A DNA stretch of 64,000 nt, from assembly GCA_017468085.1 (NCBI GenBank), contig JAFUJR010000017.1, positions 1 through 64,000 of the forward strand, written 5' to 3'. The notes under the pieces are model-generated. The model worked only from the letters and a program-made list of their open reading frames with translations. It was not told the DNA's origin and made no database searches. The position numbers and the translations under genes were made by a program. Origin of the DNA: Clostridia bacterium (GTDB lineage Bacteria; Bacillota; Clostridia; Christensenellales; Borkfalkiaceae). This document shows, one piece after another, positions 1 through 64,000 of this stretch. Positions within the stretch are counted from its first letter, which is position 1; each line of letters begins with the position of its first letter.

Positions 1-260
1 CTCAAAAAAGTAAGAAGTAAGGGCGAAAAGTGAATAAGTGCGGTAAAGGTTTATAAAGAGATACACTCGACTACGCAATAAATTGCTCCGCTCGGTATGA
101 CAGGGGTTAATTTCGCAAAGAGATAGCCCGTTGTCGCTCCGCAAGAGGAATTACATGCAAACCTACGCTTTGATTACATACCGTTTGCGACGGAGTACTT
201 ACAGTATTGTTGGTCGTTTTTAATAAAAGCAACCGTTCCGTATTCCGCACTTACAAAACG
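1..260. other. Left-edge intergenic stretch, no gene seen
   Basis: I see no credible coding region here on either strand. The sequence has the look of dispersed intergenic repeat material: short phrases such as GCTCCGCTCGGTATGACA and CGCTCCGCAAGAGGAATT resemble repeat remnants, but no second copy lies inside this window. Confidence 0.4.
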
Positions 261-282
261 CCCCACCCATGTACGCGATGAA
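261..282 (+). repeat. GTACGCGTTGAA-type dispersed repeat, copy 1
   Basis: CCCCACCCATGTACGCGATG followed by AA. It matches the copies at 28668 and 33978 almost base for base and lies just beyond the gap terminator. Confidence 0.6.
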
Positions 283-293
283 CGTAAAATTAA

Positions 294-320
294 ACCCTCT
301 ACGGGAAGTCCGTAGAGGGT
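294..320 (-). terminator. Terminator of gap
   Basis: Perfect 11-bp stem ACCCTCTACGG / CCGTAGAGGGT with a 5-base loop, placed directly after the gap stop codon on the minus strand and followed there by a T-rich run. Confidence 0.8.
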
Positions 321-352
321 CGATTTCGTTATTTTTAAAACCCGAAAAACGA

Positions 353-1375
353 TTAGTTAAGTTCAGCGAAGTACTTAATCGTTCTAACCATTTGGCTGGT
401 GTAGGAGTTTTCGTTGTCGTACCAGGATACGACCTTAACGAGGGTCGTGCCGTCGCCCATGGGCATGCACTTCGTCTGCGTAGCGTCGAACAAGGAACCG
501 TAGGTGATACCGATGATGTCGGAGGATACGAGTTCTTCTTCCGTGTAACCGAAGGAAGCGGAAGCAGCAGCCTTCATTGCGTTGTTTACGGTAGCCGCGT
601 CAACTTCGCCTTCGCAGATCGCAACGAGTTGGGTAAGGGAACCGGTGGGAACGGGAACGCGTTGTGCGCAACCGTCGAGAACGCCGTTGAGTTCGGGGAT
701 AACAAGACCGATAGCCTTAGCTGCGCCCGTGGAGTTGGGAACGATGTTTGCAGCGGCTGCTCTTGCACGGCGAAGGTCGCCTTTACGATGAGGACCGTCG
801 AGAACCATCTGGTCGCCGGTGTAAGCGTGGATGGTGGTCATATAACCCTTCTTGATCTTAGAAAGTTTGTTGAGGGTGTTTGCCATAGGAGCAAGGCAGT
901 TGGTGGTGCAGGAAGCTGCGGAGATGATGGTATCGTTTGCCGTCAACGTCTTTTCGTTTACGCTGTAAACGATAGTGGGAAGGTCGTTACCAGCGGGAGC
1001 GGAGATAACAACTTTCTTTGCGCCTGCTTTGAGGTGCGCTTCGGATTTTGCCTTGGACGTATAGAAACCGGTGCATTCAAGCACTACGTCTACGTCATAT
1101 TCACCCCAAGGGCAGTTTGCAGCGTCTTTTTCTGCGTAAATTTTGATGGTCTTGCCGTTAACGGTGATCGTACCTGCTTCGTCGTCAGCAGTAACCTTGT
1201 CGCAGTACTTATATCTGCCTTGAGCGGTGTCGTACTTCAAAAGGTGCGCGAGCATGGAAGGGCTGGTAAGGTCGTTGATAGCAACTACTTCATAACCTTC
1301 TGCATCGAACATCTGTCTGAACGCAAGACGACCAATACGTCCGAAACCGTTGATTGCAACTTTTACGTTTGCCAT
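353..1375 (-). CDS. gap: Glyceraldehyde-3-phosphate dehydrogenase
   Basis: Type I NAD-dependent glyceraldehyde-3-phosphate dehydrogenase, 340 aa, a normal family length. It oxidises and phosphorylates glyceraldehyde-3-phosphate to 1,3-bisphosphoglycerate in cytoplasmic glycolysis. The N-terminal Rossmann motif INGFGRIGR and the catalytic motif SCTTNC (active Cys near residue 156) are both intact. The start chosen is MANVKV, because GGAGG sits 8-9 bases upstream; the reading frame is open further upstream but that part has no family similarity. It has its own sigma-A promoter and terminator and so is monocistronic. The aldolase gene fba lies 1.6 kb upstream on the same strand. Confidence 0.97.
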
Positions 1376-1484
1376 AATAGAGATCCTCCAATATATTGAA
1401 AATTTATTTAGTGATGAATTGAACGCGGTGGGGTTGGGGCGCATTTTTGCCTCTTTTCCGCAAATCCGCTTTTGTCCGTATACT

Positions 1485-1513
1485 ATTTTAGCAAACTTTT
1501 AACAATTCGTCAA
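1485..1513 (-). promoter_or_regulatory. Sigma-A promoter of gap
   Basis: On the minus strand TTGACG, a 17-base spacer, then TAAAAT, about 110 bases upstream of the gap start codon. Confidence 0.7.
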
Positions 1514-1596
1514 CAGTTTTGCGCATAAGTTGGAAAAATATTTCTTTTTAACGCAGTTTTCTCAAAAAGTGTGAAATTTATTCCTTTTACGCATAT

Positions 1597-1635
1597 AAAA
1601 AGCGGTTGCCCGTTTGCCGTGGGATAACCGCTTTT
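1597..1635 (-). terminator. Terminator of the phosphatase-like lipoprotein gene
   Basis: Ten-bp stem AAAAGCGGTT / AACCGCTTTT just past the stop codon, ending in T residues on the minus strand. Confidence 0.75.
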
Positions 1636-1643
1636 CTCCGTCG

Positions 1644-2792
1644 TCAATTTTCGAGGAAGATAGAACGAATCAACGAAATTTGTTCGGCGGTTACGCCCGC
1701 TTTTATCAGCATATCCGCCGTTTTGTCGGCAAGCGTTTCGCCCTCGTAATCGTTTTCTAATTTGGAAATGAGGGTCAAAATGTCCCCGCCGTTTTCGTCG
1801 TAATATCTGTCTACGTTCGTGTAGAAATAGTTGGAAAGCTCGTAATCGCGGATCAAATCTGCTTTTTCCACGCCCAAAAGCGCCTCTAAAACGAGGGAGA
1901 TCGTGCCTGCGCGGTCTACGCCGTGGGTGCAATGCAAATAAACGGGGTACGCGCTTTCGTCCGCGAATGCGGAAAAGACCGTCTTTAACGTTTCGGGCTG
2001 GTTAAGGATTTGCTCGTAATACGCGCTGGGCAGGAAGGTGCGTTTTACCTCGCTTCCCAAAATGCCCGCGGAGGTGGGGTTGATACCCAAAGCGGAAGCG
2101 TCGCGCAAGTCGAAGTCGCTCTTGATTTTCATAACCGAAAGCATGGTCGTTACGCCCGCTTCGCTGATGGTAAAGCCTGCAATGCCCGTGTTTTTCTTGC
2201 CGTCGATTTCACTGCCGCGATAGAGGACGCCTTGCTTGATTTTTCCGCCGAGCGAAGAATTCCAACCGCCGACGTCGCGGACGTTGCTTGCGCCGTCCAC
2301 GTACATAAAGCGAGGGGATTTCGCCGTTTTAAACGAGCCTTCGCTCGTGATAGACTGCTTATTGGTCAGCCGAACGGTGAGCGTGTAGGTATATTCGGCG
2401 TCCGCCTTTAAATTGTAGATGGATACGGAGTCTTCGTACGGGTCGAGTTCCACGCGCGTAAAGCGGGTTTTGCTCCCTTTTTCATATACGTCGGCATACC
2501 CAAGTAGAATATCCACGTCGCTTTCCGTTTCAAAGGTATAATCGATGGTTACGGGTATACCCATATCCAGGCGGTGGCTACGCGAATAGCCCCATTCCTG
2601 CTGTAAGGTAGAGATAGGCACGTCGGTTTCCGCTTGCATATACGCCAAAACCTGTTCGGCGACGATAGGAATAGGGGTAGACGAAACCTCCGTGGTTACC
2701 GTCGCGTTTACTTTGTTGGTTCCGCATCCGCTAAGTGCCATAGTTCCCCCCAAGGCGAGGGTTAAACCCACCGCCAAAAATTTATTTTTCAT
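1644..2792 (-). CDS. Lipoprotein with tyrosine-phosphatase-like domain
   Basis: A 382-aa secreted lipoprotein. Residues 1-23 are a lipoprotein signal with lipobox LSGC. Residues about 30-155 look like an Ig/fibronectin-type beta domain. The C-terminal half resembles the Y_phosphatase3 family (protein-tyrosine and lipid phosphatases): it has NVRDVGG and LYRGSEID near the domain start, and the catalytic P-loop HCTHGVDRAG with Cys288 and Arg294 of the CX5R signature. The catalytic residues are intact, so activity on phosphotyrosine, phosphoinositide or phosphosugar outside the membrane is plausible; the substrate is unknown. It has its own promoter (TTGATT-17-TATAAT) and terminator and sits between gap and fba without being cotranscribed. 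Confidence 0.85.
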   Translation of the reverse strand: MKNKFLAVGLTLALGGTMALSGCGTNKVNATVTTEVSSTPIPIVAEQVLAYMQAETDVPISTLQQEWGYSRSHRLDMGIPVTIDYTFETESDVDILLGYADVYEKGSKTRFTRVELDPYEDSVSIYNLKADAEYTYTLTVRLTNKQSITSEGSFKTAKSPRFMYVDGASNVRDVGGWNSSLGGKIKQGVLYRGSEIDGKKNTGIAGFTISEAGVTTMLSVMKIKSDFDLRDASALGINPTSAGILGSEVKRTFLPSAYYEQILNQPETLKTVFSAFADESAYPVYLHCTHGVDRAGTISLVLEALLGVEKADLIRDYELSNYFYTNVDRYYDENGGDILTLISKLENDYEGETLADKTADMLIKAGVTAEQISLIRSIFLEN

Positions 2793-2824
2793 GGTAAAAC
2801 CCCTTTAAGGATAAATATATTTAT

Positions 2825-2853
2825 ATTATAAAGGAAAGAAGGTGGAAAATCAA
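2825..2853 (-). promoter_or_regulatory. Sigma-A promoter of the phosphatase-like lipoprotein
   Basis: Minus strand TTGATT, 17 bases, TATAAT; about 33 bases from the -10 box to the ATG. Confidence 0.7.
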
Positions 2854-2924
2854 TAGCAAAATTTACGAAAATGCTTGCGAAAAGTGTTATTTTATAATAA
2901 AAACGCTGTGAGTAGCCGAATAAA

Positions 2925-2953
2925 AACGGGGCGAGGGGAACTCGCTCCGTTTC
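2925..2953 (-). terminator. Terminator of fba
   Basis: Twelve-bp stem AAACGGGGCGAG / CTCGCTCCGTTT (one G-U pair), 5-base loop, followed by a T run on the minus strand. Confidence 0.8.
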
Positions 2954-2969
2954 GTATACGGTTTATTGA

Positions 2970-3908
2970 TTAAAACGCTTTGCCTGCCGAGCCAAGCACG
3001 TTGACGATTTTGTGTTTTACCATTTCTTTCATCATCGCGCGCGCGTCGCCGAGGTATTGACGAGGGTCGAAGTGGCCGGGGAAATCGTTGTAGTGCTTAC
3101 GGATAGCCGCCGTAAACGCTACGCGAAGGTCGCTGTCGATATTGATTTTGCAAACCGCCATTTGCGCCGCCTTTCTAAGCTCGGATTCGGGAATACCGAT
3201 AGCGTCGGGCATATGGCCGCCGTATTGGTTGACGATGGCAACCTTGTCCTGAGGGACGGAGGAAGCGCCGTGAAGAACGATGGGGAAGCCGGGCAATCTG
3301 TTGCCGATTTCTTCCAAAATATCCAAACGGAGCTTAGGGTCTTGACCGGGCTTGAATTTATAAGCGCCGTGGGAAGTACCGATTGCGATTGCAAGGGAGT
3401 CGATACCCGTAGCCGCAACGAAATCTTGAACCTCGTCGGGGGAGGTGAAGTGCGCGTGCTCAGCCGAAACGTTTACGTCGTCCTCGATGCCTGCAAGCGT
3501 GCCGAGCTCCGCTTCAACCACAACGCCGTGGTCGTGTGCGTATTCAACGACTTTTTTGGTGATGGCGATATTTTCTTCCCAAGGGTGGGAGGAAGCGTCG
3601 ATCATAACGGACGTAAAGCCGCCGTCGATGGAAGCCTTACAAATTTCAAAATCTGCGCCGTGGTCGAGGTGCATTGCGATGGGAATATCGTTGGTTTCCA
3701 CCGCAGCTTGAACGAGGTGCTTTAAATATACGGGGTTTGCGTACTTTCTTGCGCCTGCGGATACTTGCAGAATAACGGGGGATTTTTCCTCGTTAGCCGC
3801 TTCGACGATGGCTTGGATCATTTCCATATTGTTTACGTTGAAAGCGCCGATAGCGTATTTGCCAGCGTACGCCTTTTTGAACATTTCGGTAGTAGTTACC
3901 AAAGGCAT
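2970..3908 (-). CDS. fba: Class II fructose-bisphosphate aldolase
   Basis: Zinc-dependent class II aldolase, 312 aa. It cleaves fructose-1,6-bisphosphate to dihydroxyacetone phosphate and glyceraldehyde-3-phosphate, the substrate of the nearby gap product. The HLDHG motif gives the catalytic Asp82 and zinc ligand His83. Further family landmarks are VEAELGTLAG, the GTSHGAYKF phosphate-binding stretch and VLHGASSVP. The ATG has GGAGG upstream. Promoter and terminator flank it, so it is a single-gene unit. The GatY/KbaY tagatose aldolases belong to the same superfamily, but the sequence and the glycolytic context favour Fba. Confidence 0.96.
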   Translation of the reverse strand: MPLVTTTEMFKKAYAGKYAIGAFNVNNMEMIQAIVEAANEEKSPVILQVSAGARKYANPVYLKHLVQAAVETNDIPIAMHLDHGADFEICKASIDGGFTSVMIDASSHPWEENIAITKKVVEYAHDHGVVVEAELGTLAGIEDDVNVSAEHAHFTSPDEVQDFVAATGIDSLAIAIGTSHGAYKFKPGQDPKLRLDILEEIGNRLPGFPIVLHGASSVPQDKVAIVNQYGGHMPDAIGIPESELRKAAQMAVCKINIDSDLRVAFTAAIRKHYNDFPGHFDPRQYLGDARAMMKEMVKHKIVNVLGSAGKAF

Positions 3909-3951
3909 AATTTTTTGTCCTCCAAATGACGTTTTTTATTCGTACCAAATT

Positions 3952-3980
3952 ATTATACCCCATTTGCAAGAAAAAAGCAA
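3952..3980 (-). promoter_or_regulatory. Sigma-A promoter of fba
   Basis: Minus strand TTGCTT, 17 bases, TATAAT; the ATG is about 43 bases downstream. Confidence 0.65.
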
Positions 3981-4106
3981 GAAAATAACGGCTCTTGCAA
4001 AAAAATCAAAAAAATTTTACTTTTTTGGAAAATTTTAAAAAAACTTATTAACAAACGCAAAAAATGCGATTATACTACAACAAAAACTAAAACGCATTAC
4101 AGTACT

Positions 4107-4196
4107 ATGAAAACCCCTAAATTTTTTAAAATCACCTTGGCAACGTTAGTAGGCGCGGCGGTTGCATTGGCGATCCGTAAGAGAAAAGAGGATTAA
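4107..4196 (+). CDS. Possible small membrane peptide
   Basis: A 29-aa reading frame with a basic N terminus (MKTPKFFK), a hydrophobic Leu/Ala/Val centre of about 17 residues and a charged RKRKED tail, the pattern of a one-pass micro-membrane protein. A strong hairpin terminator follows 31 bases after the stop, which supports transcription of the stretch. Against it, there is no clear ribosome site. I do not recognise a family. Confidence 0.35.
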   Translation: MKTPKFFKITLATLVGAAVALAIRKRKED

Positions 4197-4227
4197 AATT
4201 ATCCAACCACCTCCATAACCGTAAAAG

Positions 4228-4260
4228 CGTCGTCCTTGCAAAACGCGAGGGCGGCGTTTT
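4228..4260 (+). terminator. Strong intrinsic terminator
   Basis: Twelve-bp stem between 4228-4239 and 4245-4256 including several G-U pairs, loop AAAAC, then TTTT. It is the only sign that something upstream (perhaps the 29-aa frame) is transcribed rightward. The remaining stretch to 4490 is AT-rich and shows nothing else I can name. Confidence 0.65.
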
Positions 4261-4491
4261 ACGTGAATTTGAAATGAGAAACGCGAAAAGCGAAACCGTA
4301 GAATACATTTAATATAATACGCGCGTGTGCGGGCGCGTAGGGGAGCGCGTGCGCGAGGGAAAAAGGGAAAGGAATTTTGCGTTTTTAAGAGAGCGGCGGG
4401 GGAATTTCCGTATAAAAAAAGAGGAAAATGAATAAACGCAAAAAAAAGTTAAAAAAAATAAAAAAAGTTGAAAAACCCCACGCAAAACAGC

Positions 4492-4520
4492 TTGACTTAA
4501 ATTTCTTTTCATAATACAAT
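4492..4520 (+). promoter_or_regulatory. Sigma-A promoter of rplM-rpsI
   Basis: TTGACT, 17-base spacer, TACAAT. Confidence 0.8.
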
Positions 4521-4526
4521 AAATAG

Positions 4527-4640
4527 GCAAGCCAAGCGGAATGCCTTGAAAATACTGTTTTTCCCCGTTAGTTGAACAGATTTTGAGGAAATTTCCCAAA
4601 CGGCTCTCAACATTAAAAAATACACACGAAACAAGGAGTA
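4527..4640 (+). promoter_or_regulatory. 5' leader of rplM, possible L13 autoregulatory leader
   Basis: About 120 bases of untranslated RNA between promoter and rplM. It can fold into hairpins (AGGCA/TGCCT; TTGAGGAAATTTCC.. with CTCAA). Firmicute rplM genes often carry an L13 leader that binds L13. I judge by position and structure only and could not match the Rfam consensus. Confidence 0.4.
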
Positions 4641-4647
4641 ACATATT

Positions 4648-5079
4648 ATGAAGACCTACATGGCTAAGGCCGAAGCGGTTGAAAGAAAATGGTACGTTGT
4701 TGACGCGGCAGGCGTTCCCCTTGGACGTCTTGCAAGCAAGGTAGCGTCCGTACTTCGCGGCAAGAACAAACCCACCTACACGCCCAACGTTGACACCGGC
4801 GATTTCGTAATCGTTATCAACACCGACAAAACGGTTTTGACGGGTAAGAAGTTGGAAAACAAATTTTACAGATACCACACCGGTTACATCGGCGGGTTGA
4901 AGGAAATTTCCTACAAGAAATTGATGGCTGAAAAGAGCGACCTTGCCGTTTACGAAGCGGTAAAGGGTATGTTGCCCAAGAACAGCCTTGGCAGAGCTAT
5001 GCTTAAAAAGCTCAAAGTTTATAAGGGTGCTGAACACAACCATGCGGCGCAGAAACCCGAAGTATTGAAAGTAGACTAA
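4648..5079 (+). CDS. rplM: 50S ribosomal protein L13
   Basis: L13 of the large ribosomal subunit, 143 aa, an early 23S rRNA-binding assembly protein. Family landmarks are [17 protein letters not shown] at the N terminus, [19 protein letters not shown], and the [16 protein letters not shown] signature. The ATG follows AAGGAG. It is the first gene of the usual rplM-rpsI pair, 17 bases before rpsI, under one promoter with a long leader. Confidence 0.98.
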
Positions 5080-5096
5080 GGAGAGGATAGAAAATT

Positions 5097-5510
5097 ATGG
5101 CTAAAGCAAGCGTTAAAAAGAAAATCCAATTCTGGGGTACGGGTAGAAGAAAGAAGGCTATCGCTCGTGTTCGTCTTATCCCCGGCGGCAACGGCACGAT
5201 TGTAATCAATGATCGCGCTTTTGAAGATTATTTCCCTCAGGGTACTCTTCAATACATCGTGAAACAGCCCATCGTTTTGTTGGACGTTGAAGCAAAGTAC
5301 GACGTTATCGTAAACGTAATCGGCGGCGGTTACACGGGTCAGGCAGGCGCAATCCGTCTTGGCGTTGCAAGAGCGCTTCTCGAAGCGGAAGAAAACAGCC
5401 GTCCTGCATTGAAGTCTGCTGGTTTCTTGACCAGAGACCCTCGTTCGAAGGAAAGAAAGAAGTACGGCTTGAAGAAAGCTCGTCGCGCTCCTCAATTCTC
5501 GAAGAGATAA
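5097..5510 (+). CDS. rpsI: 30S ribosomal protein S9
   Basis: S9 of the small subunit, 137 aa. The motif [16 protein letters not shown], the [19 protein letters not shown] core and the basic tail ending [12 protein letters not shown] (which reaches the P-site tRNA in the ribosome) are all present. It lies directly behind rplM with its own AGGAG site and is followed by an intrinsic terminator. Confidence 0.98.
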
Positions 5511-5522
5511 TTTCAAAAAACG

Positions 5523-5554
5523 GAAAACGTGCCTTGCGCGCGTTTTCTTTTTTT
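5523..5554 (+). terminator. Terminator of rplM-rpsI
   Basis: Seven-bp stem GAAAACG / CGTTTTC, then seven T residues. Confidence 0.8.
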
Positions 5555-5600
5555 GTCTGTCAAGCCGAGCGTATCAAAATAAAAGGAGAGGGAAATAAAA

Positions 5601-5792
5601 ATGGCAAAAAAGAGATTTATCAAGGTATACAAACACAATATATTCGACGTGCAAGAAATTTTGGTAGACACGGAAACGGGCGTCAACTACTTTTTCTATG
5701 CAAACGGAAACGCGGGCGGTTTAACCCCCCTCTTAGATAAAGACGGAAAGGTGGTCGTAACCCCTATCCCCGCCGAAGAAGACGAGGAATAA
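5601..5792 (+). CDS. Small DUF6440-like protein
   Basis: A 63-aa protein with a strong ribosome site (AAAAGGAGAG) and its own terminator. The pattern RFIKVYKHNIFDVQEILVDTETGVNYFFY..GNAGGLTPLLDKDGK, given here in parts, matches the DUF6440 family: a small beta-rich domain with TGVxYxF followed by GGLTPLLD. The function of the family is unknown. It is soluble with an acidic end (AEEDEE). Family assignment is from memory of the pattern. Confidence 0.75.
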   Translation: MAKKRFIKVYKHNIFDVQEILVDTETGVNYFFYANGNAGGLTPLLDKDGKVVVTPIPAEEDEE

Positions 5793-5801
5793 GAAATAAG
5801 C

Positions 5802-5834
5802 ATAGCGCGGTTTGATAAAATCAAGCCGCGCTAT
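5802..5834 (+). terminator. Terminator after the DUF6440-like gene
   Basis: Fourteen-bp stem (5802-5815 with 5821-5834, one G-U pair) followed by a T-rich tail. Confidence 0.8.
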
Positions 5835-5953
5835 TTACTTTTTATGGATATTATGCTAAAATAAAAGAAAAAACTTCAAGTTTGAAAAATTTTTAAAAAT
5901 TAGTGAGAAAAACGCCCTTCTCAACCGTTATATATATGCAGAGAGGTAAAAAT

Positions 5954-6526
5954 ATGTCTGAAAGGAAGGGATTTGAGGCGATACGCTGTTACCGTCGCTT
6001 TTTAGACGGCGATAACAGAGCACTTGAACAGCTCGTCCGCGAATACAGCGACGCGCTTATCCGTTTTGCGTATTGCTACGTAAAAGATTCTGCTACGGCA
6101 GAGGAAATCATGGAAGACGCCTTCGCCGCGCTTATCATCAAGCGCAGGCGTTTTGACGCCGCCGATAATCTCCGCGCGTACCTTTACAAAACGGTGCGCA
6201 ACAAGTGCTTGGATCATCTGCGTTTTCACAAAAAGCAAGTGCCTCTCGCCGACGTGGAACGCGTGCTCGCCATAGACGGAAACGCGGAAACGGAAAATTC
6301 TTTGCTACGCAAAGAAAATCGGCGGGCGGTGTACGAGGCGCTCCAAAATCTGCCCTCGCAATACCGTGAAATTTTATACCTTACATACTTTGAAGATTGC
6401 ACAGCGGACGAGGCTTCGCGCTTGCTCCGCCGTACCAAAAAGCAAATTTACAACCTTTTACATCGGGCAAAGACCTCTCTCAAAGAATTGCTGATAAAGG
6501 AAGGGATATCTTATGAAAACGTATAA
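5954..6526 (+). CDS. ECF-type RNA polymerase sigma factor
   Basis: A 190-aa sigma-70 family factor of the extracytoplasmic-function type. Region 2 spans about residues 18-80 (ALEQLVREYSDALIRFAY, then DAFAALI and LRAYLYKTVRN), region 4 about residues 125-180 (LPSQYREILYLTYFED, with a helix-turn-helix ending in RAKTSLKELL). The start at 5954 is chosen because GAGAGG lies 7 bases upstream; an ATG at 5936 has no site. Its end overlaps the next gene by 14 bases, so the two are translationally coupled. ECF factors are normally held by a membrane anti-sigma encoded next door, which fits the neighbour. Target promoters are unknown. Confidence 0.9.
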   Translation: MSERKGFEAIRCYRRFLDGDNRALEQLVREYSDALIRFAYCYVKDSATAEEIMEDAFAALIIKRRRFDAADNLRAYLYKTVRNKCLDHLRFHKKQVPLADVERVLAIDGNAETENSLLRKENRRAVYEALQNLPSQYREILYLTYFEDCTADEASRLLRRTKKQIYNLLHRAKTSLKELLIKEGISYENV

Positions 6527-8471
6527 ACAACGCACGGACGACATTCTTAAAAAAGCGGAAAAACAAAAGTCTATCCGCAAAAAAGTAACGATTTCCACCA
6601 TTTCTACTGCCGTTTGCGTGGCGGCGACGGCGCTCAGCCTCGTGCTTTTTCTGCCCTTAAAAGCGCCCGAAACACCTATCGACGCATACAAAACCAGCGA
6701 ATATTTTTCCGTTATCAAGCCCTTAAATGCGCAGTTTGACACAACCGCACAGCCCGTCCACTACAAAAACAACTTTGAAAAATGGACGGCAAGCCTTAAA
6801 AAAGCCTTTTCAAGCGATTTAGAAGGGGGAGCGAACGGCGCGGTGGGCGACGGCTCGGCGATGGACAGCACGACGACGGGCATGCCTGAATTTGACGTTG
6901 ATATGGGAACCTCAACGCCCCCGACGTCGGGTGGCAATGACGGGGGAGATAGCTACGTAGAAACCACCGACAATCAAGTGGCGGGCGTTATCGAGGGCGA
7001 CCTTTTAAAACGCACCAAAACGCACGCTTTCTACCTTTGCCAATTAAACGACAACGGTTCTTTGCACGGCGGTTATCCCGTCCTGCGCGTATATTCGATT
7101 GCGGGCGCAAGCTCCGTACTCGTGCATGAATATGAAATTTTGGGAAACGGGGCGAATCGTATTTCTTCCGCATATCCTGAGCTCTATCTTTCCAACGACG
7201 GAAAAACGCTCACGCTTGTGAGTATCGTCGTAAAGAACGGAACGAAATCCACGCGCTTTACCGAGGTCATCACCTTGGACGTTTCCAATCCGAAAAACGT
7301 GAGGGAGACGGGCAGAAAATACCTTTCGGGGAACTACGTTTCCTCGCGTAGCGTGAACGGAAAACTTATCGTCGTTAACAATTTTAACGTGAATTCTATG
7401 CCTGATTTTGACGATTACGCAAGCTATATTCCGCAGTTTGGCGACGGCTTTGACGATTTACAGCTTGTCGACGGCGAGGATATCATCGTACCCGACAAAC
7501 TTTCTTCCACGAAGCACACCGTCGTGATGGAGCTTGACCAAACGACGGGCGAAACCCTCGATTGCATGGCGCTGTATTGCTACTCTGCCGACCTCTACGT
7601 TTCGCAGGAGAATATGTATCTCACGCGCGAATATATATCTGCTGAGGATCGGGAAAATATGACGGAAATCACCTGCATTTCCTACGGCGACGAGGGCTTT
7701 GCCAAGGTGGGAGCCGTTACCGTCGAGGGCAGAGTGCTCAACCAATACAGCATGGACGAATACAACGGCGTTTTCCGTGTGGTAACGAGCGTTTACCGTC
7801 CTTACACAAGCGCGTCTATTTACTGCGTGGATATGCAAAAGTGGAAAATTATCGGCTCGGTAACGGAATTTTCGCCCAAGGGCGAGGACGTGCAATCCGT
7901 CCGTTTTAACGGCGATAAAGCGTACGTCTGCACGGCGGAAATTATCACGTTGACCGACCCCGTGTACGCGTTCAACCTCTCCGACCCCACGAATATCACC
8001 TATAAAGACACGGGTACTATCAAGGGGTATTCCACCTCGCTCGTGCAGTTTGGGGAGGGATTTTTCCTCGGTATCGGCGTGAATGAGGACGAGTCCTTAA
8101 AACTTGAAATGTACGAGGAAACGGAAACGGGCGTAGAAATTTACGCGACCTACGAGCCCGATTGCGACCCTCAAAATCCGCTTACCAACATTGGTTTTTC
8201 CCGTGAATATAAAGCCTACTTTATCGACAGAGAGGGCGGATATATCGGTTTGGGTACTTGGTATTACGATACGCAAACGGGCAAGACCGTCCAGCAGTAC
8301 CGTTTGATTTGTTTTGACGGGTACGGTTTTAGCGAAGTGTTCGTCGTCGATTTGCTCGGCTTAGACGACTGGAAGCGTGCGTGCCTTGTCGAGGACGAGG
8401 CGGGTAACGGTTGGTTTTATATGTTCAGTGCGGAATTTAAGGTGATAAAAATATACGACGGCTTGTCCTAA
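6513..8471 (+). CDS. Membrane-anchored beta-propeller protein, probable anti-sigma factor
   Basis: A 652-aa protein with a short cytoplasmic N terminus (residues 1-24, KTYKQRTDDILKKAEKQK), one membrane helix (about 26-48), a Ser/Gly/Thr-rich linker, and a large outer domain starting at NQVAGVIEGDLLKR. That last pattern is the entry motif of the Beta_propel family (PF09826), secreted C-terminal propellers of Firmicutes and archaea. Overlap with the sigma gene and the anti-sigma-like topology suggest the N terminus binds the sigma factor while the propeller senses something outside. That role is inferred. A terminator follows at 8502. Confidence 0.8.
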   Translation: MKTYKQRTDDILKKAEKQKSIRKKVTISTISTAVCVAATALSLVLFLPLKAPETPIDAYKTSEYFSVIKPLNAQFDTTAQPVHYKNNFEKWTASLKKAFSSDLEGGANGAVGDGSAMDSTTTGMPEFDVDMGTSTPPTSGGNDGGDSYVETTDNQVAGVIEGDLLKRTKTHAFYLCQLNDNGSLHGGYPVLRVYSIAGASSVLVHEYEILGNGANRISSAYPELYLSNDGKTLTLVSIVVKNGTKSTRFTEVITLDVSNPKNVRETGRKYLSGNYVSSRSVNGKLIVVNNFNVNSMPDFDDYASYIPQFGDGFDDLQLVDGEDIIVPDKLSSTKHTVVMELDQTTGETLDCMALYCYSADLYVSQENMYLTREYISAEDRENMTEITCISYGDEGFAKVGAVTVEGRVLNQYSMDEYNGVFRVVTSVYRPYTSASIYCVDMQKWKIIGSVTEFSPKGEDVQSVRFNGDKAYVCTAEIITLTDPVYAFNLSDPTNITYKDTGTIKGYSTSLVQFGEGFFLGIGVNEDESLKLEMYEETETGVEIYATYEPDCDPQNPLTNIGFSREYKAYFIDREGGYIGLGTWYYDTQTGKTVQQYRLICFDGYGFSEVFVVDLLGLDDWKRACLVEDEAGNGWFYMFSAEFKVIKIYDGLS

Positions 8472-8501
8472 GGACGTAAAGTTCCCTCTCAAAACGGAAA
8501 G

Positions 8502-8526
8502 GCGCTTGGTCAATCCAAGCGCTTTT
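8502..8526. terminator. Bidirectional terminator between convergent genes
   Basis: Eight-bp stem GCGCTTGG / CCAAGCGC with loop TCAAT and a T run on the plus side. The left arm also contains the last codons of the minus-strand gene ending at 8510. Confidence 0.75.
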
Positions 8527-8761
8527 TCGTGTTCTTTACCCCTTGTGCGCGCTGTTCGTGGCGGTATAAAAAATCGGCGCAGGCGTTGGATTTTTCTTCC
8601 ATGGGTAAGGTTGCACTTTGCGCGGCGGGGGAAGATGCGGGCGCAGGCGCGGGCGGTGCGTCCGTTTCCGTTCCGTTATCCACGGCAGGGGTGGATTGCG
8701 ACGATTGGTCGGGCGCGGGGAGCAGGGTTTTGAGTAAATCGAACAAGCCAAAAGGTAACAT
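8510..8761 (-). CDS. Small hypothetical protein, Pro/Ala-rich centre
   Basis: An 83-aa protein opening with MLPFGLFDLLKTLLP, then a Pro/Ala/Ser/Thr-rich linker (about 20-52), then a short charged end containing ACADFLYRHEQRAQ. The minus frame is preferred over overlapping plus frames because GAGAGG stands about 9 bases before its ATG and its stop falls in a terminator hairpin. No family is recognised; the hydrophobic first 15 residues may be a membrane-associating helix. Confidence 0.6.
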   Translation of the reverse strand: MLPFGLFDLLKTLLPAPDQSSQSTPAVDNGTETDAPPAPAPASSPAAQSATLPMEEKSNACADFLYRHEQRAQGVKNTKKRLD

Positions 8762-8826
8762 GCAAAAAAACCTCTCAATTTATTAAAATTTTCACGCAAA
8801 AATCGCAAAAAGCAAGGTATTTTCGA

Positions 8827-8855
8827 TTGCTTTAATTGCCAAATTGATATATAAT
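8827..8855 (+). promoter_or_regulatory. Sigma-A promoter of the large lipoprotein
   Basis: TTGCTT, 17-base spacer, TATAAT; leader of about 120 bases to the ATG at 8981. Confidence 0.7.
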
Positions 8856-8980
8856 AGAATATGCGTTAATATCGTCGGATAATGTACGCTAAAAGAAACG
8901 GACGTTTTTTTTGCATAACAAGATTCCCGACGGCGACGATTAACCTAATGGATAATAACTTTTTAAGGAGTCCTTATACA

Positions 8981-11338
8981 ATGAGGAAATACGGCAAAAA
9001 AATACTCGGTATCGTAGCGGCGGCTACTATGCTTTGCTCGGTTGCGATGACGGCTGGTTGCGGAAGCGTGAAGTTCGATTTCGTTAAGCCCGACGATGCG
9101 GTTTACAGCGCAAACGACGGCGCGGTAGGCTCCAACGGCGGTTTTGCGGTGGAGAAAGGCGGCTACGTTTACTTTATCAACGGCGTAGAGAGCAACACGG
9201 CGGACAACACCTACGGCGCGGTGGAAAAGGGCGCGTTGATGCGTATCGGCAAAGCGCAGCTTAAAGCGGGCGAATACGACAAAGCGGAAATCGTGGTGCC
9301 TTCCTTGCTCGTTGCTAAAAATTACGACGCAGGTATCTACGTGTTCGACGATACGGTTTACTATGCAACTCCCACGACGGACAAAAACCTCGAAGGTCAG
9401 GTAGAAAACAGCTATCTCGATTTCAAGTGTGCAAATTTGAAGACGGGCGAAGTGAAGAAGGATAAATTCTTCCACGTAGACTCTTCTTCTTTGAAAAACT
9501 ACCGTTTCGTAAAGCAGGGCGAAGACGTTTACTGCTTGTATGAAGAAGATACCACGCTCAAATCCTACAACACGTCTACGGGTAAAACCACCGTTTTGGT
9601 AAAGGGCGCAAGCGGTTATTTCTACGATAATAAAGACGTAAACAACGGCAACGTTTACTACACGATGCCCGTAACCTACAACATCGCGTCGGATATTGCT
9701 TCGCAGACGAGCGATTACAATCAGCTTTACTGCGTAAACGTAGCGGACGTCGCAAAGGACGTAGGTAAAAACGCGGCTTACGACGGTAAGGTCGGCTACA
9801 CCGTAGCGGATACGGGCAAGCAGTATACCTTCGACGGAAAATGGTTGGAGGACAACCAAGACGGTTATAAGGTAGGGGATTACACCACCTATCCTTACGT
9901 CAACCTCGGCGAGCTTGTTTTGGACGGCGTAGGCAGTAAGTTCAGCGACGAAATTTACAACGGCGGTTGGTTCAACGAGGATAAAGTAGAGGACAGCTTA
10001 GAATTTAAGGGCTATACCTACACGGTTACCCGTTATGAAAACGGCGGCGTATACTTTACGAGAAGCACCGATTCCAAACTTTACTACCTCTCCGATACGA
10101 AAGGCGCGGATTGGAACACCATCACGGGCAACGACGCAGAGGCTACTGCGGAGCTTGATATCGTTTCTTTGAATACGACGAACGCTTCTTCCACGGCTTT
10201 GTTTGAAGTTAGCACGGATAATGCAGGCGTGCGCACGCACTCCTATATCTATAAATCGGGCAACGAAGTTTACAAGGCAACGGCAAAGGAAAACGGCGAA
10301 CAAGACGTTTTGGTTGCAATCGTTCGCAACGTTACCACCGCAAACCTTTGGAAGACGGAAGGCGACTATCTGTATTACTATGCGGATTACAACAACGGCA
10401 ACAGCCTTTCCCGCGTAAACTATACGGGCGACGAAGATAGCTACAACACCTTCCACGCGGAAGAACCCGGCTATGAAGATTATCAACCCGTAACCCTTCC
10501 CCTCGTGGAATGGAGCAAGGATTGGTACAAGCCCGAGCTTATCGACGTGGACGGCGAAACCGTTCTCTTGTATGCAAATACGCAGAAATACGGCAACAGC
10601 ACCGTTACCTACAACTACGTCTATGCGGCGAAGGTAGGCACGACGGCGGATATTAAGGCAAGCATTGAAAAATACGAAGCGTACCAAGACTATCTTGAAG
10701 AATATTCCACCAAGACGGACGCGCAAAACCTCATCAAGTATTTCTTCTCGGCAAACACGATTTTCGCGGGCGAAGAAATGACCCTTTCGCAGGAAACCAT
10801 CGACCTTTACAAGGACGAAAGCCAAGCGGAAGACAAGCAGGACGCACTCTATCAAGAAGTGCTTGGCAAGTTCACCGCAGAAGAAGGTAAGACGGCGGAA
10901 TTGGCAACGGAGAGGGAATTCATCGGTTTGGTCGGTAAGGTAACGGAAAGCGACCTTGAAGACATTCAAACGGCTTGGAAGGATACGTTGTTGAAACCCG
11001 AACCTAAGGATGAGGACGACGATTCCCTTCCCGGTTGGGCGATTGCGCTTATCGTGGTTGGCGCAGTACTCATCGTAGCGGCAGGCGCGGCTGTTCCCGT
11101 TGTCATCTATTTCAAGAAGAAGGCGGCGGCGAAGAAAGAAGAGGAAGCGATTGTCAACGCGTACAGACGCCAAAAAATCGACACGACGGACGACAAGACC
11201 ATCGACGTTTACGCGGACGAAGAAAAGAAGGAAGACGCGGCTGAAAGCACGGAAACCGCAGAAGAACCTGCACCTGAAGCGCAGGCTGAAGAAGCGGCTG
11301 AGCCTACCGTCGAAACGGAAGAAGAAAAGACAGAATAA
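8981..11338 (+). CDS. Large lipoprotein with C-terminal membrane helix and acidic tail
   Basis: A 785-aa protein. The start at 8981 is chosen because AAGGAG lies 10 bases upstream and it opens a clean lipoprotein signal (MRKYGKKIL, hydrophobic core, lipobox MTAGC). The body has repeated short beta-strand stretches of the type YVYFINGVES, VYYATPT and LYYYADYNNGN, reminiscent of DUF5050/propeller-like surface proteins. Near the C terminus (about 685-715) a second hydrophobic helix WAIALIVVGAVLIVAAGAAV is followed by KKKAAAKK and an acidic Glu/Ala tail. So the chain is lipid-anchored at one end and membrane-spanning at the other, with the tail predicted cytoplasmic. Function unknown. Confidence 0.75.
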   Translation: MRKYGKKILGIVAAATMLCSVAMTAGCGSVKFDFVKPDDAVYSANDGAVGSNGGFAVEKGGYVYFINGVESNTADNTYGAVEKGALMRIGKAQLKAGEYDKAEIVVPSLLVAKNYDAGIYVFDDTVYYATPTTDKNLEGQVENSYLDFKCANLKTGEVKKDKFFHVDSSSLKNYRFVKQGEDVYCLYEEDTTLKSYNTSTGKTTVLVKGASGYFYDNKDVNNGNVYYTMPVTYNIASDIASQTSDYNQLYCVNVADVAKDVGKNAAYDGKVGYTVADTGKQYTFDGKWLEDNQDGYKVGDYTTYPYVNLGELVLDGVGSKFSDEIYNGGWFNEDKVEDSLEFKGYTYTVTRYENGGVYFTRSTDSKLYYLSDTKGADWNTITGNDAEATAELDIVSLNTTNASSTALFEVSTDNAGVRTHSYIYKSGNEVYKATAKENGEQDVLVAIVRNVTTANLWKTEGDYLYYYADYNNGNSLSRVNYTGDEDSYNTFHAEEPGYEDYQPVTLPLVEWSKDWYKPELIDVDGETVLLYANTQKYGNSTVTYNYVYAAKVGTTADIKASIEKYEAYQDYLEEYSTKTDAQNLIKYFFSANTIFAGEEMTLSQETIDLYKDESQAEDKQDALYQEVLGKFTAEEGKTAELATEREFIGLVGKVTESDLEDIQTAWKDTLLKPEPKDEDDDSLPGWAIALIVVGAVLIVAAGAAVPVVIYFKKKAAAKKEEEAIVNAYRRQKIDTTDDKTIDVYADEEKKEDAAESTETAEEPAPEAQAEEAAEPTVETEEEKTE

Positions 11339-11343
11339 GCACA

Positions 11344-11379
11344 AAAGGCTGTTTTTGGAAGAAAACAGCCTTTATTTTG
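11344..11379 (+). terminator. Terminator of the large lipoprotein gene
   Basis: Twelve-bp stem AAAGGCTGTTTT / AAAACAGCCTTT plus TATTTT. Confidence 0.8.
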
Positions 11380-11433
11380 CAATAAAATCTAAAAAAAGTA
11401 TAAAAAACTTTGAAAACAGCCTAAAAAATAGTT

Positions 11434-11462
11434 TACAAAAATATAAAATCTTAATATAATAT
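11434..11462 (+). promoter_or_regulatory. Sigma-A promoter of the zinc-ribbon gene
   Basis: TTTACA, 17 bases, TATAAT. Confidence 0.7.
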
Positions 11463-11496
11463 AGCAGAAATCACGATAAAGAGGGAAAATCGGAAT

Positions 11497-11961
11497 ATGG
11501 CGAGATACATTATTTGCCCGAGATGCGAACTTAACTTTATTGACGCGGACGTGCAGGAGTATTGTGAAGTTTGCGTAAAGGAAATCAGCGGCGAAAGAAC
11601 GTTCACGGACGACTTTGACGCAGAAAGCGCTTTGGAAGAAACGGAAATCTGCCCCATCTGCGGCGAGAACTATATGTTGCTTGGCGAAAAGATGTGCGAT
11701 GAGTGCAAATCAAAATCTGAATACGAAGAAGAAACCACCGAAGAAGATGAGGACAAGGAAGACGCTTCGTGGCGTAGTTACTTGGACGACGAGGAAGAAG
11801 AGCTTGACCTTGGAATTCCCGATACCGAATTTGAAGAGGAAGAAGAGGAAGATGAAGAAGAAACCGTCGAAGAAGACGACTTCGAATACGTTTCCGCAGA
11901 CGATTACTACGGCGACGACGATGACGAAGAGGACGATGAGGACGAAGAGGACGATTTTTAA
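11497..11961 (+). CDS. Double zinc-ribbon protein with long acidic tail
   Basis: A 154-aa protein. Two CxxC...CxxC zinc-ribbon modules use Cys7/10/23/26 and Cys52/55/67/70. From residue 75 on the chain is almost entirely Asp/Glu with a few aromatic residues and no signal or membrane helix, so it is a soluble, strongly acidic protein. Such acidic tails can mimic nucleic acid or bind basic proteins. It is monocistronic (own promoter and terminator). I do not know the family, and the function is open; a role with RNA polymerase or the ribosome would be speculation. Confidence 0.7.
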   Translation: MARYIICPRCELNFIDADVQEYCEVCVKEISGERTFTDDFDAESALEETEICPICGENYMLLGEKMCDECKSKSEYEEETTEEDEDKEDASWRSYLDDEEEELDLGIPDTEFEEEEEEDEEETVEEDDFEYVSADDYYGDDDDEEDDEDEEDDF

Positions 11962-11975
11962 TTGAATAGGGCGTT

Positions 11976-12010
11976 AAGGCGGCTTTGCGAAGGCAGGGCC
12001 GCTTTTGCTT
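11976..12010 (+). terminator. Probable terminator of the zinc-ribbon gene
   Basis: Stem AAG(G)CGGC / GCCGCTT with one bulged base, then TTTTGCTT. Confidence 0.55.
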
Positions 12011-12041
12011 AGAAGAAAATGAGGAAAATTTTAAAAAATCC

Positions 12042-12070
12042 TTGACAAAATTACAAGCGTTTATTATAAT
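12042..12070 (+). promoter_or_regulatory. Consensus sigma-A promoter
   Basis: TTGACA, 17 bases, TATAAT: both boxes match the consensus fully, so strong expression of the 164-aa membrane protein is expected. Confidence 0.85.
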
Positions 12071-12124
12071 ATATATTGTTACGGCGCAAGCCGAAAAAAT
12101 CATTTTCAATACGGAGGTCATTTT

Positions 12125-12619
12125 ATGAAGGCTTTTAAAAAATTTGCTCCCGTGATTGCGGCTGCGCTTGGCGTTATTGCAATCATCATGCTTTTCGTTC
12201 CTGCGGTTGTTTTAAGCGAAGATACGTCTTATAACGGCTGGCAAGCGATGTTTGGTTACACGGAAACGACCAAAGCATTTGGCTCAGAAATTAAGACGGA
12301 AGTTCTTGCGTTCTCGTTCATGAATTTGCTTAGCCTTATTCTTGTAGCGGCTGGTATCGTACTTTGCGTACTTTCCTTCCTCGGCAAGGGCAACAAATTC
12401 TTCGCGCTTATCGCGGCGGCTTGCTTTATCGTAGCGGCTGTATTCTTCTTCCTTACGCTCGTGTTCACGATTGCCGGTACCGGTCTTACCCTTGACGGCA
12501 CGCTCGCGCAGGAAAAGGTAAAAGAAGGTTGGAAAATTGGCGCTGGTCCTATCATCGCAGGTATCCTTTCCATCTTGGCGGCATGCAGCACGGTTGCGCC
12601 CGCACTTTTAAAGAAATAA
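12125..12619 (+). CDS. Four-helix membrane protein of unknown function
   Basis: A 164-aa protein with four predicted membrane helices at about residues 8-30, 62-85, 92-118 and 138-160. A polar loop after the first helix (SEDTSYNGWQAMFGYTETT) is likely outside. It has an ideal promoter, GGAGG ribosome site and its own terminator, so it is probably abundant. No enzyme or transporter motif is visible and I recognise no named family. Confidence 0.7.
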   Translation: MKAFKKFAPVIAAALGVIAIIMLFVPAVVLSEDTSYNGWQAMFGYTETTKAFGSEIKTEVLAFSFMNLLSLILVAAGIVLCVLSFLGKGNKFFALIAAACFIVAAVFFFLTLVFTIAGTGLTLDGTLAQEKVKEGWKIGAGPIIAGILSILAACSTVAPALLKK

Positions 12620-12634
12620 TTTTTTAAAAACGGA

Positions 12635-12668
12635 AAAATCCCCTCGCAAAAAGCAAGGGGATTTTTTG
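12635..12668. terminator. Bidirectional terminator
   Basis: Stem AAAAATCCCCT / AGGGGATTTTTT serves the membrane-protein gene on the plus strand and the tiny genes on the minus strand. Confidence 0.85.
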
Positions 12669-12699
12669 TTGCTGAGTGACAACGAAACAACGGTTGTTT

Positions 12700-12852
12700 T
12701 TATAAATCGTCCGCGTCCTGCACGGGCGTTTCTTTTTTGTTTTTCGGCTTGCCCGTATAGCTCCCGTTTACGTCCGTTTTTGACGGCTCTGTAAAGACGT
12801 CTAAAGCGCGTTTTGTGGGGGCAGGTACGCGTTGAGTGGATTTTTTAACCAT
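12700..12852 (-). CDS. Tiny conserved-looking protein ending PVQDADDL
   Basis: A 50-aa basic protein MVKKSTQRVPAPTKRALDVF... with the C-terminal elements GSYTGKPKNKK and PVQDADDL. Its ATG overlaps the stop of the upstream tiny gene by one base (TGATG), so it is translationally coupled. I recall the GSYTG...PVQDADDL pattern from other short Firmicute hypotheticals but cannot verify this. Codons 6-11 coincide with a copy of the dispersed GTACGCGTTGAA repeat. Rubrerythrin lies upstream on the same strand. No known function. Confidence 0.6.
   Translation of the reverse strand: MVKKSTQRVPAPTKRALDVFTEPSKTDVNGSYTGKPKNKKETPVQDADDL
12817..12837 (+). repeat. GTACGCGTTGAA-type dispersed repeat, copy 2
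   Basis: GGGGGCAGGTACGCGTTGAG, located inside the 50-aa minus-strand gene, where it encodes TQRVPAP. Confidence 0.6.
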
Positions 12853-12968
12853 CAATCGTTGTTGTTTTCACCGCCGTTATAGCCGTGATTTTCTTTGTTG
12901 CCGCAGTTTTTATTACCGCAATTTTTGTTGCCGCAGTTCTTGTTCTTTTGGTTGTTCTTGTTTTTCAT
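12852..12968 (-). CDS. Tiny Asn/Lys/Cys-Gly repeat peptide
   Basis: A 38-aa peptide, MKNKNNQKNKNCGNKNCGNK and onward, built on a repeated CGNKN unit with three Cys residues and ending in an Asn-rich, Gly/His-containing tail. AGGAG lies 10-11 bases upstream of its ATG and it is coupled to the next tiny gene. The composition is reminiscent of very small Cys/Asn-rich Firmicute peptides; metal binding through the Cys residues is possible but unproven. Confidence 0.6.
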   Translation of the reverse strand: MKNKNNQKNKNCGNKNCGNKNCGNKENHGYNGGENNND

Positions 12969-13015
12969 AATCTTTATTTCTCCTTATTTTTAAAGCTTTT
13001 CTTCGAGAGGACAGG

Positions 13016-13612
13016 TTACTGCCTTACCCCTTCAAAGGGCAAGTGTAAATCCACGTAGCCTTGTTCTGCCTTGCAAAGCGGGCAAACCTTCCATGCCTCC
13101 GTCGCAACGTGCATATGACCGCACTCGCTACAAATCCAAAGCACGGGTTTTTCACTCTTGTACAGCGTTCCGTTTCGCACGGCGTCGTGGAGATATTGGA
13201 AGACGATTTTGTGTTGAGATTCGACTTCCGCGACCATTTTAAAAAGGGCTGCAACGTCCTCAAAGCCTTCCTGCTTTGCCGTTAAAGAAAAGGCGGGGTA
13301 AATGTCTTCCGTTTCGTTTTTTTCATCGTTTGCCGAAAATTTCAGGCTTTCTTCCAGCGTGCCGATATGAAAAGGGTAGCCGGCGTCAAGCACGATATTT
13401 TCTTTACTGCCCGTCTTTTCGATAATTTTATTGAAAAATTGCGTTGCGTGCACCGTTTCGTTTTTGGCGATTGTGCGCACCGCGTCCGTCAACGTTTTCA
13501 ATTTTTCTTTCATGGCGAGCTTTGCAACCATCTGATAGCGCATACCCGCCTGACATTCTCCCGCAAAGGCGCGGGCAAGGTTTTTAAAGGTTTCCGTGTT
13601 TTCAAATTGCAT
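13016..13612 (-). CDS. rbr: Rubrerythrin
   Basis: A 198-aa rubrerythrin: an N-terminal ferritin-like di-iron four-helix bundle (ECQAGMRYQ; ETVHATQFF; EVESQHKIVFQ supply iron ligands) and a C-terminal rubredoxin domain with CSECG and CPLC. It reduces hydrogen peroxide with electrons from NAD(P)H-linked rubredoxin reductases in anaerobes. The start MQFENTETF is chosen because GGAG precedes it and upstream residues are non-homologous. Two tiny genes follow on the same strand 48 bases downstream. A Fur/PerR-type regulator encoded 4.4 kb away might control it, though I see no obvious box at this promoter. Confidence 0.95.
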   Translation of the reverse strand: MQFENTETFKNLARAFAGECQAGMRYQMVAKLAMKEKLKTLTDAVRTIAKNETVHATQFFNKIIEKTGSKENIVLDAGYPFHIGTLEESLKFSANDEKNETEDIYPAFSLTAKQEGFEDVAALFKMVAEVESQHKIVFQYLHDAVRNGTLYKSEKPVLWICSECGHMHVATEAWKVCPLCKAEQGYVDLHLPFEGVRQ

Positions 13613-13803
13613 AGTATTCTCCTTATCCGTTCCCGAAGAAACGCTTTGTGCTTTCAGTATGCGCCTATTTTTCGTCTTTATCCCTGTTTTCCCTGCCAAA
13701 GTATGGCAAAGTGGGCGCAAACGTAGCAAAAATACTTGCAAAATAGAAAAAAACGGAGTAAAATAAGGGAGTATCGGCAGTAAAAGCAAAAAGGAGTAAG
13801 GTT

Positions 13804-14310
13804 ATGTTCCATATCGTTCTTGTAGAGCCCGAAATTCCGCAAAATGCAGGCAATATCGCACGGACTTGCGCCGCGACGGGTACGCACTTGCACATGATAA
13901 GACCGCTCGGTTTTGAGGTTACGGACAAATATTTAAAACGAGCGGGACTCGATTATTGGCACTTGGTTGAAATTTCCTATTACGACAGCTTTGAAGAATT
14001 GCGCGAAAAATATCCCGATAGCCGCTTTTTCTTCTTTACGACCAAAGGCAGACGCCGCCACAGCGACGTAAACTTCCAAGACGGCGACTTTTTGGTGTTT
14101 GGCAAAGAAACGCGTGGGTTACCCGAAGAGCTTTTGCTGCAAAACGAAAAAACCTGCCTGCGTATTCCGATGTTTTCTCAGGCGCGTTCCCTCAATTTAA
14201 GCAACTCCGTCGCCGTAGCCTTATACGAAGCGCTTAGACAGAGCGATTACGAGGGACTTTTGGAGGAAGGAGAATTGCACGACCACAGTTGGACAGAGGC
14301 AGAAAAATAA
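13804..14310 (+). CDS. trmL: tRNA (cytidine(34)-2'-O)-methyltransferase
   Basis: A 168-aa SPOUT-fold methyltransferase that 2'-O-methylates the wobble base of tRNA-Leu isoacceptors using S-adenosylmethionine. Landmarks are VLVEPEIPQNAGNIARTCAATG at the N terminus (given in part), FGKETRGLPEELL, and the C-terminal knot RIPMFSQARSLNLSNSVAVALYE (in part). Length is normal. AAGGAG is upstream. It is divergent from rubrerythrin and followed by a terminator that lies against the start of spoIIR. Confidence 0.93.
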   Translation: MFHIVLVEPEIPQNAGNIARTCAATGTHLHMIRPLGFEVTDKYLKRAGLDYWHLVEISYYDSFEELREKYPDSRFFFFTTKGRRRHSDVNFQDGDFLVFGKETRGLPEELLLQNEKTCLRIPMFSQARSLNLSNSVAVALYEALRQSDYEGLLEEGELHDHSWTEAEK

Positions 14311-14364
14311 AAAAAATTCAAATTCGCGCGCGGCGCGTATAATTTCATAGGAAACAGTCAATAA

Positions 14365-14392
14365 CTTCCGTGTTCTATCACGGAGGTTTTTT
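14365..14392 (+). terminator. Terminator of trmL overlapping the spoIIR ribosome site
   Basis: Eight-bp stem CTTCCGTG / CACGGAGG (one G-U pair), 6-base loop, then six T residues. The GGAGG in the right arm is also the only ribosome site for spoIIR, 12 bases before its ATG. Confidence 0.7.
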
Positions 14393-14398
14393 ATTTTT

Positions 14399-14968
14399 AT
14401 GAAAAAGTTTTGCATAATTTTTTTATTGTCAATCATAATAAGTTTAACGGCGCTCGGTTTTTCGGGCGTTTTGGGCGCGGGGAGCGCAAACGGCGCATCC
14501 ATGTATGCGACGAACGCGCAGGCAGACGAATTTTTGCGTATCCATATCCGCGCGGATTCCAATGAAAGCGAAGCGCAAAACGTAAAATATTACGTCCGCG
14601 ACAAGGTGGTGGAGTACCTCACGCCCTTGGTTGCGAACTATCAAACGAAAGCGCAGGCTTTGTCGGGCGTCAAAAATCATTTGGACGGGATTGCCGAAGT
14701 CGCCCAAAAGGCTTTATACGAAAGGGGATTTTATTACGGCGCGAGCGCAGAATTGACGACGGAGCGTTTTCCTACCCGTATATACGAGGATTGCGTGTTG
14801 CCCGCGGGCGAGTATTCCGCATTGATTCTCCGTTTGGGGAGCGGAAACGGGGATAATTGGTGGTGCGTAGTGTATCCGCCCTTGTGTTTTTCCGCACCGA
14901 CGGGGAAAAACGTAACGTACAAAAGTAAAATTTGGGAAATTATTCAACGCTTTAAGGCAGGAAAATAA
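14399..14968 (+). CDS. spoIIR: Stage II sporulation protein R
   Basis: A 189-aa secreted signalling protein. In Bacillus, SpoIIR made in the forespore under sigma-F crosses to the intermembrane space and triggers SpoIIGA to process pro-sigma-E in the mother cell. An N-terminal signal/anchor (about 1-25) precedes the family patterns RIHIRADSNESEAQNVKYYV (in part), AGEYSALILRLGSGNGDNWW and CVVYPPLCF. The germination genes sleB and ypeB follow on the same strand. I see no convincing sigma-F promoter; the nearest -10-like box is TATAAT near 14338. Confidence 0.93.
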   Translation: MKKFCIIFLLSIIISLTALGFSGVLGAGSANGASMYATNAQADEFLRIHIRADSNESEAQNVKYYVRDKVVEYLTPLVANYQTKAQALSGVKNHLDGIAEVAQKALYERGFYYGASAELTTERFPTRIYEDCVLPAGEYSALILRLGSGNGDNWWCVVYPPLCFSAPTGKNVTYKSKIWEIIQRFKAGK

Positions 14969-14969
14969 C

Positions 14970-14992
14970 CGTTCAACGCATATCTGCCCCTC
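14970..14992 (-). repeat. GTACGCGTTGAA-type dispersed repeat, degenerate copy 3
   Basis: On the minus strand GAGGGGCAGATATGCGTTGA; differs from the GGGGCAGGTACGCGTTGAA form at two positions. It lies between spoIIR and sleB. Confidence 0.5.
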
Positions 14993-15025
14993 TCGTTTGT
15001 GCTTTTACATATAGGAGGAAAAAAG

Positions 15026-15784
15026 ATGAAGAAGTCAACGAAAACCAAACTCGCATTGACGGCTGCGGCGTGCGCGCTCACCCTGTCTGCGACGGCGGCT
15101 ATCATAAAAACAACGTCTTTGGACGGCAACGCCATGCCTTCCACGCAAACGCAATTAGCGGAAAGCGTCGTCAGCGCGGCGATATTAAAACAAGGCTCTA
15201 AGGGGAGCGAAGTCAAGGAAGTACAGCGCCGCTTAAAACTTTGGGGCTATTATAACGGGAGCGTGGACGGTATATTTGGCGCGAAAACGCGTTCTGCCGT
15301 TATATCCTTTCAAAAAAAGAACGGGTTAAAAGCAGACGGCGTCGTGGGAAAAGCGACCTACCGCGCGCTCGGTATGGAAAGCGCGTATCAGGCGCTCGTC
15401 AATCAAACGGCAAACGGCGCGGGCGGTTATTCCAGCTCGGACGTGTACCTTTTGGCGCGGACGATTTACGCCGAAGGCAGGGGAGAGCCGTATACGGGCC
15501 AAGTGGCAATCGGTGCGGTGGTACTCAACCGTGTAAGAAGTTCCGCTTTTCCCAACACCATTTCGGGGGTGGTTTATCAAAAACACGCGTTTACGGCGGT
15601 TTCGGACGGACAAATCAATTTGACGCCCGACGATACGGCGATGCGCGCGGCGCGAGACGCCATTAACGGTTGGGATCCGACGGGCGGTGCGCTCTATTAC
15701 TACAATCCTGCCGTTGCGACGAGCGCTTGGATTTTTGACAGACAGACGGTAACGGTCATCGGCAGACACGTCTTTGCGATTTAA
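15026..15784 (+). CDS. sleB: Spore cortex-lytic enzyme
   Basis: A 252-aa SleB-like lytic transglycosylase that degrades cortex peptidoglycan (muramic-delta-lactam) during germination. Order: signal peptide (1-25), PG_binding_1 domain (about 52-112: [20 protein letters not shown]), then Hydrolase_2 domain (about 140-252) with [21 protein letters not shown] (in part), the Glu being the likely catalytic acid. The start at 15026 follows AGGAGG. The next gene, 12 bases on, encodes the YpeB-like partner needed for SleB stability in Bacillus, so the pairing supports the call. Confidence 0.93.
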
Positions 15785-15796
15785 CGAGGAGGGAAT

Positions 15797-17722
15797 ATGA
15801 AGAAAGAAACGAAAAAAGTTGCCATCAACACGTCCTCGGGCGCGGAGAAGGTGGAAATCATCGAAAAACAGACCGCCACCCAAAAGGCGGCGCAACCGAA
15901 ATCCGTAAATAAAGGAAGCGCGCAAGGCGAGGCGGCGCTCGGTTCGGAAAAGAAAACGGAACGCGTAAACGCCAAGCGTATGAACAGCCGCTTGGCGGGC
16001 AGTAAAGCGGAAAAAGAAAGTTTGGCGGCAAAGGAACGCGTGGAAAAAGCGTTAAAAAAGAAAGAAGAAAAAGCGAAAAAGAAGGCGGAAAAGCTCGCTC
16101 GCGCGGAAAAGAAAAAGGCGGAGCGTACCAAAAAATTTGCCGAATTTAAAAAGCGGATCGCCGAGCGAAAGGCAGAGATCGAAAAGGTGAGGGCGCAAAA
16201 GAAAGCGGACGCCGAAAAGCACGCAGCCGAAAGAAAAGCGCTTGCGGAAAAGCGCGCGGCGGAACGTGAGGAAAAAGTCCGCGAACGCGCTCGTGAAAAA
16301 GCAAATCTTCGCAATGCGCGCGCCAAGAAAAGGGCGGAAAGCAAAAAACAGAAAGCGCAACGCCGCGAGAAGAGCGGGAGCAACGGGCATAGACGGCAGG
16401 AACAAGGCTACGGCGGTTGGCTTGCGGCAGTGGTTTCCCTTGGCGTCGTAACCCTCGCGCTTGCCACGACGGTTACTGTCGGCGCTTTGGAAATGCGTAA
16501 GGAATCGAATGCGATGATCGGTGAAAATAAGCGTACCATGTACGAGTTGACGGGTATTATGGAGAACGTGGATAACGATTTAGACCGCGTGCGTATTTCC
16601 GCTTCGACGGCGCAACAAAGCCGTATCCTTACCGACCTTTTGGTGCAGGCTCGGCTTGCGGAGCTCGATTTAGAAAAAATGCCCCTTTGCGCGGAAGATT
16701 GCGGGGGAGTAACCACCTTTATCAACCGCACGGCGCGTGAATGTGAAAGAATGCTTGCCAAATTGCACGGCGGCGAGGCGCTTTCTGCCCGCGATTACCA
16801 AATTTTAGAGGAATTGTTTACCATCAACCATCAAATCCGCACCGAGCTTGACAAGATTTCGGCGGAAACGACGGACAACGCTTGGACGGACTTTGTGAAG
16901 AAAGGCAAGGGCGCGGTGATGGACGCGGTAAACGGCATTGAAAAACTGACTTTGGAAGAAAACCGTATCCCGCACGGCAAAATGAAAGATAAAACGGAGG
17001 GGGCAGGTGCGCGTTCAATGCCTCAAGACGGGGATAAAAAGGATTGCGCCCACATCGAGCCCTCGCGTGCGGAAGAGCTTTGTAAGGGTTATTTTTCTAA
17101 ATATAACGTAACGGAATACCGTTGCGTAGGGGAAACGGTAACCAAGGCGTACTGCGCATATAACGTGCAGGGCTACGACGATAAGGGTACGCTTTTGTTT
17201 GCGGAAATATCCCAACACGACGGCGCGTTGCTCCGCTTCGATTATTACGAGGATTGCATGGGCGATACCTTCGATTATCAAAATGCGGAACGCATTGCCG
17301 AGGAATTTTTAGAAAGCCTTGGCTACGACGACGTGGAAGCGGTGCGATTACGTGAAAACGGCTCTACCGTCGATTTCACCTTCGTTTACGAGGACGACGA
17401 CGTGGTATATTACCCCGACGAGATACACGTAAAGGTCTGCCGCACGCGGGGTATCGTTTCGGGCTTTGACGCCACGAAATATATCTTGAACCATAAGGAA
17501 AGAGGGGACGTCGAGCCGCAGCTCACCCTCGCGCAAGCATATGATAGATTGCACGAAAAGCTGAGCGTGGAAAGCGCGCGTCTTGCCGTTGTACGCACTG
17601 CCCGCGGGGAAAGAGCGGCGTATGAATTCCTTTGTTCGTACGGCGGGGAAAACTATTTTGTCTTCCTCGATGCAATAAACGGCGAAGAAATCGCCATCGT
17701 CAACACAAAAAACGCACAGTAA
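15797..17722 (+). CDS. ypeB: YpeB-like germination protein with long charged N-terminal extension
   Basis: A 641-aa protein. Residues about 205-641 match YpeB: one membrane helix (207-230, GWLAAVVSLGVVTLALATTV), a helical region (RTMYELTGIMENVDNDLDRV), and C-terminal PepSY-like modules (AEELCKGYFSKY; RIAEEFLESLGYDD; QLTLAQAYDRLHEKL). YpeB proteins hold and protect SleB in the spore. Unusual is the first ~200 residues: a nearly uninterrupted Lys/Glu/Ala/Arg segment, predicted cytoplasmic and helical (coiled coil or single alpha-helix), absent from Bacillus YpeB (about 450 aa). The gene sits 12 bases behind sleB. Confidence 0.88.
   Translation: MKKETKKVAINTSSGAEKVEIIEKQTATQKAAQPKSVNKGSAQGEAALGSEKKTERVNAKRMNSRLAGSKAEKESLAAKERVEKALKKKEEKAKKKAEKLARAEKKKAERTKKFAEFKKRIAERKAEIEKVRAQKKADAEKHAAERKALAEKRAAEREEKVRERAREKANLRNARAKKRAESKKQKAQRREKSGSNGHRRQEQGYGGWLAAVVSLGVVTLALATTVTVGALEMRKESNAMIGENKRTMYELTGIMENVDNDLDRVRISASTAQQSRILTDLLVQARLAELDLEKMPLCAEDCGGVTTFINRTARECERMLAKLHGGEALSARDYQILEELFTINHQIRTELDKISAETTDNAWTDFVKKGKGAVMDAVNGIEKLTLEENRIPHGKMKDKTEGAGARSMPQDGDKKDCAHIEPSRAEELCKGYFSKYNVTEYRCVGETVTKAYCAYNVQGYDDKGTLLFAEISQHDGALLRFDYYEDCMGDTFDYQNAERIAEEFLESLGYDDVEAVRLRENGSTVDFTFVYEDDDVVYYPDEIHVKVCRTRGIVSGFDATKYILNHKERGDVEPQLTLAQAYDRLHEKLSVESARLAVVRTARGERAAYEFLCSYGGENYFVFLDAINGEEIAIVNTKNAQ
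16997..17019 (+). repeat. GTACGCGTTGAA-type dispersed repeat, copy 4 (inside ypeB)
   Basis: GAGGGGGCAGGTGCGCGTTC then AAT; lies in the coding sequence of ypeB where it encodes EGAGARSM. Confidence 0.5.
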
Positions 17723-17736
17723 AATGCGGTGAAAAG

Positions 17737-17774
17737 AAAGGAACGGAAAGCAGGTCGCTTCTCCGTTCTTTTAT
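17737..17774 (+). terminator. Terminator of spoIIR-sleB-ypeB
   Basis: Stem AAAGGAACGGA / TCCGTTCTTTT with a 14-base loop. Confidence 0.75.
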
Positions 17775-17788
17775 ATTTTGCTAAAATG

Positions 17789-17810
17789 GTGTGGGCATGT
17801 ACGCGTTGAA
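17789..17810 (+). repeat. GTACGCGTTGAA-type dispersed repeat, copy 5
   Basis: GTGGGCATGTACGCGTTGAA at 17791-17810, in the spacer before the Fur-family gene. A second partial core (CATGTACGCG) follows at 17903. The rest of this 316-base spacer holds no gene. Confidence 0.6.
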
Positions 17811-17972
17811 ATAAATTTTACGGAAATCGTGTGCCCAAACCTGCGCTAAGTTGTTAAGTAACGGGCGGTTGGCGGTAAGATTAGGTCAAGGCTTAAGCCT
17901 TGCATGTACGCGCATATATGCGAGGTTGGAAAATTTTTCCGTTCGTTTTTCAAAGAAATTTTTAAAAAATAC

Positions 17973-18014
17973 TTGACAGAACGGGAAAGGCGTGTTATAT
18001 TATAATCAGTATTC
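17973..18014 (+). promoter_or_regulatory. Promoter of the Fur-family gene with PerR-box-like site
   Basis: TTGACA (17973), 17 bases, TATATT (17996). The stretch TTATAATCAGTATTC at 18000-18014 overlaps the -10 and resembles the PerR operator TTATAATNATTATAA: the left half is perfect, the right half matches at 4 of 7 positions. That suggests autoregulation. Confidence 0.55.
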
Positions 18015-18038
18015 AATCCTAATAAGAGGAGAAAATTG

Positions 18039-18428
18039 ATGCAGGAAAGGCAGACGAAGCAAAAATCTATCATATACGAGGCGTTAAAGGCGTTGGATCA
18101 TCCGACGGCGACGGAGGTGTACGGGTACGTGCGCGAGCAATATCCGACGGTTTCGCGCGCGACGGTGTTCCGTGTGCTGGGCGGTTTTGCGGACAACGGC
18201 AAGGCGTTGGAATTGCGCGCGGCAGGGAGCGAGGTGCGGTATGATTATAACGTAACCCCCCATTATCACGCGCGTTGCGAGTGTTGCGGCAGGGTCGCGG
18301 ACGTAAAGACGGCGGGCTTGGACGAAAAGGTTTTGCGCGCCACGGCGGAGCACGGATTTTCGGTACGCGGTTACAGCGTAGAATTTTTTGGGGTGTGCAA
18401 GGCGTGTCAAGACGGCGTTTCGTGCTGA
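18039..18428 (+). CDS. Fur-family regulator, probably PerR-type
   Basis: A 129-aa Fer-uptake-regulator family protein: N-terminal winged helix (residues about 8-78; HPTATEVYGYVREQYPTVSR, ATVFRVLGGFADNGK), then the metal/dimer domain with HYHARCECCGRV and a C-terminal CKAC pair, giving the two CxxC motifs of the structural zinc site. The start is the ATG at 18039 with AAGAGGAG 7 bases upstream; a TTG just before it is less likely. PerR rather than Fur is suggested by the PerR-like box in its promoter and a rubrerythrin gene in the neighbourhood. That choice is inference. Confidence 0.88.
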   Translation: MQERQTKQKSIIYEALKALDHPTATEVYGYVREQYPTVSRATVFRVLGGFADNGKALELRAAGSEVRYDYNVTPHYHARCECCGRVADVKTAGLDEKVLRATAEHGFSVRGYSVEFFGVCKACQDGVSC

Positions 18429-18440
18429 TCAAACTTAGAA

Positions 18441-18474
18441 AAAGCGGCTTATCCGAAAGGGGTAAGCCGTTTTT
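18441..18474 (+). terminator. Terminator of the Fur-family gene
   Basis: Stem CGGCTTA / TAAGCCG flanked by AAAG and TTTTT. Confidence 0.75.
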
Positions 18475-18534
18475 AAATAATGCATGCGGAATGAAAAACA
18501 CAGAGTGCAGCTTGCGGGTTTTGTGCATATCTCG

Positions 18535-18563
18535 TTGACAAGCGGTTTATTTCGTGTTATTAT
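18535..18563 (+). promoter_or_regulatory. Sigma-A promoter of the aminotransferase
   Basis: TTGACA, 17 bases, TATTAT; ATG 30 bases further. Confidence 0.75.
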
Positions 18564-18592
18564 ATTTATATAGTAAGGAAGGTGAAACGCCT

Positions 18593-19780
18593 ATGTTTAA
18601 CGAAAAAATGTACCGTCTGGGCAGTAAGCGCTCGACGATACGCGAAATTTTTGAATATGCAAAGAAACGGAGCGCGGAAATCGGCGCGGAAAACGTGTTC
18701 GATTTTTCCATCGGTAATCCGTCCGTGCCCGCACCCGCAATCGTCAACCAAACGATTGAACGGCTGGTAAAGGAAACGCCGTCCGTTGCGCTTCACGGCT
18801 ATACCTCGGCGCAAGGGGATAAGTCCGTCCGCGATAAAATAGCCAAAAATTATACCCGCCGTTTCGGCGCGGCGCTTTCGGGCGACGATATTTATATGAC
18901 GGTGGGGGCGGCGGCTTCGCTTACCATCACCTTTAAGGCGCTCACTTGCGAGGGGGACGAATTTATCGTGTTCGCGCCCTATTTCCCCGAATACGCGGTG
19001 TTCGTGGCGAACGCAGGCGCGAAATTGACGGTTTTGCCCTCGGACGAGAATATGCAGCCCGATTTTACAGCGCTTGAAAGGGCGCTCAATCCGCGCGTGA
19101 AAGGGGTGCTTATCAATTCGCCAAATAATCCCTCGGGTGCGGTGTACGGCGAGGAAACCGTGTGCCGTTTGACGGATATTCTGCGCCAAAAATCCAAGGA
19201 ATACGGCGCGCCTATCTACTTGATTTCCGACGAACCCTATCGCGAGCTCGTGTATGATGAAAACACGAAAGTGCCGTGTATCATGAACTGCTACGACGAC
19301 AGTATCGTGTGCTATTCCTATTCCAAATCCCTTTCCCTGCCGGGAGAGCGTATCGGCTATATCGCGGTCAATCCCAAGGCAACGGATTCTAAGGCGGTGT
19401 ATGCGGCGGTATGCGGGGCGGGGCGTTCGCTCGGGTTTGTGTGCGCGCCCGCGCTCTTCCAACGGGTGGCGGCGGAATGCGACGGCATGACGGCGGATCT
19501 GTCCGTGTATAAGCGCAACCGCGGCCTTTTGTATAAGGGCTTGACGGACTGCGGCTTTACCTGCGTATACCCCGACGGTGCGTTTTACCTTTTCTTAAAG
19601 GCGGCGGAGGAGGACGCGGCGGCGTTCTGTGAAAAAGCGAAAAAGTACGAATTATTGCTGGTAAACGGCGAGGATTTCGGCGCAAAGGGTTGGGTGCGCG
19701 TAGCGTACTGCGTACAGACCGAGCGCATTGAAAAGGCGTTGCCGTTATTCAAAAAATTGGCGGAAGAATACGGACTGTAA
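18593..19780 (+). CDS. PLP-dependent class I/II aminotransferase
   Basis: A 395-aa fold-type I aminotransferase of the aspartate/aromatic group. Landmarks: FDFSIGNPSVPAP at the N terminus, GAAASLTITFKAL (cofactor phosphate), INSPNNPSGAVYG, ISDEPYRELVYD, and the PLP-binding lysine in SYSKSLSLPGERIGY. The amino-donor substrate cannot be told from sequence; aspartate is the default for this shape. The start at 18593 is preferred over upstream codons because of the AAGGAAGG site. It is monocistronic. Confidence 0.9.
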   Translation: MFNEKMYRLGSKRSTIREIFEYAKKRSAEIGAENVFDFSIGNPSVPAPAIVNQTIERLVKETPSVALHGYTSAQGDKSVRDKIAKNYTRRFGAALSGDDIYMTVGAAASLTITFKALTCEGDEFIVFAPYFPEYAVFVANAGAKLTVLPSDENMQPDFTALERALNPRVKGVLINSPNNPSGAVYGEETVCRLTDILRQKSKEYGAPIYLISDEPYRELVYDENTKVPCIMNCYDDSIVCYSYSKSLSLPGERIGYIAVNPKATDSKAVYAAVCGAGRSLGFVCAPALFQRVAAECDGMTADLSVYKRNRGLLYKGLTDCGFTCVYPDGAFYLFLKAAEEDAAAFCEKAKKYELLLVNGEDFGAKGWVRVAYCVQTERIEKALPLFKKLAEEYGL

Positions 19781-19781
19781 G

Positions 19782-19814
19782 AAAAAGCGTTTCGTTTTTG
19801 GCGAAACGCTTTTT
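19782..19814 (+). terminator. Terminator of the aminotransferase gene
   Basis: Twelve-bp perfect stem AAAAAGCGTTTC / GAAACGCTTTTT. Confidence 0.85.
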
Positions 19815-19815
19815 A

Positions 19816-19840
19816 AATGCTGAGTGTTAAACGCTGAATC
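19816..19840 (+). repeat. AATGC-type intergenic repeat
   Basis: AAATGCTGAGTGTTAAACGC then TGAATC. Member of the dispersed family built from GAATGC/GCTGAAT units; see also 24010, 55770, 57035, 60742 and 61299. Confidence 0.45.
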
Positions 19841-19936
19841 GAGGCGGAAAAGTTCGTCTTTTTATACCTAAAGCAAAGAAAGACAAACAAAGACAAAATT
19901 CGACAAAAGCAGACAAGCGAAAAAGGGAAATAAAAC

Positions 19937-19965
19937 TTGAAAATGGGCGAAATTTGTGATATAAT
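19937..19965 (+). promoter_or_regulatory. Sigma-A promoter of the 61-aa protein
   Basis: TTGAAA, 17 bases, TATAAT. Confidence 0.75.
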
Positions 19966-20019
19966 ACAACTACAAAGTCAAGCGCGCGACAATGTAAAAT
20001 CAGTAAAGGAGAGCCTGCC

Positions 20020-20205
20020 ATGAACCAAGTACAAACCGCAGAGGACGCAAAAAAAGAAGCCCGCGTCGCCAAAGAGGAGCTGTTAGCAGAAATAAAAACG
20101 GCGTTAAACGATTATTTCGTCGCGCAAATCAAGGAAGAAGAGGACGGAATTTTATTGCGATTCCTCAACGGACAACAATTTATCCTTCAAGTAACCGAGC
20201 GCTAA
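20020..20205 (+). CDS. Small hypothetical protein
   Basis: A 61-aa soluble protein, helical and charged at the N terminus (AEDAKKEARVAKEELLAEIKTA), then EEDGILLRFLNGQQFILQVTER, which reads as a small alpha/beta unit. AAAGGAGAG precedes the ATG and a good promoter lies 55 bases upstream, so it is very likely expressed. I recognise no named family. It precedes the rpmG-secE-nusG ribosomal operon but has a separate promoter. Confidence 0.65.
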   Translation: MNQVQTAEDAKKEARVAKEELLAEIKTALNDYFVAQIKEEEDGILLRFLNGQQFILQVTER

Positions 20206-20311
20206 AACTACTGAATTTTCCTGCGGCGGTCCACCTTCAGCCGCCGTGGGAAGCGCAAAAATAAAAACTTTTAAAAAAGTAAAAAAAATTGCAAAAAGCC
20301 TTTAAAAAAGA

Positions 20312-20340
20312 TTGACAACCCCTCTAAAGTGTGTTAAACT
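20312..20340 (+). promoter_or_regulatory. Sigma-A promoter of rpmG-secE-nusG
   Basis: TTGACA, 17 bases, TAAACT. Confidence 0.75.
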
Positions 20341-20389
20341 TATTGCACGCACCCAAGAGGGGTGTAATTTTTTGTATGGAGTTTTTAGT

Positions 20390-20554
20390 ATGGCAGTTAA
20401 AACCGCTAGAGCGAAAATCACGTTTGAATGCACGGAATGCAAGCATAGAAACTATGACAGCATTAAGAACAAAAAGAACGATCCCGACAGATTGGTAATC
20501 AACAAATATTGCCCTTTCTGCAGAAAGCACACGGAACACAAAGAATCCAAATAA
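20390..20554 (+). CDS. rpmG: 50S ribosomal protein L33, zinc form
   Basis: L33, 54 aa, with the four zinc-binding cysteines of the C+ form (CTECKHRNY and CPFCRKH). The start [10 protein letters not shown] is used because GGAG lies 8 bases upstream. It begins the conserved rpmG-secE-nusG-rplKA block. No tRNA-Trp lies between rpmG and secE, unlike in some relatives. Confidence 0.95.
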
Positions 20555-20614
20555 TCCATTTCGCGCAAGCTCCGTTTTTTATAAATCGGGGCGCGTGCGC
20601 ATAAGAGGTAATCA

Positions 20615-20851
20615 ATGGCAAACGCAACTAAAACGAAGAATAAGAAACCGAATTGGTTTCGTCGCGTAGGCGCAAAAATCAAGGAAACCTTCTCCGAGCT
20701 TAAAAGAGTAACTTGGCCGAAGCTTCCCACCGCATTAAAGACGACGGGCGTCGTGCTCGTAATCGTCGCGGTTTTCCTCGTCGTCGTTACGGCAGTCGAT
20801 TTGGGTTTGACGGAACTTTTGAACCTTCTCACGGGTATCAGTGGGTCGTAA
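20615..20851 (+). CDS. secE: Preprotein translocase subunit SecE
   Basis: A 78-aa single-span SecE, the small essential subunit that clamps SecY in the Sec translocon. The amphipathic signature FSELKRVTWPKLPTALKTT precedes the membrane helix at about 45-66. Length and position (between rpmG and nusG) are typical for Firmicutes. Confidence 0.95.
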   Translation: MANATKTKNKKPNWFRRVGAKIKETFSELKRVTWPKLPTALKTTGVVLVIVAVFLVVVTAVDLGLTELLNLLTGISGS

Positions 20852-20865
20852 TCGGAGGATAAATT

Positions 20866-21426
20866 ATGCCGATGAATGAAGAACCCAAGTGGTATATCCT
20901 GCATACCTATTCCGGGTATGAAGCAATGGTAAAGGACAACCTTGAAAAGTTGATTGAAAACAACAATCTCGGCGACTATATCGTTGATTTGAAAATCCCT
21001 ATGGAGCAGGTCATCGAAGAAAAGAACGGCAAGAAGAAGATCGTAGAAAAGAAGCTTCTTCCCTGCTACGTTTTTATCAAGATGATTTACACCAACCAAA
21101 TCTGGTATTACGTTACCAGCACGCGCGGTGTAACGGGCTTCTGCGGGCCTCAAGGCAGACCTATCCCCATGAAGCCGGACGAAATCCGTAAAATGCGTTT
21201 GGAAGAGGTCGTTTCCGACGAAGTATTTGAAATCGGCGATACCGTATCCGTAGAGGACGGTCCCTTGAAGGGCTTCTTCGGTACGGTCAAAGAGCTGAAC
21301 CAAACCGCGCAGAAGGCGAAAATTTCCACGACGATGTTCGGCAGAGAAACGGACGTCGAGGTGGAATATATCCAAATCAAGAAAGTAGACGCGCCCATGC
21401 CCGAGGCAAGCGCGGACGAAGAATAA
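20866..21426 (+). CDS. nusG: Transcription termination/antitermination protein NusG
   Basis: NusG, 186 aa: NGN domain with KWYILHTYSGYEAMVKDNL and LPCYVFIKM (RNA-polymerase clamp contact), then a C-terminal KOW domain (EIGDTVSVEDGPLKGFFGTV). It binds elongating RNA polymerase and links it to ribosomes or Rho. GGAGG precedes the first ATG; the second Met two codons later is an alternative start. It lies between secE (14 bases) and rplK (about 115 bases). Confidence 0.97.
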   Translation: MPMNEEPKWYILHTYSGYEAMVKDNLEKLIENNNLGDYIVDLKIPMEQVIEEKNGKKKIVEKKLLPCYVFIKMIYTNQIWYYVTSTRGVTGFCGPQGRPIPMKPDEIRKMRLEEVVSDEVFEIGDTVSVEDGPLKGFFGTVKELNQTAQKAKISTTMFGRETDVEVEYIQIKKVDAPMPEASADEE

Positions 21427-21541
21427 TCTTATTCTACAATGAAGGGCACGGCCTTTCAAATCATTTAACTTTGTTAAAACGTGGGAGAGACGTCAAATTT
21501 TTGAGGGCGTCTTGCAATAACCACAAAGGAGAAATATATTT

Positions 21542-21967
21542 ATGGCTAAGAAAATCACAGCAGTCGTAAAATTGCAGCTTCCCGCTGGTAAAGCAACTCC
21601 GGCTCCTCCCGTAGGTTCGACCCTTGGTCCCTTCGGTATCAACTTGCCCGGCTTTACGAAGGAATTCAACGCAAAAACGGCAGACAAACCCGGTCTTATC
21701 ATCCCCGTTGTCGTAACGATTTATCAAGATCGTTCCTTCACGTTCATTTTGAAGACCCCCCCTGCACCCGTTCTTATCAAGAAAGCGCTTGGTTTGGACA
21801 CGGCAAGCGCAAAACCCAACTCCGTTAAAGTTGGTAAGCTGACGAAGGCTCAAGTTGAAGAAATCGCAAAAATTAAGATGCCCGACTTGAACTGCACCAG
21901 CCTTGAAAGCGCAATGAGCATGGTAGCAGGTACCGCTCGTTCCATGGGCGTTACGGTTGAAGAATAA
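21542..21967 (+). CDS. rplK: 50S ribosomal protein L11
   Basis: L11, 141 aa, part of the GTPase-associated centre together with the L10-L7/L12 stalk. The N-terminal domain has [20 protein letters not shown] (proline-rich switch), the C-terminal RNA-binding domain has [20 protein letters not shown]. The preceding spacer can form AGACG/CGTCT; whether it is regulatory is not clear. Confidence 0.98.
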
Positions 21968-21981
21968 TAGGAGGTGGAAAA

Positions 21982-22668
21982 ATGAAATACGGTAAGAAAT
22001 ATCAAGATAGCGTAAAAGCATTCGACCTCTCCAAGCAGTACGACGCAAACGAAGCGGTTTCCATCATTCTTGAAACGGCTAAGGCGAAATTCGACGAAAC
22101 CATCGAGCTTCACGTTCGTTTGGGCGTTGACCCCCGTCAGGCAGACCAACAGGTTCGTGGCGTACTCGTCCTTCCTCACGGTACCGGTAAAACCAAGAGA
22201 GTTTTGGTTATCGCAAAGGGCGCTAAGGCAGACGCAGCGCAAGCAGCCGGCGCAGATTACGTAGGCGCAGAAGAACTCATCGCAAAAATCCAGAACGAAA
22301 ACTGGTTTGACTTCGACGTAATGATCACCACCCCCGACATGATGGGTATGGTAGGTCGTATTGGTCGTATCCTCGGTCCCAAAGGCTTGATGCCTAACCC
22401 TAAGTCCGGTACGGTTACGATGGACGTTGAAAAGGCTATTGCAGAAGTTAAAGCAGGTAAAGTTGAATACAGACTTGACAAGACGGCTATCATTCACTGC
22501 CCCATCGGCAAGAAGAGCTTCGGCAAAGAAAAGCTCGTTGAAAACTACACCGCGCTTATGGACGCAATCGTTAAGGCGAAGCCCGCAGCAGCAAAAGGTA
22601 CGTACCTTAAGAGCGTAACCTTGGCTTCCACGATGGGCCCTGGCGTTAAGGTTTTGCCCAAGCTGTAA
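21982..22668 (+). CDS. rplA: 50S ribosomal protein L1
   Basis: L1 of the mobile L1 stalk, 228 aa. Landmarks: [32 protein letters not shown], and the signature [20 protein letters not shown] followed by [14 protein letters not shown] lies upstream, 14 bases after rplK. An array of small hairpins follows before the separately promoted rplJL. Confidence 0.98.
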
Positions 22669-22686
22669 GTTTTGGCAAAATGAAAG

Positions 22687-22798
22687 GCAAGCCGTAGGCT
22701 TGCGTGAAATGAAACCTATGGTTTCGTGAAAGTCGCCTTATGGCGAGTGAAACGAATTGTAGACTTTGTCAACAATTCGTTGCAGAAGAAATTCTGCA
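22687..22798 (+). repeat. Array of five consecutive hairpins with GTGAAA linkers
   Basis: Five perfect short inverted repeats in a row: GCAAGCC-gta-GGCTTGC (22687-22703), GAAACC-tat-GGTTTC (22711-22725), TCGCC-ttat-GGCGA (22733-22746), AACGAATTGT/ACAATTCGTT (22751-22781), TGCAGAA-gaaa-TTCTGCA (22781-22798). The first three are each followed by GTGAAA. It lies between rplA and the rplJ promoter. Confidence 0.75.
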
Positions 22799-22837
22799 AA
22801 AAACACAAAAAATCTTTCCAAAGGCGGTCAAAAACAG

Positions 22838-22866
22838 TTGACTGCCTTTGGGGAAGATGTTATAAT
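22838..22866 (+). promoter_or_regulatory. Sigma-A promoter of rplJ-rplL
   Basis: TTGACT, 17 bases, TATAAT. Confidence 0.8.
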
Positions 22867-22872
22867 AGCATA

Positions 22873-23012
22873 GTAAAAATCAACCGCAGACAGCAAGTAT
22901 CGCAAGATTTAATGGTTCGTCCGCTCGCCGAGGTAGAGGAAAACAGCTTTTTATAAAGTTACGACGTCCTTATGCCTCTGCGGTGTAAGGTATTTTTTTA
23001 TGTCAGGCGGCA
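22873..23012 (+). promoter_or_regulatory. L10 leader RNA
   Basis: Untranslated leader of rplJ with the marks of the ribosomal L10 leader: an internal GCCGAGGTAGAGG stretch, then GCCTCTGCGG pairing partner and a final T-rich run (TATTTTTTTA). In this class the L10(L7/L12)4 complex binds the leader and shuts off rplJL expression through a terminator or sequestered ribosome site. Confidence 0.75.
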
Positions 23013-23031
23013 ACGCTTAAAGGAGGTAACT

Positions 23032-23535
23032 ATGTCGGCTAATGTAGAATCTAAGAAACTCATCGTAGAAGAAATCAAGGCGAAAATTCAGGCAAGCAAG
23101 TCCATCGTTTTTGCAGACTATAACAAACTTACCGTTTTGGAAGTAACGGCGCTTAGAAGAAAGTTTAAGGAAGCAAACTGCGAATACAAAGTTTATAAGA
23201 ACACCCTTGTTAGAAAGGCGCTTAACGAACTTGGTATTACGGATTTCGACGCTGACCTCAACGGTACGACTGCGACGGTATTCTGCGCAGACGAAACGAG
23301 CGGTGCAGCGGTTTTCGCAAGAGAAACCAAAGCAAACCCCGCGTTGGTAGAAAAAATCGTGCCTAAGTGCGCGTACGTGGAACAGAAGTATTTGGATAAG
23401 AACGGCGTAAAAGAACTTTCCGCTATCCCTTCCAAGGAAGTCCTTATCGCAAAGATGCTTGGCTGCTTCCAGTCTTCGCTTTCCAAGTTTGTTGGCGTTT
23501 TGGATCAGATCGCAAAAGCAAAAGAAAGCAACTAA
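23032..23535 (+). CDS. rplJ: 50S ribosomal protein L10
   Basis: L10, 167 aa, the base of the ribosomal stalk that anchors L7/L12 dimers through its C-terminal helix and contacts 23S rRNA with its N-terminal domain. Patterns: SIVFADYNKLTVLEVTALRR (in part), EYKVYKNTLVRKAL, and the C-terminal FQSSLSKFVGVLDQI. The start follows AAAGGAGGT at the right spacing. Controlled by the upstream L10 leader. Confidence 0.97.
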   Translation: MSANVESKKLIVEEIKAKIQASKSIVFADYNKLTVLEVTALRRKFKEANCEYKVYKNTLVRKALNELGITDFDADLNGTTATVFCADETSGAAVFARETKANPALVEKIVPKCAYVEQKYLDKNGVKELSAIPSKEVLIAKMLGCFQSSLSKFVGVLDQIAKAKESN

Positions 23536-23585
23536 TTTCCTAATTTATTAAAAAAATCATTAAAAAATCGGAGGATTAAAAAATC

Positions 23586-23954
23586 ATGGATGTACAGAAA
23601 CTCATTGAAGAAGTAAAAGCTATGACCGTTCTTGAATTGAACGAACTCGTTAAAGCATTGGAAGCAGAATTCGGCGTAAGCGCAGCAGTTGCAGCAGCTC
23701 CCGTAGCAGGCGGCGCAGCAGAAGCAGCTCCCGCAGAAGAAGAAAAGACGGAATTCGACGTTGTTCTTAAGGACATCGGCGCAAACAAGATCGCAATCAT
23801 CAAGGTTGTTAAGGAAGCTACCGGTCTTGGTCTTGCTGACGCTAAGAAAGCAGTTGAAGCTATGGGCGTTATCAAAGAAGCTATGCCTAAGGCAGACGCT
23901 GAAGCTCTCGTTGCTAAACTTAAGGAAAACGGCGCTACCGCTGAACTTAAATAA
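23586..23954 (+). CDS. rplL: 50S ribosomal protein L7/L12
   Basis: L7/L12, 122 aa: N-terminal dimerisation domain (1-34), Ala/Gly/Pro hinge, and C-terminal domain (about 54-122) with [20 protein letters not shown], the face that recruits EF-Tu, EF-G and IF2. It is followed by a terminator and not by rpoB, the usual neighbour. Two downstream genes carry related C-terminal domains. Confidence 0.98.
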
Positions 23955-23971
23955 GTTTTTTACGAGTACCA

Positions 23972-24002
23972 AAAAGGCTTGTCCAAACGGGCAAGCTTTT
24001 TT
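23972..24002 (+). terminator. Terminator of rplJ-rplL
   Basis: Eight-bp stem GCTTGTCC / GGGCAAGC, loop AAAC, then TTTTTT. Confidence 0.8.
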
Positions 24003-24009
24003 ATTGCAA

Positions 24010-24042
24010 AAATGCAGAATGCGGAGTGCTGAATGCTGAATC
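24010..24042 (+). repeat. AATGC-type intergenic repeat
   Basis: Four consecutive near-identical units AATGCAGAATGCGGAGTGCT, then GAATGCTGAAT. The best-preserved member of this family in the window. Confidence 0.6.
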
Positions 24043-24060
24043 TCGGTGCATATATTAAAA

Positions 24061-24178
24061 CGGATGGTAAGTGGTAAGTCTGTGTCAAACTTAAAAAACT
24101 TATAAAAGATGGCGGATTTATACAGATACGAAAGAGCGTTAAAGAACGGATGGCAAGTGGTAAGTCTGTGTCAAACTT
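24061..24178 (+). repeat. Tandem 32-bp repeat, two copies
   Basis: CGGATGGTAAGTGGTAAGTC with TGTGTCAAACTT at 24061-24092 recurs at 24147-24178 with one change. A related, more diverged copy is at 52511. The second copy continues into CAAGTTTGTG, making TTCAAGTTT-type dyad symmetry. The 327-base spacer has no gene besides these repeats. Confidence 0.65.
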
Positions 24179-24220
24179 CAAGTTTGTGAAAAGCGTGTGA
24201 AAGAAAATTGTTTTGAGCGC

Positions 24221-24249
24221 TTGACAATATACAATATCTGTGCTATACT
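24221..24249 (+). promoter_or_regulatory. Sigma-A promoter of the first L7/L12-like zinc-ribbon gene
   Basis: TTGACA, 17 bases, TATACT. Confidence 0.8.
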
Positions 24250-24281
24250 GTACCTATTATAAAGGTTTGGAGGTCAAACAA

Positions 24282-24980
24282 ATGAAATGTCCCGTATGCG
24301 ATACTGAAAACGCGCCCGGCTTGACCGTGTGCGACATGTGCGGCAGTGAATTACCCGAAATGAAAAAATGCAAGGCTTGCGGCGCGGAAATCCCCAAAAA
24401 GGCGGCGTATTGCCCTGAATGTAAAAACTTGGCGGACGTAAAACCCGCAGACGACAGCACCGGTTATACTCCCGGTATGCCTATGTACGTCGTAGGCTTG
24501 GAATACGTCGGCGACGACAGACAAGAGGTCATCAAAGTCGTTCAATCCCTTCGTAAATGCGATTTCGACGAAGCGCGTGAAATTATCGACGGCGACGGCA
24601 TTATTTTAACAGACGTACCCAAGCTCGAAGCGGAAGTTGCCGTTTCTAAACTTCGCGGCGTAGGCGCGAAAGCAATTATGGAATTGGCAAACGATTGGGA
24701 AGGCGGCTCGTCTTCGGGCGGTTATAGAAGTTCATCTTCCGGACGCTCCAGGTCTTCCTCGCATGCTCCCGCAGGCTCGAAATCCAAGTTGGTTGCAGGT
24801 CTTTTGGCTCTTCTTCTCGGCGGTTTGGGCGTCCATAATTTCTATTTGGGCAATATGGGCAAAGGCATCATTCAATTGTTGCTTTGCTGGACGGGTATCA
24901 GCGGAATTTGGGCGTTGGTTGAAGCGATTATGATTTTCACAGGCTCGATGACCGATTCAAACGGCAACCCGTTGGTATAA
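24282..24980 (+). CDS. Zinc-ribbon / L7/L12 C-terminal-like / TM2 membrane protein
   Basis: A 232-aa protein of unusual make-up. Residues 1-47 hold two zinc ribbons (Cys3/6/17/20 and Cys30/33/44/47). Residues about 69-135 (YVVGLEYVGDDRQEVIKVVQ onward, ending KLRGVGAKAIME) align end to end with the C-terminal domain of L7/L12. A Ser/Gly linker (141-166) leads to a TM2 domain (168-222; two helices with GGLGVHNFYLGNMGKGI between). The ribbons and L7/L12-like part are predicted cytoplasmic. Start chosen for its GGAGG site. It follows rplL by 330 bases with its own promoter and terminator. Function unknown; it could tether translation GTPases or ribosomes to the membrane. Confidence 0.85.
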   Translation: MKCPVCDTENAPGLTVCDMCGSELPEMKKCKACGAEIPKKAAYCPECKNLADVKPADDSTGYTPGMPMYVVGLEYVGDDRQEVIKVVQSLRKCDFDEAREIIDGDGIILTDVPKLEAEVAVSKLRGVGAKAIMELANDWEGGSSSGGYRSSSSGRSRSSSHAPAGSKSKLVAGLLALLLGGLGVHNFYLGNMGKGIIQLLLCWTGISGIWALVEAIMIFTGSMTDSNGNPLV

Positions 24981-24999
24981 TTACATAGTAAAGGCAACA

Positions 25000-25026
25000 A
25001 AAACCGTTCCTCGTGGGGCGGTTTTT
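25000..25026 (+). terminator. Terminator of the first L7/L12-like gene
   Basis: Stem AAAACCGTTCC / GGGGCGGTTTT with loop TCGT. Nearly identical to the terminator of the next gene at 25607. Confidence 0.85.
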
Positions 25027-25052
25027 TAATGCAGGAAAATTGTGGAAAACGC

Positions 25053-25079
25053 TTGACAAATCGGGGGGGGGGGTATAAT
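25053..25079 (+). promoter_or_regulatory. Promoter with 11-G spacer tract, candidate phase-variable
   Basis: TTGACA (25053-25058) and TATAAT (25074-25079) are both perfect consensus boxes, but the spacer is only 15 bases and consists of AATC followed by eleven G. Gain of two G by slippage would restore the optimal 17-base spacing. Confidence 0.75.
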
Positions 25080-25109
25080 AGAGTTATCAACATTTTGGAG
25101 GAAAAACAA

Positions 25110-25598
25110 ATGAAAAAATGTCCCTTTTGCGATTGGGAAAACGAAGATGACGCAAGTAAATGCCTTGCTTGCGGCTGTGAATTATCGACGGCTATAACGA
25201 ACAATGTGGAGATAAAGGGGGGTGATAATGGCGAAGAAAGCGGCGCTTACAGCGTTACCATTACACGCGTAGGTGGGAATAAAATCGCGGTTATCAAAGT
25301 GATAAAAGAATACTTAAATTGCGGACTTGCTGAAGCAAAAGAAAAGTGCGAAAAGGGGTACGTAACGGGGAATTTAACCAAGGCAAATGCGGACTCGCTT
25401 ATTGCGCAGTTGCGGAGCGTCGGTGCAGAGGCTGAGGCGGTTGCAGGTGAGATAGACCCCTCTTCCGAAAGCAGACCTATCGATCAAAACGGTTTTGCAA
25501 ATAAGGCAGACGGTAGCGATATGAAAAAGTTTATTATCACGTTTTTAATTGCTATGGGTATAATGATGCTGGTCGTATTTTTGTTTGTTTTGAGATAA
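25110..25598 (+). CDS. Zinc-ribbon / L7/L12 C-terminal-like membrane protein
   Basis: A 162-aa relative of the preceding gene product. One zinc ribbon (Cys4/7/18/21), then residues 47-110 (YSVTITRVGGNKIAVIKVIK, CGLAEAKEKC, LIAQLRSVGAEAE) that match L7/L12 C-terminal domain very closely, including the NKIAVIKVIKE helix that in L7/L12 contacts translation factors. A linker leads to one C-terminal membrane helix (141-161); no TM2 domain. Start chosen for GGAGG upstream. Shared design and near-identical terminators suggest the two genes arose by duplication. Its promoter carries an 11-G tract. Function unknown. Confidence 0.85.
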   Translation: MKKCPFCDWENEDDASKCLACGCELSTAITNNVEIKGGDNGEESGAYSVTITRVGGNKIAVIKVIKEYLNCGLAEAKEKCEKGYVTGNLTKANADSLIAQLRSVGAEAEAVAGEIDPSSESRPIDQNGFANKADGSDMKKFIITFLIAMGIMMLVVFLFVLR

Positions 25599-25606
25599 AT
25601 TAAAAT

Positions 25607-25635
25607 AAAAACCGTTCCTTGTGGGGCGGTTTTTC
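25607..25635 (+). terminator. Terminator of the second L7/L12-like gene
   Basis: Stem AAAACCGTTCC / GGGGCGGTTTT, loop TTGT. Confidence 0.85.
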
Positions 25636-25697
25636 CGTTATTTTTCAAGCCTTTTGTGTAAATCGGGTAAAAATCGGTAAAAATATCCTAAAACCGC

Positions 25698-25726
25698 TTG
25701 ACGGAAAGTAAAATAAAATGTACAAT
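25698..25726 (+). promoter_or_regulatory. Sigma-A promoter of the cyclophilin-like lipoprotein
   Basis: TTGACG, 17 bases, TACAAT. Confidence 0.7.
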
Positions 25727-25788
25727 AAAGGAGTGAAAATGCGGTAGAATGCGCTTGGCGCGTTCCGTATAGATAGGAGAGCAAATTT

Positions 25789-26658
25789 ATGTCCAAAAAG
25801 ATGAAGAGATTTTTAAGCTGTACGTTAGCGGCGTGCGGTATCGTTGCTTGCGCGGGTACGTTGACCGCTTGCGAAACCAACAACCCCGAAGTGGAAATGA
25901 AAATCGAGTTTAACGGCGAGACCTACACGCTCGATTATAAACTTTACAGAAAAATTACGCCCAGCACCGTAGAACACTTTTTGTGGCTTGTAGACGGCGG
26001 TTTTTACAACGATACCGTCATTCACGATTACGACGCTGACACGTTGAAAATGTACGGCGGTTTGTACGATTATGACGAAAACGAAACGGACGGCGATTAT
26101 TACAAGGAAGATAAGTCTTACGCGGCGTTCTGCGAAACGTATAAAGACAAATTCCCTGCAAGCGTATTCTTGGATAAGGGTGAAACGCCGATCTACACCG
26201 TATACGGCGAATTTAAAAACAACCAATTTAACGTTTCAAGCGGTTTATTGAAGGAAGATTTCGGTACGCTTTCGATGTATTATCACGCAAAGGATACGGA
26301 CAGCCGCGTATACGTAAAGCGTGCGGACGGCAACGGTTATTCGGATCGCGATTACGCGCAAAACAGCGCAACGTCTATGTTCTATATGACGTTGTCCACC
26401 TCTGCAAAAACGCAAAACGACTATTGCACCTTTGCAACCTTGACGGGGGACAGCAAAGAAGTTTTGGAGGACTTCAAGCAGGCGATTGCCGATTATATCG
26501 AGGAAAATTACGATGAGGACGAAAGCAGATTCGTAACGGCAACCGAGATGTATATCGACGAAGAGGATGAAATCGAGAACAATCAAGACAAAAAGACGAC
26601 TTTTGATATTCCCAACGAGGCTATCATTATCAAATCGATAACGGTAAAGAAATATTAA
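25789..26658 (+). CDS. Cyclophilin-like lipoprotein
   Basis: A 289-aa lipoprotein (signal 1-27, lipobox LTAC). The segment YKLYRKITPSTVEHFLWLVD with GGFYNDTVIH resembles the start of cyclophilin-type peptidyl-prolyl isomerases (APxTVxNFxxLxxxGFYxxxxFHR). However, the catalytic FHRV is replaced (VIHDYD) and the Q-GGD stretch is not evident, so catalysis is doubtful. Further on are long acidic, Tyr-rich stretches and an ending with ITVKKY. It may be a degenerate extracytoplasmic folding factor. AGGAGAG precedes the ATG. Confidence 0.7.
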   Translation: MSKKMKRFLSCTLAACGIVACAGTLTACETNNPEVEMKIEFNGETYTLDYKLYRKITPSTVEHFLWLVDGGFYNDTVIHDYDADTLKMYGGLYDYDENETDGDYYKEDKSYAAFCETYKDKFPASVFLDKGETPIYTVYGEFKNNQFNVSSGLLKEDFGTLSMYYHAKDTDSRVYVKRADGNGYSDRDYAQNSATSMFYMTLSTSAKTQNDYCTFATLTGDSKEVLEDFKQAIADYIEENYDEDESRFVTATEMYIDEEDEIENNQDKKTTFDIPNEAIIIKSITVKKY

Positions 26659-26666
26659 CAGAAAAG

Positions 26667-26698
26667 AAAAAATCACCGAGTGGATCGGTGATTTTTTT
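26667..26698. terminator. Bidirectional terminator
   Basis: Eleven-bp stem AAAATCACCGA / TCGGTGATTTT between convergent genes. Confidence 0.85.
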
Positions 26699-26706
26699 AG
26701 TTTTAC

Positions 26707-26931
26707 TTAGTCGAGGAATTGTTTTGCCTTGTCGGCGCTTACCCGCTTGATATCTTCTTTCGGATACTTGCTGTCCGCTCCGCCGTTGACGTAAAGGAAA
26801 TAATATCCGTCCGCCGTCTTATAAAGGCTTTCTTCATACCCCGTCGGGTCGCCAAACGCGCCAAAGGTCTGCTTTTTAATAAGCTCGGCGCTTTCCGTGT
26901 CGTATACTTTTTTACAAATAATTTTTTTCAT
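26707..26931 (-). CDS. Small hypothetical protein
   Basis: A 74-aa soluble protein: MKKIICKKVYDTESAELIKK, a GYEESLYKTADGYYFLYVNGG stretch (in part) and IKRVSADKAKQFLD. The arrangement (short strand, DTESA, E-S-LY, G-YFLYxxGG, S-x-xxAxxFL) is one I have seen in small Firmicute and phage-associated hypotheticals, without known function. It has an AAGGAG site and a promoter, and shares a terminator with the convergent lipoprotein gene. Confidence 0.7.
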   Translation of the reverse strand: MKKIICKKVYDTESAELIKKQTFGAFGDPTGYEESLYKTADGYYFLYVNGGADSKYPKEDIKRVSADKAKQFLD

Positions 26932-26971
26932 AGTTTATCTCCTTTTTTGATACTTTTGTATCGTCAATGCT

Positions 26972-27001
26972 ATTGTAACGGAAAGGAAAATTTCTTGTCA
27001 A
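26972..27001 (-). promoter_or_regulatory. Promoter of the 74-aa protein
   Basis: Minus strand TTGACA, 18 bases, TACAAT. A GATAC...GTATC dyad lies between the -10 and the start codon. Confidence 0.6.
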
Positions 27002-27019
27002 GTCTTTCATCTTGGGAAT

Positions 27020-27925
27020 TTAAGCCGTAATTTCCACGATTTTCCCGTCTTTTATCGAAATTTGGAAATAATCCACGGAAAACAGCCGTTCTTCCTTTTT
27101 GCGCACAAGTCCGCACCGCGTGGGGCTGTCGGTGAGGATAACGCTTTCAAAATCCCCCAAAAACGCGCGAATTTTATCCTTGTCGGCAAGTAATTCACCG
27201 TCGAGCATATCGTCGAAATTTGCCCCGATTAACACGCTTTCAAAAAAGGCGTAGGCGAGCAGTCCCTCGTCCGTTTTTTCTTTGCCTGCCGCTGTGCTTG
27301 GTTGGCAAACGGTAAAGGCGGTTTGCGTGCATTCCCCCTCGGATAATTCCCAAACGCAATCGGCATAACGTCCCAAGCGGTCAGAAAGGGGTAAGCGGGC
27401 GGTGAGTACGTTTCCCTCCACGGAAAAAGAAAGGACTTTTTCATGCAACAGCTCTTTGCCGTCTAAGGTAAAAAGTATCAGCTCGTTTTGAGTGGAAAGT
27501 AGAATAAATTCTCCGTGAAAAGAGGGAGTTGCAGAGGAAAACGAGGGGGGCAGGTGCGCGTTGAAAAAATTTTTCGGCGTTTGTACGGATAGATATAAAT
27601 GCCCTTGCGAAAAGAGGGTGGTAAGGCAATCCCCGTGCGTTTTCTGCCATATCACGCGCAAAGTGAGGTCGGTGGGCGGAAAGTCGCGCGCATACACGGC
27701 AATTCCGTCTTCAAGCAAATACACTTCACACCCTTCGGGCGGGGTCGTGCGGAGCCGTTCCGTAATAAAAAAACGGATAGGTTGCGCGTTTTCGGGCAGA
27801 AATTCGGCGTAGAGGTTGTCGCGCAGGTCTACGTCGGCGGTGCGTTCAAAGAGGTCGGTAACGCCAAAATACGCGCCGCTTATAAACAGGGCGCAGGGCG
27901 TGGAAGACAAAAAATACAATTTCAT
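27020..27925 (-). CDS. Hypothetical protein, beta-rich
   Basis: A 301-aa protein with no signal peptide despite a hydrophobic opening (MKLYFLSSTPCALFISGAYF). Features: FERTADVDLRDNLYAEFLPE, PPEGCEVYLLEDGIAVYARD, many short strands suggestive of a beta-sandwich, and a C-terminal alpha/beta part ending FQISIKDGKIVEITA. I recall similar Clostridia hypotheticals but no function. There is no clear Shine-Dalgarno site before the ATG. It contains a dispersed repeat copy at 27545. It is divergent from the Myb-like gene. Confidence 0.65.
   Translation of the reverse strand: MKLYFLSSTPCALFISGAYFGVTDLFERTADVDLRDNLYAEFLPENAQPIRFFITERLRTTPPEGCEVYLLEDGIAVYARDFPPTDLTLRVIWQKTHGDCLTTLFSQGHLYLSVQTPKNFFNAHLPPSFSSATPSFHGEFILLSTQNELILFTLDGKELLHEKVLSFSVEGNVLTARLPLSDRLGRYADCVWELSEGECTQTAFTVCQPSTAAGKEKTDEGLLAYAFFESVLIGANFDDMLDGELLADKDKIRAFLGDFESVILTDSPTRCGLVRKKEERLFSVDYFQISIKDGKIVEITA
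27545..27566 (+). repeat. GTACGCGTTGAA-type dispersed repeat, copy 6 (inside a gene)
   Basis: GGGGGGCAGGTGCGCGTTGA then AA, antisense within the 301-aa gene (encoding FNAHLPPS). Confidence 0.55.
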
Positions 27926-28018
27926 AGTGTATTTTATTATTTTTCCGTATTAAAAATGTATAGAAAAAGAAAAATAGGTTAATAATTTCTCCGAAATCTA
28001 AAAATCGGAGGAAAAACC

Positions 28019-28663
28019 ATGAACAAAATCAACGGCTATACGGAAGAAGAGGCGCGCGGCTTGGTGGAATACATCAAGGCGGGCAAGCAGAAGGGAAAAA
28101 CGCTTACTTATTTGTTTGAAACGTACGGCTTAAAGCACGGCAGGGCAAAGGGGAGCGTGCGCAATTACTATTACGCGCTGATGAAAAACGAAAAAGGGGA
28201 CGAGCGCATCGTACAGCTTTTGGACGGAAGCGCGCTGTCCGTAGAGAAGATCCGCGAGTTTACCGAGGAAGAAACGACGGAGGCGCTTAAAAGTATTTTG
28301 CTTGAAAAGAGTAAGGGGATTTCCGTACGCCGCGCCATCTTCAATTTGGCGAACGGGGACGATAAATTGATGCTCCGCTTACAAAATAAATACCGCAACA
28401 CCTTAAAAAAACAGCCCGAAAAACTTGCCGAAATCGCCAAGGAATTGGGGCTTAGCGAGGAGCTTTACGCAACGGGCAAACGGAATAGAGGTGCGGACGG
28501 ACGTGCGGCTCGGCTGCCCGACAAGGATTTTTTACGCAGACGGCTGGAAAATGAAATCAACGCCTTATACGACAGACTTGCGCAGGCGTTAAAGGTGGAA
28601 AACGAGCGGCTTCGCGCGGAAAACGAGAAATTAAAAGCGGAAAATGAACGTTTAAAAGCCTAA
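28019..28663 (+). CDS. Myb/RsfA-like regulator with C-terminal coiled coil
   Basis: A 214-aa protein. Residues about 5-55 (YTEEEARGLVEYIKAGKQKG, TLTYLFETYGLKHGRAKGSV, RNYYYALM) form a SANT/Myb-like three-helix unit resembling the RsfA/YlbO prespore regulators of Firmicutes. The middle is helical and charged. The last 25 residues repeat E-N-E-x-L-x-A with perfect seven-residue spacing, a leucine-zipper-like coiled coil likely for dimerisation. The ATG follows GGAGG. A role as a sporulation-linked DNA-binding protein is inferred from family likeness. Confidence 0.72.
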   Translation: MNKINGYTEEEARGLVEYIKAGKQKGKTLTYLFETYGLKHGRAKGSVRNYYYALMKNEKGDERIVQLLDGSALSVEKIREFTEEETTEALKSILLEKSKGISVRRAIFNLANGDDKLMLRLQNKYRNTLKKQPEKLAEIAKELGLSEELYATGKRNRGADGRAARLPDKDFLRRRLENEINALYDRLAQALKVENERLRAENEKLKAENERLKA

Positions 28664-28667
28664 AATA

Positions 28668-28689
28668 CCCCACCCATGTACGCGGTGAA
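28668..28689 (+). repeat. GTACGCGTTGAA-type dispersed repeat, copy 7
   Basis: CCCCACCCATGTACGCGGTG then AA, four bases after the stop of the Myb-like gene and directly before a terminator. Confidence 0.65.
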
Positions 28690-28691
28690 AG

Positions 28692-28720
28692 AAAAAACTC
28701 TGCTTTTGGCAGAGTTTTTT
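28692..28720. terminator. Bidirectional terminator
   Basis: Twelve-bp stem AAAAAACTCTGC / GCAGAGTTTTTT between convergent genes. Confidence 0.85.
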
Positions 28721-28735
28721 TCAAGTGGGTTCCTC

Positions 28736-29008
28736 TTAATTTGCCTCGACGGTTTTTTTGGCGGTTTTGCGTTTGGGCGCGACTTTTGCGGGCTTGTTTT
28801 CCGCCTCCGCCGCCGCTTCGGCGGTTTCCGTTTTGATTTCGTCCGTCATCGCTTCCATCGCACGGATTTTTTCGTCCATCATTTGGTCGAGTTTTGCCTG
28901 CAATTCCGCTTGCGTTTTGCGTACTAAGGTACGCATTTTATAGCTATTCGCCGTAGCGAGCGCGCCGGCAACCGCGCCGATAACGAGCCCTAACGTGAAT
29001 TTTTCCAT
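28736..29008 (-). CDS. YtxH-like small membrane-associated protein
   Basis: A 90-aa protein. An N-terminal Gly/Ala-rich membrane helix (residues 4-21, FTLGLVIGAVAGALATA) is followed by a charged helix (RTLVRKTQAELQAKLDQMMD) and a Lys/Ala/Glu-rich tail. This is the YtxH/DUF883-like layout of general-stress membrane proteins of unknown role. AGGAGG lies upstream of the ATG. Confidence 0.7.
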   Translation of the reverse strand: MEKFTLGLVIGAVAGALATANSYKMRTLVRKTQAELQAKLDQMMDEKIRAMEAMTDEIKTETAEAAAEAENKPAKVAPKRKTAKKTVEAN

Positions 29009-29076
29009 ATTTCTACCTCCTTACGGTATATTTACTGCCGTTAGTATGTAACAATATGAGAAATTTATACAAAAAC

Positions 29077-30033
29077 TCAGTTCCAACCGATTCTATGTTG
29101 GTAATTCCCGTTTTTCGCAGTGTAGGTAAAACAAATTATGGGTAGGGCGTTAAAACATTGTTCATTGTAATTATGACGAACTTTCACCCAAGGATTATTA
29201 CCGTCAAAGAAATTCATTTCTATTTTATAATCGGTACCGCTACTATCTTTGGTTAAATCTTTGGAAAAATAATTTTTTACATTGTCAAATACCTGTTTTG
29301 CGATTATACACTTTGTCGGGAAATCGTTGATTTTTTCTAAGCGACTTTCGTCGAAATCTAATATTTTATCATAGTGATCGTTAATTTTTTCAGCAAGGCA
29401 AATACCGTTTTTTCCAAAGAAGAAATATAAGTTGACGGATATCGTTTCAATATGGCTGGCACGGGATGCAGTGTTGACTTTTAATCTAAAAAAGCTGTAA
29501 ATATATGTTGCGACCAATGAAACCGCAGCGTTATAGCCTTTCTTCGGCAATCGTTTGGTTTCATTGAGTATTTTTTCTAAGGTGTTACGTATGTCGCGTT
29601 TGATATTTTCAATATTCCGCATTCTTTTAGGCTTACTAACGGCGTTGGTTATCAAATATCCAATAATAAACAAAGGATATAAAACTACTCCCCAAGTAAA
29701 CGTAATGGCAATTCTGCCTATGGTGGCGCCTCCAATGCCGCCGGCAAGCGAGATGAAAATAAATTCAACTAAATTTTTCGTTGAACCGACGGGAAATTCC
29801 GTAAACAAAATAAAAATTACGATAGAAATGGGAAGAAAAGCAAAAAGGGCGACCCATAAAAATTTTTTAAATGCGAGAGTTTTTAAATAATCCCAAAAAA
29901 GTCCTTCGGGAACACCAGGAATTACAGAGTAATACCCCTCTTTATCTATCTTTTGTTCCGCGTTTTTTAAATTCTGCTGTTTCTTCTCGTACTCGCTACA
30001 TAATTGTTTTAATTGCAAATATTCATTTTCCAT
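29077..30033 (-). CDS. Hypothetical membrane protein, divergent from an XRE regulator
   Basis: A 318-aa protein. An N-terminal coiled-coil-like stretch (LKQLCSEYEKKQQNLKNAEQK) precedes two or three membrane helices (about 72-92, 103-120, 124-146), and the C-terminal ~170 residues are a cytoplasmic domain ending HRIGWN. The start MENEYLQL is chosen for its AGAGG site. Base composition is more AT-rich than the housekeeping genes. Its promoter spacer contains one of two palindromic operators shared with the divergent regulator gene, so the pair looks like a self-regulated accessory module. Function not recognised. Confidence 0.7.
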   Translation of the reverse strand: MENEYLQLKQLCSEYEKKQQNLKNAEQKIDKEGYYSVIPGVPEGLFWDYLKTLAFKKFLWVALFAFLPISIVIFILFTEFPVGSTKNLVEFIFISLAGGIGGATIGRIAITFTWGVVLYPLFIIGYLITNAVSKPKRMRNIENIKRDIRNTLEKILNETKRLPKKGYNAAVSLVATYIYSFFRLKVNTASRASHIETISVNLYFFFGKNGICLAEKINDHYDKILDFDESRLEKINDFPTKCIIAKQVFDNVKNYFSKDLTKDSSGTDYKIEMNFFDGNNPWVKVRHNYNEQCFNALPIICFTYTAKNGNYQHRIGWN

Positions 30034-30052
30034 AATTAATACCTCTTTTCTT

Positions 30053-30107
30053 ATTATAACCTGTTTCAGGTTAAAAGTCAATAATCTGAAACAGATTAAA
30101 TTATAAT
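30053..30107. promoter_or_regulatory. Divergent promoter region with two palindromic operators
   Basis: Operator 1 AACCTGTTTCAGGTT (30058-30072) and operator 2 AATCTGAAACAGATT (30083-30097) are perfect 6-bp dyads with 3-base centres, 25 bp apart. On the minus strand TTGACT-17-TATAAT carries operator 1 inside its spacer. On the plus strand TATAAT at 30102 is the probable -10 with operator 2 just upstream. Confidence 0.8.
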
Positions 30108-30131
30108 TGAGAAAAATTCGGGAGAGTATTT

Positions 30132-30344
30132 ATGTATCAAAGGATAAGAGATTTAAGGGAAGATAGGGATTTAACACAGACGGAAGTGGCAAAAATGTTG
30201 GAAATGTCGCAAACGGGATATTCTAAGTATGAAACGGGGGAAAACGATATCCCCACAACGGTTTTAATTAAGTTGGCAAAATTTTATAATACGAGCATAG
30301 ATTATCTTTTAGGGCAAACGAAAACCCGCAAGCGTTATCCGTAA
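30132..30344 (+). CDS. XRE-family helix-turn-helix regulator
   Basis: A 70-aa Cro/CI-type repressor consisting of the helix-turn-helix domain only (RIRDLREDRDLTQTEVAKML, MSQTGYSKYETGENDIP, LAKFYNTSIDYLLG). GGGAGAG lies upstream. Two 15-bp palindromes in the shared intergenic region are its likely binding sites, repressing itself and the divergent membrane-protein gene. Alone it does not identify the system; such pairs occur in toxin-antitoxin, phage-remnant and stress modules. Confidence 0.9.
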   Translation: MYQRIRDLREDRDLTQTEVAKMLEMSQTGYSKYETGENDIPTTVLIKLAKFYNTSIDYLLGQTKTRKRYP

Positions 30345-30380
30345 TTTTCATAAAAATTGTTATTTAAACCTCTGAAACGA

Positions 30381-30409
30381 TAGACGGGCGGGCGGTTTTG
30401 TGTTATAAT
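30381..30409 (+). promoter_or_regulatory. Promoter of the ruvX fusion gene, apparently leaderless
   Basis: TAGACG, 17 bases, TATAAT at 30404-30409. The ATG begins 6 bases after the -10 box, where transcription would start, and no ribosome site fits. Confidence 0.6.
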
Positions 30410-30415
30410 AAGCGT

Positions 30416-31192
30416 ATGATAACCAAGCGAGCGATTGCCTTTGATATCGGCAACAAGAGAATAGGCGTGGCGATTTCCGATCCGTTCAACGAATACGCAA
30501 TGCCCTGCGAAACGTATACGCGCACCCGTAATTTTCAAGCGGACGTGGAGGCGATTGCGAATATCGCCAAGGCGCGCGGCGTGGGCGTGATCGTGTGCGG
30601 TATGCCTTTTAATTTCGACGGCACGGAAAGTATTCAAACGGTGAAAACGCGGGAGTTCGTGGACGCGCTCCGTCAAAAAACCGACCTACCTATCGAGTTA
30701 GAGGACGAACGCTTTACGACGATGCAGGCGCGCGAAACGCAGATTATGGGCGGTATTAAGCGCGAGGATAGGAAAAAGACGATTGATTCCATTGCGGCGT
30801 CGTATATTTTGGAAAGCTGGCTCGCAAGGGAAAAAATAAAAAATAAAAAGGTGGAGGAGCCTATTATGAATAACGAATTCAACGAAGAAATTTACGACGA
30901 GGAAGAGGACCGCATTTTCGAGGTGGAAGCAGAGGACGGCACGGTTGAAAAATTGTATCACGTAGCAACCATCGAATACCGTAAGGCTATGTACTGCATT
31001 TTCCAAAAAGCAGAACCCGAAACGGAAGAGGAAGAGGACGAAGTTATCATTTTCGCGTTGCAGGGCGAGGGGGACGACGCTATGCTTGTGCCCATCGAGG
31101 ACGCACAGCTTCTCGACGAGGTCTTTGCAGAATTCTGCCATCAATACGAGCAGTTTGAAAACAGCGACGAGGCGATGGAGCTGGAGGACTAA
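30416..31192 (+). CDS. ruvX: RuvX/YqgF Holliday-junction resolvase-like protein fused to DUF1292
   Basis: A 258-aa fusion. Residues 1-150 are RuvX/YqgF (RNase H-like fold: AFDIGNKRIGVAISDPF, VGVIVCGMPFNFDG, ELEDERFTTMQA, and SIAASYILESWL with the C-terminal Asp/Ser), linked to 16S rRNA 5' processing or branched-DNA cleavage. Residues 151-258 are a complete DUF1292 (YrzB) protein (EDGTVEKLYHVATIEYRKAM, EVIIFALQGEGDDAMLVPIED in parts). In other Firmicutes these are two adjacent genes. A strong GGTGGAGGAG site before an in-frame ATG at 30866 would allow the DUF1292 part to be made alone as well. Confidence 0.88.
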   Translation: MITKRAIAFDIGNKRIGVAISDPFNEYAMPCETYTRTRNFQADVEAIANIAKARGVGVIVCGMPFNFDGTESIQTVKTREFVDALRQKTDLPIELEDERFTTMQARETQIMGGIKREDRKKTIDSIAASYILESWLAREKIKNKKVEEPIMNNEFNEEIYDEEEDRIFEVEAEDGTVEKLYHVATIEYRKAMYCIFQKAEPETEEEEDEVIIFALQGEGDDAMLVPIEDAQLLDEVFAEFCHQYEQFENSDEAMELED

Positions 31193-31218
31193 GCTATTAA
31201 AGCAAATTTGCAATCGGT

Positions 31219-31251
31219 GTTGGGGCGTGAAAAAGCGCCCCGACGTTTTTT
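31219..31251 (+). terminator. Terminator of the ruvX fusion gene
   Basis: Nine-bp stem GTTGGGGCG / CGCCCCGAC followed by G and six T. Confidence 0.8.
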
Positions 31252-31305
31252 GCGCGTATACGGGCGTGAAATAAAAAGTTTTTGCAAGAACACGCCAAAA
31301 AAGTA

Positions 31306-31334
31306 TTGACATTTGCCGTCGAAACGGATATAAT
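31306..31334 (+). promoter_or_regulatory. Sigma-A promoter of tRNA-Gly
   Basis: TTGACA, 17 bases, TATAAT. Confidence 0.85.
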
Positions 31335-31373
31335 AAGCGTGTTGATAGGGCAATTGCTCTTATAATTGAATAT

Positions 31374-31448
31374 GCAGGTGTCGCCTAGCGGTATGGCGGC
31401 AGCTTCCCAAGCTGTTCCCGGCGAGTTCGACTCTCGTCACCTGCTCCA
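31374..31448 (+). tRNA. tRNA-Gly (anticodon CCC)
   Basis: Acceptor stem GCAGGTG / CACCTGC, D arm with TAGCGGTATGGC, anticodon loop TTCCCAA (anticodon CCC, reading GGG), T arm GCGAG-TTCGACT-CTCGT, discriminator T and encoded CCA (31446-31448). A promoter lies about 40 bases upstream and a terminator follows at once, so it is a single-gene unit. Confidence 0.93.
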
Positions 31449-31455
31449 AAAAGAC

Positions 31456-31479
31456 AAACGTCCCAGCGGGGCGTTTTTC
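31456..31479 (+). terminator. Terminator of tRNA-Gly
   Basis: Nine-bp stem AAACGTCCC / GGGGCGTTT, loop AGC, T-rich tail. Confidence 0.8.
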
Positions 31480-31503
31480 TTTTTAGAAGGAGTACAGAAT
31501 TTT

Positions 31504-31688
31504 GACGAGAGTCGAGGGTGGAGCCGCGAGCGGGAGCAAGCGTTTTGCCTTACGGACTTTTATTAAGAGTTGCTTTGAGGGCAAAATGGACAATTGATAA
31601 TTGTCCAGCGGGGCGCGCCGCCAAAGGCGCGACTCTCGAACGCTCATACTTCGCTATCCTGTCGCTATGCGCCTTATGCCTGCTCCAA
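31504..31688. repeat. Stretch with direct and inverted fragments of the tRNA-Gly 3' end
   Basis: GACGAGAGTCGA (31504) is the inverted copy of the tRNA T-arm; CGACTCTCG (31629) and CCTGCTCCA (31679) are direct copies of tRNA 3' segments, but split by about 40 bases. In between lies the palindrome GGACAATTGATAATTGTCC. No gene is visible. Confidence 0.5.
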
Positions 31689-31693
31689 CTCTG

Positions 31694-31751
31694 CACACTT
31701 CCACCACCTTGAATTGTAAGGTATATGGAAGTGTGTTTTGCTTTTTCGGGG
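31694..31751 (+). repeat. 58-bp direct repeat, left copy (terminator-like hairpin)
   Basis: Identical to 33289-33346. Contains a perfect 10-bp stem CACACTTCCA / TGGAAGTGTG with a smaller CCTT/AAGG stem inside and a T-rich tail, so it could terminate transcription. The two copies bracket the fic gene. Confidence 0.85.
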
Positions 31752-31813
31752 ATTTTTTTGCTTGAACGTAAGTGGTTTAAGGAATACTTCATCAAATTCT
31801 ACTCGAAAAGCTC

Positions 31814-32002
31814 TTGACAATAAAAAGTTTTTAGAGTAGATAATGGGCAATAATAAAAAAAGTGGTAGTACCCTATTGACAAATAAAAAATAGATGATAT
31901 AATGTCAAAACGCAAAAAATGAATAAAAATCAATTTTTTGACAAAATAGTTTACGATACGGTTTACAATTTAATTGACAAAGATAAAAAAAAGGTTTACA
32001 AT
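31814..32002 (+). promoter_or_regulatory. AT-rich region with several promoter-like boxes before fic
   Basis: Four TTGACA hexamers stand in the same direction, starting near 31814, 31877, 31938 and 31974. The last is followed after 17 bases by TACAAT (31997-32002), and the second by TATAAT after 16 bases. The last is nearest to the gene. Confidence 0.6.
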
Positions 32003-32034
32003 AATATATAATCTTGATAATAAGGGGATAAAGA

Positions 32035-33270
32035 ATGGATAGGAAAGATTATTTTAAGTTGATATTTGGAAATGAATATTATACGATTAAAGATTTGAGA
32101 TATAATAAAAAATTGGGCTTTTTATTTTCAAAGGATGAGTTGGAGCAATTTTTTGATGAAAAAGAAAAATTAATTGAAGAAAATAATAGGCACATTAAAA
32201 ATTTGCCGTTAAAAACTTTTAATTCCAAATATCTCTTCTTTGTTAGGGGGAAATATTTGCTTGAAAATTATAAAGAATATTTGTCAACGTTTATAGAAGA
32301 TCTTGAATTAAATCAACAAACACTGTTTGAAAGAAATATCGAGGATATTTTAATGTCAAGAGCCTTTTCTGAAGTGGAGGGAACACTTAATGTTGAAAAC
32401 GTTCCAACGACGCGCAAACAGATAAAACAAATTTATCAAAAAAGAATTTTAACTAGTAAAAATGACATTATTGTAAAAAATATGTTAGATGCGATGAGTT
32501 TTATTGTAAAAGAAAAACCTGCATTTAATAAAGATAATCTTTTAAAATTATATAATATCTTGAGTGAAAATTGTTTAGAGGAGGACTGTCGGTTAAAAGA
32601 GGGGTGTTATTATCGTGATGAGGGAGTGATTATTGGTGGGTTTGAAGGCGCGCCCGAAGCGATTATAGAAGAGTGTATGGATAGTTTATTTGCTTTTGTA
32701 AATAATCCTGAAAACATACAAGAATACGATGCGCTCCTACCCCATATATGCCATTATTATATTTTATATATCCATCCGTATTTCGATTATAACGGAAGAA
32801 CGGCAAGAATGGTTTCTTTTTGGTTGAATTATATTTTTGATATTAATGACGCTCCCTTATTTATGAGCGAGGCCATCAACGATAACAAGAAAGAATATTA
32901 CGATGCTATTATCAATACGAGAAACACACACAACGATCTAACTTATTTTTTGGGGTATATCTTGGAAACCGCCATTAAATATAGTTTAGTATATAAAAAT
33001 TTGGAAAACGTGAAAGAATTGTTGTCCAAAACAGGGGACACGCTTACTTCCACCGAATGGGGATATCTTAAAAAAATAATTGTTCATAATTCAACAGGAT
33101 ATTTTACCTACAAAGACTTTTTAAATTATATTCATAGTACTATGACAAAGCAAGGCGGGTTAAAAAAATTAAACACATTTGTAGAATATAATATTTTAAT
33201 TAAAGATGTAAATAAGAAAAAAGAAAATATTTACAAAGTTAACCCTGAAATTTTAATTTATGAATTTTAA
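32035..33270 (+). CDS. Fic-domain protein (probable AMP-transferase)
   Basis: A 411-aa Fic/DOC-family protein. The catalytic loop is HPYFDYNGRTAR (His247), matching HxFx(D/E)GNGRxxR except for Tyr in place of the first Gly. An N-terminal segment SRAFSEVEGTL resembles the autoinhibitory SxxIEG helix of class II Fic proteins. A C-terminal winged-helix-like region (about 330-405) is typical of Fic proteins of the Fic/DUF4172 type. Fic enzymes transfer AMP or related groups to target proteins. The gene is markedly AT-rich compared with neighbours and flanked by identical 58-bp repeats, pointing to recent acquisition. Confidence 0.88.
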   Translation: MDRKDYFKLIFGNEYYTIKDLRYNKKLGFLFSKDELEQFFDEKEKLIEENNRHIKNLPLKTFNSKYLFFVRGKYLLENYKEYLSTFIEDLELNQQTLFERNIEDILMSRAFSEVEGTLNVENVPTTRKQIKQIYQKRILTSKNDIIVKNMLDAMSFIVKEKPAFNKDNLLKLYNILSENCLEEDCRLKEGCYYRDEGVIIGGFEGAPEAIIEECMDSLFAFVNNPENIQEYDALLPHICHYYILYIHPYFDYNGRTARMVSFWLNYIFDINDAPLFMSEAINDNKKEYYDAIINTRNTHNDLTYFLGYILETAIKYSLVYKNLENVKELLSKTGDTLTSTEWGYLKKIIVHNSTGYFTYKDFLNYIHSTMTKQGGLKKLNTFVEYNILIKDVNKKKENIYKVNPEILIYEF

Positions 33271-33288
33271 AACAATAAATAAAACTTA

Positions 33289-33346
33289 CACACTTCCACC
33301 ACCTTGAATTGTAAGGTATATGGAAGTGTGTTTTGCTTTTTCGGGG
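33289..33346 (+). repeat. 58-bp direct repeat, right copy
   Basis: Identical over 58 bases to 31694-31751, 19 bases after the fic stop codon. Confidence 0.85.
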
Positions 33347-33384
33347 GGGATTTTGCCTTAATTGCAAGGGGGTTACGGAATTAC

Positions 33385-33555
33385 CCTATCTTATATATTC
33401 ATCCGTATTTCCATTATAACGGAAGGACGGTGAGAATGGTTTCTTTTTGGCTGAATTATCTCTTTGAAATTAACGATGCACCTTTGTTTATGAGCGAGTC
33501 TATCAACGACAATAAAAAGATTATTATAACGCCATTGTCAATACGAGAAACACCT
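33385..33555 (+). pseudogene. Decayed fragment of a second fic gene
   Basis: The reading frame encodes ILYIHPYFHYNGRTVRMVSF, then NDAPLFMSESINDNKK, nearly the same as the core of the intact Fic protein 600 bases upstream, including the catalytic His. It lacks the whole N-terminal half and then shifts frame (after NDNKK the expected YYDAI becomes IIITP). So it is a remnant of an older, related fic gene rather than a working copy. Confidence 0.85.
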
Positions 33556-33560
33556 TCCCC

Positions 33561-33959
33561 TTGACGTGCGCGGAAATGCAAGCATTTATGGAATACGTAT
33601 ATGAAGCGCTGGCGTTAGACAACGACAGCATTGTTTACCGCGTAGGCGATACGGCGTTTGCATACGAGGATAACTCGACGGGCGAATTGGTGATTTGGGA
33701 CAGAGCAACGGAAATCCGCCAAACGATTGCGGTTGGGGATAAAATTCAAACGGCTGTAAAAAATTGGCATATTATGTTTACGGAAGATAAAAATTATCAA
33801 TCCGCTTGCTTTCAAGTAAACACGGCGGAAGGCACGTATTATATCGGCTACGATGAGAAAAATCCCGCCAAGACTTGGAGCGAATATTCTACGACGCCCT
33901 TTGAAAAAGAGGAAGAGTTGGACGCGTATTACGTGCTGTTGAGAAACACGCAAAAATAA
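33561..33959 (+). CDS. Hypothetical protein, possibly 5'-truncated
   Basis: Up to 132 aa if read from TTG at 33561, 127 aa from ATG at 33576. No ribosome site is visible for either. The codon use and GC content are like the host and unlike the adjacent fic sequences. Content: EYVYEALALDNDSIVYRVGD, DRATEIRQTIAVGDKIQTAV, NTAEGTYYIGYDEKNPAKTW. No signal or membrane helix. It directly abuts the fic remnant, so its original start may have been lost when the fic material inserted. Family unknown. Confidence 0.5.
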   Translation: MTCAEMQAFMEYVYEALALDNDSIVYRVGDTAFAYEDNSTGELVIWDRATEIRQTIAVGDKIQTAVKNWHIMFTEDKNYQSACFQVNTAEGTYYIGYDEKNPAKTWSEYSTTPFEKEEELDAYYVLLRNTQK

Positions 33960-33977
33960 CGTAAAAATGCAAAATAA

Positions 33978-33998
33978 TCCACCCATGTACGCGGTGAA
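33978..33998 (+). repeat. GTACGCGTTGAA-type dispersed repeat, copy 8
   Basis: TCCACCCATGTACGCGGTGA then A, in the spacer after the 132-aa gene. Confidence 0.6.
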
Positions 33999-34029
33999 TA
34001 AAAATTCGCGTTTACAATCGGACCAAAAG

Positions 34030-34086
34030 AAGAATTGCAGTTTTTTACTTAACGGTAAAGAGTTGCAATTCTTTACTTTTTTTTCG
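34030..34086 (+). terminator. Terminator
   Basis: Ten-bp stem AAGAATTGCA / TGCAATTCTT with a long loop, then a run of T. Confidence 0.65.
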
Positions 34087-34092
34087 TGTGTA

Positions 34093-34121
34093 TTGACAAA
34101 ATATTAAAAAAAATATAAAAT
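34093..34121 (+). promoter_or_regulatory. Sigma-A promoter of the phosphoesterase gene
   Basis: TTGACA, 17 bases, TAAAAT. Confidence 0.75.
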
Positions 34122-34194
34122 AAAAACAGAATCGTGCTACATTTCTATTTGTTTCTATGATACAATTAAAAGGTAAAAAGGAGAGTGTTAGCGT

Positions 34195-36198
34195 ATGCAG
34201 AAATTCAAAAAACTCATTTTAACGGCATTATCTCTGTGCTTTGCCGCTTCGCTTTCGTTGGCGGTGGCTTGCGGCGGAGGCGGCAATCATAACGATACGG
34301 GTAGCGTGGGCGGTTCGTCTAATACGGCTTCGTCCGACGACGGCTCGTCAGAGATTGTTCTCCCCGACGATGATTCTTCCGATACGGCGGAGCACGTTTG
34401 CGTAACGGAGGGCGCATGGGTAAGCGACAGCGACGGGCATTGGATCGTTTGCACGTGCGGCGAGGCAGTAGAATACGCAGAGCATACGACGGAGGGGCTT
34501 TATTGCGAGAGTAAGCCCGTCTGCGACGTTTGTGAAGCGGAGTACGGCAAGGCTTCGGGGCATAGCTACGGCACGCTGACCGACGGAGAGGCGGGGGAGG
34601 CGTATTATTGTGCGTGCGGCGCTTACGTAACTAACGCCGACTTAACGGATTTTACCGTTTCCGTGGCGGAAGGGAAAGACCCTATCGTGTTGCAGCTTTC
34701 CGACCCTCAAATGTGGGACGCGCAAAACGTAGAGGAATATTGCTATCAATATATTCGCGAAACGGTGGAGGCGACCAAGCCCGATTTGATTATCGTAACG
34801 GGCGACCTCGTATACGGAAAATTTGACGATAACGGGGCGATTTTCGCCGATTATATCCGCTTTATGGAAAGTTTTCAAATCCCTTGGGCGCCCGTGTTCG
34901 GCAACCATGACAACGAGAGCTTGATGGGCGTAGATTGGCAATGCAAACAGCTTGAAGCGGCGGAATATTGTCTATTTAAGCAGGGTGAAATAACGGGAAA
35001 CGGCAATTATTCCGTGGGTATCGTGCAAGGCGGAAAGCTTTTGCGCGCGTTCTATATGATGGACTCCAACGGCTGTTCCGCACCGATGACGAGCGATAAC
35101 GGCGATACGATCACGCCCGAGGCGGGAACGAACGAAGTTCAAAAGAGCAACGGATTTGCGCTTGACCAAGTGCTTTGGTATAAAAGAAAGATAACCGCTC
35201 TGCACGAGATATTCCCCGACGTAAAAATTTCGTTTGCATACCATATCCAGCAATCGATTTTTAGCGACGTACCCAAGAAATACAGCGAGTATAGCCAAAC
35301 GGTAAAACCCGGTTCTTCTTCCGAATTAAAAAAGCCCCTTAACTTGGATACCTTGGAAACGGCGGACGAAACGGACTTCGGTTACGTTGCCAGATTGCCG
35401 AAAGGCGCGTGGGGCACGAAGGACAACTATATCAGCGAAATGAAGAAGTTGGGCGTGGATTCTATTTTCGTCGGGCACGAGCATTGCAACAGCTACAGCA
35501 TCGTTTACGAGGGTATTCGTTTCCAATACGGGCAAAAATCTTCCCGTTACGACAGATATAATTGGCTGACAGCCGACGGCACAATCGTTGGAGGCTACGG
35601 TTCGGCTATGCCCGAAACGGCAACGCCTCTTATGGGCGGCACGGTTATTCCTCTTTCTCAGGAGGACGGCGCAGTGGAAACGGGGTATATCTATTACTGC
35701 GGCGATCCGTTCAATCCCGAAACCGAAGAACCCGACCCCACGCCTGTGGTAAACGGTTTGCAGTTCGGTACGGATTTGACGGTGCATACTGCGGGCACGG
35801 TGGAAGCGGTTGTTTATGCAGAGGGTATCAACGCGTATAAATACACCTCGCAGACAGATTATAACAAGCTGTATATCGACCCCGAATTATTGAAAGGGAA
35901 AACGGAAATTTCCTTCAAAATTTTGGTGGAAACGGAAGCTGTGGACGCAAGCGGAGAGGGTGTGCCCGAATTTGCAATTCGTATCAAACCCAACGATTTG
36001 ACAAATCAAATCACGGGCTCTGCCAACGGATATATATACTATAACGTCGGCGGCGAAGGGGATTTGAACGTAACCCTCAACGAGTGGAAAACGGTAACGA
36101 TAGATATTTCGCAATTTGGCGACGCGTGCACGGAATTTTCCATTTATCTCTTTGCCCTCAACAACACGGTGTACGTGCGCGATATCGCCGTAGCATGA
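34195..36198 (+). CDS. Calcineurin-like metallophosphoesterase lipoprotein
   Basis: A 667-aa lipoprotein: signal with lipobox AVAC (Cys26), a Ser/Gly/Asp-rich linker, a short Cys-rich stretch with CTCGEAVEYAEHT and CDVCEAEYG (30-100 residues further), then the phosphoesterase domain (about 165-480). Metal-binding motifs: QLSDPQMW (Asp170; DxQ in place of DxH), TGDLVYG, FGNHDNES, and the C-terminal GHEHCNS. The last ~130 residues look like a carbohydrate-binding-type beta sandwich. It probably hydrolyses phosphate esters outside the cell, substrate unknown. AAGGAGAG precedes the ATG; own promoter and terminator. Confidence 0.88.
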   Translation: MQKFKKLILTALSLCFAASLSLAVACGGGGNHNDTGSVGGSSNTASSDDGSSEIVLPDDDSSDTAEHVCVTEGAWVSDSDGHWIVCTCGEAVEYAEHTTEGLYCESKPVCDVCEAEYGKASGHSYGTLTDGEAGEAYYCACGAYVTNADLTDFTVSVAEGKDPIVLQLSDPQMWDAQNVEEYCYQYIRETVEATKPDLIIVTGDLVYGKFDDNGAIFADYIRFMESFQIPWAPVFGNHDNESLMGVDWQCKQLEAAEYCLFKQGEITGNGNYSVGIVQGGKLLRAFYMMDSNGCSAPMTSDNGDTITPEAGTNEVQKSNGFALDQVLWYKRKITALHEIFPDVKISFAYHIQQSIFSDVPKKYSEYSQTVKPGSSSELKKPLNLDTLETADETDFGYVARLPKGAWGTKDNYISEMKKLGVDSIFVGHEHCNSYSIVYEGIRFQYGQKSSRYDRYNWLTADGTIVGGYGSAMPETATPLMGGTVIPLSQEDGAVETGYIYYCGDPFNPETEEPDPTPVVNGLQFGTDLTVHTAGTVEAVVYAEGINAYKYTSQTDYNKLYIDPELLKGKTEISFKILVETEAVDASGEGVPEFAIRIKPNDLTNQITGSANGYIYYNVGGEGDLNVTLNEWKTVTIDISQFGDACTEFSIYLFALNNTVYVRDIAVA

Positions 36199-36230
36199 CG
36201 AAAAACTTTGCGAACGATGGATGATTGTAA

Positions 36231-36261
36231 AAAAAAGAGAGGCGTACAGCCTCTCTTTTTT
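36231..36261 (+). terminator. Terminator of the phosphoesterase gene
   Basis: Thirteen-bp stem AAAAAAGAGAGGC / GCCTCTCTTTTTT. Confidence 0.85.
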
Positions 36262-36279
36262 ACGTAAAACACAAAACGA

Positions 36280-36300
36280 GCCGCCCGTGTACGCGTTGAA
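36280..36300 (+). repeat. GTACGCGTTGAA-type dispersed repeat, copy 9
   Basis: GCCGCCCGTGTACGCGTTGA then A, directly after the terminator. Confidence 0.65.
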
Positions 36301-36375
36301 AGTGGAGATTCACACCATAAGCGGCGAAATAGGCAATGCAAGGCAGGTAGTAAGGTTGGGTGCAGACTCAGCCAG

Positions 36376-36413
36376 CAAAACGCCCCGAAACCAAGGTACG
36401 GCTTCGGGGCGTT
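36376..36413 (-). terminator. Terminator of the DUF1538-PII operon
   Basis: Eleven-bp stem AACGCCCCGAA / TTCGGGGCGTT, ending in TTTT on the minus strand. Confidence 0.8.
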
Positions 36414-36430
36414 ACGTTTATCTAAACGAA

Positions 36431-36775
36431 TTATTTTTCGCTTTTTTCGGCGGACGTATCGTTGGGGGTAGCAAGCCCGACTACGCTTTCTACGGGCACG
36501 GAAAAGGCAATGCCTTGTCCCGGCGTATCCAATCCGACCTCTTTATACAGGGCGTGCAAAACGCCGTCTTTGAGTTTTTTCGGTACTAAAATCATAACGA
36601 TTTCTTTTTCGGGGTGGATGGTAATATGGAAGAATTTTTCCGCTTCTTTACTTGCCGTACCGCGCGCGTTGATGACCGTACCGCCGCGCGCGCCCAATCT
36701 TTTTGCCGCGTCCATGACCGCTTCGCTGTAACCGCTGTTTACGATACAAAAAATCGCTTCGTGATTATATTGCAT
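36431..36775 (-). CDS. PII-like signalling protein (second copy in operon)
   Basis: A 114-aa GlnB/PII-like protein: EAIFCIVNSGYSEAVMDAAK (first strand-helix), RLGARGGTVINARGTAS (region before the T loop), KEIVMILVPKKLKDGVLHAL and GQGIAFSVPVESVVGL (ferredoxin-like core and C-loop). Trimeric PII proteins sense ATP/ADP and 2-oxoglutarate or other small molecules and regulate membrane transporters. Here it follows another PII-like gene and a DUF1538 membrane gene, whose product is its likely target. AGGAGG precedes the ATG. Confidence 0.85.
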   Translation of the reverse strand: MQYNHEAIFCIVNSGYSEAVMDAAKRLGARGGTVINARGTASKEAEKFFHITIHPEKEIVMILVPKKLKDGVLHALYKEVGLDTPGQGIAFSVPVESVVGLATPNDTSAEKSEK

Positions 36776-36810
36776 ACAATTTTCCTCCTAAGAAGATATT
36801 TTAGAAAGGC

Positions 36811-37248
36811 TCACGCCCGATGATTGCTTAAAAAACGATACATTGCCACGCCGATCACGCTGGACATCGGCACGGTGAAGGCAATCCCTTTGCCCCGCTT
36901 TAAGGTGTTAAATTTATCCTCGATAGCGTGCAGAGCCTCTTCGGCTTTGTCCTCGCGTACGATACTGAAAATCACGCTCTTATCCGCGTCGTCTAAGCCG
37001 AGCATATGCAGCGTTTCGTTGGTGGCAGTGCCCTGCGCCAATACGGCGGTTTGCAAATTGACCTCGTACGCCGTCAAGAGGTCCATAAAGAATTCCGTTT
37101 TACTGCGGTTGATGACGGTGATTAAAATTTTCAGCTTACGGAAGCCGTCGTCCACGGGCGGTTTTTTCTTTGCCACAGGCTTTCTTTTTGCGTTTTTTTG
37201 CACGGTTTTGCTTGCGCTGTTTTCCGTGGTATTTTCAATTGATTGCAT
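36811..37248 (-). CDS. PII-like signalling protein with basic N-terminal extension
   Basis: A 145-aa PII-like protein. About 38 residues of Lys/Asn/Ser-rich extension (KTVQKNAKRKPVAKKKPP) precede the ferredoxin-like core (RKLKILITVINRSKTEFFMD, LQTAVLAQGTATNETLHMLG, SVIFSIVREDKAEEALHAIE, GKGIAFTVPMSSVIGV). Both PII-like proteins share the GxGIAFxVPxxSVxG end. Its ribosome site GGAGGGGGCAGG coincides with the 5' half of a dispersed repeat. The basic extension may help membrane or partner binding. Confidence 0.82.
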   Translation of the reverse strand: MQSIENTTENSASKTVQKNAKRKPVAKKKPPVDDGFRKLKILITVINRSKTEFFMDLLTAYEVNLQTAVLAQGTATNETLHMLGLDDADKSVIFSIVREDKAEEALHAIEDKFNTLKRGKGIAFTVPMSSVIGVAMYRFLSNHRA

Positions 37249-37263
37249 ACCTGCCCCCTCCGT

Positions 37264-38811
37264 TTACATAAATTTGATAATTTGCTGGTCGTCTTTGTCC
37301 AAAATGCGGCGCATAGAAATTTTTTCTTTCAGCCGTTTGGAAACAACCGCTCTGAAACCAAGCGTTTGAATGGTGATAAGCGGCGTCATAGCAACCATCG
37401 CAACGATACCGAACGCGTCGGTGAGAACGGCGGCGGAGCTATCTCCGTTTACCGCAAAGCAAAGCCCGATAACAAAAGGCAGAATAAACGTGGAAGTGAG
37501 CGGCCCGCTGGCTACGCCGCCCGAGTCGAACGCGATTGCCGTGTAAATCTTGGGTACGAAGAAAGACAAGCCCAAGGACAAAATATACCCCGGCACAAGA
37601 TAATACAAAATCGAGAAGGAGAAAAACACACGGATAACCGAAAGCGCGATAGACACACCCACGCCCACCGAAAGGGCGATGAGCATCGAACGCTTGGTGA
37701 TCGCGCCGCCCGTAACCGTTTCTACTTGCTTGTTCAATACGTGAATGGCAGGCTCTGCCAAAACGACGGTCAAGCCGAGTACGAACGCGAGGATAGCGAC
37801 CAACCATTTTTCAGCATTTGCAAGCTGATACCCCATCTTAAAGCCGATGGCGGTAAAGCCGATTTCCACGGCGGAAAGGAAGATAACAAGACCGAAATAG
37901 GTATAAAAAATACCGATGATGATCTGCTTTACTTTGCGTTTTGAGGAGCGCATAAAAATCGCTTGTAATACAAAGAAGAACACGACGATAGGCGCAAGCG
38001 CGATGGCTACGTTTTTCAAGGTATCCAAAATCGCGTAGGGCGCGTGTCCCAAATTTAAAGCGTACTGCGCCGCAAATTCCGTGCCGTCCGCGCCCAAAAC
38101 CGGGTCGCCCGTTGCCGTCAAGCCCAAAATCATTACGGCGATGATCGGCCCGATAGAACAAAGCGCGATAAAACCGAAGCTGCTTTCTCTGTCGCGTTTG
38201 TCGCCAAGCACGGTGGATACGCCAAGCCCCAGCGCCATGATGAAAGGAACTGTGATGGGCCCCGTCGTTACGCCGCCCGAGTCAAATCCGAGGGGTAAAA
38301 ATCCTTCTTTCCCTTGCACGATAAGCAAGGTTACGATAGAAAACAAAAGCGCGTAGAAGAAGGTGAGCATTTTGGAAAGGCTGATTTTAAACACGACTTT
38401 CAAAATAGAAAGGACCAAAAAGATACCTACGCCCATACCGATGGCAATGATGAGCGCCCACTTCCCGCCGACGACGATGTCGCCAACCTGCCGCGCAAGT
38501 ACGGTAAGGTCGGGCTCGGCAATCGTAATAAACACGCCCATCACGAGGCAGATAATTAAAAGCGTGTTAAATTTCCCCGATTTCGACAAGCCTGAACCGA
38601 TCTGTTCGCCCATAGGCGTCATAGCGATGTCCGCGCCGAGGTTAAAAAGCGCCATGCCGAGAATAAGCGCGAGCGCGCAACATATAAACACGACGGTTTC
38701 CGTCGGCGAAAAGGAAATGAGGGGGGTAAAGTTGAGGATAAGCACGATTGCCGTTACGGGTAAAACCGAAACGGTAGATTCCGCTAATTTTTTAAGTAAC
38801 GCTTTCCACAT
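37264..38811 (-). CDS. DUF1538 membrane protein (putative PII-regulated transporter)
   Basis: A 515-aa integral membrane protein with roughly 12 helices in two homologous halves. Each half carries the same signature: FDSGGVTTGPITVPF in the first and FDSGGVASGPLTSTF in the second, typical of the DUF1538 family. Also ADIAMTPMGEQIGSGLSKSG near the N terminus. The duplicated, conserved re-entrant-like motifs suggest a transporter or channel; the substrate is not known. It heads a three-gene operon with two PII-like genes (spacings 15 and 35 bases), a link that implies control by PII. Confidence 0.88.
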   Translation of the reverse strand: MWKALLKKLAESTVSVLPVTAIVLILNFTPLISFSPTETVVFICCALALILGMALFNLGADIAMTPMGEQIGSGLSKSGKFNTLLIICLVMGVFITIAEPDLTVLARQVGDIVVGGKWALIIAIGMGVGIFLVLSILKVVFKISLSKMLTFFYALLFSIVTLLIVQGKEGFLPLGFDSGGVTTGPITVPFIMALGLGVSTVLGDKRDRESSFGFIALCSIGPIIAVMILGLTATGDPVLGADGTEFAAQYALNLGHAPYAILDTLKNVAIALAPIVVFFFVLQAIFMRSSKRKVKQIIIGIFYTYFGLVIFLSAVEIGFTAIGFKMGYQLANAEKWLVAILAFVLGLTVVLAEPAIHVLNKQVETVTGGAITKRSMLIALSVGVGVSIALSVIRVFFSFSILYYLVPGYILSLGLSFFVPKIYTAIAFDSGGVASGPLTSTFILPFVIGLCFAVNGDSSAAVLTDAFGIVAMVAMTPLITIQTLGFRAVVSKRLKEKISMRRILDKDDQQIIKFM

Positions 38812-38941
38812 ATCGCGCCTCGCCTCCTTTTTGAACGATATCTAACCCATTATAACATACCCGCGCCAAAAAAGCTAATAAAAACACGGGTAGGAATGCA
38901 AAAAAAGAGAAAAATAATCGCTGTTTTACGCTTGCAAATCA

Positions 38942-38970
38942 TTGACTTAATTTTTCTCATGTGTTATCAT
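38942..38970 (+). promoter_or_regulatory. Sigma-A promoter of ilvE
   Basis: TTGACT, 17 bases, TATCAT. Confidence 0.7.
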
Positions 38971-39046
38971 AGTATTATCATATAATTAAATGGTGTACGC
39001 GCGTTTAATTCAAAAAACGAATAAATCAAAAAAGAGGAAGAACGAT

Positions 39047-40108
39047 ATGGAAATCCGCATAGAGAGAACGAAAAACCCGAAAACGATGCCGCCTGAAAAC
39101 GAGCTTGGTTTCGGTAAGGTATTTACCGACCATATGCTCCTTGTCGATTGGGAGGAGGGCAAGGGTTGGTACGACGCGAGGATCGTGCCGTTCGGGCGCA
39201 TTGATTTGCACCCTGCCTCCACCGTTTTGCATTACGGCGCGGAAATCTTCGAAGGGTTAAAGGTCTACCGCCGCGCAGACGGCGGCATTCAAATGTTCCG
39301 TCCGCAGGAAAACGTGAAGCGCATGAACAACTCTGCCGAACGTATGAGCCTGCCGCAGATGGATGAAAAGGATATGTTGGAGCTGATGACCGCCTTCGTC
39401 AAGTTGGAGGAAAAGTGGGTGCCTAAATCCTTTGGCACTTCCCTTTATCTCCGTCCGTTCATGTTCGGCAACGACGAAGCGCTTGGCGTGCACGCGGTGA
39501 AAAACGCGACCTTTATGATCATCGCTTCCCCGAGCGGCAGTTATTATAAAGAGGGAATCAATCCCGTAGGGATCATGATTGAAAACGAGGACGTGCGTAC
39601 CGTCCGCGGCGGCACGGGCTATGCAAAGTGCGGCGGCAACTACGCGGCGAGCACGAGAGCGGGCGAGCGCGCGGCGAAGAAGGGGTATTCGCAGGTGCTT
39701 TGGTTGGACGGCGTACATCGCAAGTACGTGGAAGAAGTGGGCGCGATGAACGTTATGTTTAAAATAAGCGGCGAAATCATCACCCCGATGCTTACGGGCT
39801 CTATTCTTCCCGGTATTACGCGCAAGAGCTGTATCGAGGTGCTGCGTAAGCTCGGCTATACGGTAACGGAACGGCTTTTTTCGATTGACGAGCTTGTAAA
39901 GGCGTTGGAAAACGGCACTTTGGAAGAGGCTTGGGGATGCGGTACGGCGGCTGTCGTTTCGCCCATCGGTAAACTTGCGTACAACGGCAAGGAATACGTC
40001 ATCGGCGGCGGAAAAATCGGGGACGTAACGCAAAAATTGTACGATACGCTGACGGGAATCCAGTGGGGTAAAACCGCAGATTATTTTAATTGGGTGTATA
40101 AACTGTAA
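39047..40108 (+). CDS. ilvE: Branched-chain amino acid aminotransferase
   Basis: A 353-aa class IV (fold-type IV) PLP aminotransferase that makes Leu, Ile and Val from their 2-oxo acids with glutamate. Landmarks: HYGAEIFEGLKVYRRADG, FRPQENVKRMNNSAERM, YLRPFMFGNDEALGV, the PLP lysine in GTGYAKCGGNYAAS, and GSILPGITRKSCIEV. The start with GAGGAAG upstream is used, not codons before it. It precedes the T-box-led leuA operon and has its own promoter. Confidence 0.96.
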   Translation: MEIRIERTKNPKTMPPENELGFGKVFTDHMLLVDWEEGKGWYDARIVPFGRIDLHPASTVLHYGAEIFEGLKVYRRADGGIQMFRPQENVKRMNNSAERMSLPQMDEKDMLELMTAFVKLEEKWVPKSFGTSLYLRPFMFGNDEALGVHAVKNATFMIIASPSGSYYKEGINPVGIMIENEDVRTVRGGTGYAKCGGNYAASTRAGERAAKKGYSQVLWLDGVHRKYVEEVGAMNVMFKISGEIITPMLTGSILPGITRKSCIEVLRKLGYTVTERLFSIDELVKALENGTLEEAWGCGTAAVVSPIGKLAYNGKEYVIGGGKIGDVTQKLYDTLTGIQWGKTADYFNWVYKL

Positions 40109-40200
40109 AATTCTAAAAAAGCAAGAAAATCATAGCGCATTTCGTTGACAAACGCAAGCGCAATCAGTAAAATATAAATATTAAAATATTTATCAATAAA

Positions 40201-40492
40201 AAGGCAACGACGGGAACGAAATCCGCGCAAGGTCGCTTACAGAGAGTCGGCGGACGGTGCAAGCCGATAGGACGGCGCGGAAAATATCTCCTCCCCGAGC
40301 CGCCGACAGAACGGCAATGCGAAACTTGCTTAGTAGATTCGGACGGGTTCTCCCGTTATAGAGAAGTCTGTAAGGACGCGAGTGGGCGGGCAACCGTCAA
40401 ACAGAGTGGTACCGCGGAGAAAAAATCTTCGTCTCTTTCGTATAGGCGTGTTGTAAGCGCGCTTATAGAAAGGGATTTTTTATTTTTATTAA
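40201..40492 (+). promoter_or_regulatory. T-box leader, probably leucine-specific
   Basis: Contains the conserved T-box AGAGTGGTACCGCGGA near 40403, the stem I stretch AGAGAGTCGGCGGACGGTGC, and a terminator hairpin with TCTTTCGTATAGGCG pairing to CGCTTATAGAAAGGGA before TTTTTTA. By spacing to the following GAGC the specifier codon reads CTC (Leu) in ATATCTCCTCCCCGAGC; an overlapping ATC (Ile) cannot be excluded. Uncharged tRNA would allow read-through into leuA and beyond. Confidence 0.85.
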
Positions 40493-40535
40493 AGTAGGAG
40501 CCGATTGAACGGCTCTCGCTTGTTAAGGTTGGATT

Positions 40536-42224
40536 ATGAAGAACAGCAACAAATACGTCAAACAATATTTCGAGCCGCAGGGCGTTACGATGGATTGGAC
40601 GAAGCGTTCGTCCATTGACAAGCCGCCCGTTTGGTGCAGCGTGGATTTGCGCGACGGCAACCAAGCGCTCGTGATTCCTATGAGCTTAGAAGAAAAGTTG
40701 GAATTTTTTAAACTTTTGTGTAAAGTCGGATTTAAGGAAATTGAAATCGGTTTTCCCGCGGCAAGCGAAACGGAGTACGAGTTCTGTCGTAAGTTGATTG
40801 AGGAAAATCTCATTCCCGACGACGTAACCATACAGGTGCTTACGCAATCGCGCGAGCATATCATCGCCAAAACCTTCGAGGCAATAAAGGGCGCAAAGAG
40901 GGCGGTGGTGCACTTGTATAATTCCACGTCCGTGGCGCAAAGAGAGCAGGTGTTCAAGCGGGAAAAGCAGGAAATTATTGACATCGCCGTTTTCGGCGCA
41001 AAACTTTGCAAAACGTACCGCGAGAAGGCGGAGGGAAAAATCATCTTTGAATACTCCCCCGAAAGTTTTACGGGTACGGAACCCGAATTTGCGGCGGAAA
41101 TCTGCAACGCCGTGCTCGATATTTGGCAACCGACGGCGGAGGATAAAACGATTATTAACCTGCCCGTTACGGTGGCGCACTCTATGCCGCACGTCTATGC
41201 AAATCAGGTCGAGTATATGTGCAAAAACCTGAAAAACCGTGAAAACGTGATCGTTTCCCTCCACCCCCACAACGACAGAGGTTGCGCGGTGGCGGACAGC
41301 GAAATGGGCTTGCTTGCAGGCGGAGACCGTATCGAGGGCACTCTATTTGGCAACGGCGAACGCACGGGCAACGTGGACGTCATTACTTTGGCGTTGAATA
41401 TGTATTCGCAGGGCGTCGACCCCAAGCTCGATTTTTCTAATCTGCCCCAAATCACCGAGGTGTACGAGCGCGTAACGAGAATGAAGGTCAGCGACAGACA
41501 GCCGTACAGCGGCGCGCTCGTCTTTGCAGCTTTCTCGGGCTCTCACCAAGACGCGATTGCTAAGGGCATGAAATACAGAATGGAACGCGATGCAACGACG
41601 TGGACGGTCCCCTATCTGCCCATCGATCCCGCCGACGTCGGCAGGGCGTACGAAGCGGACGTTATCCGTATCAATTCGCAGTCGGGCAAGGGCGGCATAG
41701 GCTACGTTTTGGAAACGCAGTTCAAGCTGATTTTGCCCCCCAAGATGCGGGAGGTGTTCGGCTATCACGTCAAAAATATTTCTGACCGCGCCCACAAGGA
41801 GCTTTTGCCCGTTGAGGTTTACGAAATTTTCATGCGGGACTTTACCAACCGCCACGACAGGCTTGCATTCGTCAATGCAAAGCAAGAGGAAAGCAACGGC
41901 GAAACCGTGCGCGTGAACGTAGAGCTCTGTTTCGATAACGAACGCTACGTCTTGGCAACGGAAGGGACGGGACGATTGGACTGTATCAGCAACGCCATCA
42001 AAAGCGTTACGGGCAAGGAGTATATTTTGGAAAGCTACGTACAGCACGCCATCGAAGAAAAATCTTCGGCGAAGGCGGCGGCGTATATCGGTATCTTAGC
42101 GGACGGCGTTACCTATTGGGGCGCAGGTATCCACGCCGACATCGTCATCTCGTCTATCCGCGCCCTCGTAACGGCGGTGAATAGAATGTTGGAGCTGGAA
42201 GGCAGTCAAGATCTGTATAAATAA
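40536..42224 (+). CDS. leuA: 2-isopropylmalate synthase, long form
   Basis: A 562-aa LeuA of the longer (actinobacterial-type) branch: TIM-barrel catalytic domain (about 25-310) with DLRDGNQAL (metal Asp), [10 protein letters not shown] and [14 protein letters not shown], a subdomain linker, and a C-terminal LeuA dimer/regulatory domain (about 430-560) for leucine feedback. It condenses acetyl-CoA with 2-oxoisovalerate, the first committed step to leucine. It is the first gene behind the T-box, with ilvB 34 bases downstream. Confidence 0.96.
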
Positions 42225-42258
42225 CCAAGACAAACACGGAGAAAAAGGAGAAAGAAAT

Positions 42259-43935
42259 ATGCAATTAAACGGCGCGCAAATTTTAATCCGCACCCTCATC
42301 GAGCAGGGCGTAACCGACGTTTTCGGTTATCCCGGCGGTCAGGTCATCAATATTTACGACGCTTTGTACGAATATAAAGACGAAATCAACCACGTTCTCA
42401 CCGCGCACGAGCAGGGCGCTTCCCACGCGGCGGACGGATATTCCCGCGCGACGGGCAAAGTCGGCGTTTGTATCGCGACGAGCGGTCCGGGCGCAACTAA
42501 CCTCGTAACGGGCATTGCGACGGCTATGTTGGACAGTATCCCCATGGTCGCCATCACGGGCAACGTGCCTTGTTCGCTTATCGGCAAGGACAGCTTCCAA
42601 GAAATAGACATTACGGGCGTAACTCTGCCCATCACCAAGCATAACTTTTTTGTGTCGAACGTAGCGGACTTGGCGGACACCCTTCGTCAAGCCTTCCAAA
42701 TTGCCAAATCGGGCAGACCCGGCCCCGTCCTCGTAGATATTCCCAAAGACGTGCAGGTGGCAAAGTATGATTACGAGCCGCAACCCGTCGTAGAAAAGAC
42801 CCCTTTGCCCAAGGTAAAGGAAAGCTTGATCGACGAGGCGGCGGCGCTTATTAACGAGGCGAAAAAGCCGTATATCTACGTCGGCGGCGGCGCGGCGGGT
42901 TTGGGCTTGGGCGCAGACGTTCTCGCCTTTGCCGAAAAAATCGGCGCGGTCATCGGCTGTTCCTTTATGGGGCTTTCGGCTGTACCGCAGGAGAGCGAAC
43001 GTTTCCTCGGTATGCAAGGTATGCACGGGCATTACGCGTCAAGTATGGCGCAAAACGAGGCGGACCTCATCTTTGCAGTCGGCGTGCGTTTTTCGGACAG
43101 AGCGACGGGCAACGTTTCCAAATTCGCAAAGCAGAGCAAAATCATTCAGCTCGACCCCGACAGCGCGGAAATCAACAAAAACGTCCGCGTGAATTTGGGG
43201 ATCGTCGGCGACGTAACGGACGCTTTCTCGCGCATCGCGGCAAAGTGCAAAGAGAGCGCAAAACCCGATTGGTTTGCGCAGGTCAAGGCGTTAAAAGCGG
43301 AGGAAAAACGGTTTGAGGACGAGATCGCGGCGGCAAATTCCGCGTCTCTTACCCCCAAGCAGGTGTTTGAAATCATCAACGCGACGAAGCCGAAAAATAC
43401 GATCATCGCTACGGACGTAGGTCAACACCAAATGTGGACGGCGCAGTACGTGGAATTCGGCGGCGCGCGTCAATTCGTTTCCAGCGGCGGCTTGGGAACG
43501 ATGGGCTTTGGCTTGGGCGCGGCGATAGGCGCTTACGTAGCTACCAAACAGCCCGTGGCGCTCATTACGGGCGACGGTAGTTTTGGTATGAACCTCAACG
43601 AGCTCGCTACCGCGGTTACCTATAAGATACCCGTCGTTATCGTACTTATGAACAACGGCGTGTTGGGTATGGTACGGCAGTGGCAAACCTTATTCTTCGG
43701 CAAGCGGTACTCAAATACCGTCCTCACCCGTCAAACGGACTTCGTACAGCTTGCAAAAGCGTTCGGCGCGGAGGGGGTACTTGCGGAAACGCCCGTAGAA
43801 TTCAAGCGCGCGTTTGAGGCGGCTTTGTGCTCGGGTAAACCTACGGTCATCGACGTGCGTATAGACAAGGACGAAATGGTATTGCCGATGTTGCCCCCGG
43901 GCGGCGCGATCAGCGATATAATTACAAAGGTTTAA
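42259..43935 (+). CDS. ilvB: Acetolactate synthase large subunit
   Basis: A 558-aa ThDP-dependent acetohydroxyacid synthase. [16 protein letters not shown] and [20 protein letters not shown] hold the catalytic Glu; [12 protein letters not shown] and [10 protein letters not shown] are family marks; the C-terminal [14 protein letters not shown] plus [15 protein letters not shown] bind Mg-ThDP. It forms acetolactate and acetohydroxybutyrate. AAAGGAG precedes the ATG. Its small subunit follows after about 125 bases. Confidence 0.97.
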
Positions 43936-44059
43936 CGCGATAAAAACGGAGAACCCGCTACGCAATACAGCGGCGGGCGGGCGAAAAATCCGCTCCTATC
44001 TCCGCATAAAAAGACGGCAAAAATTTACCCCCAATTCAGCACTCAAAAGGAGGCTCTCA

Positions 44060-45638
<1,579 letters not shown>

Positions 45639-45666
45639 TAAAACAAAGAATATACTGCACAATACG

Positions 45667-45763
45667 GCGTTGCGTTTGCGTTTTCCCTTGGTCATTTACG
45701 CACAGTAAACTCCCGTCGGGAAAGCCGCGCGCGCCTTGTCTTGCTTGTATCTTGCTTTGTTTT
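45667..45763 (+). repeat. Palindromic intergenic repeat, copy 1 of the tandem pair
   Basis: A 97-bp unit repeated at 45839-45935 with one mismatch. It contains CCCGTCGGG, GCGTTGCG and GCGCGCGC and ends TTGTATCTTGC; arms can pair imperfectly into a long hairpin. The spacer between copies holds a further fragment, CGCCTTGAACTGCTTGCATC, of the related element at 47702. Confidence 0.85.
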
Positions 45764-45838
45764 CACCATTTTGGCAGGCGCCTTGAACTGCTTGCATCTC
45801 CACATCAAAAACCTATAACACAAAACGACGAAGATACA

Positions 45839-45935
45839 GCGTTGCGTTTGCGTTTTCCCTTAGTCATTTACGCACAGTAAACTCCCGTCGGGAAAGCCGC
45901 GCGCGCCTTGTCTTGCTTGTATCTTGCTTTGTTTT
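45839..45935 (+). repeat. Palindromic intergenic repeat, copy 2 of the tandem pair
   Basis: Same 97-bp unit as 45667-45763. Here the ends are exact inverted repeats, AAGATACA (45831) and TGTATCTT. The rest of the 392-base ilvC-ilvD spacer has no gene; CATATTCAGCATTCAGCG at 45987 belongs to the AATGC family. Confidence 0.85.
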
Positions 45936-46030
45936 TAAGACGGATAAGGGGCGCACTTCACCCCCCAAACATCTAAAATTTTAGCCATATTCAGCATTCA
46001 GCGTGAAAAACGGCTTTCAAAGGATTAACC

Positions 46031-47689
46031 ATGATTAAAGACACCATTGTAGACGGCTTTCAAAACGCGCCGCACAGATCCCTTTATCACGCGCTCGGTT
46101 TGACGGACGAGGAGCTTTCCCGTCCTCTCATCGGCGTAGTATGCTCGCACAACGAAATCGTTCCCGGCCACACCAACCTCGACAAAATCGCGCAGGCGGT
46201 AAAAATGGGGGTTGCGATGGCGGGCGGTACGCCCATTATGTTCCCTGCAATCACCGTTTGCGACGGTATCGCAATGGGACACAAAGGAATGAAATATTCC
46301 CTCGTAACCCGCGATTTGATTGCGGATTCCACCGAAGCGATGGTGCTTGCGCACGGCTTCGACGGGCTCGTTATGATTCCCAACTGCGATAAAAACGTAC
46401 CCGGGCTTTTGATGGCGGCGGCGAGATTGAATATCCCCACCGTTTTCGTCAGCGGCGGGCCCATGCTCGCGGGCAGGGTAGGGGGCAAAAAGCGCTCTCT
46501 TTCGAGTATGTTCGAGGCAGTCGGCGCGTACACCGCAGGCAAAATCAACGAAGAACAGCTTACCGAATTTGAAAGAAAGGTTTGCCCGACCTGCGGTTCG
46601 TGTTCGGGTATGTACACGGCAAATTCCATGAATTGCCTGACCGAGGTTTTGGGAATGGGCTTACGCGGCAACGGCACGATCCCCGCCGTCTATTCCGCGC
46701 GTATCGAGCTTGCTAAGCACGCAGGTATGCAGGTAATGGAACTCGTGAAGAAGAATATCCGTCCTCGCGATATTATGACGGCGGCGGCAATTAAAAACGC
46801 GATCACTGCGGATATGGCGCTCGGCTGTTCCACCAACAGTATGCTCCATCTCCCTGCAATCGCCAACGAGTGCGAAGTGCCCTTTGATTTGGACGAAGTC
46901 AACGCCATCAGCGAAAAGACCCCCAATTTGTGCCACCTCGCCCCCGCGGGTCCTACTTATATGGAGGACTTGAACGAAGCGGGCGGCGTGTACGCAGTGT
47001 TAAAAGAGCTTGAAAATCTCAACCTTTTGGATACTTCCGTCATGACCTGTACGGGCAAGACGATGAAGCAAAATTTGGAAGGGGTTGTCAACCTTGACGA
47101 AGAGGTTATCCGCAAGCCTGAAAACGCGTTTGGCAAAACGGGCGGTATCGCGGTGCTCAAGGGCAACCTCGCCCCCGACGGCTGTGTGGTAAAACGTGCG
47201 GCAGTCGCGCCCGAAATGCTCGTGCACGAGGGCCCTGCCAAGGTATTTGAAAGCGAGGAAGAGTGTATTGCGGCGATCTACGGCGGAAAAATCGTCAAGG
47301 GCGACGTCGTCGTGATCCGTTACGAAGGTCCTGCGGGCGGTCCCGGCATGCGCGAAATGCTTTCGCCTACCTCTGCAATCGCGGGTATGGGCTTGGATAA
47401 GGACGTAGCCCTCATCACCGACGGCAGATTTTCGGGCGCAACGCGTGGCGCGTCTATCGGGCACGTTTCCCCCGAGGCGGTTTCTGGCGGACTCATTGCC
47501 TACGTGCAAAACGGGGATATTATCGCCATCGATATCCCGAACTATAAAATCGAACTCAAGGTATCGGACGAGGAGCTTGCCAAGCGCAAAGCCACCACAA
47601 CCTTAAAGAAGAAAGAGGTAAGCGGCTACTTGAAACGCTATGCGGCGCAAGTGAGCTCTGCCGACAAAGGCGCAATTATCAACAAATAA
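46031..47689 (+). CDS. ilvD: Dihydroxy-acid dehydratase
   Basis: A 552-aa Fe-S dehydratase of the IlvD/Edd family that converts dihydroxyisovalerate and dihydroxymethylvalerate to 2-oxo acids. Cluster cysteines are in [20 protein letters not shown] (preceded by MIPNC), [20 protein letters not shown] and the earlier [21 protein letters not shown] and [20 protein letters not shown] are family signatures. No strong ribosome site is seen (AAAGGATTAACC), which may limit expression or mark it for separate control. Confidence 0.97.
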
Positions 47690-47701
47690 AAACGTATATA
47701 C

Positions 47702-47800
47702 TTCACATTTCAGCGTTGTTGTTCCGTGCGCCTCGTTCACATACGACAAGTATGCTCCCTGCGGCGTACCCGCAACGCCTTGAACTGTTCGCATCTTCGT
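47702..47800 (+). repeat. Palindromic intergenic repeat, diverged third copy
   Basis: TATACTTCACATTTCAGCGT opens it (compare TATACTGCACAATACGGCGT before copy 1) and CGCCTTGAACTGTTCGCATC closes it. GCGTTG and CAACGC form the outer stem; ATACGACAAGTAT lies in the middle. Confidence 0.7.
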
Positions 47801-47849
47801 TTTTATTCTTTTCCAGCGAGCGTATTTTACGCTCCAATATTAAAAATAA

Positions 47850-47870
47850 GCGTACCGTGTACGCGTTGAA
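47850..47870 (+). repeat. GTACGCGTTGAA-type dispersed repeat, copy 10
   Basis: GCGTACCGTGTACGCGTTGA then A, 17 bases before the leuC start codon. Confidence 0.65.
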
Positions 47871-47887
47871 TAAGAAGGTATAAAACT

Positions 47888-49150
47888 ATGTCAATGACAA
47901 TGACGCAAAAAATCCTTGCGGCGCACGCAGGGCTTGACAGCGTAGAGGCAGGTCAACTCATTCTCGTGAGCGTAGACAGAGTGCTCGGCAACGACATCAC
48001 CTCGCCCGTCGCCATCAAGGAATTTAACCGTATCGGCGCGACGGAAGTCTACGATAAGGACAAGGTAACGATGGTCATGGACCATTTCGCCCCCAACAAG
48101 GACATCAAAGCTGCCGAACAATGCAAAATGTGCCGCGATTTTTGCGACAAACACGAGGTTACCCACTTCTACGACGTGGGAAGAATGGGAATCGAACACG
48201 CTCTGCTCCCCGAAAAAGGTTTGGTTTTGCCCGGCGACGTCGTTATCGGCGCGGATTCCCACACCTGCACCTACGGTGCGCTCGGCGCGTTTTCCACGGG
48301 CGTCGGCTCTACGGATATGGCGTGCGGTATGGCGACGGGCAAGGCATGGTTTAAAGTGCCTTCCGCCATCAAATTCGTCCTCAAGGGCAAGCTGAACAAA
48401 TACGTTTCGGGTAAAGACGTTATTTTGCATATCATCGGTAAAATCGGCGTGGACGGCGCGCTGTATAAATCCATGGAATTCGTCGGCGAAGGCGTGCAAG
48501 CTCTCACCGTCTACGATAGGCTCACCATTTCTAATATGGCAATCGAGGCGGGCGCAAAAAACGGCATTTTCGAGGTGGACGAACAAACCCTCGCCTACGT
48601 AAAAGAACGCTCTGACCGCGATTTTACCGTCTATAAAGCGGACGAGGACGCGGTGTACGACGAAACCTACGAAATCGACCTTTCGACCATTCGATCCACC
48701 GTCGCGTTCCCGCATTTGCCCGAGAACACAAAGACCTTTGACGAGATCGGGGATATTCCCATCGACCAAGTCGTTATCGGCTCTTGCACCAACGGTCAGT
48801 ATAAAGACATCGCGGAGGCGGCGGAAATCCTCAAAGGCAAAAAGATCGCCAAGCGCGTCCGCGCCATTATCATTCCCGCCACCCAAGATATTTATATGAA
48901 AGCGGTGGAAAACGGACTTGTGAAAATCTTCATCGACGCGGGCTGCGTGGTATCCACGCCCACCTGCGGGCCCTGCCTTGGCGGTTATATGGGCATTTTG
49001 GCGGCGGGCGAAAGGGCGGTTGCCACCACGAATCGTAACTTCGTCGGGCGTATGGGACACGTAGAGAGCGAGGTATATCTCGCCTCTCCTGCGGTGGCGG
49101 CAGCAAGCGCTGTTATGGGCAAGATTTCTGCTCCACAGGAGGTAATGTAA
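47888..49150 (+). CDS. leuC: 3-isopropylmalate dehydratase large subunit
   Basis: A 420-aa aconitase-family large subunit of the short (archaeal/HacA-like) type. Cluster cysteines are in [13 protein letters not shown] and [35 protein letters not shown] (substrate and cofactor site) is present. With LeuD it isomerises 2- to 3-isopropylmalate. AGAAGG precedes the start. Its stop overlaps the leuD start (TAATG). Confidence 0.96.
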
Positions 49151-49644
49151 TGATTTTCAACGGAAAAGGTATCAAATACGGCGACAACGTCGATACGGAC
49201 GTCATTATCCCCGCCCGCTACTTAAACACCATCGACAAAGCCGAGCTTGCTTCCCATTGTATGGAGGACATCGACAAGGACTTTAAAAACAAGGTAGAAA
49301 AGGGGGATATTATCATCGCAGGCTACAACTTCGGTTGCGGCTCTTCGCGCGAACACGCCCCCATCGCTATTAAAGAGAGCGGGATTTCTCTCGTCATCGC
49401 AAAGAGCTTTGCGCGCATCTTCTACCGTAATTCCATCAACATCGGACTTGCAATCGTCGAGTGTCCCGAGGCGGTGGACGGCATAGCGGACGGCGACAAG
49501 GTGGAGGCGGATTTGGAAAACGGAATTCTCTACAACCGCACCACGGGCGCGAGCTTTAAAACCCAGCCCTTCCCCGCGTTTATCCAAAGCATTATCGAAA
49601 ACGGCGGGTTGGTTGCGTCGATAAAATCGGGCGTAATTAAGTAA
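49150..49644 (+). CDS. leuD: 3-isopropylmalate dehydratase small subunit
   Basis: A 164-aa swivel-domain partner of LeuC with [18 protein letters not shown] and the loop [17 protein letters not shown], which enters the active site. Start and stop overlap with leuC indicates coupled translation and a 1:1 complex. ACAGGAGG lies inside the leuC end as its ribosome site. Confidence 0.96.
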
Positions 49645-49650
49645 AAACAA

Positions 49651-49670
49651 AAGGGCAGGTACGAGTTGAA
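49651..49670 (+). repeat. GTACGCGTTGAA-type dispersed repeat, copy 11
   Basis: AAGGGCAGGTACGAGTTGAA, ending one base before the leuB ATG at 49672. No other ribosome site is present, so the AGGT in the repeat (12 bases upstream) may be all that leuB has. Confidence 0.6.
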
Positions 49671-49671
49671 T

Positions 49672-50742
49672 ATGAAAACTTACAAAATCGCTTTATTAAA
49701 AGGGGACGGCATCGGCCCTGAAATCGTCGAAAGCGCCGTCCGAGTATTAGAGGTGGTCGGCAAAAAGCACGATATCCGTTTCGAGTTCACCCCCTATCTT
49801 ATCGGCGGCGCGGCAATCGACGCCTGCGGCAATCCGTTACCCCCAGAAACGGTGGACGGGTGCTTAAACGCCGATTCCGTTCTTCTCGGCGCAGTCGGAG
49901 GGCCGAGGTGGGACAATCTCCCCGGCAATATCCGTCCCGAAAAGGCGCTTCTTGGCATTCGTGCGGCGATGGGCTTGTTCACCAATCTACGCCCTGCAAA
50001 ATTATATCCCGCCCTTAAAGGGGAATGTCCCTTGCGCGAGGATATCGTCGCAAACGGCTTCGATATTATGATCGTGCGCGAGCTGACGGGCGGTATTTAT
50101 TTTGGCGAGCGCGGTTACCGTGAGGGCAAGTACGGCGAGGAGGCGTTCGACACCGAAAGCTACAGCCGTATGGAAATCGAGCGTATCGTCCGCGTAGCCT
50201 TTGAAACGGCGAAAAAACGCCGCAAAAAACTGACTTCTATCGACAAGGCGAACGTCTTGGAAACCTCCCGTTTATGGCGCAAAATCGTGCATGAAATCGC
50301 GGCGGAATATCCCGATGTCGAGGTTTACGATATGCTCGTGGACAATGCGGCAATGCAGCTCGTACGCAACCCGTCCCAGTTCGACGTTATCGTAACGAGC
50401 AATATGTTCGGCGACATTTTATCCGACGAGGCGTCGCAAATCACAGGTTCTATCGGTATGCTCCCGTCCGCGTCTTTAAACGAGGGTAAGCGCGGCCTTT
50501 ACGAGCCTATCCACGGCTCTGCGCCCGATATTGCAGGGCAGAACAAAGCCAACCCGATTGCCACTATTCTGTCCGCGGCGATGATGCTCTTATACGCCTT
50601 TGACGAAAGCGTAGCGGCAGACGATATCGTAAACGCGGTAGACAAGGTGTTAAACGACGGCTATCGCACGGCGGATTTGGCGCACGGCGCGCCCGCTCTT
50701 TCCACCGCGGAAATGACGGAAAAAATTATCGAAAATCTCTAA
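49672..50742 (+). CDS. leuB: 3-isopropylmalate dehydrogenase
   Basis: A 356-aa beta-decarboxylating dehydrogenase: [16 protein letters not shown], the LeuB-type [14 protein letters not shown] loop (separating it from isocitrate dehydrogenase), [16 protein letters not shown], and the NAD site [20 protein letters not shown] (in part). It oxidises 3-isopropylmalate to 2-oxoisocaproate. I start it at the ATG at 49672; a TTG six bases earlier is possible. Confidence 0.96.
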
Positions 50743-50756
50743 AAAACGAAAAAAGC

Positions 50757-50777
50757 GCGTACCGTGTACGCGTTGAA
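50757..50777 (+). repeat. GTACGCGTTGAA-type dispersed repeat, copy 12
   Basis: GCGTACCGTGTACGCGTTGA then A, identical to copy 10 over 21 bases; it lies between leuB and ilvA. Confidence 0.7.
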
Positions 50778-50797
50778 ACCCGTAAAGGAGTCAAAAT

Positions 50798-51994
50798 ATG
50801 CTTACGATAGACAGCGTATATCGCGCGCGAAACGTTCTTAAAAGCGTGATTCGCGAAACGGACGTCATCTATGCCCCCAAGCTTTGCGAGGGTACGCAGT
50901 TATATTTAAAAACGGAAAACTTACAGCTCACGGGCTCGTTCAAGGTGCGCGGCGCGTATTATAAAATGTCCTGTCTTTCCGACGAGGAAAAAGCACGCGG
51001 CGTGGTGGCTTGTTCGGCAGGTAACCACGCGCAGGGCGTTGCGCTTGCGGCGCAAAAAAGCGGCATTAAGTCGGTAATTTGTCTGCCCGACGGCGCGCCC
51101 ATTTCCAAGGTCGAGGCAACTAAAAGCTACGGCGCGGAGGTGTGCTTGGTCGAGGGCGTGTACGACGACGCCTACCAAAAAGCGCTTGCGCTCCGTGAAG
51201 AAAAGGGCTATACCTTTATCCACCCCTTTAACGACGAGGACGTGATTGCAGGGCAAGCGACGATTGCGTTAGAGCTTGCCGAACAGCTTCCCGATTTGGA
51301 CGCAATCCTCGTGCCCATCGGCGGCGGCGGTTTGATTTCGGGCATCGCCTACGCAATCAAGACGATAAACCCCAAGGTGAAGGTGTACGGCGTGCAGGCA
51401 AAGGGCGCTCCGTCCATGAAAAATGCGGTGGAGCACGGCGAAATTGAAGAACTTCCGTCCGTTTCCACAATAGCAGACGGTATCGCCGTCAAAAAGCCGG
51501 GCGCGCTCACCTACGAGCTTTGCTCTAAATACGTGGACGAAATCGTAACGGTTACGGACGATGAAATTTCCGCGGCGATTTTGGCGCTTATGGAACGGCA
51601 CAAGCTGGTTACGGAAGGCGCCGGCGCGGTGTCGGTTGCGGCGGCTATGTTCAACAAGGTCGATTTGAAGGGCAAAAAGGCGGTGTGCGTCCTTTCGGGC
51701 GGCAATATCGACGTAACGATACTTTCGCGCGTTATCAAACGCGGACTTTTGATGTCGGGCAGAAGCTGTCAACTCATGATAGAGCTTGTCGACAAGCCGG
51801 GACAGCTCAAAAACGTATCGCGCATCATTGCGGACCTCGGCGGCAACGTTACCTCGGTGCACCACGAAAGAGCGAACGAGGGCTCGGACGTCAACGGCTG
51901 TTATCTGCGTATCGTTTTAGAAACGAAAAATTACGAGCATATCGCGCAAATCAAGCAAGCTCTGCGCGATTTTGGCTTTAAATTATTGCAATAA
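50798..51994 (+). CDS. ilvA: Threonine dehydratase with C-terminal ACT domain
   Basis: A 398-aa fold-type II PLP enzyme deaminating threonine to 2-oxobutyrate, the first step to isoleucine. LTGSFKVRGAYYKM contains the PLP lysine; VACSAGNHAQGVALAA, IGGGGLISGIAYAIK and the C-terminal VCVLSGGNIDV are typical. One ACT-like domain (about 325-398, MIELVDKPGQLKNVSRIIAD) is present. The 400-aa single-ACT form is often called TdcB-like/catabolic, but its place in the ilv-leu operon argues for a biosynthetic role. AAAGGAG precedes the ATG. Confidence 0.94.
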   Translation: MLTIDSVYRARNVLKSVIRETDVIYAPKLCEGTQLYLKTENLQLTGSFKVRGAYYKMSCLSDEEKARGVVACSAGNHAQGVALAAQKSGIKSVICLPDGAPISKVEATKSYGAEVCLVEGVYDDAYQKALALREEKGYTFIHPFNDEDVIAGQATIALELAEQLPDLDAILVPIGGGGLISGIAYAIKTINPKVKVYGVQAKGAPSMKNAVEHGEIEELPSVSTIADGIAVKKPGALTYELCSKYVDEIVTVTDDEISAAILALMERHKLVTEGAGAVSVAAAMFNKVDLKGKKAVCVLSGGNIDVTILSRVIKRGLLMSGRSCQLMIELVDKPGQLKNVSRIIADLGGNVTSVHHERANEGSDVNGCYLRIVLETKNYEHIAQIKQALRDFGFKLLQ

Positions 51995-52008
51995 AGGGAG
52001 ATAAACAA

Positions 52009-52386
52009 ATGGAACTTAAAAAGGTAGCAACGGAAAGCGCACCCGCGGCAATCGGCCCGTATTCGCAGGCGATTATCTGCGGCGAAACGGTGTTTACGTC
52101 GGGGCAGATTCCCATCAATCCCGCCACGGGCAATATAGAGGCAACGACGATTGAAGGGCAAGCAGAACAGGTCATGAAAAACCTCGGCGAAGTGTTAAAA
52201 GCGGCAGGCAGTAGCTTTGAAAAAGCAGTAAAAACCACCTGCTTTTTGGCGGATATGGCGGATTTTGCGGCGTTCAACGGCGTATACGCAAAATATTTCA
52301 CCACCAACCCCGCGCGTAGCTGCGTCGCGGTAAAAACGCTTCCCAAAAACGTCCTCGTCGAAGTGGAAGTCATCGCCACGTTATAA
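52009..52386 (+). CDS. ridA: RidA family enamine/imine deaminase
   Basis: A 125-aa Rid protein. Trimeric RidA hydrolyses the reactive 2-aminoacrylate and 2-aminocrotonate released by PLP dehydratases such as IlvA, whose gene lies 14 bases upstream. Signatures: APAAIGPYSQAIICGETVFT, SGQIPINPATG, and the active-site Arg in NPARSCVAVKTLPKNVLVEV. AAAGGGAG precedes the ATG. It is the last gene of the operon before a terminator. Confidence 0.96.
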   Translation: MELKKVATESAPAAIGPYSQAIICGETVFTSGQIPINPATGNIEATTIEGQAEQVMKNLGEVLKAAGSSFEKAVKTTCFLADMADFAAFNGVYAKYFTTNPARSCVAVKTLPKNVLVEVEVIATL

Positions 52387-52398
52387 AATAACGGAACA

Positions 52399-52440
52399 AA
52401 AAAAACCGACTGCAAGGCAAGCTGCCCGCAGTCGTTTTTT
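52399..52440 (+). terminator. Terminator of the ilv-leu operon
   Basis: Stem CGACTGC / GCAGTCG with an inner GGCA/TGCC stem, flanked by A and T runs. Confidence 0.8.
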
Positions 52441-52510
52441 CTATATCATATAGCAAAACAAAAAGAATTTTATTCAAATCCGCGCGTCCACACAGTCGAT
52501 ATGCCTATAA

Positions 52511-52560
52511 AAGAACGGGCGATGGGTAGTGAGGTTGTGTCAAACTTCAAGTTTGTAAAC
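52511..52560 (+). repeat. Diverged copy of the 24147-type repeat
   Basis: AAGAACGGGCGATGGGTAGT followed by GAGGTTGTGTCAAACTTCAA and GTTTGT; compare AAGAACGGATGGCAAGTGGT and TGTGTCAAACTTCAAGTTTG at 24143-24184. Confidence 0.6.
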
Positions 52561-52597
52561 AGATAGCCGCCCCGAAAACGTTTCGGGGCGGCTATCT
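52561..52597. repeat. Perfect 17-bp hairpin
   Basis: AGATAGCCGCCCCGAAA / TTTCGGGGCGGCTATCT with a 3-base loop (52578-52580). There is no T run on the plus strand. It lies in a 418-base spacer (52387-52804) whose remainder is AT-rich with no gene; a DnaA-box-like TTATCCACA sits at 52641. Confidence 0.75.
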
Positions 52598-52804
52598 ATA
52601 TGATAAGGGGGAAAATGATGAGCTGTTTTAGGTATCTCGGTTATCCACAACCGATTTACAAGTATATTCTATCACGCCCCCACAAAAAAGTAAAGGGAAA
52701 AATCAAACATTTTTTAAAAACTTAAAAACTATATCGTACACGCAAAAAATGTTCAAAATTAACATTTTCACACTTTTTTCAAAAAATTCACAAAATGCAA
52801 TCAT

Positions 52805-53347
52805 TTACGATAACAGCGCAAATACGTACTCTAAAAGGTAGTAAAAACCCGCTACAATACTTCCTACGGCGCCGCCTGCCAATAAGTCGGACGGGTAATG
52901 CAAGCCGAGCGCAAACCGCACCCACGCCAAAATCACCGCCAGCGCAAGCAATCCGCCGCCCATAATCGGCAAAGAGGGAAAAAAGCACAACACGATTGCC
53001 GCCGCGCACGCCAAATGACGGCTGGGGAAAGAATCTTCCTCGCTCCCCTTCCTTTTCGTTAAGGGGGTAATGCCGGCGCCTTTTGTAGAATAGGGACGGG
53101 GACGGGCAATCATTGCGCGCAAAACGCTCACCAAAAATAGGGTAAGTAAGGGAATAAATGCAATACGGATAAAATCGTGCGTGGAAAAATTCCCCCAAAG
53201 CACGGCGTACACCCACAGCCCGATATAAGCAAGCCCAAACGTGCCCGTCAACAGCTTATCGAATAAGGACAACGCCTTTTTTGCTTTAGGGCGCGCCTCA
53301 AAGAAAGCCGCGCTTTTTTCGTAAAGTTTTTTGTAACTGTAACCCAT
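52805..53347 (-). CDS. PAP2-family membrane phosphatase
   Basis: A 180-aa type 2 phosphatidic-acid-phosphatase-like membrane protein. The signature is split as usual: RPRPYSTKGA (KX6RP-like first part), FPSRHLACAA (PSGH replaced by PSRH), and ALGLHYPSDLLAGG (SRxxxxxHxxxD third part). Five or six helices are predicted. Likely substrates are undecaprenyl pyrophosphate or lipid phosphates. The ATG at 53347 lies 6 bases after a -10 box with no ribosome site, so the message seems leaderless. No terminator is evident after it. Confidence 0.87.
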   Translation of the reverse strand: MGYSYKKLYEKSAAFFEARPKAKKALSLFDKLLTGTFGLAYIGLWVYAVLWGNFSTHDFIRIAFIPLLTLFLVSVLRAMIARPRPYSTKGAGITPLTKRKGSEEDSFPSRHLACAAAIVLCFFPSLPIMGGGLLALAVILAWVRFALGLHYPSDLLAGGAVGSIVAGFYYLLEYVFALLS

Positions 53348-53353
53348 AAACAC

Positions 53354-53382
53354 AGTATACCACAATATAGCCAAAATGTAAA
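53354..53382 (-). promoter_or_regulatory. Promoter of the PAP2 gene, apparently leaderless
   Basis: Minus strand TTTACA, 17 bases, TATACT, then GTGTTT and the ATG. The distance equals that in the ruvX fusion gene. Confidence 0.65.
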
Positions 53383-53385
53383 GTA

Positions 53386-53422
53386 AAAAAAGAAAACCTT
53401 TCGGGGGGACGAAAGGTTTTCT
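53386..53422 (-). terminator. Terminator of the EF-G-like gene
   Basis: Twelve-bp stem AGAAAACCTTTC / GAAAGGTTTTCT, T run on the minus strand. Confidence 0.85.
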
Positions 53423-53447
53423 GGTAATGCTTAGTTAATAGAGGGAA

Positions 53448-55511
53448 TTAAGCCTCTTTTTTGGATTCTGCAATAATTTTATCCACGAGCATAGGAGGTA
53501 CGTCCTCATAGCCGAGGAATTCGGAAACGAACTTACCGCTGCCGCGCGTCAAGGAGCGGAGTTCCATCGTGTAAGTCTTAATTTCCGCAAGAGGCACTTC
53601 CGCCGTGATGATAGAGCGCGCGCCTTCCGTGTCCGTACCCATAATTCTGCCGCGACGCTTGTTGATGTCGCCCATAACGTCGCCGAGGTAATCGGCAGGG
53701 ATAGCGATTTTCAAGCTGTAAATGGGTTCAAGAAGAACGGGTTTTGCATTCTTCAAGCCCTCCTTAAACGCGATGGAAGCCGCCATCTTGAAGGAAAGCT
53801 CGTTCGAGTCGACGTCGTGATAGCTTCCGTCGTAAAGCACTGCCTTTAAGCCGGTAACGGGATAGCCTGCAAGAGGGCCTTCCGCCATACATTCGCGCAA
53901 GCCTTTTTCAACTGCGGGGAAGTAGTTCTTGGGTACTGCGCCGCCAACGACTTCTTCGTCAAATACGAATTCTTCTTCGCTGGGCGAGAAGCGGATTTTA
54001 ACGTGTCCGTACTGACCGTGTCCGCCCGACTGCTTCTTGTGCTTGCCTTCCGCTTCCGCTTTGCCGCGGATGGTTTCGCGATAAGCGATTTTCGGTTCGG
54101 AAAGTTTCATTTCTACGCCGTAACGCGCTTTCACTTTCTTCGCCAAAATTTCAAGCTGCGCGTCGCCTTGGCCGCCGATGACCATTTCACCCGTTTCCGC
54201 GTTCTTTTCGATAGAGAAGGTGTAATCTTCTTCCTTTAATTTCGCAAGACCTGCAAACACCTTGTCTTCCTCGCCTTTCTTCGCCGCCGCAACCGACATA
54301 AAGAGGGTGGGCTTCGGGAAGTAGATGGGGGAGAACTTCACTTTCGCGTTCAAGTCGCAAAGGGTGTCGCCCGTGTTGGTGTTGTTCAGCTTGTTCACCG
54401 CGCCGATATCGCCTGCCGCAAGCTGGTCGACGGGCTCCATCTTCTTGCCGCGGAGGGCGTAAATTTGACCGATTCTTTCTTCCGTTTCCGTGTTGGGATT
54501 CCAAACGGTAGAGCCGCTCTTCAAAACGCCGCGGAAAGATTTCAGATAGCTGAGCTTGCCGGAGAACGGGTCGATGACCGTCTTAAATACCTGCGCCGCG
54601 AAAGGTGCGTCCGCTTCGGTGCGGAGGGAGTACATTTTCCCTTCTTCGTTGAGGTCCTCAACCATCGTGTTCAGACGTTCGCGCGCCAAAGGCATATAAG
54701 TAACGATTTCGTTCAAAAGGTTGATAACGCCGCGGTTGGTAAGCGCCGAACCCGCCATAACGGGGATAGTGTTTACGGATGCGATACCGATACGGATACC
54801 GCGAATGGTCTCTTCGCGCGTTAAATCGCCCGACTCAAAGTATTTGTCAAGCAGGACCTCGTCGTTTTCAGCCGCCGTTTCCATAAGCTGCGCCTTCATT
54901 TCTTCTACTTGGTCCAACATATTTTCAGGAATCGCGATTTCTTGAGGACCGCCTTCTTTAAAGAGATACGCCTTTTCTTGCAAAGCGTTGATACAGCCCT
55001 GCATCTTGCCGTTTTCCATAATGGGGATTTGGATAGGCGCAAGTTTACCCGAATATTTTGCCTTCAAAGCGTTTACCGTACCGAGATAGTCTGCGTTTTC
55101 CTTGTCCATGCCGTTGATGAAAATGATAAGCGGTTTACCAAGTTTTAAGCAAGAATCTACAATCGTTTCCGCGCCGATAGGCAATACGCCGTTCGCGCCG
55201 ATAACGAGCAGAGCGCCGCCCGCCGCGCGCAAGCCCTCGTTGCGTTCGCCTTCAAAATCGTAATAACCGGGCAAGTCGAGCAAGTTTACTTTTACGTTCT
55301 TCCAAATAAGGTTAGAGCAAGACGTGTAAATCGACATCGTCTTTGCCTTTTCCAAATCGTCGTAATCGCTTACCGTCGTGCCGGCGGTAACCGTACCCAT
55401 GCGGTCAATCACGCCGCCGTTAAAAAGCATGGCCTCAACAAGCGTGGTTTTGCCTTCGCCGCTGTGGCCCACTACCGCAATATTACGGATGCTCTCAAAT
55501 GTTGTGCTCAT
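53448..55511 (-). CDS. EF-G-like GTPase with altered G4 motif
   Basis: A 687-aa relative of elongation factor G with all five EF-G domains (domain IV around SGGHGQYGHVKIRFSP and AVEKGLRECMAEG; domain V around RRGRIMGTDTEGAR). The G domain departs from translating EF-G: P-loop GHSGEGKT is intact, but the switch I motif RGITI reads KTMSIYTS, G3 is DLPGYYDF rather than DTPGHVDF, and G4 NKxD reads NGMD. It belongs to the FusA2/EF-G-like group of Firmicutes, whose role is not settled (not the main EF-G). Monocistronic. Confidence 0.88.
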   Translation of the reverse strand: MSTTFESIRNIAVVGHSGEGKTTLVEAMLFNGGVIDRMGTVTAGTTVSDYDDLEKAKTMSIYTSCSNLIWKNVKVNLLDLPGYYDFEGERNEGLRAAGGALLVIGANGVLPIGAETIVDSCLKLGKPLIIFINGMDKENADYLGTVNALKAKYSGKLAPIQIPIMENGKMQGCINALQEKAYLFKEGGPQEIAIPENMLDQVEEMKAQLMETAAENDEVLLDKYFESGDLTREETIRGIRIGIASVNTIPVMAGSALTNRGVINLLNEIVTYMPLARERLNTMVEDLNEEGKMYSLRTEADAPFAAQVFKTVIDPFSGKLSYLKSFRGVLKSGSTVWNPNTETEERIGQIYALRGKKMEPVDQLAAGDIGAVNKLNNTNTGDTLCDLNAKVKFSPIYFPKPTLFMSVAAAKKGEEDKVFAGLAKLKEEDYTFSIEKNAETGEMVIGGQGDAQLEILAKKVKARYGVEMKLSEPKIAYRETIRGKAEAEGKHKKQSGGHGQYGHVKIRFSPSEEEFVFDEEVVGGAVPKNYFPAVEKGLRECMAEGPLAGYPVTGLKAVLYDGSYHDVDSNELSFKMAASIAFKEGLKNAKPVLLEPIYSLKIAIPADYLGDVMGDINKRRGRIMGTDTEGARSIITAEVPLAEIKTYTMELRSLTRGSGKFVSEFLGYEDVPPMLVDKIIAESKKEA

Positions 55512-55769
55512 AATAAAAATCCCCCTTGTGTGGTTGAAATATATTTTATCGGCGGTTTCGGCTCTGTTTTTAAGGAGAGCGGAGTTCTCTCATCTCCGCG
55601 TCCTCGCCGTCCGTTGCAAGGAAACCGATAATTACAAACATTATATTATATTTTCAAACATTTTTCAAGGGGGTTTTGGAAAAAAGTTACCTGATTTGCT
55701 AAAAAATTTTCTGCTTTTCCAATAAAATCCACCGCCTGATTGACAAAAACGGAAAAAGGGGGTATAATA

Positions 55770-55805
55770 AATGCAAAATGCTGAGTGCGAAATGCGGAAT
55801 TATGG
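55770..55805 (+). repeat. AATGC-type intergenic repeat
   Basis: AATGCAAAATGCTGAGTGCG, then AAATGCGGAATTATGG, 40 bases before the cysteine desulfurase gene. The remaining spacer 55512-55769 is AT-rich without a gene. Confidence 0.55.
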
Positions 55806-55843
55806 AATAACGTAAACGTAACAACGCGCAATAAAGGAAAGAA

Positions 55844-56983
55844 ATGGACGCCGTTTATTTAGACCACGCGGCAACGACGCCGCTCGACAAAGAAATACTC
55901 GAAAAGATGTTGCCCTACTTAACCGAAATCTTCGGCAACGCCGATTCCCCCCATGCCTTGGGCAGAAAGGCGATGAACGCCGTAGACAACGCGCGCGATT
56001 GCGTTGCGGCGCTCATAAACGCGAAGCCTAACGAAGTGTATTTCACCGCAGGCGGTACGGAAGCAGACAACTGGGCGGTCATCGGCGGCGCGTATGCGGC
56101 AAAAGAGAAAGGGCGGACGAAACTTTTAATTTCCGCCATTGAACACCACGCCGTGCTTGCGGCGGCGGAAAAATTGCGCGCGGACGGCTTTGAAATCGTC
56201 CAAATTCCCGTAAACGAGGGGGGCAGGTGCGAGTTGAACGCCTTAGAACCCCTTTTAGATGATACCGTCGGCTTGGTTGCCGTTATGGCGGCAAACAACG
56301 AAACGGGCGCGGTGCAGCCTATCAAAGAGCTTGCGGATTTGGCGCATAAAGCAGGCGCAGTATTCTTTACCGACGCGGTGCAAGCCGCTCCGTATATGCC
56401 CCTCGACGTCAAGGCGTTGGGGGTGGATATGCTTTCCCTTTCCTCACATAAATTTTACGGTCCGAAGGGTTGCGGCGCGCTGTATATTAAAAACGGCGTA
56501 AAAATAAAAGGGCACGTCGTCGGCGGCGAGCAGGAACGGGGCTTGCGCGGCGGCACGACCAACGTCGCGGCAGTCGTCGGCTTAGCAGAGGCGTATAAAA
56601 AGACGGTGGAAAATCTTCCCCAAACGACAGAAACACTGACCACTCTCCGCAAGGCGTTTTTGGACGGGCTTTCCGTTTTAGACGGCATAACCGTCAACGG
56701 CGGAAACGAGGGAGATTTGCCCTCGGTGCTCAATCTGCGTATCGAAGGGGTAAACAACGCCGATTTCGTGTACAGTATGGATTTGCAGGGGGTGTGCGTT
56801 GCGGCAGGGTCTGCGTGCGCCAGCGCGTCGATAAAGCCCAGCCACGTGTTGACGGCGATGGGGTTTACGGAAGCGCAAGCCAAGGAATGCGTACGTATCA
56901 GCTTCGGAAAATATAACACGGAAGAGGAAGTGCGCGAGGCGGCAAAAAAAGCGGTTGAAATCATCAACCGCCTGCGTGGATAA
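55844..56983 (+). CDS. Cysteine desulfurase (NifS/IscS family)
   Basis: A 379-aa PLP enzyme that mobilises sulfur from cysteine. N-terminal YLDHAATTPLDKEILEKM, FTAGGTEADNWAVIGG, the His of SAIEHHAVL, the PLP lysine in LSLSSHKFYGPKGCGALY, and the persulfide cysteine in GSACASASIKPSHVL. The active-site loop is of the longer class I type. No iscU or thiI lies adjacent, so the sulfur acceptor is not evident. AAAGGAAAG precedes the ATG. It carries a dispersed repeat copy at 56218. Confidence 0.94.
   Translation: MDAVYLDHAATTPLDKEILEKMLPYLTEIFGNADSPHALGRKAMNAVDNARDCVAALINAKPNEVYFTAGGTEADNWAVIGGAYAAKEKGRTKLLISAIEHHAVLAAAEKLRADGFEIVQIPVNEGGRCELNALEPLLDDTVGLVAVMAANNETGAVQPIKELADLAHKAGAVFFTDAVQAAPYMPLDVKALGVDMLSLSSHKFYGPKGCGALYIKNGVKIKGHVVGGEQERGLRGGTTNVAAVVGLAEAYKKTVENLPQTTETLTTLRKAFLDGLSVLDGITVNGGNEGDLPSVLNLRIEGVNNADFVYSMDLQGVCVAAGSACASASIKPSHVLTAMGFTEAQAKECVRISFGKYNTEEEVREAAKKAVEIINRLRG
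56218..56238 (+). repeat. GTACGCGTTGAA-type dispersed repeat, copy 13 (inside a gene)
   Basis: GGGGGGCAGGTGCGAGTTGA then A, within the cysteine desulfurase gene, encoding EGGRCELN at a surface-loop position. Confidence 0.55.
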
Positions 56984-57034
56984 TTTTCGCGCTTTGCCTT
57001 ATGTCTATATTGAATATAATAATATTATATTCCA

Positions 57035-57060
57035 CAATTCAGCATTCAACGTTTCGCATT
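57035..57060 (-). repeat. AATGC-type intergenic repeat
   Basis: CAATTCAGCATTCAACGTTT then CGCATT; on the minus strand AATGCG...GAATGCTGAATTG. Confidence 0.5.
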
Positions 57061-57096
57061 AAAAAACAAGGACGCGTCTGCGCCCTTGTTTTTTTC
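57061..57096. terminator. Bidirectional terminator
   Basis: Ten-bp stem AAAAACAAGG / CCTTGTTTTT between convergent genes. Confidence 0.8.
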
Positions 57097-57564
57097 TTAA
57101 CCGTAGTAAGGTGCCATTACTTTATCAACGACCCCTGCAAAATCTATTGCGCCCAATACTGCGATAAGGATAGCCGCTACGAGGAACGCCAAACCTATGT
57201 ACGCAAGCACAATCGTCGAAGCCGCCTTCGTTTCCGATTTATTGCCGTAGTATTTGCAGATTGCAACGATGTCGCAAATGAACGAGATCAGCATAAACAA
57301 CCCGCCGCTGAAATAGATTGCGCCAAACGCAAATTTCATACCGAACTTAAACGCGTCCAATACCGCAAATTCTTCCGCCGTCGTCGCTACGCCGGTGCCA
57401 AGCTCCGTAGAAATCGTTTCGGTAAGGATTTCCGTCATCATATCCTTCATACCGGTGAATACCAAAGCGATAATGCCCGTGATAACGAACGCAACGATTG
57501 CCAAAATCATCGCCGCAAGCGCGGGACCAAAGCCTTTCTTTTCGTCATTGTTCGAATTAGCCAT
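57097..57564 (-). CDS. Hypothetical membrane protein
   Basis: A 155-aa protein with a short polar N terminus (NSNNDEKKGFG) and three membrane helices (about 15-38, 80-103, 118-140). The loop between helices 1 and 2 is Thr/Glu-rich (MTEILTETISTELGTG). The layout is like DUF4064/DUF4190-type small membrane proteins, with no known activity. GGAGG precedes the ATG. Terminator shared with the convergent cysteine desulfurase gene. Confidence 0.65.
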   Translation of the reverse strand: MANSNNDEKKGFGPALAAMILAIVAFVITGIIALVFTGMKDMMTEILTETISTELGTGVATTAEEFAVLDAFKFGMKFAFGAIYFSGGLFMLISFICDIVAICKYYGNKSETKAASTIVLAYIGLAFLVAAILIAVLGAIDFAGVVDKVMAPYYG

Positions 57565-57637
57565 AATATTTATCCTCCATAATTTATAATATATTCGGTA
57601 CGGAATGCAAATTGCCCTCCAAACCTAAAAATTCCCT

Positions 57638-57967
57638 TTACATTAAAAACTGAACGAGGGTGATAATGAAAAACACCGCAAAGTTCAGCGTTGTGATCGC
57701 CGTCAATACAACGGATAAAGCAAGTGTGAGCTTGGGTTTTTCTTCCGTCCCTGCCGATACGTATTCTTTTCGTGCTTTCACGCTGAAAAATACGCACGCG
57801 CCAGACCCAGCCGCCGCCAAAATCGCCAAGAATATCCACGCCGCGAAATCTTTTTTATGTAAGGCGAGGAAAAATAAAGCCGTACAAGCAACCGTCGCCG
57901 CCATAATCAGCAGCTCCGTCCATATAAGGCTTAAATTTTCCGTTTTCCTATTCTTCGAGGGCGACAT
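57638..57967 (-). CDS. Small three-helix membrane protein
   Basis: A 109-aa protein with helices at about 13-33, 38-58 and 77-100. The start MSPSKNRKTE is chosen for AAAGGAG upstream; ten further codons before it lack a site. No family recognised. It lies on the same strand as the 155-aa membrane gene, 73 bases apart, possibly cotranscribed. Confidence 0.6.
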   Translation of the reverse strand: MSPSKNRKTENLSLIWTELLIMAATVACTALFFLALHKKDFAAWIFLAILAAAGSGACVFFSVKARKEYVSAGTEEKPKLTLALSVVLTAITTLNFAVFFIITLVQFLM

Positions 57968-58083
57968 ACGAACACTCCTTTCCAAGCGATGAAACAAACC
58001 CGCAATCCGCGGCCCGTTTTCTACTTAGTATATATAAGTATAGCACAACCTCGCGCATAAAGCAATAGTTTTTTACGCTTTTT

Positions 58084-58710
58084 TTATGGCGCATACGGCG
58101 AATTTTCAAAGAATTTCGCCTGCAAAGCGTCCTTATTCGCAACGGAAAGAAAATACCTTTCCCCGTCCAAACAGATTTTGCGCGTCTGCACTTTTTCTTC
58201 TCCCGTTTCTATGCGGTTGGGGATAAATTTCGGGTAATCGCCCGTTTTAAAAAGACTTTCTTTTTTCGACCAAACCTCCAACAAAAACTCGTTGGCGTTT
58301 TCGGGGGAAAGGGCAAGCCGACGGTATTCCTCCGTTTCCCATTCCGTCAAAATTTTTTCTGCGATCCGTTTTTCGTTTTTTACCGCCGTAAGCCTTTCAA
58401 TATCCACGCCGACGGGGGAATCGGACACCGCCACCGCCACCGCGTTATGACTGTGCGAGAGGGAAAAATAGCAAAAATCACATTCCCATTTCCCGTTTTC
58501 CAGCTTCGTAAAGGAAAGCTCTTGTATTTGCTTGCCGAACGCATGCCAAAGCGCGTATTCCAACAGTTTCCACACGCAATATTTCTCTTTTTGCGCTTTT
58601 TCAGAGGAGCAGGAAGAAATTTCTTCGTTGCGCAAGGACGGAAAAACCCCTCTTACGCGAAGGTGAGAGGGGATGGATGCCGTATAAACGGAAAGGAAGG
58701 GGGCGCGCAT
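58084..58710 (-). CDS. 4'-phosphopantetheinyl transferase, Sfp type
   Basis: A 208-aa Sfp/AcpT-family enzyme transferring phosphopantetheine from CoA to a carrier-protein serine. FSLSHSHNAVAVAVSDSPVG, VDIE (metal Asp/Glu) and the downstream WSKKESLFK are the key motifs. Its start overlaps the stop region of the acyl carrier protein gene upstream (58710), so it most likely charges that carrier. Third gene in an operon with an AMP ligase. Confidence 0.92.
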   Translation of the reverse strand: MRAPFLSVYTASIPSHLRVRGVFPSLRNEEISSCSSEKAQKEKYCVWKLLEYALWHAFGKQIQELSFTKLENGKWECDFCYFSLSHSHNAVAVAVSDSPVGVDIERLTAVKNEKRIAEKILTEWETEEYRRLALSPENANEFLLEVWSKKESLFKTGDYPKFIPNRIETGEEKVQTRKICLDGERYFLSVANKDALQAKFFENSPYAP

Positions 58711-58964
58711 TAGCCGTTCACTTCGCTTTCAATATAATCAACTACGTCGCCAACCGTCTTGAAATCGGAAACGCTGTCTTCGTCAAAACAGATATCGAAG
58801 GTTTCTTCAATCGCAATGACGACGAACAAGAGCCCTATGGAGTTCATACCCAAATCGGTGGTGAGGTTAGACGCCTCCGAGCAGTTATCCAGCGAAGAGG
58901 GGTCGTTGCCCGTTGCCTGCAAAATAATTTCTTTTAATTTTTCAATAATTTCGTTTCTCGTCAT
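58710..58964 (-). CDS. Acyl carrier protein
   Basis: An 84-aa carrier protein, four-helix type, with the phosphopantetheine serine (Ser42) in DLGMNSIGLLFVV, a variant of the DSL motif (NSI). The helix II face is hydrophobic and acidic as usual (AIEETFDICFDEDSVSDFKT). It is distinct from housekeeping AcpP, given its place between an AMP-dependent ligase and a phosphopantetheinyl transferase. Confidence 0.92.
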   Translation of the reverse strand: MTRNEIIEKLKEIILQATGNDPSSLDNCSEASNLTTDLGMNSIGLLFVVIAIEETFDICFDEDSVSDFKTVGDVVDYIESEVNG

Positions 58965-58969
58965 AATGC

Positions 58970-60481
58970 TTATCTCTGCTGATTTCTCAAAATTTTCATT
59001 GCGGGCGAACGCTTAAAGTCCTCATAGCGGAACACGATTTTGCTGATGCGTTGGAATGCGGGCAATTTCGCGTTTACTTTGTTGATTTCTTCGCGAATGA
59101 ACGCTTCGGGATCGGTCAAGCCGAGCGCTTTAACCACAACCGCGCGGGGAAGAACTTCCAAAACGAGCAAGCTCTTGCCGTCCGTGTTGTCCTCGTAAAC
59201 CAAGCAGTCCTGAATGGCGTCGATTGCATAAAATTTGTTTTCGATTTCCGCAGGGGAGATATTTTCGCCCGTCGAAAGAACGATAATCTCTTTCTTTCTG
59301 CCGACGATGTAAAGGAAGCCGTCTTCGTCAACGCGTACGAGGTCGCCCGTCTTAAACCAACCGTCCTCAAACGCGGTTGCGTTTTCTTCGGGTTCGCCTA
59401 CGTAGCAGTCAAGCATGTTTTCGCCCTTGAGCCAAAGCTCGCCTTCCACGATTTTGTATTCGAGGTTGGGATAGAAATAACCGACGGAATTTTTCTTTTC
59501 GAGGGGGATAGGGTTGCCGCTTACGAGATTCGCGCTTTCCGTCAAACCGTAGCCTGCAAGCATATCTACGCCGAATTTTTTGTATTCTTCAATCAAATAC
59601 TGAGGAACGTGCGCCGCGCCCGCGATGATGAATTTCAAATCTTCGCCAAGCATGTTCTTGCCAAACTGTTTGGAAAGGTTCATCGCCATTTCTGCAAGCG
59701 CGGGAACCATAACTATACCCGTAGGCTTGAAAGCAGGGATTTCACGGAACATATTCTTCGTATTTCTGCAAATATAAAGGGAGCTGCCCGAGCAGAGCGT
59801 CGTCAATAAGTTACGGATAAGCCCGAATACGTGCGTCAAAGGAAGCACGAGGAAATATCTTTGATGGAAGGTGTGTTTAATGCCGTAGCAGCCGTTTCTC
59901 GTACCTGCCATAACCGCGCGGTGAGAAAGCTGAGCCGCCTTGCTCTTACCCGTCGTACCGCCCGTGAAGATATAGGTGCAGGGCGCGCTCGAATCCACGT
60001 CAACCGCAGGCGCGGACTTGTCGCAGGTCGAAGCCGCGTCAATGCACTTCACCGCAGGGTTTTTCGCTTTCAAAATATCCAATTTTTCCGCAAGCGCGTC
60101 TGCGTAAGCGATTACGGAAAGACCGAATTTCAGCGAGCAGCCGAACACGGTCATGTTGTCAAGGTGCGCGGGAAGAAGTACCGCAACCGCGCCGAGGGTA
60201 GTGATTGCAAGGAACGCCTTTGCCCAATCGTAAGAGTTGGGGCAGAATACGCCAACTTTATCGCCTGCCTTAACGCCGTTGTCCACAAGGATAGCGCGGA
60301 ATGCCGCAACGTCCTTATCTACTTCTGCATAAGTATAGTTTTTACCGTCTACCAAAGCAACGAGGTCTGCAAATTCGCTTGCGCTCCAAGTCCACATTTC
60401 CGTAACGTTCTTAAACGTGCGGATTTTTGCGTATTCTTCGGGAACGGTGTAATTGCTGAAAAAGTTCTGGTTAATACTCAT
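58970..60481 (-). CDS. AMP-dependent acyl/aryl ligase
   Basis: A 503-aa ANL-superfamily adenylating enzyme. Motifs: P-loop TYIFTGGTTGKSKAAQLSHR (A3), LPLTHVFGL (A4-like), MLAGYGLTESANLVSGNP (A5), WFKTGDLVRVDEDGFLYIVG (A7/A8), and the C-terminal catalytic Lys496 in SPAMKILRNQ. It should activate a carboxylic acid and load it on the carrier protein encoded 5 bases downstream. The substrate (fatty or aromatic acid) cannot be told. AAAGGAG precedes the start. Confidence 0.92.
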   Translation of the reverse strand: MSINQNFFSNYTVPEEYAKIRTFKNVTEMWTWSASEFADLVALVDGKNYTYAEVDKDVAAFRAILVDNGVKAGDKVGVFCPNSYDWAKAFLAITTLGAVAVLLPAHLDNMTVFGCSLKFGLSVIAYADALAEKLDILKAKNPAVKCIDAASTCDKSAPAVDVDSSAPCTYIFTGGTTGKSKAAQLSHRAVMAGTRNGCYGIKHTFHQRYFLVLPLTHVFGLIRNLLTTLCSGSSLYICRNTKNMFREIPAFKPTGIVMVPALAEMAMNLSKQFGKNMLGEDLKFIIAGAAHVPQYLIEEYKKFGVDMLAGYGLTESANLVSGNPIPLEKKNSVGYFYPNLEYKIVEGELWLKGENMLDCYVGEPEENATAFEDGWFKTGDLVRVDEDGFLYIVGRKKEIIVLSTGENISPAEIENKFYAIDAIQDCLVYEDNTDGKSLLVLEVLPRAVVVKALGLTDPEAFIREEINKVNAKLPAFQRISKIVFRYEDFKRSPAMKILRNQQR

Positions 60482-60608
60482 CTTTTGTTTCTCCTTTATT
60501 ATGAGTTGGATTTTAGAAAGTTATCGGCGATGACGATTTGTAAAAGCAATCGCCGACGCATTCATACGTGCGTTCCATTAACCAAAAAACAAACGCACAT
60601 ACGATTAC
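60482..60608 (-). promoter_or_regulatory. Structured 5' leader of the ligase operon
   Basis: A leader of about 120 bases with two hairpins: GTGCGTT / AACGCAC (60568-60598) and TCGGCGAT / ATCGCCGA (60524-60556). No known riboswitch is recognised. Confidence 0.45.
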
Positions 60609-60637
60609 ATGATACTATTTTATCACCAAACTGTCAA
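60609..60637 (-). promoter_or_regulatory. Promoter of the ligase-ACP-transferase operon
   Basis: Minus strand TTGACA, 17 bases, TATCAT. Confidence 0.7.
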
Positions 60638-60712
60638 CTATTTTTCAACTCAACCTCACTTTTTGTTGAGGAAAGTAACAATTTGTAATATTTTATCCTT
60701 ACAAAAAATATT

Positions 60713-60735
60713 TCAACGCGTACATGGTAGGGGGT
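60713..60735 (-). repeat. GTACGCGTTGAA-type dispersed repeat, copy 14
   Basis: Minus strand CCCCTACCATGTACGCGTTG then AAA. Confidence 0.65.
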
Positions 60736-60741
60736 AATGAA

Positions 60742-60776
60742 AAATGCGGAATATAGAATGCGGAATGCTGAATTAA
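60742..60776 (+). repeat. AATGC-type intergenic repeat
   Basis: AAATGCGGAATATAGAATGC, then GGAATGCTGAATT. Confidence 0.6.
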
Positions 60777-60793
60777 AAACGCGTGTAAAAATA

Positions 60794-60822
60794 TTGACAA
60801 AATAAAAAATATCTGTTATACT
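60794..60822 (+). promoter_or_regulatory. Sigma-A promoter of the 144-aa protein
   Basis: TTGACA, 17 bases, TATACT. Confidence 0.8.
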
Positions 60823-60852
60823 TTGTCTAACGCGAATTTGGCGGAGGGAATT

Positions 60853-61287
60853 ATGAATTTAAAGAAGACGGAAAAAAACTTGACCGACCTACTCAATAAA
60901 AAGATGGGGTTGGAATTTACCTATAAAACGGAAGAGGGACTTTTGCTTGCCAATTGCAATATTTCTTTGTACGGGCGGGAAAAGCCGATCACCTGCAATC
61001 TTTGGATTTTTGAGGCGGGCTCGGTGCTGATTTCTTTCTTGTGCGGAGAAGCGCCCTACACGGCGCGCGTGCTCGACGCCGCTTCCCGCTTTAACAGTGA
61101 GGTTACCTTCCTCAAGGCTACGGTTATGTCGGGCGTTTTGAATATTTTACACGAGGCGTACGTCGTCGAGGAAAAACTTTTGCCCGCTTACGTAAAGGGC
61201 ATTTTAGGCGTTTTGGTTTCCGACGAAGTAAAGAAAAATTTGGAAGAGCTGTTGCAGGCCTGTGAAGAAACTTCCCTTCAATCCTAA
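60853..61287 (+). CDS. Hypothetical protein, YbjN-like layout
   Basis: A 144-aa soluble alpha/beta protein: KKTEKNLTDLLNKKMGLEFT, a strand-rich middle (NLWIFEAGSVLISFLCGEAP), helical VLDAASRFNSEVTFLKATVM, and a C-terminal helix KNLEELLQACEE. The order helix-strands-helix recalls YbjN/chaperone-like folds but similarity is too low to name. GGAGGG lies upstream of the ATG and a good promoter precedes it. Confidence 0.65.
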   Translation: MNLKKTEKNLTDLLNKKMGLEFTYKTEEGLLLANCNISLYGREKPITCNLWIFEAGSVLISFLCGEAPYTARVLDAASRFNSEVTFLKATVMSGVLNILHEAYVVEEKLLPAYVKGILGVLVSDEVKKNLEELLQACEETSLQS

Positions 61288-61298
61288 AAATTCCAGCC

Positions 61299-61326
61299 GC
61301 AATTCAGCACTTAGCATTCAGCATTT
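61299..61326 (-). repeat. AATGC-type intergenic repeat
   Basis: GCAATTCAGCACTTAGCATT then CAGCATTT; minus strand AAATGCTGAATGCTAAGTGC. Confidence 0.55.
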
Positions 61327-61363
61327 AAAAACGCGCTCCCCCCGCATAAGGAAGCGCGTTTTT
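61327..61363. terminator. Bidirectional terminator
   Basis: Eleven-bp stem AAAAACGCGCT / AGCGCGTTTTT between the 144-aa gene and spmB. Confidence 0.85.
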
Positions 61364-61878
61364 CACATAATTTTACACAAAAAGCAGGCGAAAACCACGG
61401 ACGCCAAATAGGAAATTACGGCAATACATACCGCCGCGTTCAGCTTTTTCCGTTTTAGACCCGCAAAATACACCGCGCCGACGTAAAAAATCGTTTCCGA
61501 CGACCCATACACTACGCAAGCGCACCGCGAAATATAGCTGTCGACCCCGTAAATTTCCAATATGTCGGACAGAACGGCAATCCCGCCGCTCCCCGAAAGG
61601 GGCTTGATCAAAATCAGGGGCGCAATTTCCTTGGGTACGCCCAAAAAATCAAAGGCAGGCGCAAGCCATTTTGCCATTGCCGCGCTCAGTCCGCTTACCT
61701 CCATCAGCTTGGAAAGCATGGTTATCGCCGCTATGTAGGGAAAGACGGAAATGATCAACGGAAGCACCCCTTTCACGCCGTCCGCAAACGAATCGTATAC
61801 CCGCACTTTTCGAAAAAGCGCAAACGCAAACGACCCGAAAAAGATAAGGGGGATTATGAGTGCCAAAATCTTCGTCAT
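61363..61878 (-). CDS. spmB: Spore maturation protein B
   Basis: A 171-aa SpmB with the nucleoside-recognition/Gate domain: LPLIISVFPYIAAITMLSKL, ILIKPLSGSGGIAVLSDILE, and CVVYGSSETIFYVGAVYFAG. SpmA and SpmB together are needed in Bacillus for spore core dehydration and heat resistance. Start overlaps the stop of spmA by 4 bases (ATGA). Confidence 0.94.
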   Translation of the reverse strand: MTKILALIIPLIFFGSFAFALFRKVRVYDSFADGVKGVLPLIISVFPYIAAITMLSKLMEVSGLSAAMAKWLAPAFDFLGVPKEIAPLILIKPLSGSGGIAVLSDILEIYGVDSYISRCACVVYGSSETIFYVGAVYFAGLKRKKLNAAVCIAVISYLASVVFACFLCKIM

Positions 61879-61894
61879 CGCGTACCTGCCCCCG
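61875..61894 (-). repeat. GTACGCGTTGAA-type dispersed repeat, copy 15
   Basis: Minus strand CGGGGGCAGGTACGCGATGA; it covers the spmA stop and spmB start codons. Confidence 0.55.
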
Positions 61895-62501
61895 CCGTTT
61901 TCCGTTTTTTACCCCATACGTGCCTCGTTTTTTCCTTGCAAGCAGCCGTCTTTTTCGGCTTAATAAATACGAACACCAGCAAAACCCCAAGCGCCGTCGA
62001 AAATATGGAAGTGAAAAGGGTGGGCAGAATAATATCCGTCGGCGCGCCGCTCCCCATCGCCACGCGCACGGCAACGAGAGAGGTCGGCAAAAGCTGTAAC
62101 GAGGTCGCGTTTAAAACGAAGAACATCGCGGATGAAAATTCCGCGTTTTCCGTCCTATCCAAAAGCTGCGCCGTCTGTACGCCGTAGGGGGTTGCCGCCC
62201 CCGAAATCCCAAGCACGTTGACGGACAAATTCATGCACGCCGCCGAAAGCGCTTCCTCGTCGTCCGTTTTCAAAATCCGCCGCGCAATCGGTTTTAAAAG
62301 ACGGGAAACACCCCTCGAAACGCCGCTGTTTTCCCAAACGCGCATCAACCCCATCCATACGGAATAGGTTGCGATAAGCGAAGCGGAGAGGGTGGCTGCC
62401 CTCGACGCGCCCTCCAGCATTGCCGACAAAAAATTCTCGGGCGAGGCGCAGAGCAGTAAAAAGGTACAAACTAAAAAAATCAGGGTAAAAATCACGTTCA
62501 T
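61875..62501 (-). CDS. spmA: Spore maturation protein A
   Basis: A 208-aa SpmA, integral membrane, Gate-domain family: SVWMGLMRVWENSGVSRGVS, NLSVNVLGISGAATPYGVQ, and TSLQLLPTSLVAVRVAMGSG. The C-terminal tail is basic (KEKTRHVWGKKRKTAGAGTR), and its last six codons coincide with a dispersed repeat copy. Coupled to spmB. Confidence 0.94.
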   Translation of the reverse strand: MNVIFTLIFLVCTFLLLCASPENFLSAMLEGASRAATLSASLIATYSVWMGLMRVWENSGVSRGVSRLLKPIARRILKTDDEEALSAACMNLSVNVLGISGAATPYGVQTAQLLDRTENAEFSSAMFFVLNATSLQLLPTSLVAVRVAMGSGAPTDIILPTLFTSIFSTALGVLLVFVFIKPKKTAACKEKTRHVWGKKRKTAGAGTR

Positions 62502-62568
62502 AGCCTTAATATATGCGCAAAAAAGGGCAAAAATGAGCGCCTTTTCCCTATCAGCCCTCTCAAAACAG

Positions 62569-62597
62569 TTTACTTTTCAAGTAAAAAGCGGTATAAT
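62569..62597 (+). promoter_or_regulatory. Sigma-A promoter of metG
   Basis: TTTACT, 17 bases, TATAAT. A GCGCCT/AGGCGC hairpin follows in the leader. Confidence 0.7.
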
Positions 62598-62683
62598 GAA
62601 GAATAATGGATAACTGTGCGCCTTTCAGGCGCGGTATTTCGCAAGATAAACAAGAAATCAACGCATAAGGAGTAAACGCTATT

Positions 62684-64000
62684 ATGGCAAAAAAACCTTA
62701 TTATATCACCACCGCAATTGCCTATACTTCGGGCAAACCGCATATCGGCAATACTTACGAAGCAATTTTGGCAGACGCTATCGCTCGTTTTAAGCGCAAG
62801 CAGGGCTACGACGTGTTCTTTATGACCGGCACGGACGAGCACGGCCAAAAAATTCAAGAAAAAGCACAGGCGGCAGGCGTAACGCCCCAAGCGTTCGTCG
62901 ATAAAGTAGCGGGCGAAATCAAAGAAATTTGGGATAACGTCGGCACGTCGTACGATAAATTTATCCGCACCACCGACGCAGACCACGTCGCGCAGGTGGC
63001 AAAAATCTTCAAAAAATTCTACGAGCAGGGCGACATTTACAAGGATTATTACGAGGGTATGTATTGTACCCCTTGCGAATCCTTTTGGACGGAAAGCCAA
63101 CTCAAAGACGGCAAATGCCCCGATTGCGGAAGAGATTGTAAGCCCGCCAAGGAAGAAGCCTACTTCTTCAAGATGAGCAAATACGCCGACAGACTTATCG
63201 AGCATATCAACACCCACCCCGAGTTCATTCAACCCGTTTCCCGTAAAAACGAGATGATGAACAACTTCCTCTTGAAAGGTTTGCAGGACTTGTGCGTATC
63301 GAGAACTTCGTTCTCGTGGGGTATTCCCGTCGATTTTGACAATCGCCACGTCGTTTACGTATGGCTCGACGCGCTGAGCAACTACATCACGGGCTTAGGC
63401 TTTGACGCGGACGGCAACCACGGCGAAAATTACAAAAAATATTGGCCCGCGGATCTGCACCTCATCGGCAAGGATATTCTCCGTTTCCACACCATTTATT
63501 GGCCCATCTTCCTTATGGCGCTCGGCGAACCCTTACCCAAGCAGATTTTCGGCCATCCTTGGCTGTTGCAAGGGGACGGAAAAATGAGTAAATCCAAGGG
63601 CAACGTCATTTACGCGGACGACCTCGCCCGCCTTTTCGGCGTGGACGCGGTGCGTTATTTCGTCTTGCACGAAATGCCTTTCGATAACGACGGACAAATC
63701 ACTTGGGAGCTCGTAACCGAACGCTTCAACACCGAGCTTGCCAACGTCCTTGGCAATTTGGTCAGCAGAACGATTGCAATGATAGAAAAATACTTCGGCG
63801 GCACGGTGGTAAGATCCTTGCCGGCAAACGAGGAAGACCCCGACGCAGAATTTAAAGCAACCGTAACGGGCGTCGTGGCAAAGGTCGGCGCGAAAGCGGA
63901 CGAGCTTCGTATCGCAGACGCCATCTCCGAAGTGTTCACGCTGTTCCGCCGTGCAAACAAATACATCGACGAAACCATGCCTTGGGCGCTTGCGAAAGAC
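62684..64000 (+). CDS. metG: Methionyl-tRNA synthetase (3' end beyond window)
   Basis: First 439 codons of MetRS, open at the right edge. Class I motifs are present: KPHIGNTYEAILADAI (HIGH variant), the zinc knuckle with CTPCES and CPDCGRDC, LHLIGKDILRFHTIYWPIFL, and KMSKSKGN. The anticodon-binding domain begins near residue 365 (TERFNTELANVLGNLVSRT). Its start follows TAAGGAG. It charges tRNA-Met. The single knuckle and the sequence fit the Firmicute MetG1 type; whether a C-terminal tRNA-binding domain exists lies outside the window. Confidence 0.96.
   Translation, partial: MAKKPYYITTAIAYTSGKPHIGNTYEAILADAIARFKRKQGYDVFFMTGTDEHGQKIQEKAQAAGVTPQAFVDKVAGEIKEIWDNVGTSYDKFIRTTDADHVAQVAKIFKKFYEQGDIYKDYYEGMYCTPCESFWTESQLKDGKCPDCGRDCKPAKEEAYFFKMSKYADRLIEHINTHPEFIQPVSRKNEMMNNFLLKGLQDLCVSRTSFSWGIPVDFDNRHVVYVWLDALSNYITGLGFDADGNHGENYKKYWPADLHLIGKDILRFHTIYWPIFLMALGEPLPKQIFGHPWLLQGDGKMSKSKGNVIYADDLARLFGVDAVRYFVLHEMPFDNDGQITWELVTERFNTELANVLGNLVSRTIAMIEKYFGGTVVRSLPANEEDPDAEFKATVTGVVAKVGAKADELRIADAISEVFTLFRRANKYIDETMPWALAKD

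Follow-up and report, generated by a model that had tools for sequence, protein, structure and literature searches.

Why should a ribosomal domain occur in two predicted membrane proteins encoded directly behind the gene for the ribosomal stalk protein from which such domains are known? The question is raised by a locus in a 64,000-nucleotide stretch of a Clostridia genome (the window), in which two genes, P0001 and P0002, follow rplL, the gene for bL12 (L7/L12). The initial annotation placed the two genes at coordinates that proved correct, and proposed that both products combine zinc ribbons, a domain like the C-terminal domain (CTD) of L7/L12 and a membrane part.

Organization of the locus and homology of the L12 domains

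The features of the locus are as follows.

22866..23005, + strand, L10 leader RNA, 5' of rplJ-rplL (Rfam RF00557, 52.1 bits against a cut-off of 44)
23586..23954, + strand, rplL (P0003), ribosomal protein bL12 (Pfam N-terminal and C-terminal domains; TIGR00855, 118.5 bits)
23977..23992, + strand, terminator-like hairpin in the gap between rplL and P0001 (consensus scan)
24221..24249, + strand, sigma-70-type promoter-like site of P0001, TTGACA-17-TATACT (11/12 consensus matches)
24282..24980, + strand, P0001, 232 aa: double zinc ribbon, L12 CTD, Ser-rich linker, TM2
24285..24425, + strand, two zinc ribbons of P0001, aa 2-48 (DZR, E 9.4e-9)
24492..24674, + strand, L7/L12 C-terminal domain of P0001, aa 71-131, altered factor face (PF00542, E 3.7e-7; contacts RQEIKQR)
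24777..24929, + strand, TM2 membrane hairpin of P0001, aa 166-216 (PF05154, E 6.3e-19)
25002..25025, + strand, terminator of P0001 (same sequence elsewhere only behind P0002)
25053..25079, + strand, promoter-like site of P0002, TTGACA-AATC-G11-TATAAT, spacer 15 nt (G11 at 25063-25073)
25110..25598, + strand, P0002, 162 aa: zinc ribbon, L12 CTD, C-terminal hydrophobic helix
25116..25184, + strand, zinc ribbon of P0002, aa 3-25 (Zn_Ribbon_1, E 0.001, below the cut-off; CxxC...CxxC intact)
25251..25436, + strand, L7/L12 C-terminal domain of P0002, aa 48-109 (PF00542, E 2.3e-12; KIAIKKK, as in the resident rplL)
25533..25589, + strand, predicted C-terminal transmembrane helix of P0002 (Kyte-Doolittle 2.99)
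25610..25633, + strand, terminator of P0002 (sequence shared with the P0001 terminator)
25789..26658, + strand, gene for a cyclophilin-type protein (lipoprotein-like start) that bounds the variable spot on the right (PF00160, E 1.5e-9; synteny)

The proposed domain content is borne out by the Pfam scan. In P0001, DZR, Ribosomal_L12 (30.8 bits against a cut-off of 25.9) and TM2 each exceed their cut-offs; P0002 matches Ribosomal_L12 at 47.5 bits, and its ribbon, with all ligands in place, reaches 19.2 bits against a cut-off of 25. PF00542 is thus found in both proteins, PF05154 and the double ribbon in P0001 only, and both are predicted to be membrane anchored. The L12 domain of P0002 is 44% identical to the neighboring L7/L12 over 64 aa (BLASTP E 2e-14) and that of P0001 32% over 63 aa (E 2e-6; both single-comparison E values). 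At E<=1e-3 the genome contains three PF00542 matches, namely, rplL, P0001 and P0002. A PDB sequence search with P0002 retrieved 12 matches, all of them bL12, and the corresponding profile search retrieved 32, which comprise bL12 or its mitochondrial form, two zinc-ribbon matches and survivin (E 0.0014-0.009, over columns that include both the zinc ribbon and the L12 domain). P0001 retrieved weak matches only, with L7/L12 at E 0.052 ranked behind unrelated proteins, and is the weaker homology case of the pair. Judged by these profile and pairwise scores, the similarity reflects homology and not chance.

The two proteins are nonetheless distinct from ribosomal bL12. The N-terminal dimerization domain PF16320 was matched by P0003 only and is absent from P0001 and P0002 in the Pfam scan, its place being taken by the zinc ribbon and membrane anchor; the TIGR00855 scores of P0002 and P0001 (37.1 and 20.7 bits) lie far under the cut-off of 84.4. 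The bL12 CTD shares a common fold with ClpS, and ClpS-like peptide binding had been suggested for these proteins; no ClpS was matched in the Pfam or PDB sequence searches, leaving that suggestion without sequence support. P0001 and P0002 are thus neither ribosomal bL12, whose N-terminal domain they lack, nor, by sequence, ClpS.

A tandem duplication in a variable spot behind rplL

Aligned over 130 columns, P0001 and P0002 share 30% identity. Their DNA retains four short collinear repeats, 792-832 bp apart and 77-91% identical, that cover the stretch up to the -35 element, the ribosome-binding site with the start codon, and two stretches of zinc-ribbon codons. The near-identical terminators from which a duplication had been suspected are real, the sequence occurring at these two places and nowhere else in the 2.06-Mb assembly at <=2 mismatches. 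The collinear repeats and the unique terminator pair together support the view that the genes are tandem copies. A third paralog, found by sequence, lies on another contig of the same assembly (L110:5762-6355), away from rplL, which sits on the contig of the window. It contains a zinc ribbon and a pair of L12-like domains, of which the latter is weak; the protein scores 25.6 bits against PF00542, just below the cut-off, and no helix is predicted in it. Given the completeness (81.67%) and contamination (5.44%) of the assembly, the membership of that contig is likely rather than certain.

The space between rplL and the cyclophilin gene is a variable spot across the genus. Among 16 same-genus genomes, inspected over ~7 kb behind rplL, the gap to the cyclophilin gene measures 169-221 bp in three and 948-5660 bp in five, and the gene was not seen within that distance in eight. 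Four of the 16 (L273, L277, L284 and L285) have zinc-ribbon genes with predicted helices in the inspected region, and none of these genes has an L12 domain. Because zinc-ribbon membrane genes recur at the spot without it, the L12 domain appears to be the addition. The same holds for the TM2 frame: of 56 TM2 frames, retrieved with P0001 as the query, 34 have a zinc-ribbon motif, and no L12 match in the set is significant (best E 0.28).

A profile of the three own-genome paralogs was run against 398 family genomes, and ZnR-L12 genes were found in two of these among the matches listed. The architecture and its synteny with rplL, for which a survey had been proposed, accordingly recur in one further genome, G1098, a second species of the same genus. 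There a 340-aa protein, L289, is encoded directly 3' of rplL and has two zinc ribbons ahead of its L12 domain (E 1.4e-14), a third ribbon behind it and then two predicted helices; the gene is followed by a lipoprotein-like gene, another zinc-ribbon gene and a cyclophilin-like gene. The same profile revealed no further full-length case among the matches listed for 391 class genomes; in both searches weaker ZnR-L12 proteins may hide below the matches listed, and rplL-sized frames whose match starts inside the zinc-ribbon columns were counted as rplL by length. Single-protein searches of 60 other genomes gave no full-length match to P0001 or P0002. The design is therefore rare, not unique.

Origin of the L12 domain

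The L12 domain of L289 shares 35 of 68 residues with its own rplL. Its scores are 167-175 with each of the 18 same-genus rplL CTDs in the comparison, 152-156 with the three best same-family rplL and <=141 with any other. The eight best-scoring partners of P0002 are likewise all same-genus rplL, the first five at 134-141; its score against its own rplL, 132, is no better than that against a same-family rplL of another genus. The best-scoring rplL for P0001 lies outside the family. In a quick tree, P0002 and L289 pair with an SH-aLRT of 89 (not starred); in another tree, the row nearest to P0002 by path is that same rplL of another genus in the family. The grouping of the genus with L289 has a support of 0, and the placement of L289 outside the genus clade has a p-AU of 0.66; over the ~70 columns available, neither the placement with the genus clade nor that apart from it was rejected for L289 or for P0002. 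A recent copy of the resident rplL was considered and rejected for P0002, since 16 same-genus rplL are 82-98% identical to that of the window and P0002 is 44% identical to its own. The simplest account of the scores for P0002 and L289 is that an rplL CTD was captured at this locus in this lineage, with rplL (P0003) the likely donor. If so, the capture would be an unusually direct case of the birth of a domain from a neighboring ribosomal gene.

The factor-contact face

bL12 recruits translation factors via the face formed by alpha4 and alpha5. Seven contact positions were compared (65, 66, 67, 69, 70, 73 and 84). Mutation of K65 or K70 of bL12 is reported to have weakened the binding of EF-Tu (PMC10602876). 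The seven letters read KIAIKKK in P0002, L289 and the resident rplL alike. In P0001 they read RQEIKQR; the alignment to L7/L12 offered for it earlier is correct, though P0001 differs from the resident rplL at Q66, E67 and Q73, and conservatively at R65 and R84. The two L12-like domains of the third paralog read YKGIKKK and NPAIETK. Thus, the factor-binding face expected for both proteins is kept in P0002 and changed in P0001, and the loss of much of it in P0001 and the third paralog implies that the family as a whole does not depend on it.

The distribution of identity within the domain tells a similar story for L289, which is 71% identical to the rplL of the window over residues 60-90 and 29% over residues 91-119. 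The difference in identity between the halves is 0.42 for L289, 0.15 for P0002 and -0.24 for P0001, against 0.06 +/- 0.09 for 69 ribosomal rows. Conservation is thus strongly biased toward the face in L289, with P0002 consistent with such a bias and P0001 opposite.

L12 domains in other proteins of Clostridia

Multiple PF00542 matches (E<=1e-3) occur in 15 of 395 other genomes of the order and 29 of 390 other genomes of the class; the two samples overlap, and some of the additional matches represent fragments or a further rplL copy. G471 has two full-length rplL-like copies, and G755 a split one. Architectures, read from part of the multi-match genomes plus L177 from the class profile search, include GtrA with L12 (L156 and L158), DUF6709 with L12 (L177 and L253, with L194 classed by resemblance), a signal or anchor helix with EF-Tu domain 2 and L12 (L254, L255 and L256; domain 2 E 3.7e-10, 7.9e-15 and 5.7e-11), TIR and TPR with helices and L12 (L267 and L269, with L268 classed by resemblance), a zinc-ribbon-like segment with L12, below the cut-off (L265), SHOCT with L12 and DUF6273 (L259), and single-helix proteins of 98-107 aa that have the alpha4-alpha5 half only (L262, L263, L266 and L271). 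No helix is predicted in 8 of 28 distinct non-ribosomal L12 proteins (L257 read only in part).

Across 21 non-ribosomal full L12 domains in 11 groups, a set that includes the own-genome family, K/R at positions 65, 70, 73 and 84 is kept in 62-88% (group means). The comparison set consists of the eleven other charged positions conserved in >=90% of ribosomal L12s, and 10 of these are kept in only 14-55% (exact rank test p 0.0088). This count, like that of the half-domain stretches below, was made without same-protein or near-copy loci (L157, L163, L270 and L271), contig-end or frame-fragment copies (L155, L160, L161 and L165) and weak PF00542 matches (L166, which reads as HU-like, L167-L170 and unlocated ones). 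The exception is D/E88, retained in 98% of the non-ribosomal domains at a position not known to be a factor contact; hence, part of the K/R pattern may be a constraint of the fold on the first half of the domain. Eight half-domain stretches in seven proteins retain the alpha4-alpha5 part, with K/R70 in 8/8, K/R73 in 8/8, K/R84 in 7/8 and K/R65 in 6/8. L12 domains thus recur in other Clostridia membrane proteins, often with the K/R contacts.

A poly-G tract in the promoter of P0002

The P0002 promoter-like site contains its G11 tract between the -35 and -10 elements. The assembly has six tracts of G>=9, four of them within promoter-like sites. Besides P0002, the genes behind those four encode a membrane protein with a zinc ribbon, a multi-helix protein and a leucine-rich-repeat protein whose start is of the lipoprotein type. 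The pattern TTGACAN{2,7}G9 is present in 36 of 151 family genomes (own included), which represent 9 of 18 genera; reversed, it occurs in 3 of the 151. A -10 element (>=5/6) stands 14-20 nt behind the -35 in 26 of 32 tracts read versus 10 of 224 control windows further downstream; these loci are the first places per genome rather than every tract, and the count leaves out two contig-end tracts (L231 and L243) and one duplicate (L251). Genes that start <=150 nt from a tract have lipoprotein-type signals, judged by eye, in 14 of 22 cases. Draft assemblies can misstate the length of homopolymer tracts. Slipped-strand phase variation is known from Neisseria, and a literature search found nothing on poly-G promoters in Clostridia. 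We propose that the G11 tract of P0002 is probably a slipped-strand phase-variation switch of a kind that recurs across the family, in which case the poly-G promoters would indicate that surface proteins are phase variable in this family of Clostridia.

Proposed function

The zinc ribbons of membrane proteins of this kind are usually cytosolic, and on that basis a cytosolic orientation is expected for the L12 domains of P0001 and P0002 as well. We suggest that the variable spot behind rplL held a gene for a zinc-ribbon membrane protein, into which the CTD of the neighboring bL12 was copied. P0002, probably tail-anchored behind its zinc ribbon, and L289 would then place a factor-docking face of the bL12 type at the cytosolic side of the membrane, where the docked partner would most likely be EF-Tu, EF-G or another translational GTPase, and a pool of factors, or ribosomes via a factor, might thereby be kept at the membrane. 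P0001 would be a diverged copy with a changed face and probably another partner. Resident bL12 is abundant, and a minor copy at the membrane would have to rely on avidity or locality. For P0002 and L289, docking of a translational GTPase at the membrane is the likeliest mechanism, at a probability of roughly 40%. If true, bacteria would be reusing the factor-recruiting surface of the ribosome on membrane proteins, linking translation and the membrane; a literature search found no functional study of that surface in such a setting.

The nearest rival, almost as probable, is that the L12 fold works as an adaptor for protein binding in general, each protein having a partner of its own, as with SHOCT or ClpS-like domains, and no translation factor being needed. 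The many unrelated architectures in which it is found (GtrA, DUF6709, EF-Tu domain 2, TIR with TPR, SHOCT with DUF6273 and the phage zinc-ribbon proteins) fit such a role, as does the loss of much of the face in P0001 and the third paralog, for both of which divergence favors the adaptor. Two of the L12 proteins, L254 and L255, have lipoprotein-type signal sequences (that of L254 judged by eye) and appear exported, which would put the domain outside the cytosol and argues against a role in translation there. An HTH-L12/ClpS protein with a single transmembrane segment, encoded beside a lipid enzyme, is read as signaling in its published description (PMC12419801). Arbitrary partners would, however, not be expected to leave the K/R contacts retained across unrelated architectures or the conservation of L289 biased toward the face. 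The sequences themselves do not separate the docking reading from the adaptor reading.

That the genes are accidental, by-products of local duplication that turn over fast at a variable spot and have no stable function, is improbable. The varying content of the spot, the want of full-length matches to either protein in the 60 other genomes and the partial rplL-CTD copies behind rplL in two other genomes (G314 and G323) would suit it; against it stand intact zinc ligands and reading frames, the presence of promoter-like sites and terminators, the same architecture at the same spot twice, and the fact that L289 keeps only one of the two halves of the domain. ClpS-like binding of degrons or peptides at the membrane has the common fold in its favor and is very improbable, given that no ClpS was matched and that the conserved part is the K/R set of bL12. 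The least credible role is that of a substitute stalk protein joining ribosomes, for although the domain is the same and a phage study reports peptides of a bL12-domain protein in ribosomal fractions, ribosomes could not be purified via the tagged phage bL12 in that work (PMC6375957), and P0001 and P0002 have a membrane anchor in place of PF16320.

Returning to the docking reading, a more speculative extension of it, unlikely to be right in all its parts, is that P0002 is a phase-variable, tail-anchored stalk mimic: a captured bL12 face under a slipping G tract would concentrate elongation factors (or translating ribosomes) at the membrane in some cells, and the protein would be one member of a broader class of membrane proteins, as yet unnamed, in which the bL12 face is put to use.

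Relationship to known systems

The nearest homolog remains bL12, to whose resident copy the CTD of P0002 is related as described above, with all seven contact letters the same. P0001 corresponds to the frame of the DZR-TM2 proteins (PF12773 and PF05154) plus L12, and P0002 differs from that frame in having one ribbon, one helix and no TM2. SHOCT, another small domain, also occurs with zinc ribbons and with TM2 (PMC3581485).

A related design is already in print. PMC12419801 describes single-transmembrane proteins with either a zinc ribbon and a helix or an HTH and ClpS-L7/L12 in the cytoplasmic part, found beside Skillet-2 lipocones. These share with the architecture predicted for P0002 the single transmembrane segment and a cytoplasmic L12-ClpS domain, and a sister version has a zinc ribbon; there, ribbon and L12 are described as alternatives, whereas here both are in one protein, and those proteins are not said to adjoin rplL, P0002 being followed by a cyclophilin-type gene. 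The claim of the initial annotation that no characterized protein has this design may hold for function; as to architecture, a related case is in print, and the domain recurs in Clostridia membrane proteins.

Readings of the locus in terms of defense or mobile elements were considered and rejected: none of the three paralogs was matched by PADLOC, and P0002 had no match in phage records or IMG/VR and two partial plasmid matches. Profile A1 matched IMG/VR at its zinc-ribbon end only.

Phage bL12 domains within larger proteins are described in PMC6375957. In a phage family made up of phiC2p19 and relatives of L264, a zinc ribbon likewise precedes L12, of which the alpha4-alpha5 half alone is present; further differences are a second zinc ribbon and a position beside tail genes in phiC2 (phiC2p19) and L312. 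The phage protein family phrog_2546 matches both P0002 (E 0.0024) and L289 (E 3.7e-9) over the zinc ribbon and a portion of L12. The ZnR-L12 stretch of L289 has one IMG/VR match, a zinc-ribbon protein, and matches 17 phage records; no match spans >80% of the query, most are confined to the L12 part, and several of these records are annotated as L7/L12.

Poly-G tracts in promoter-like sites

The promoter-like site of P0002, the shorter of the two window proteins that combine zinc ribbons with an L12 C-terminal domain, carries a poly-G tract in its spacer, and comparable tracts recur elsewhere:

window 25053-25079, promoter-like site of P0002
L201, L212, L216 and L223-L252, further loci with such poly-G tracts

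A pattern search recovered poly-G between the -35 and -10 elements in 36 of the 151 Borkfalkiaceae genomes, and the reversed pattern, run as a control in the same search, in 3/151. Among the 32 poly-G tracts read, tract length ranges from 9 to 14 G, and a proper -10 element follows in 26. These family tracts look like phase-variable promoters. Many of them have lipoprotein-type genes downstream. In the window's own assembly, all six tracts of at least nine G were reported on the plus strand of their respective contigs, with none on the opposite strand, a placement that is possibly due to chance.

Repeats, terminators and partial copies around rplL

The gap between rplL and P0001, the longer, TM2-containing protein, holds a direct repeat, and terminators lie farther downstream:

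window 24059-24095 and 24145-24181, direct repeat (37 bp, 95%)
window 25002-25025 and 25610-25633, terminators
window 40198-40439, T-box leader, a separate RNA element (Rfam RF00230 match)

Because the two terminators are near-identical whereas the P0001 and P0002 proteins share only 30% identity, there is a hint of gene conversion or fast coding change. Immediately 3' of rplL, two other genomes (G314 and G323) have incomplete copies of the rplL C-terminal domain (L146 and L147, respectively).

Other nonribosomal proteins with L12 domains

L254, L255 and L256 unite EF-Tu domain 2, the L12 C-terminal domain and a signal or anchor helix in one protein, two of them with lipoprotein-type signals. 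L267, L268 and L269 are large proteins with a zinc-ribbon-like N-terminal start, TIR, TPR and membrane parts, and the L12 domain at the end. L262, L263, L266 and L271 (98-107 aa) have a single helix and an L12 domain reduced to its alpha4-alpha5 half. L264, another half-L12 protein, has phage relatives with the order zinc ribbon, half L12, zinc ribbon:

L318:5079-5639, phiC2p19 of phage phiC2
L307-L314, further phage relatives

Tail genes adjoin the L264-type gene in phiC2 and L312.
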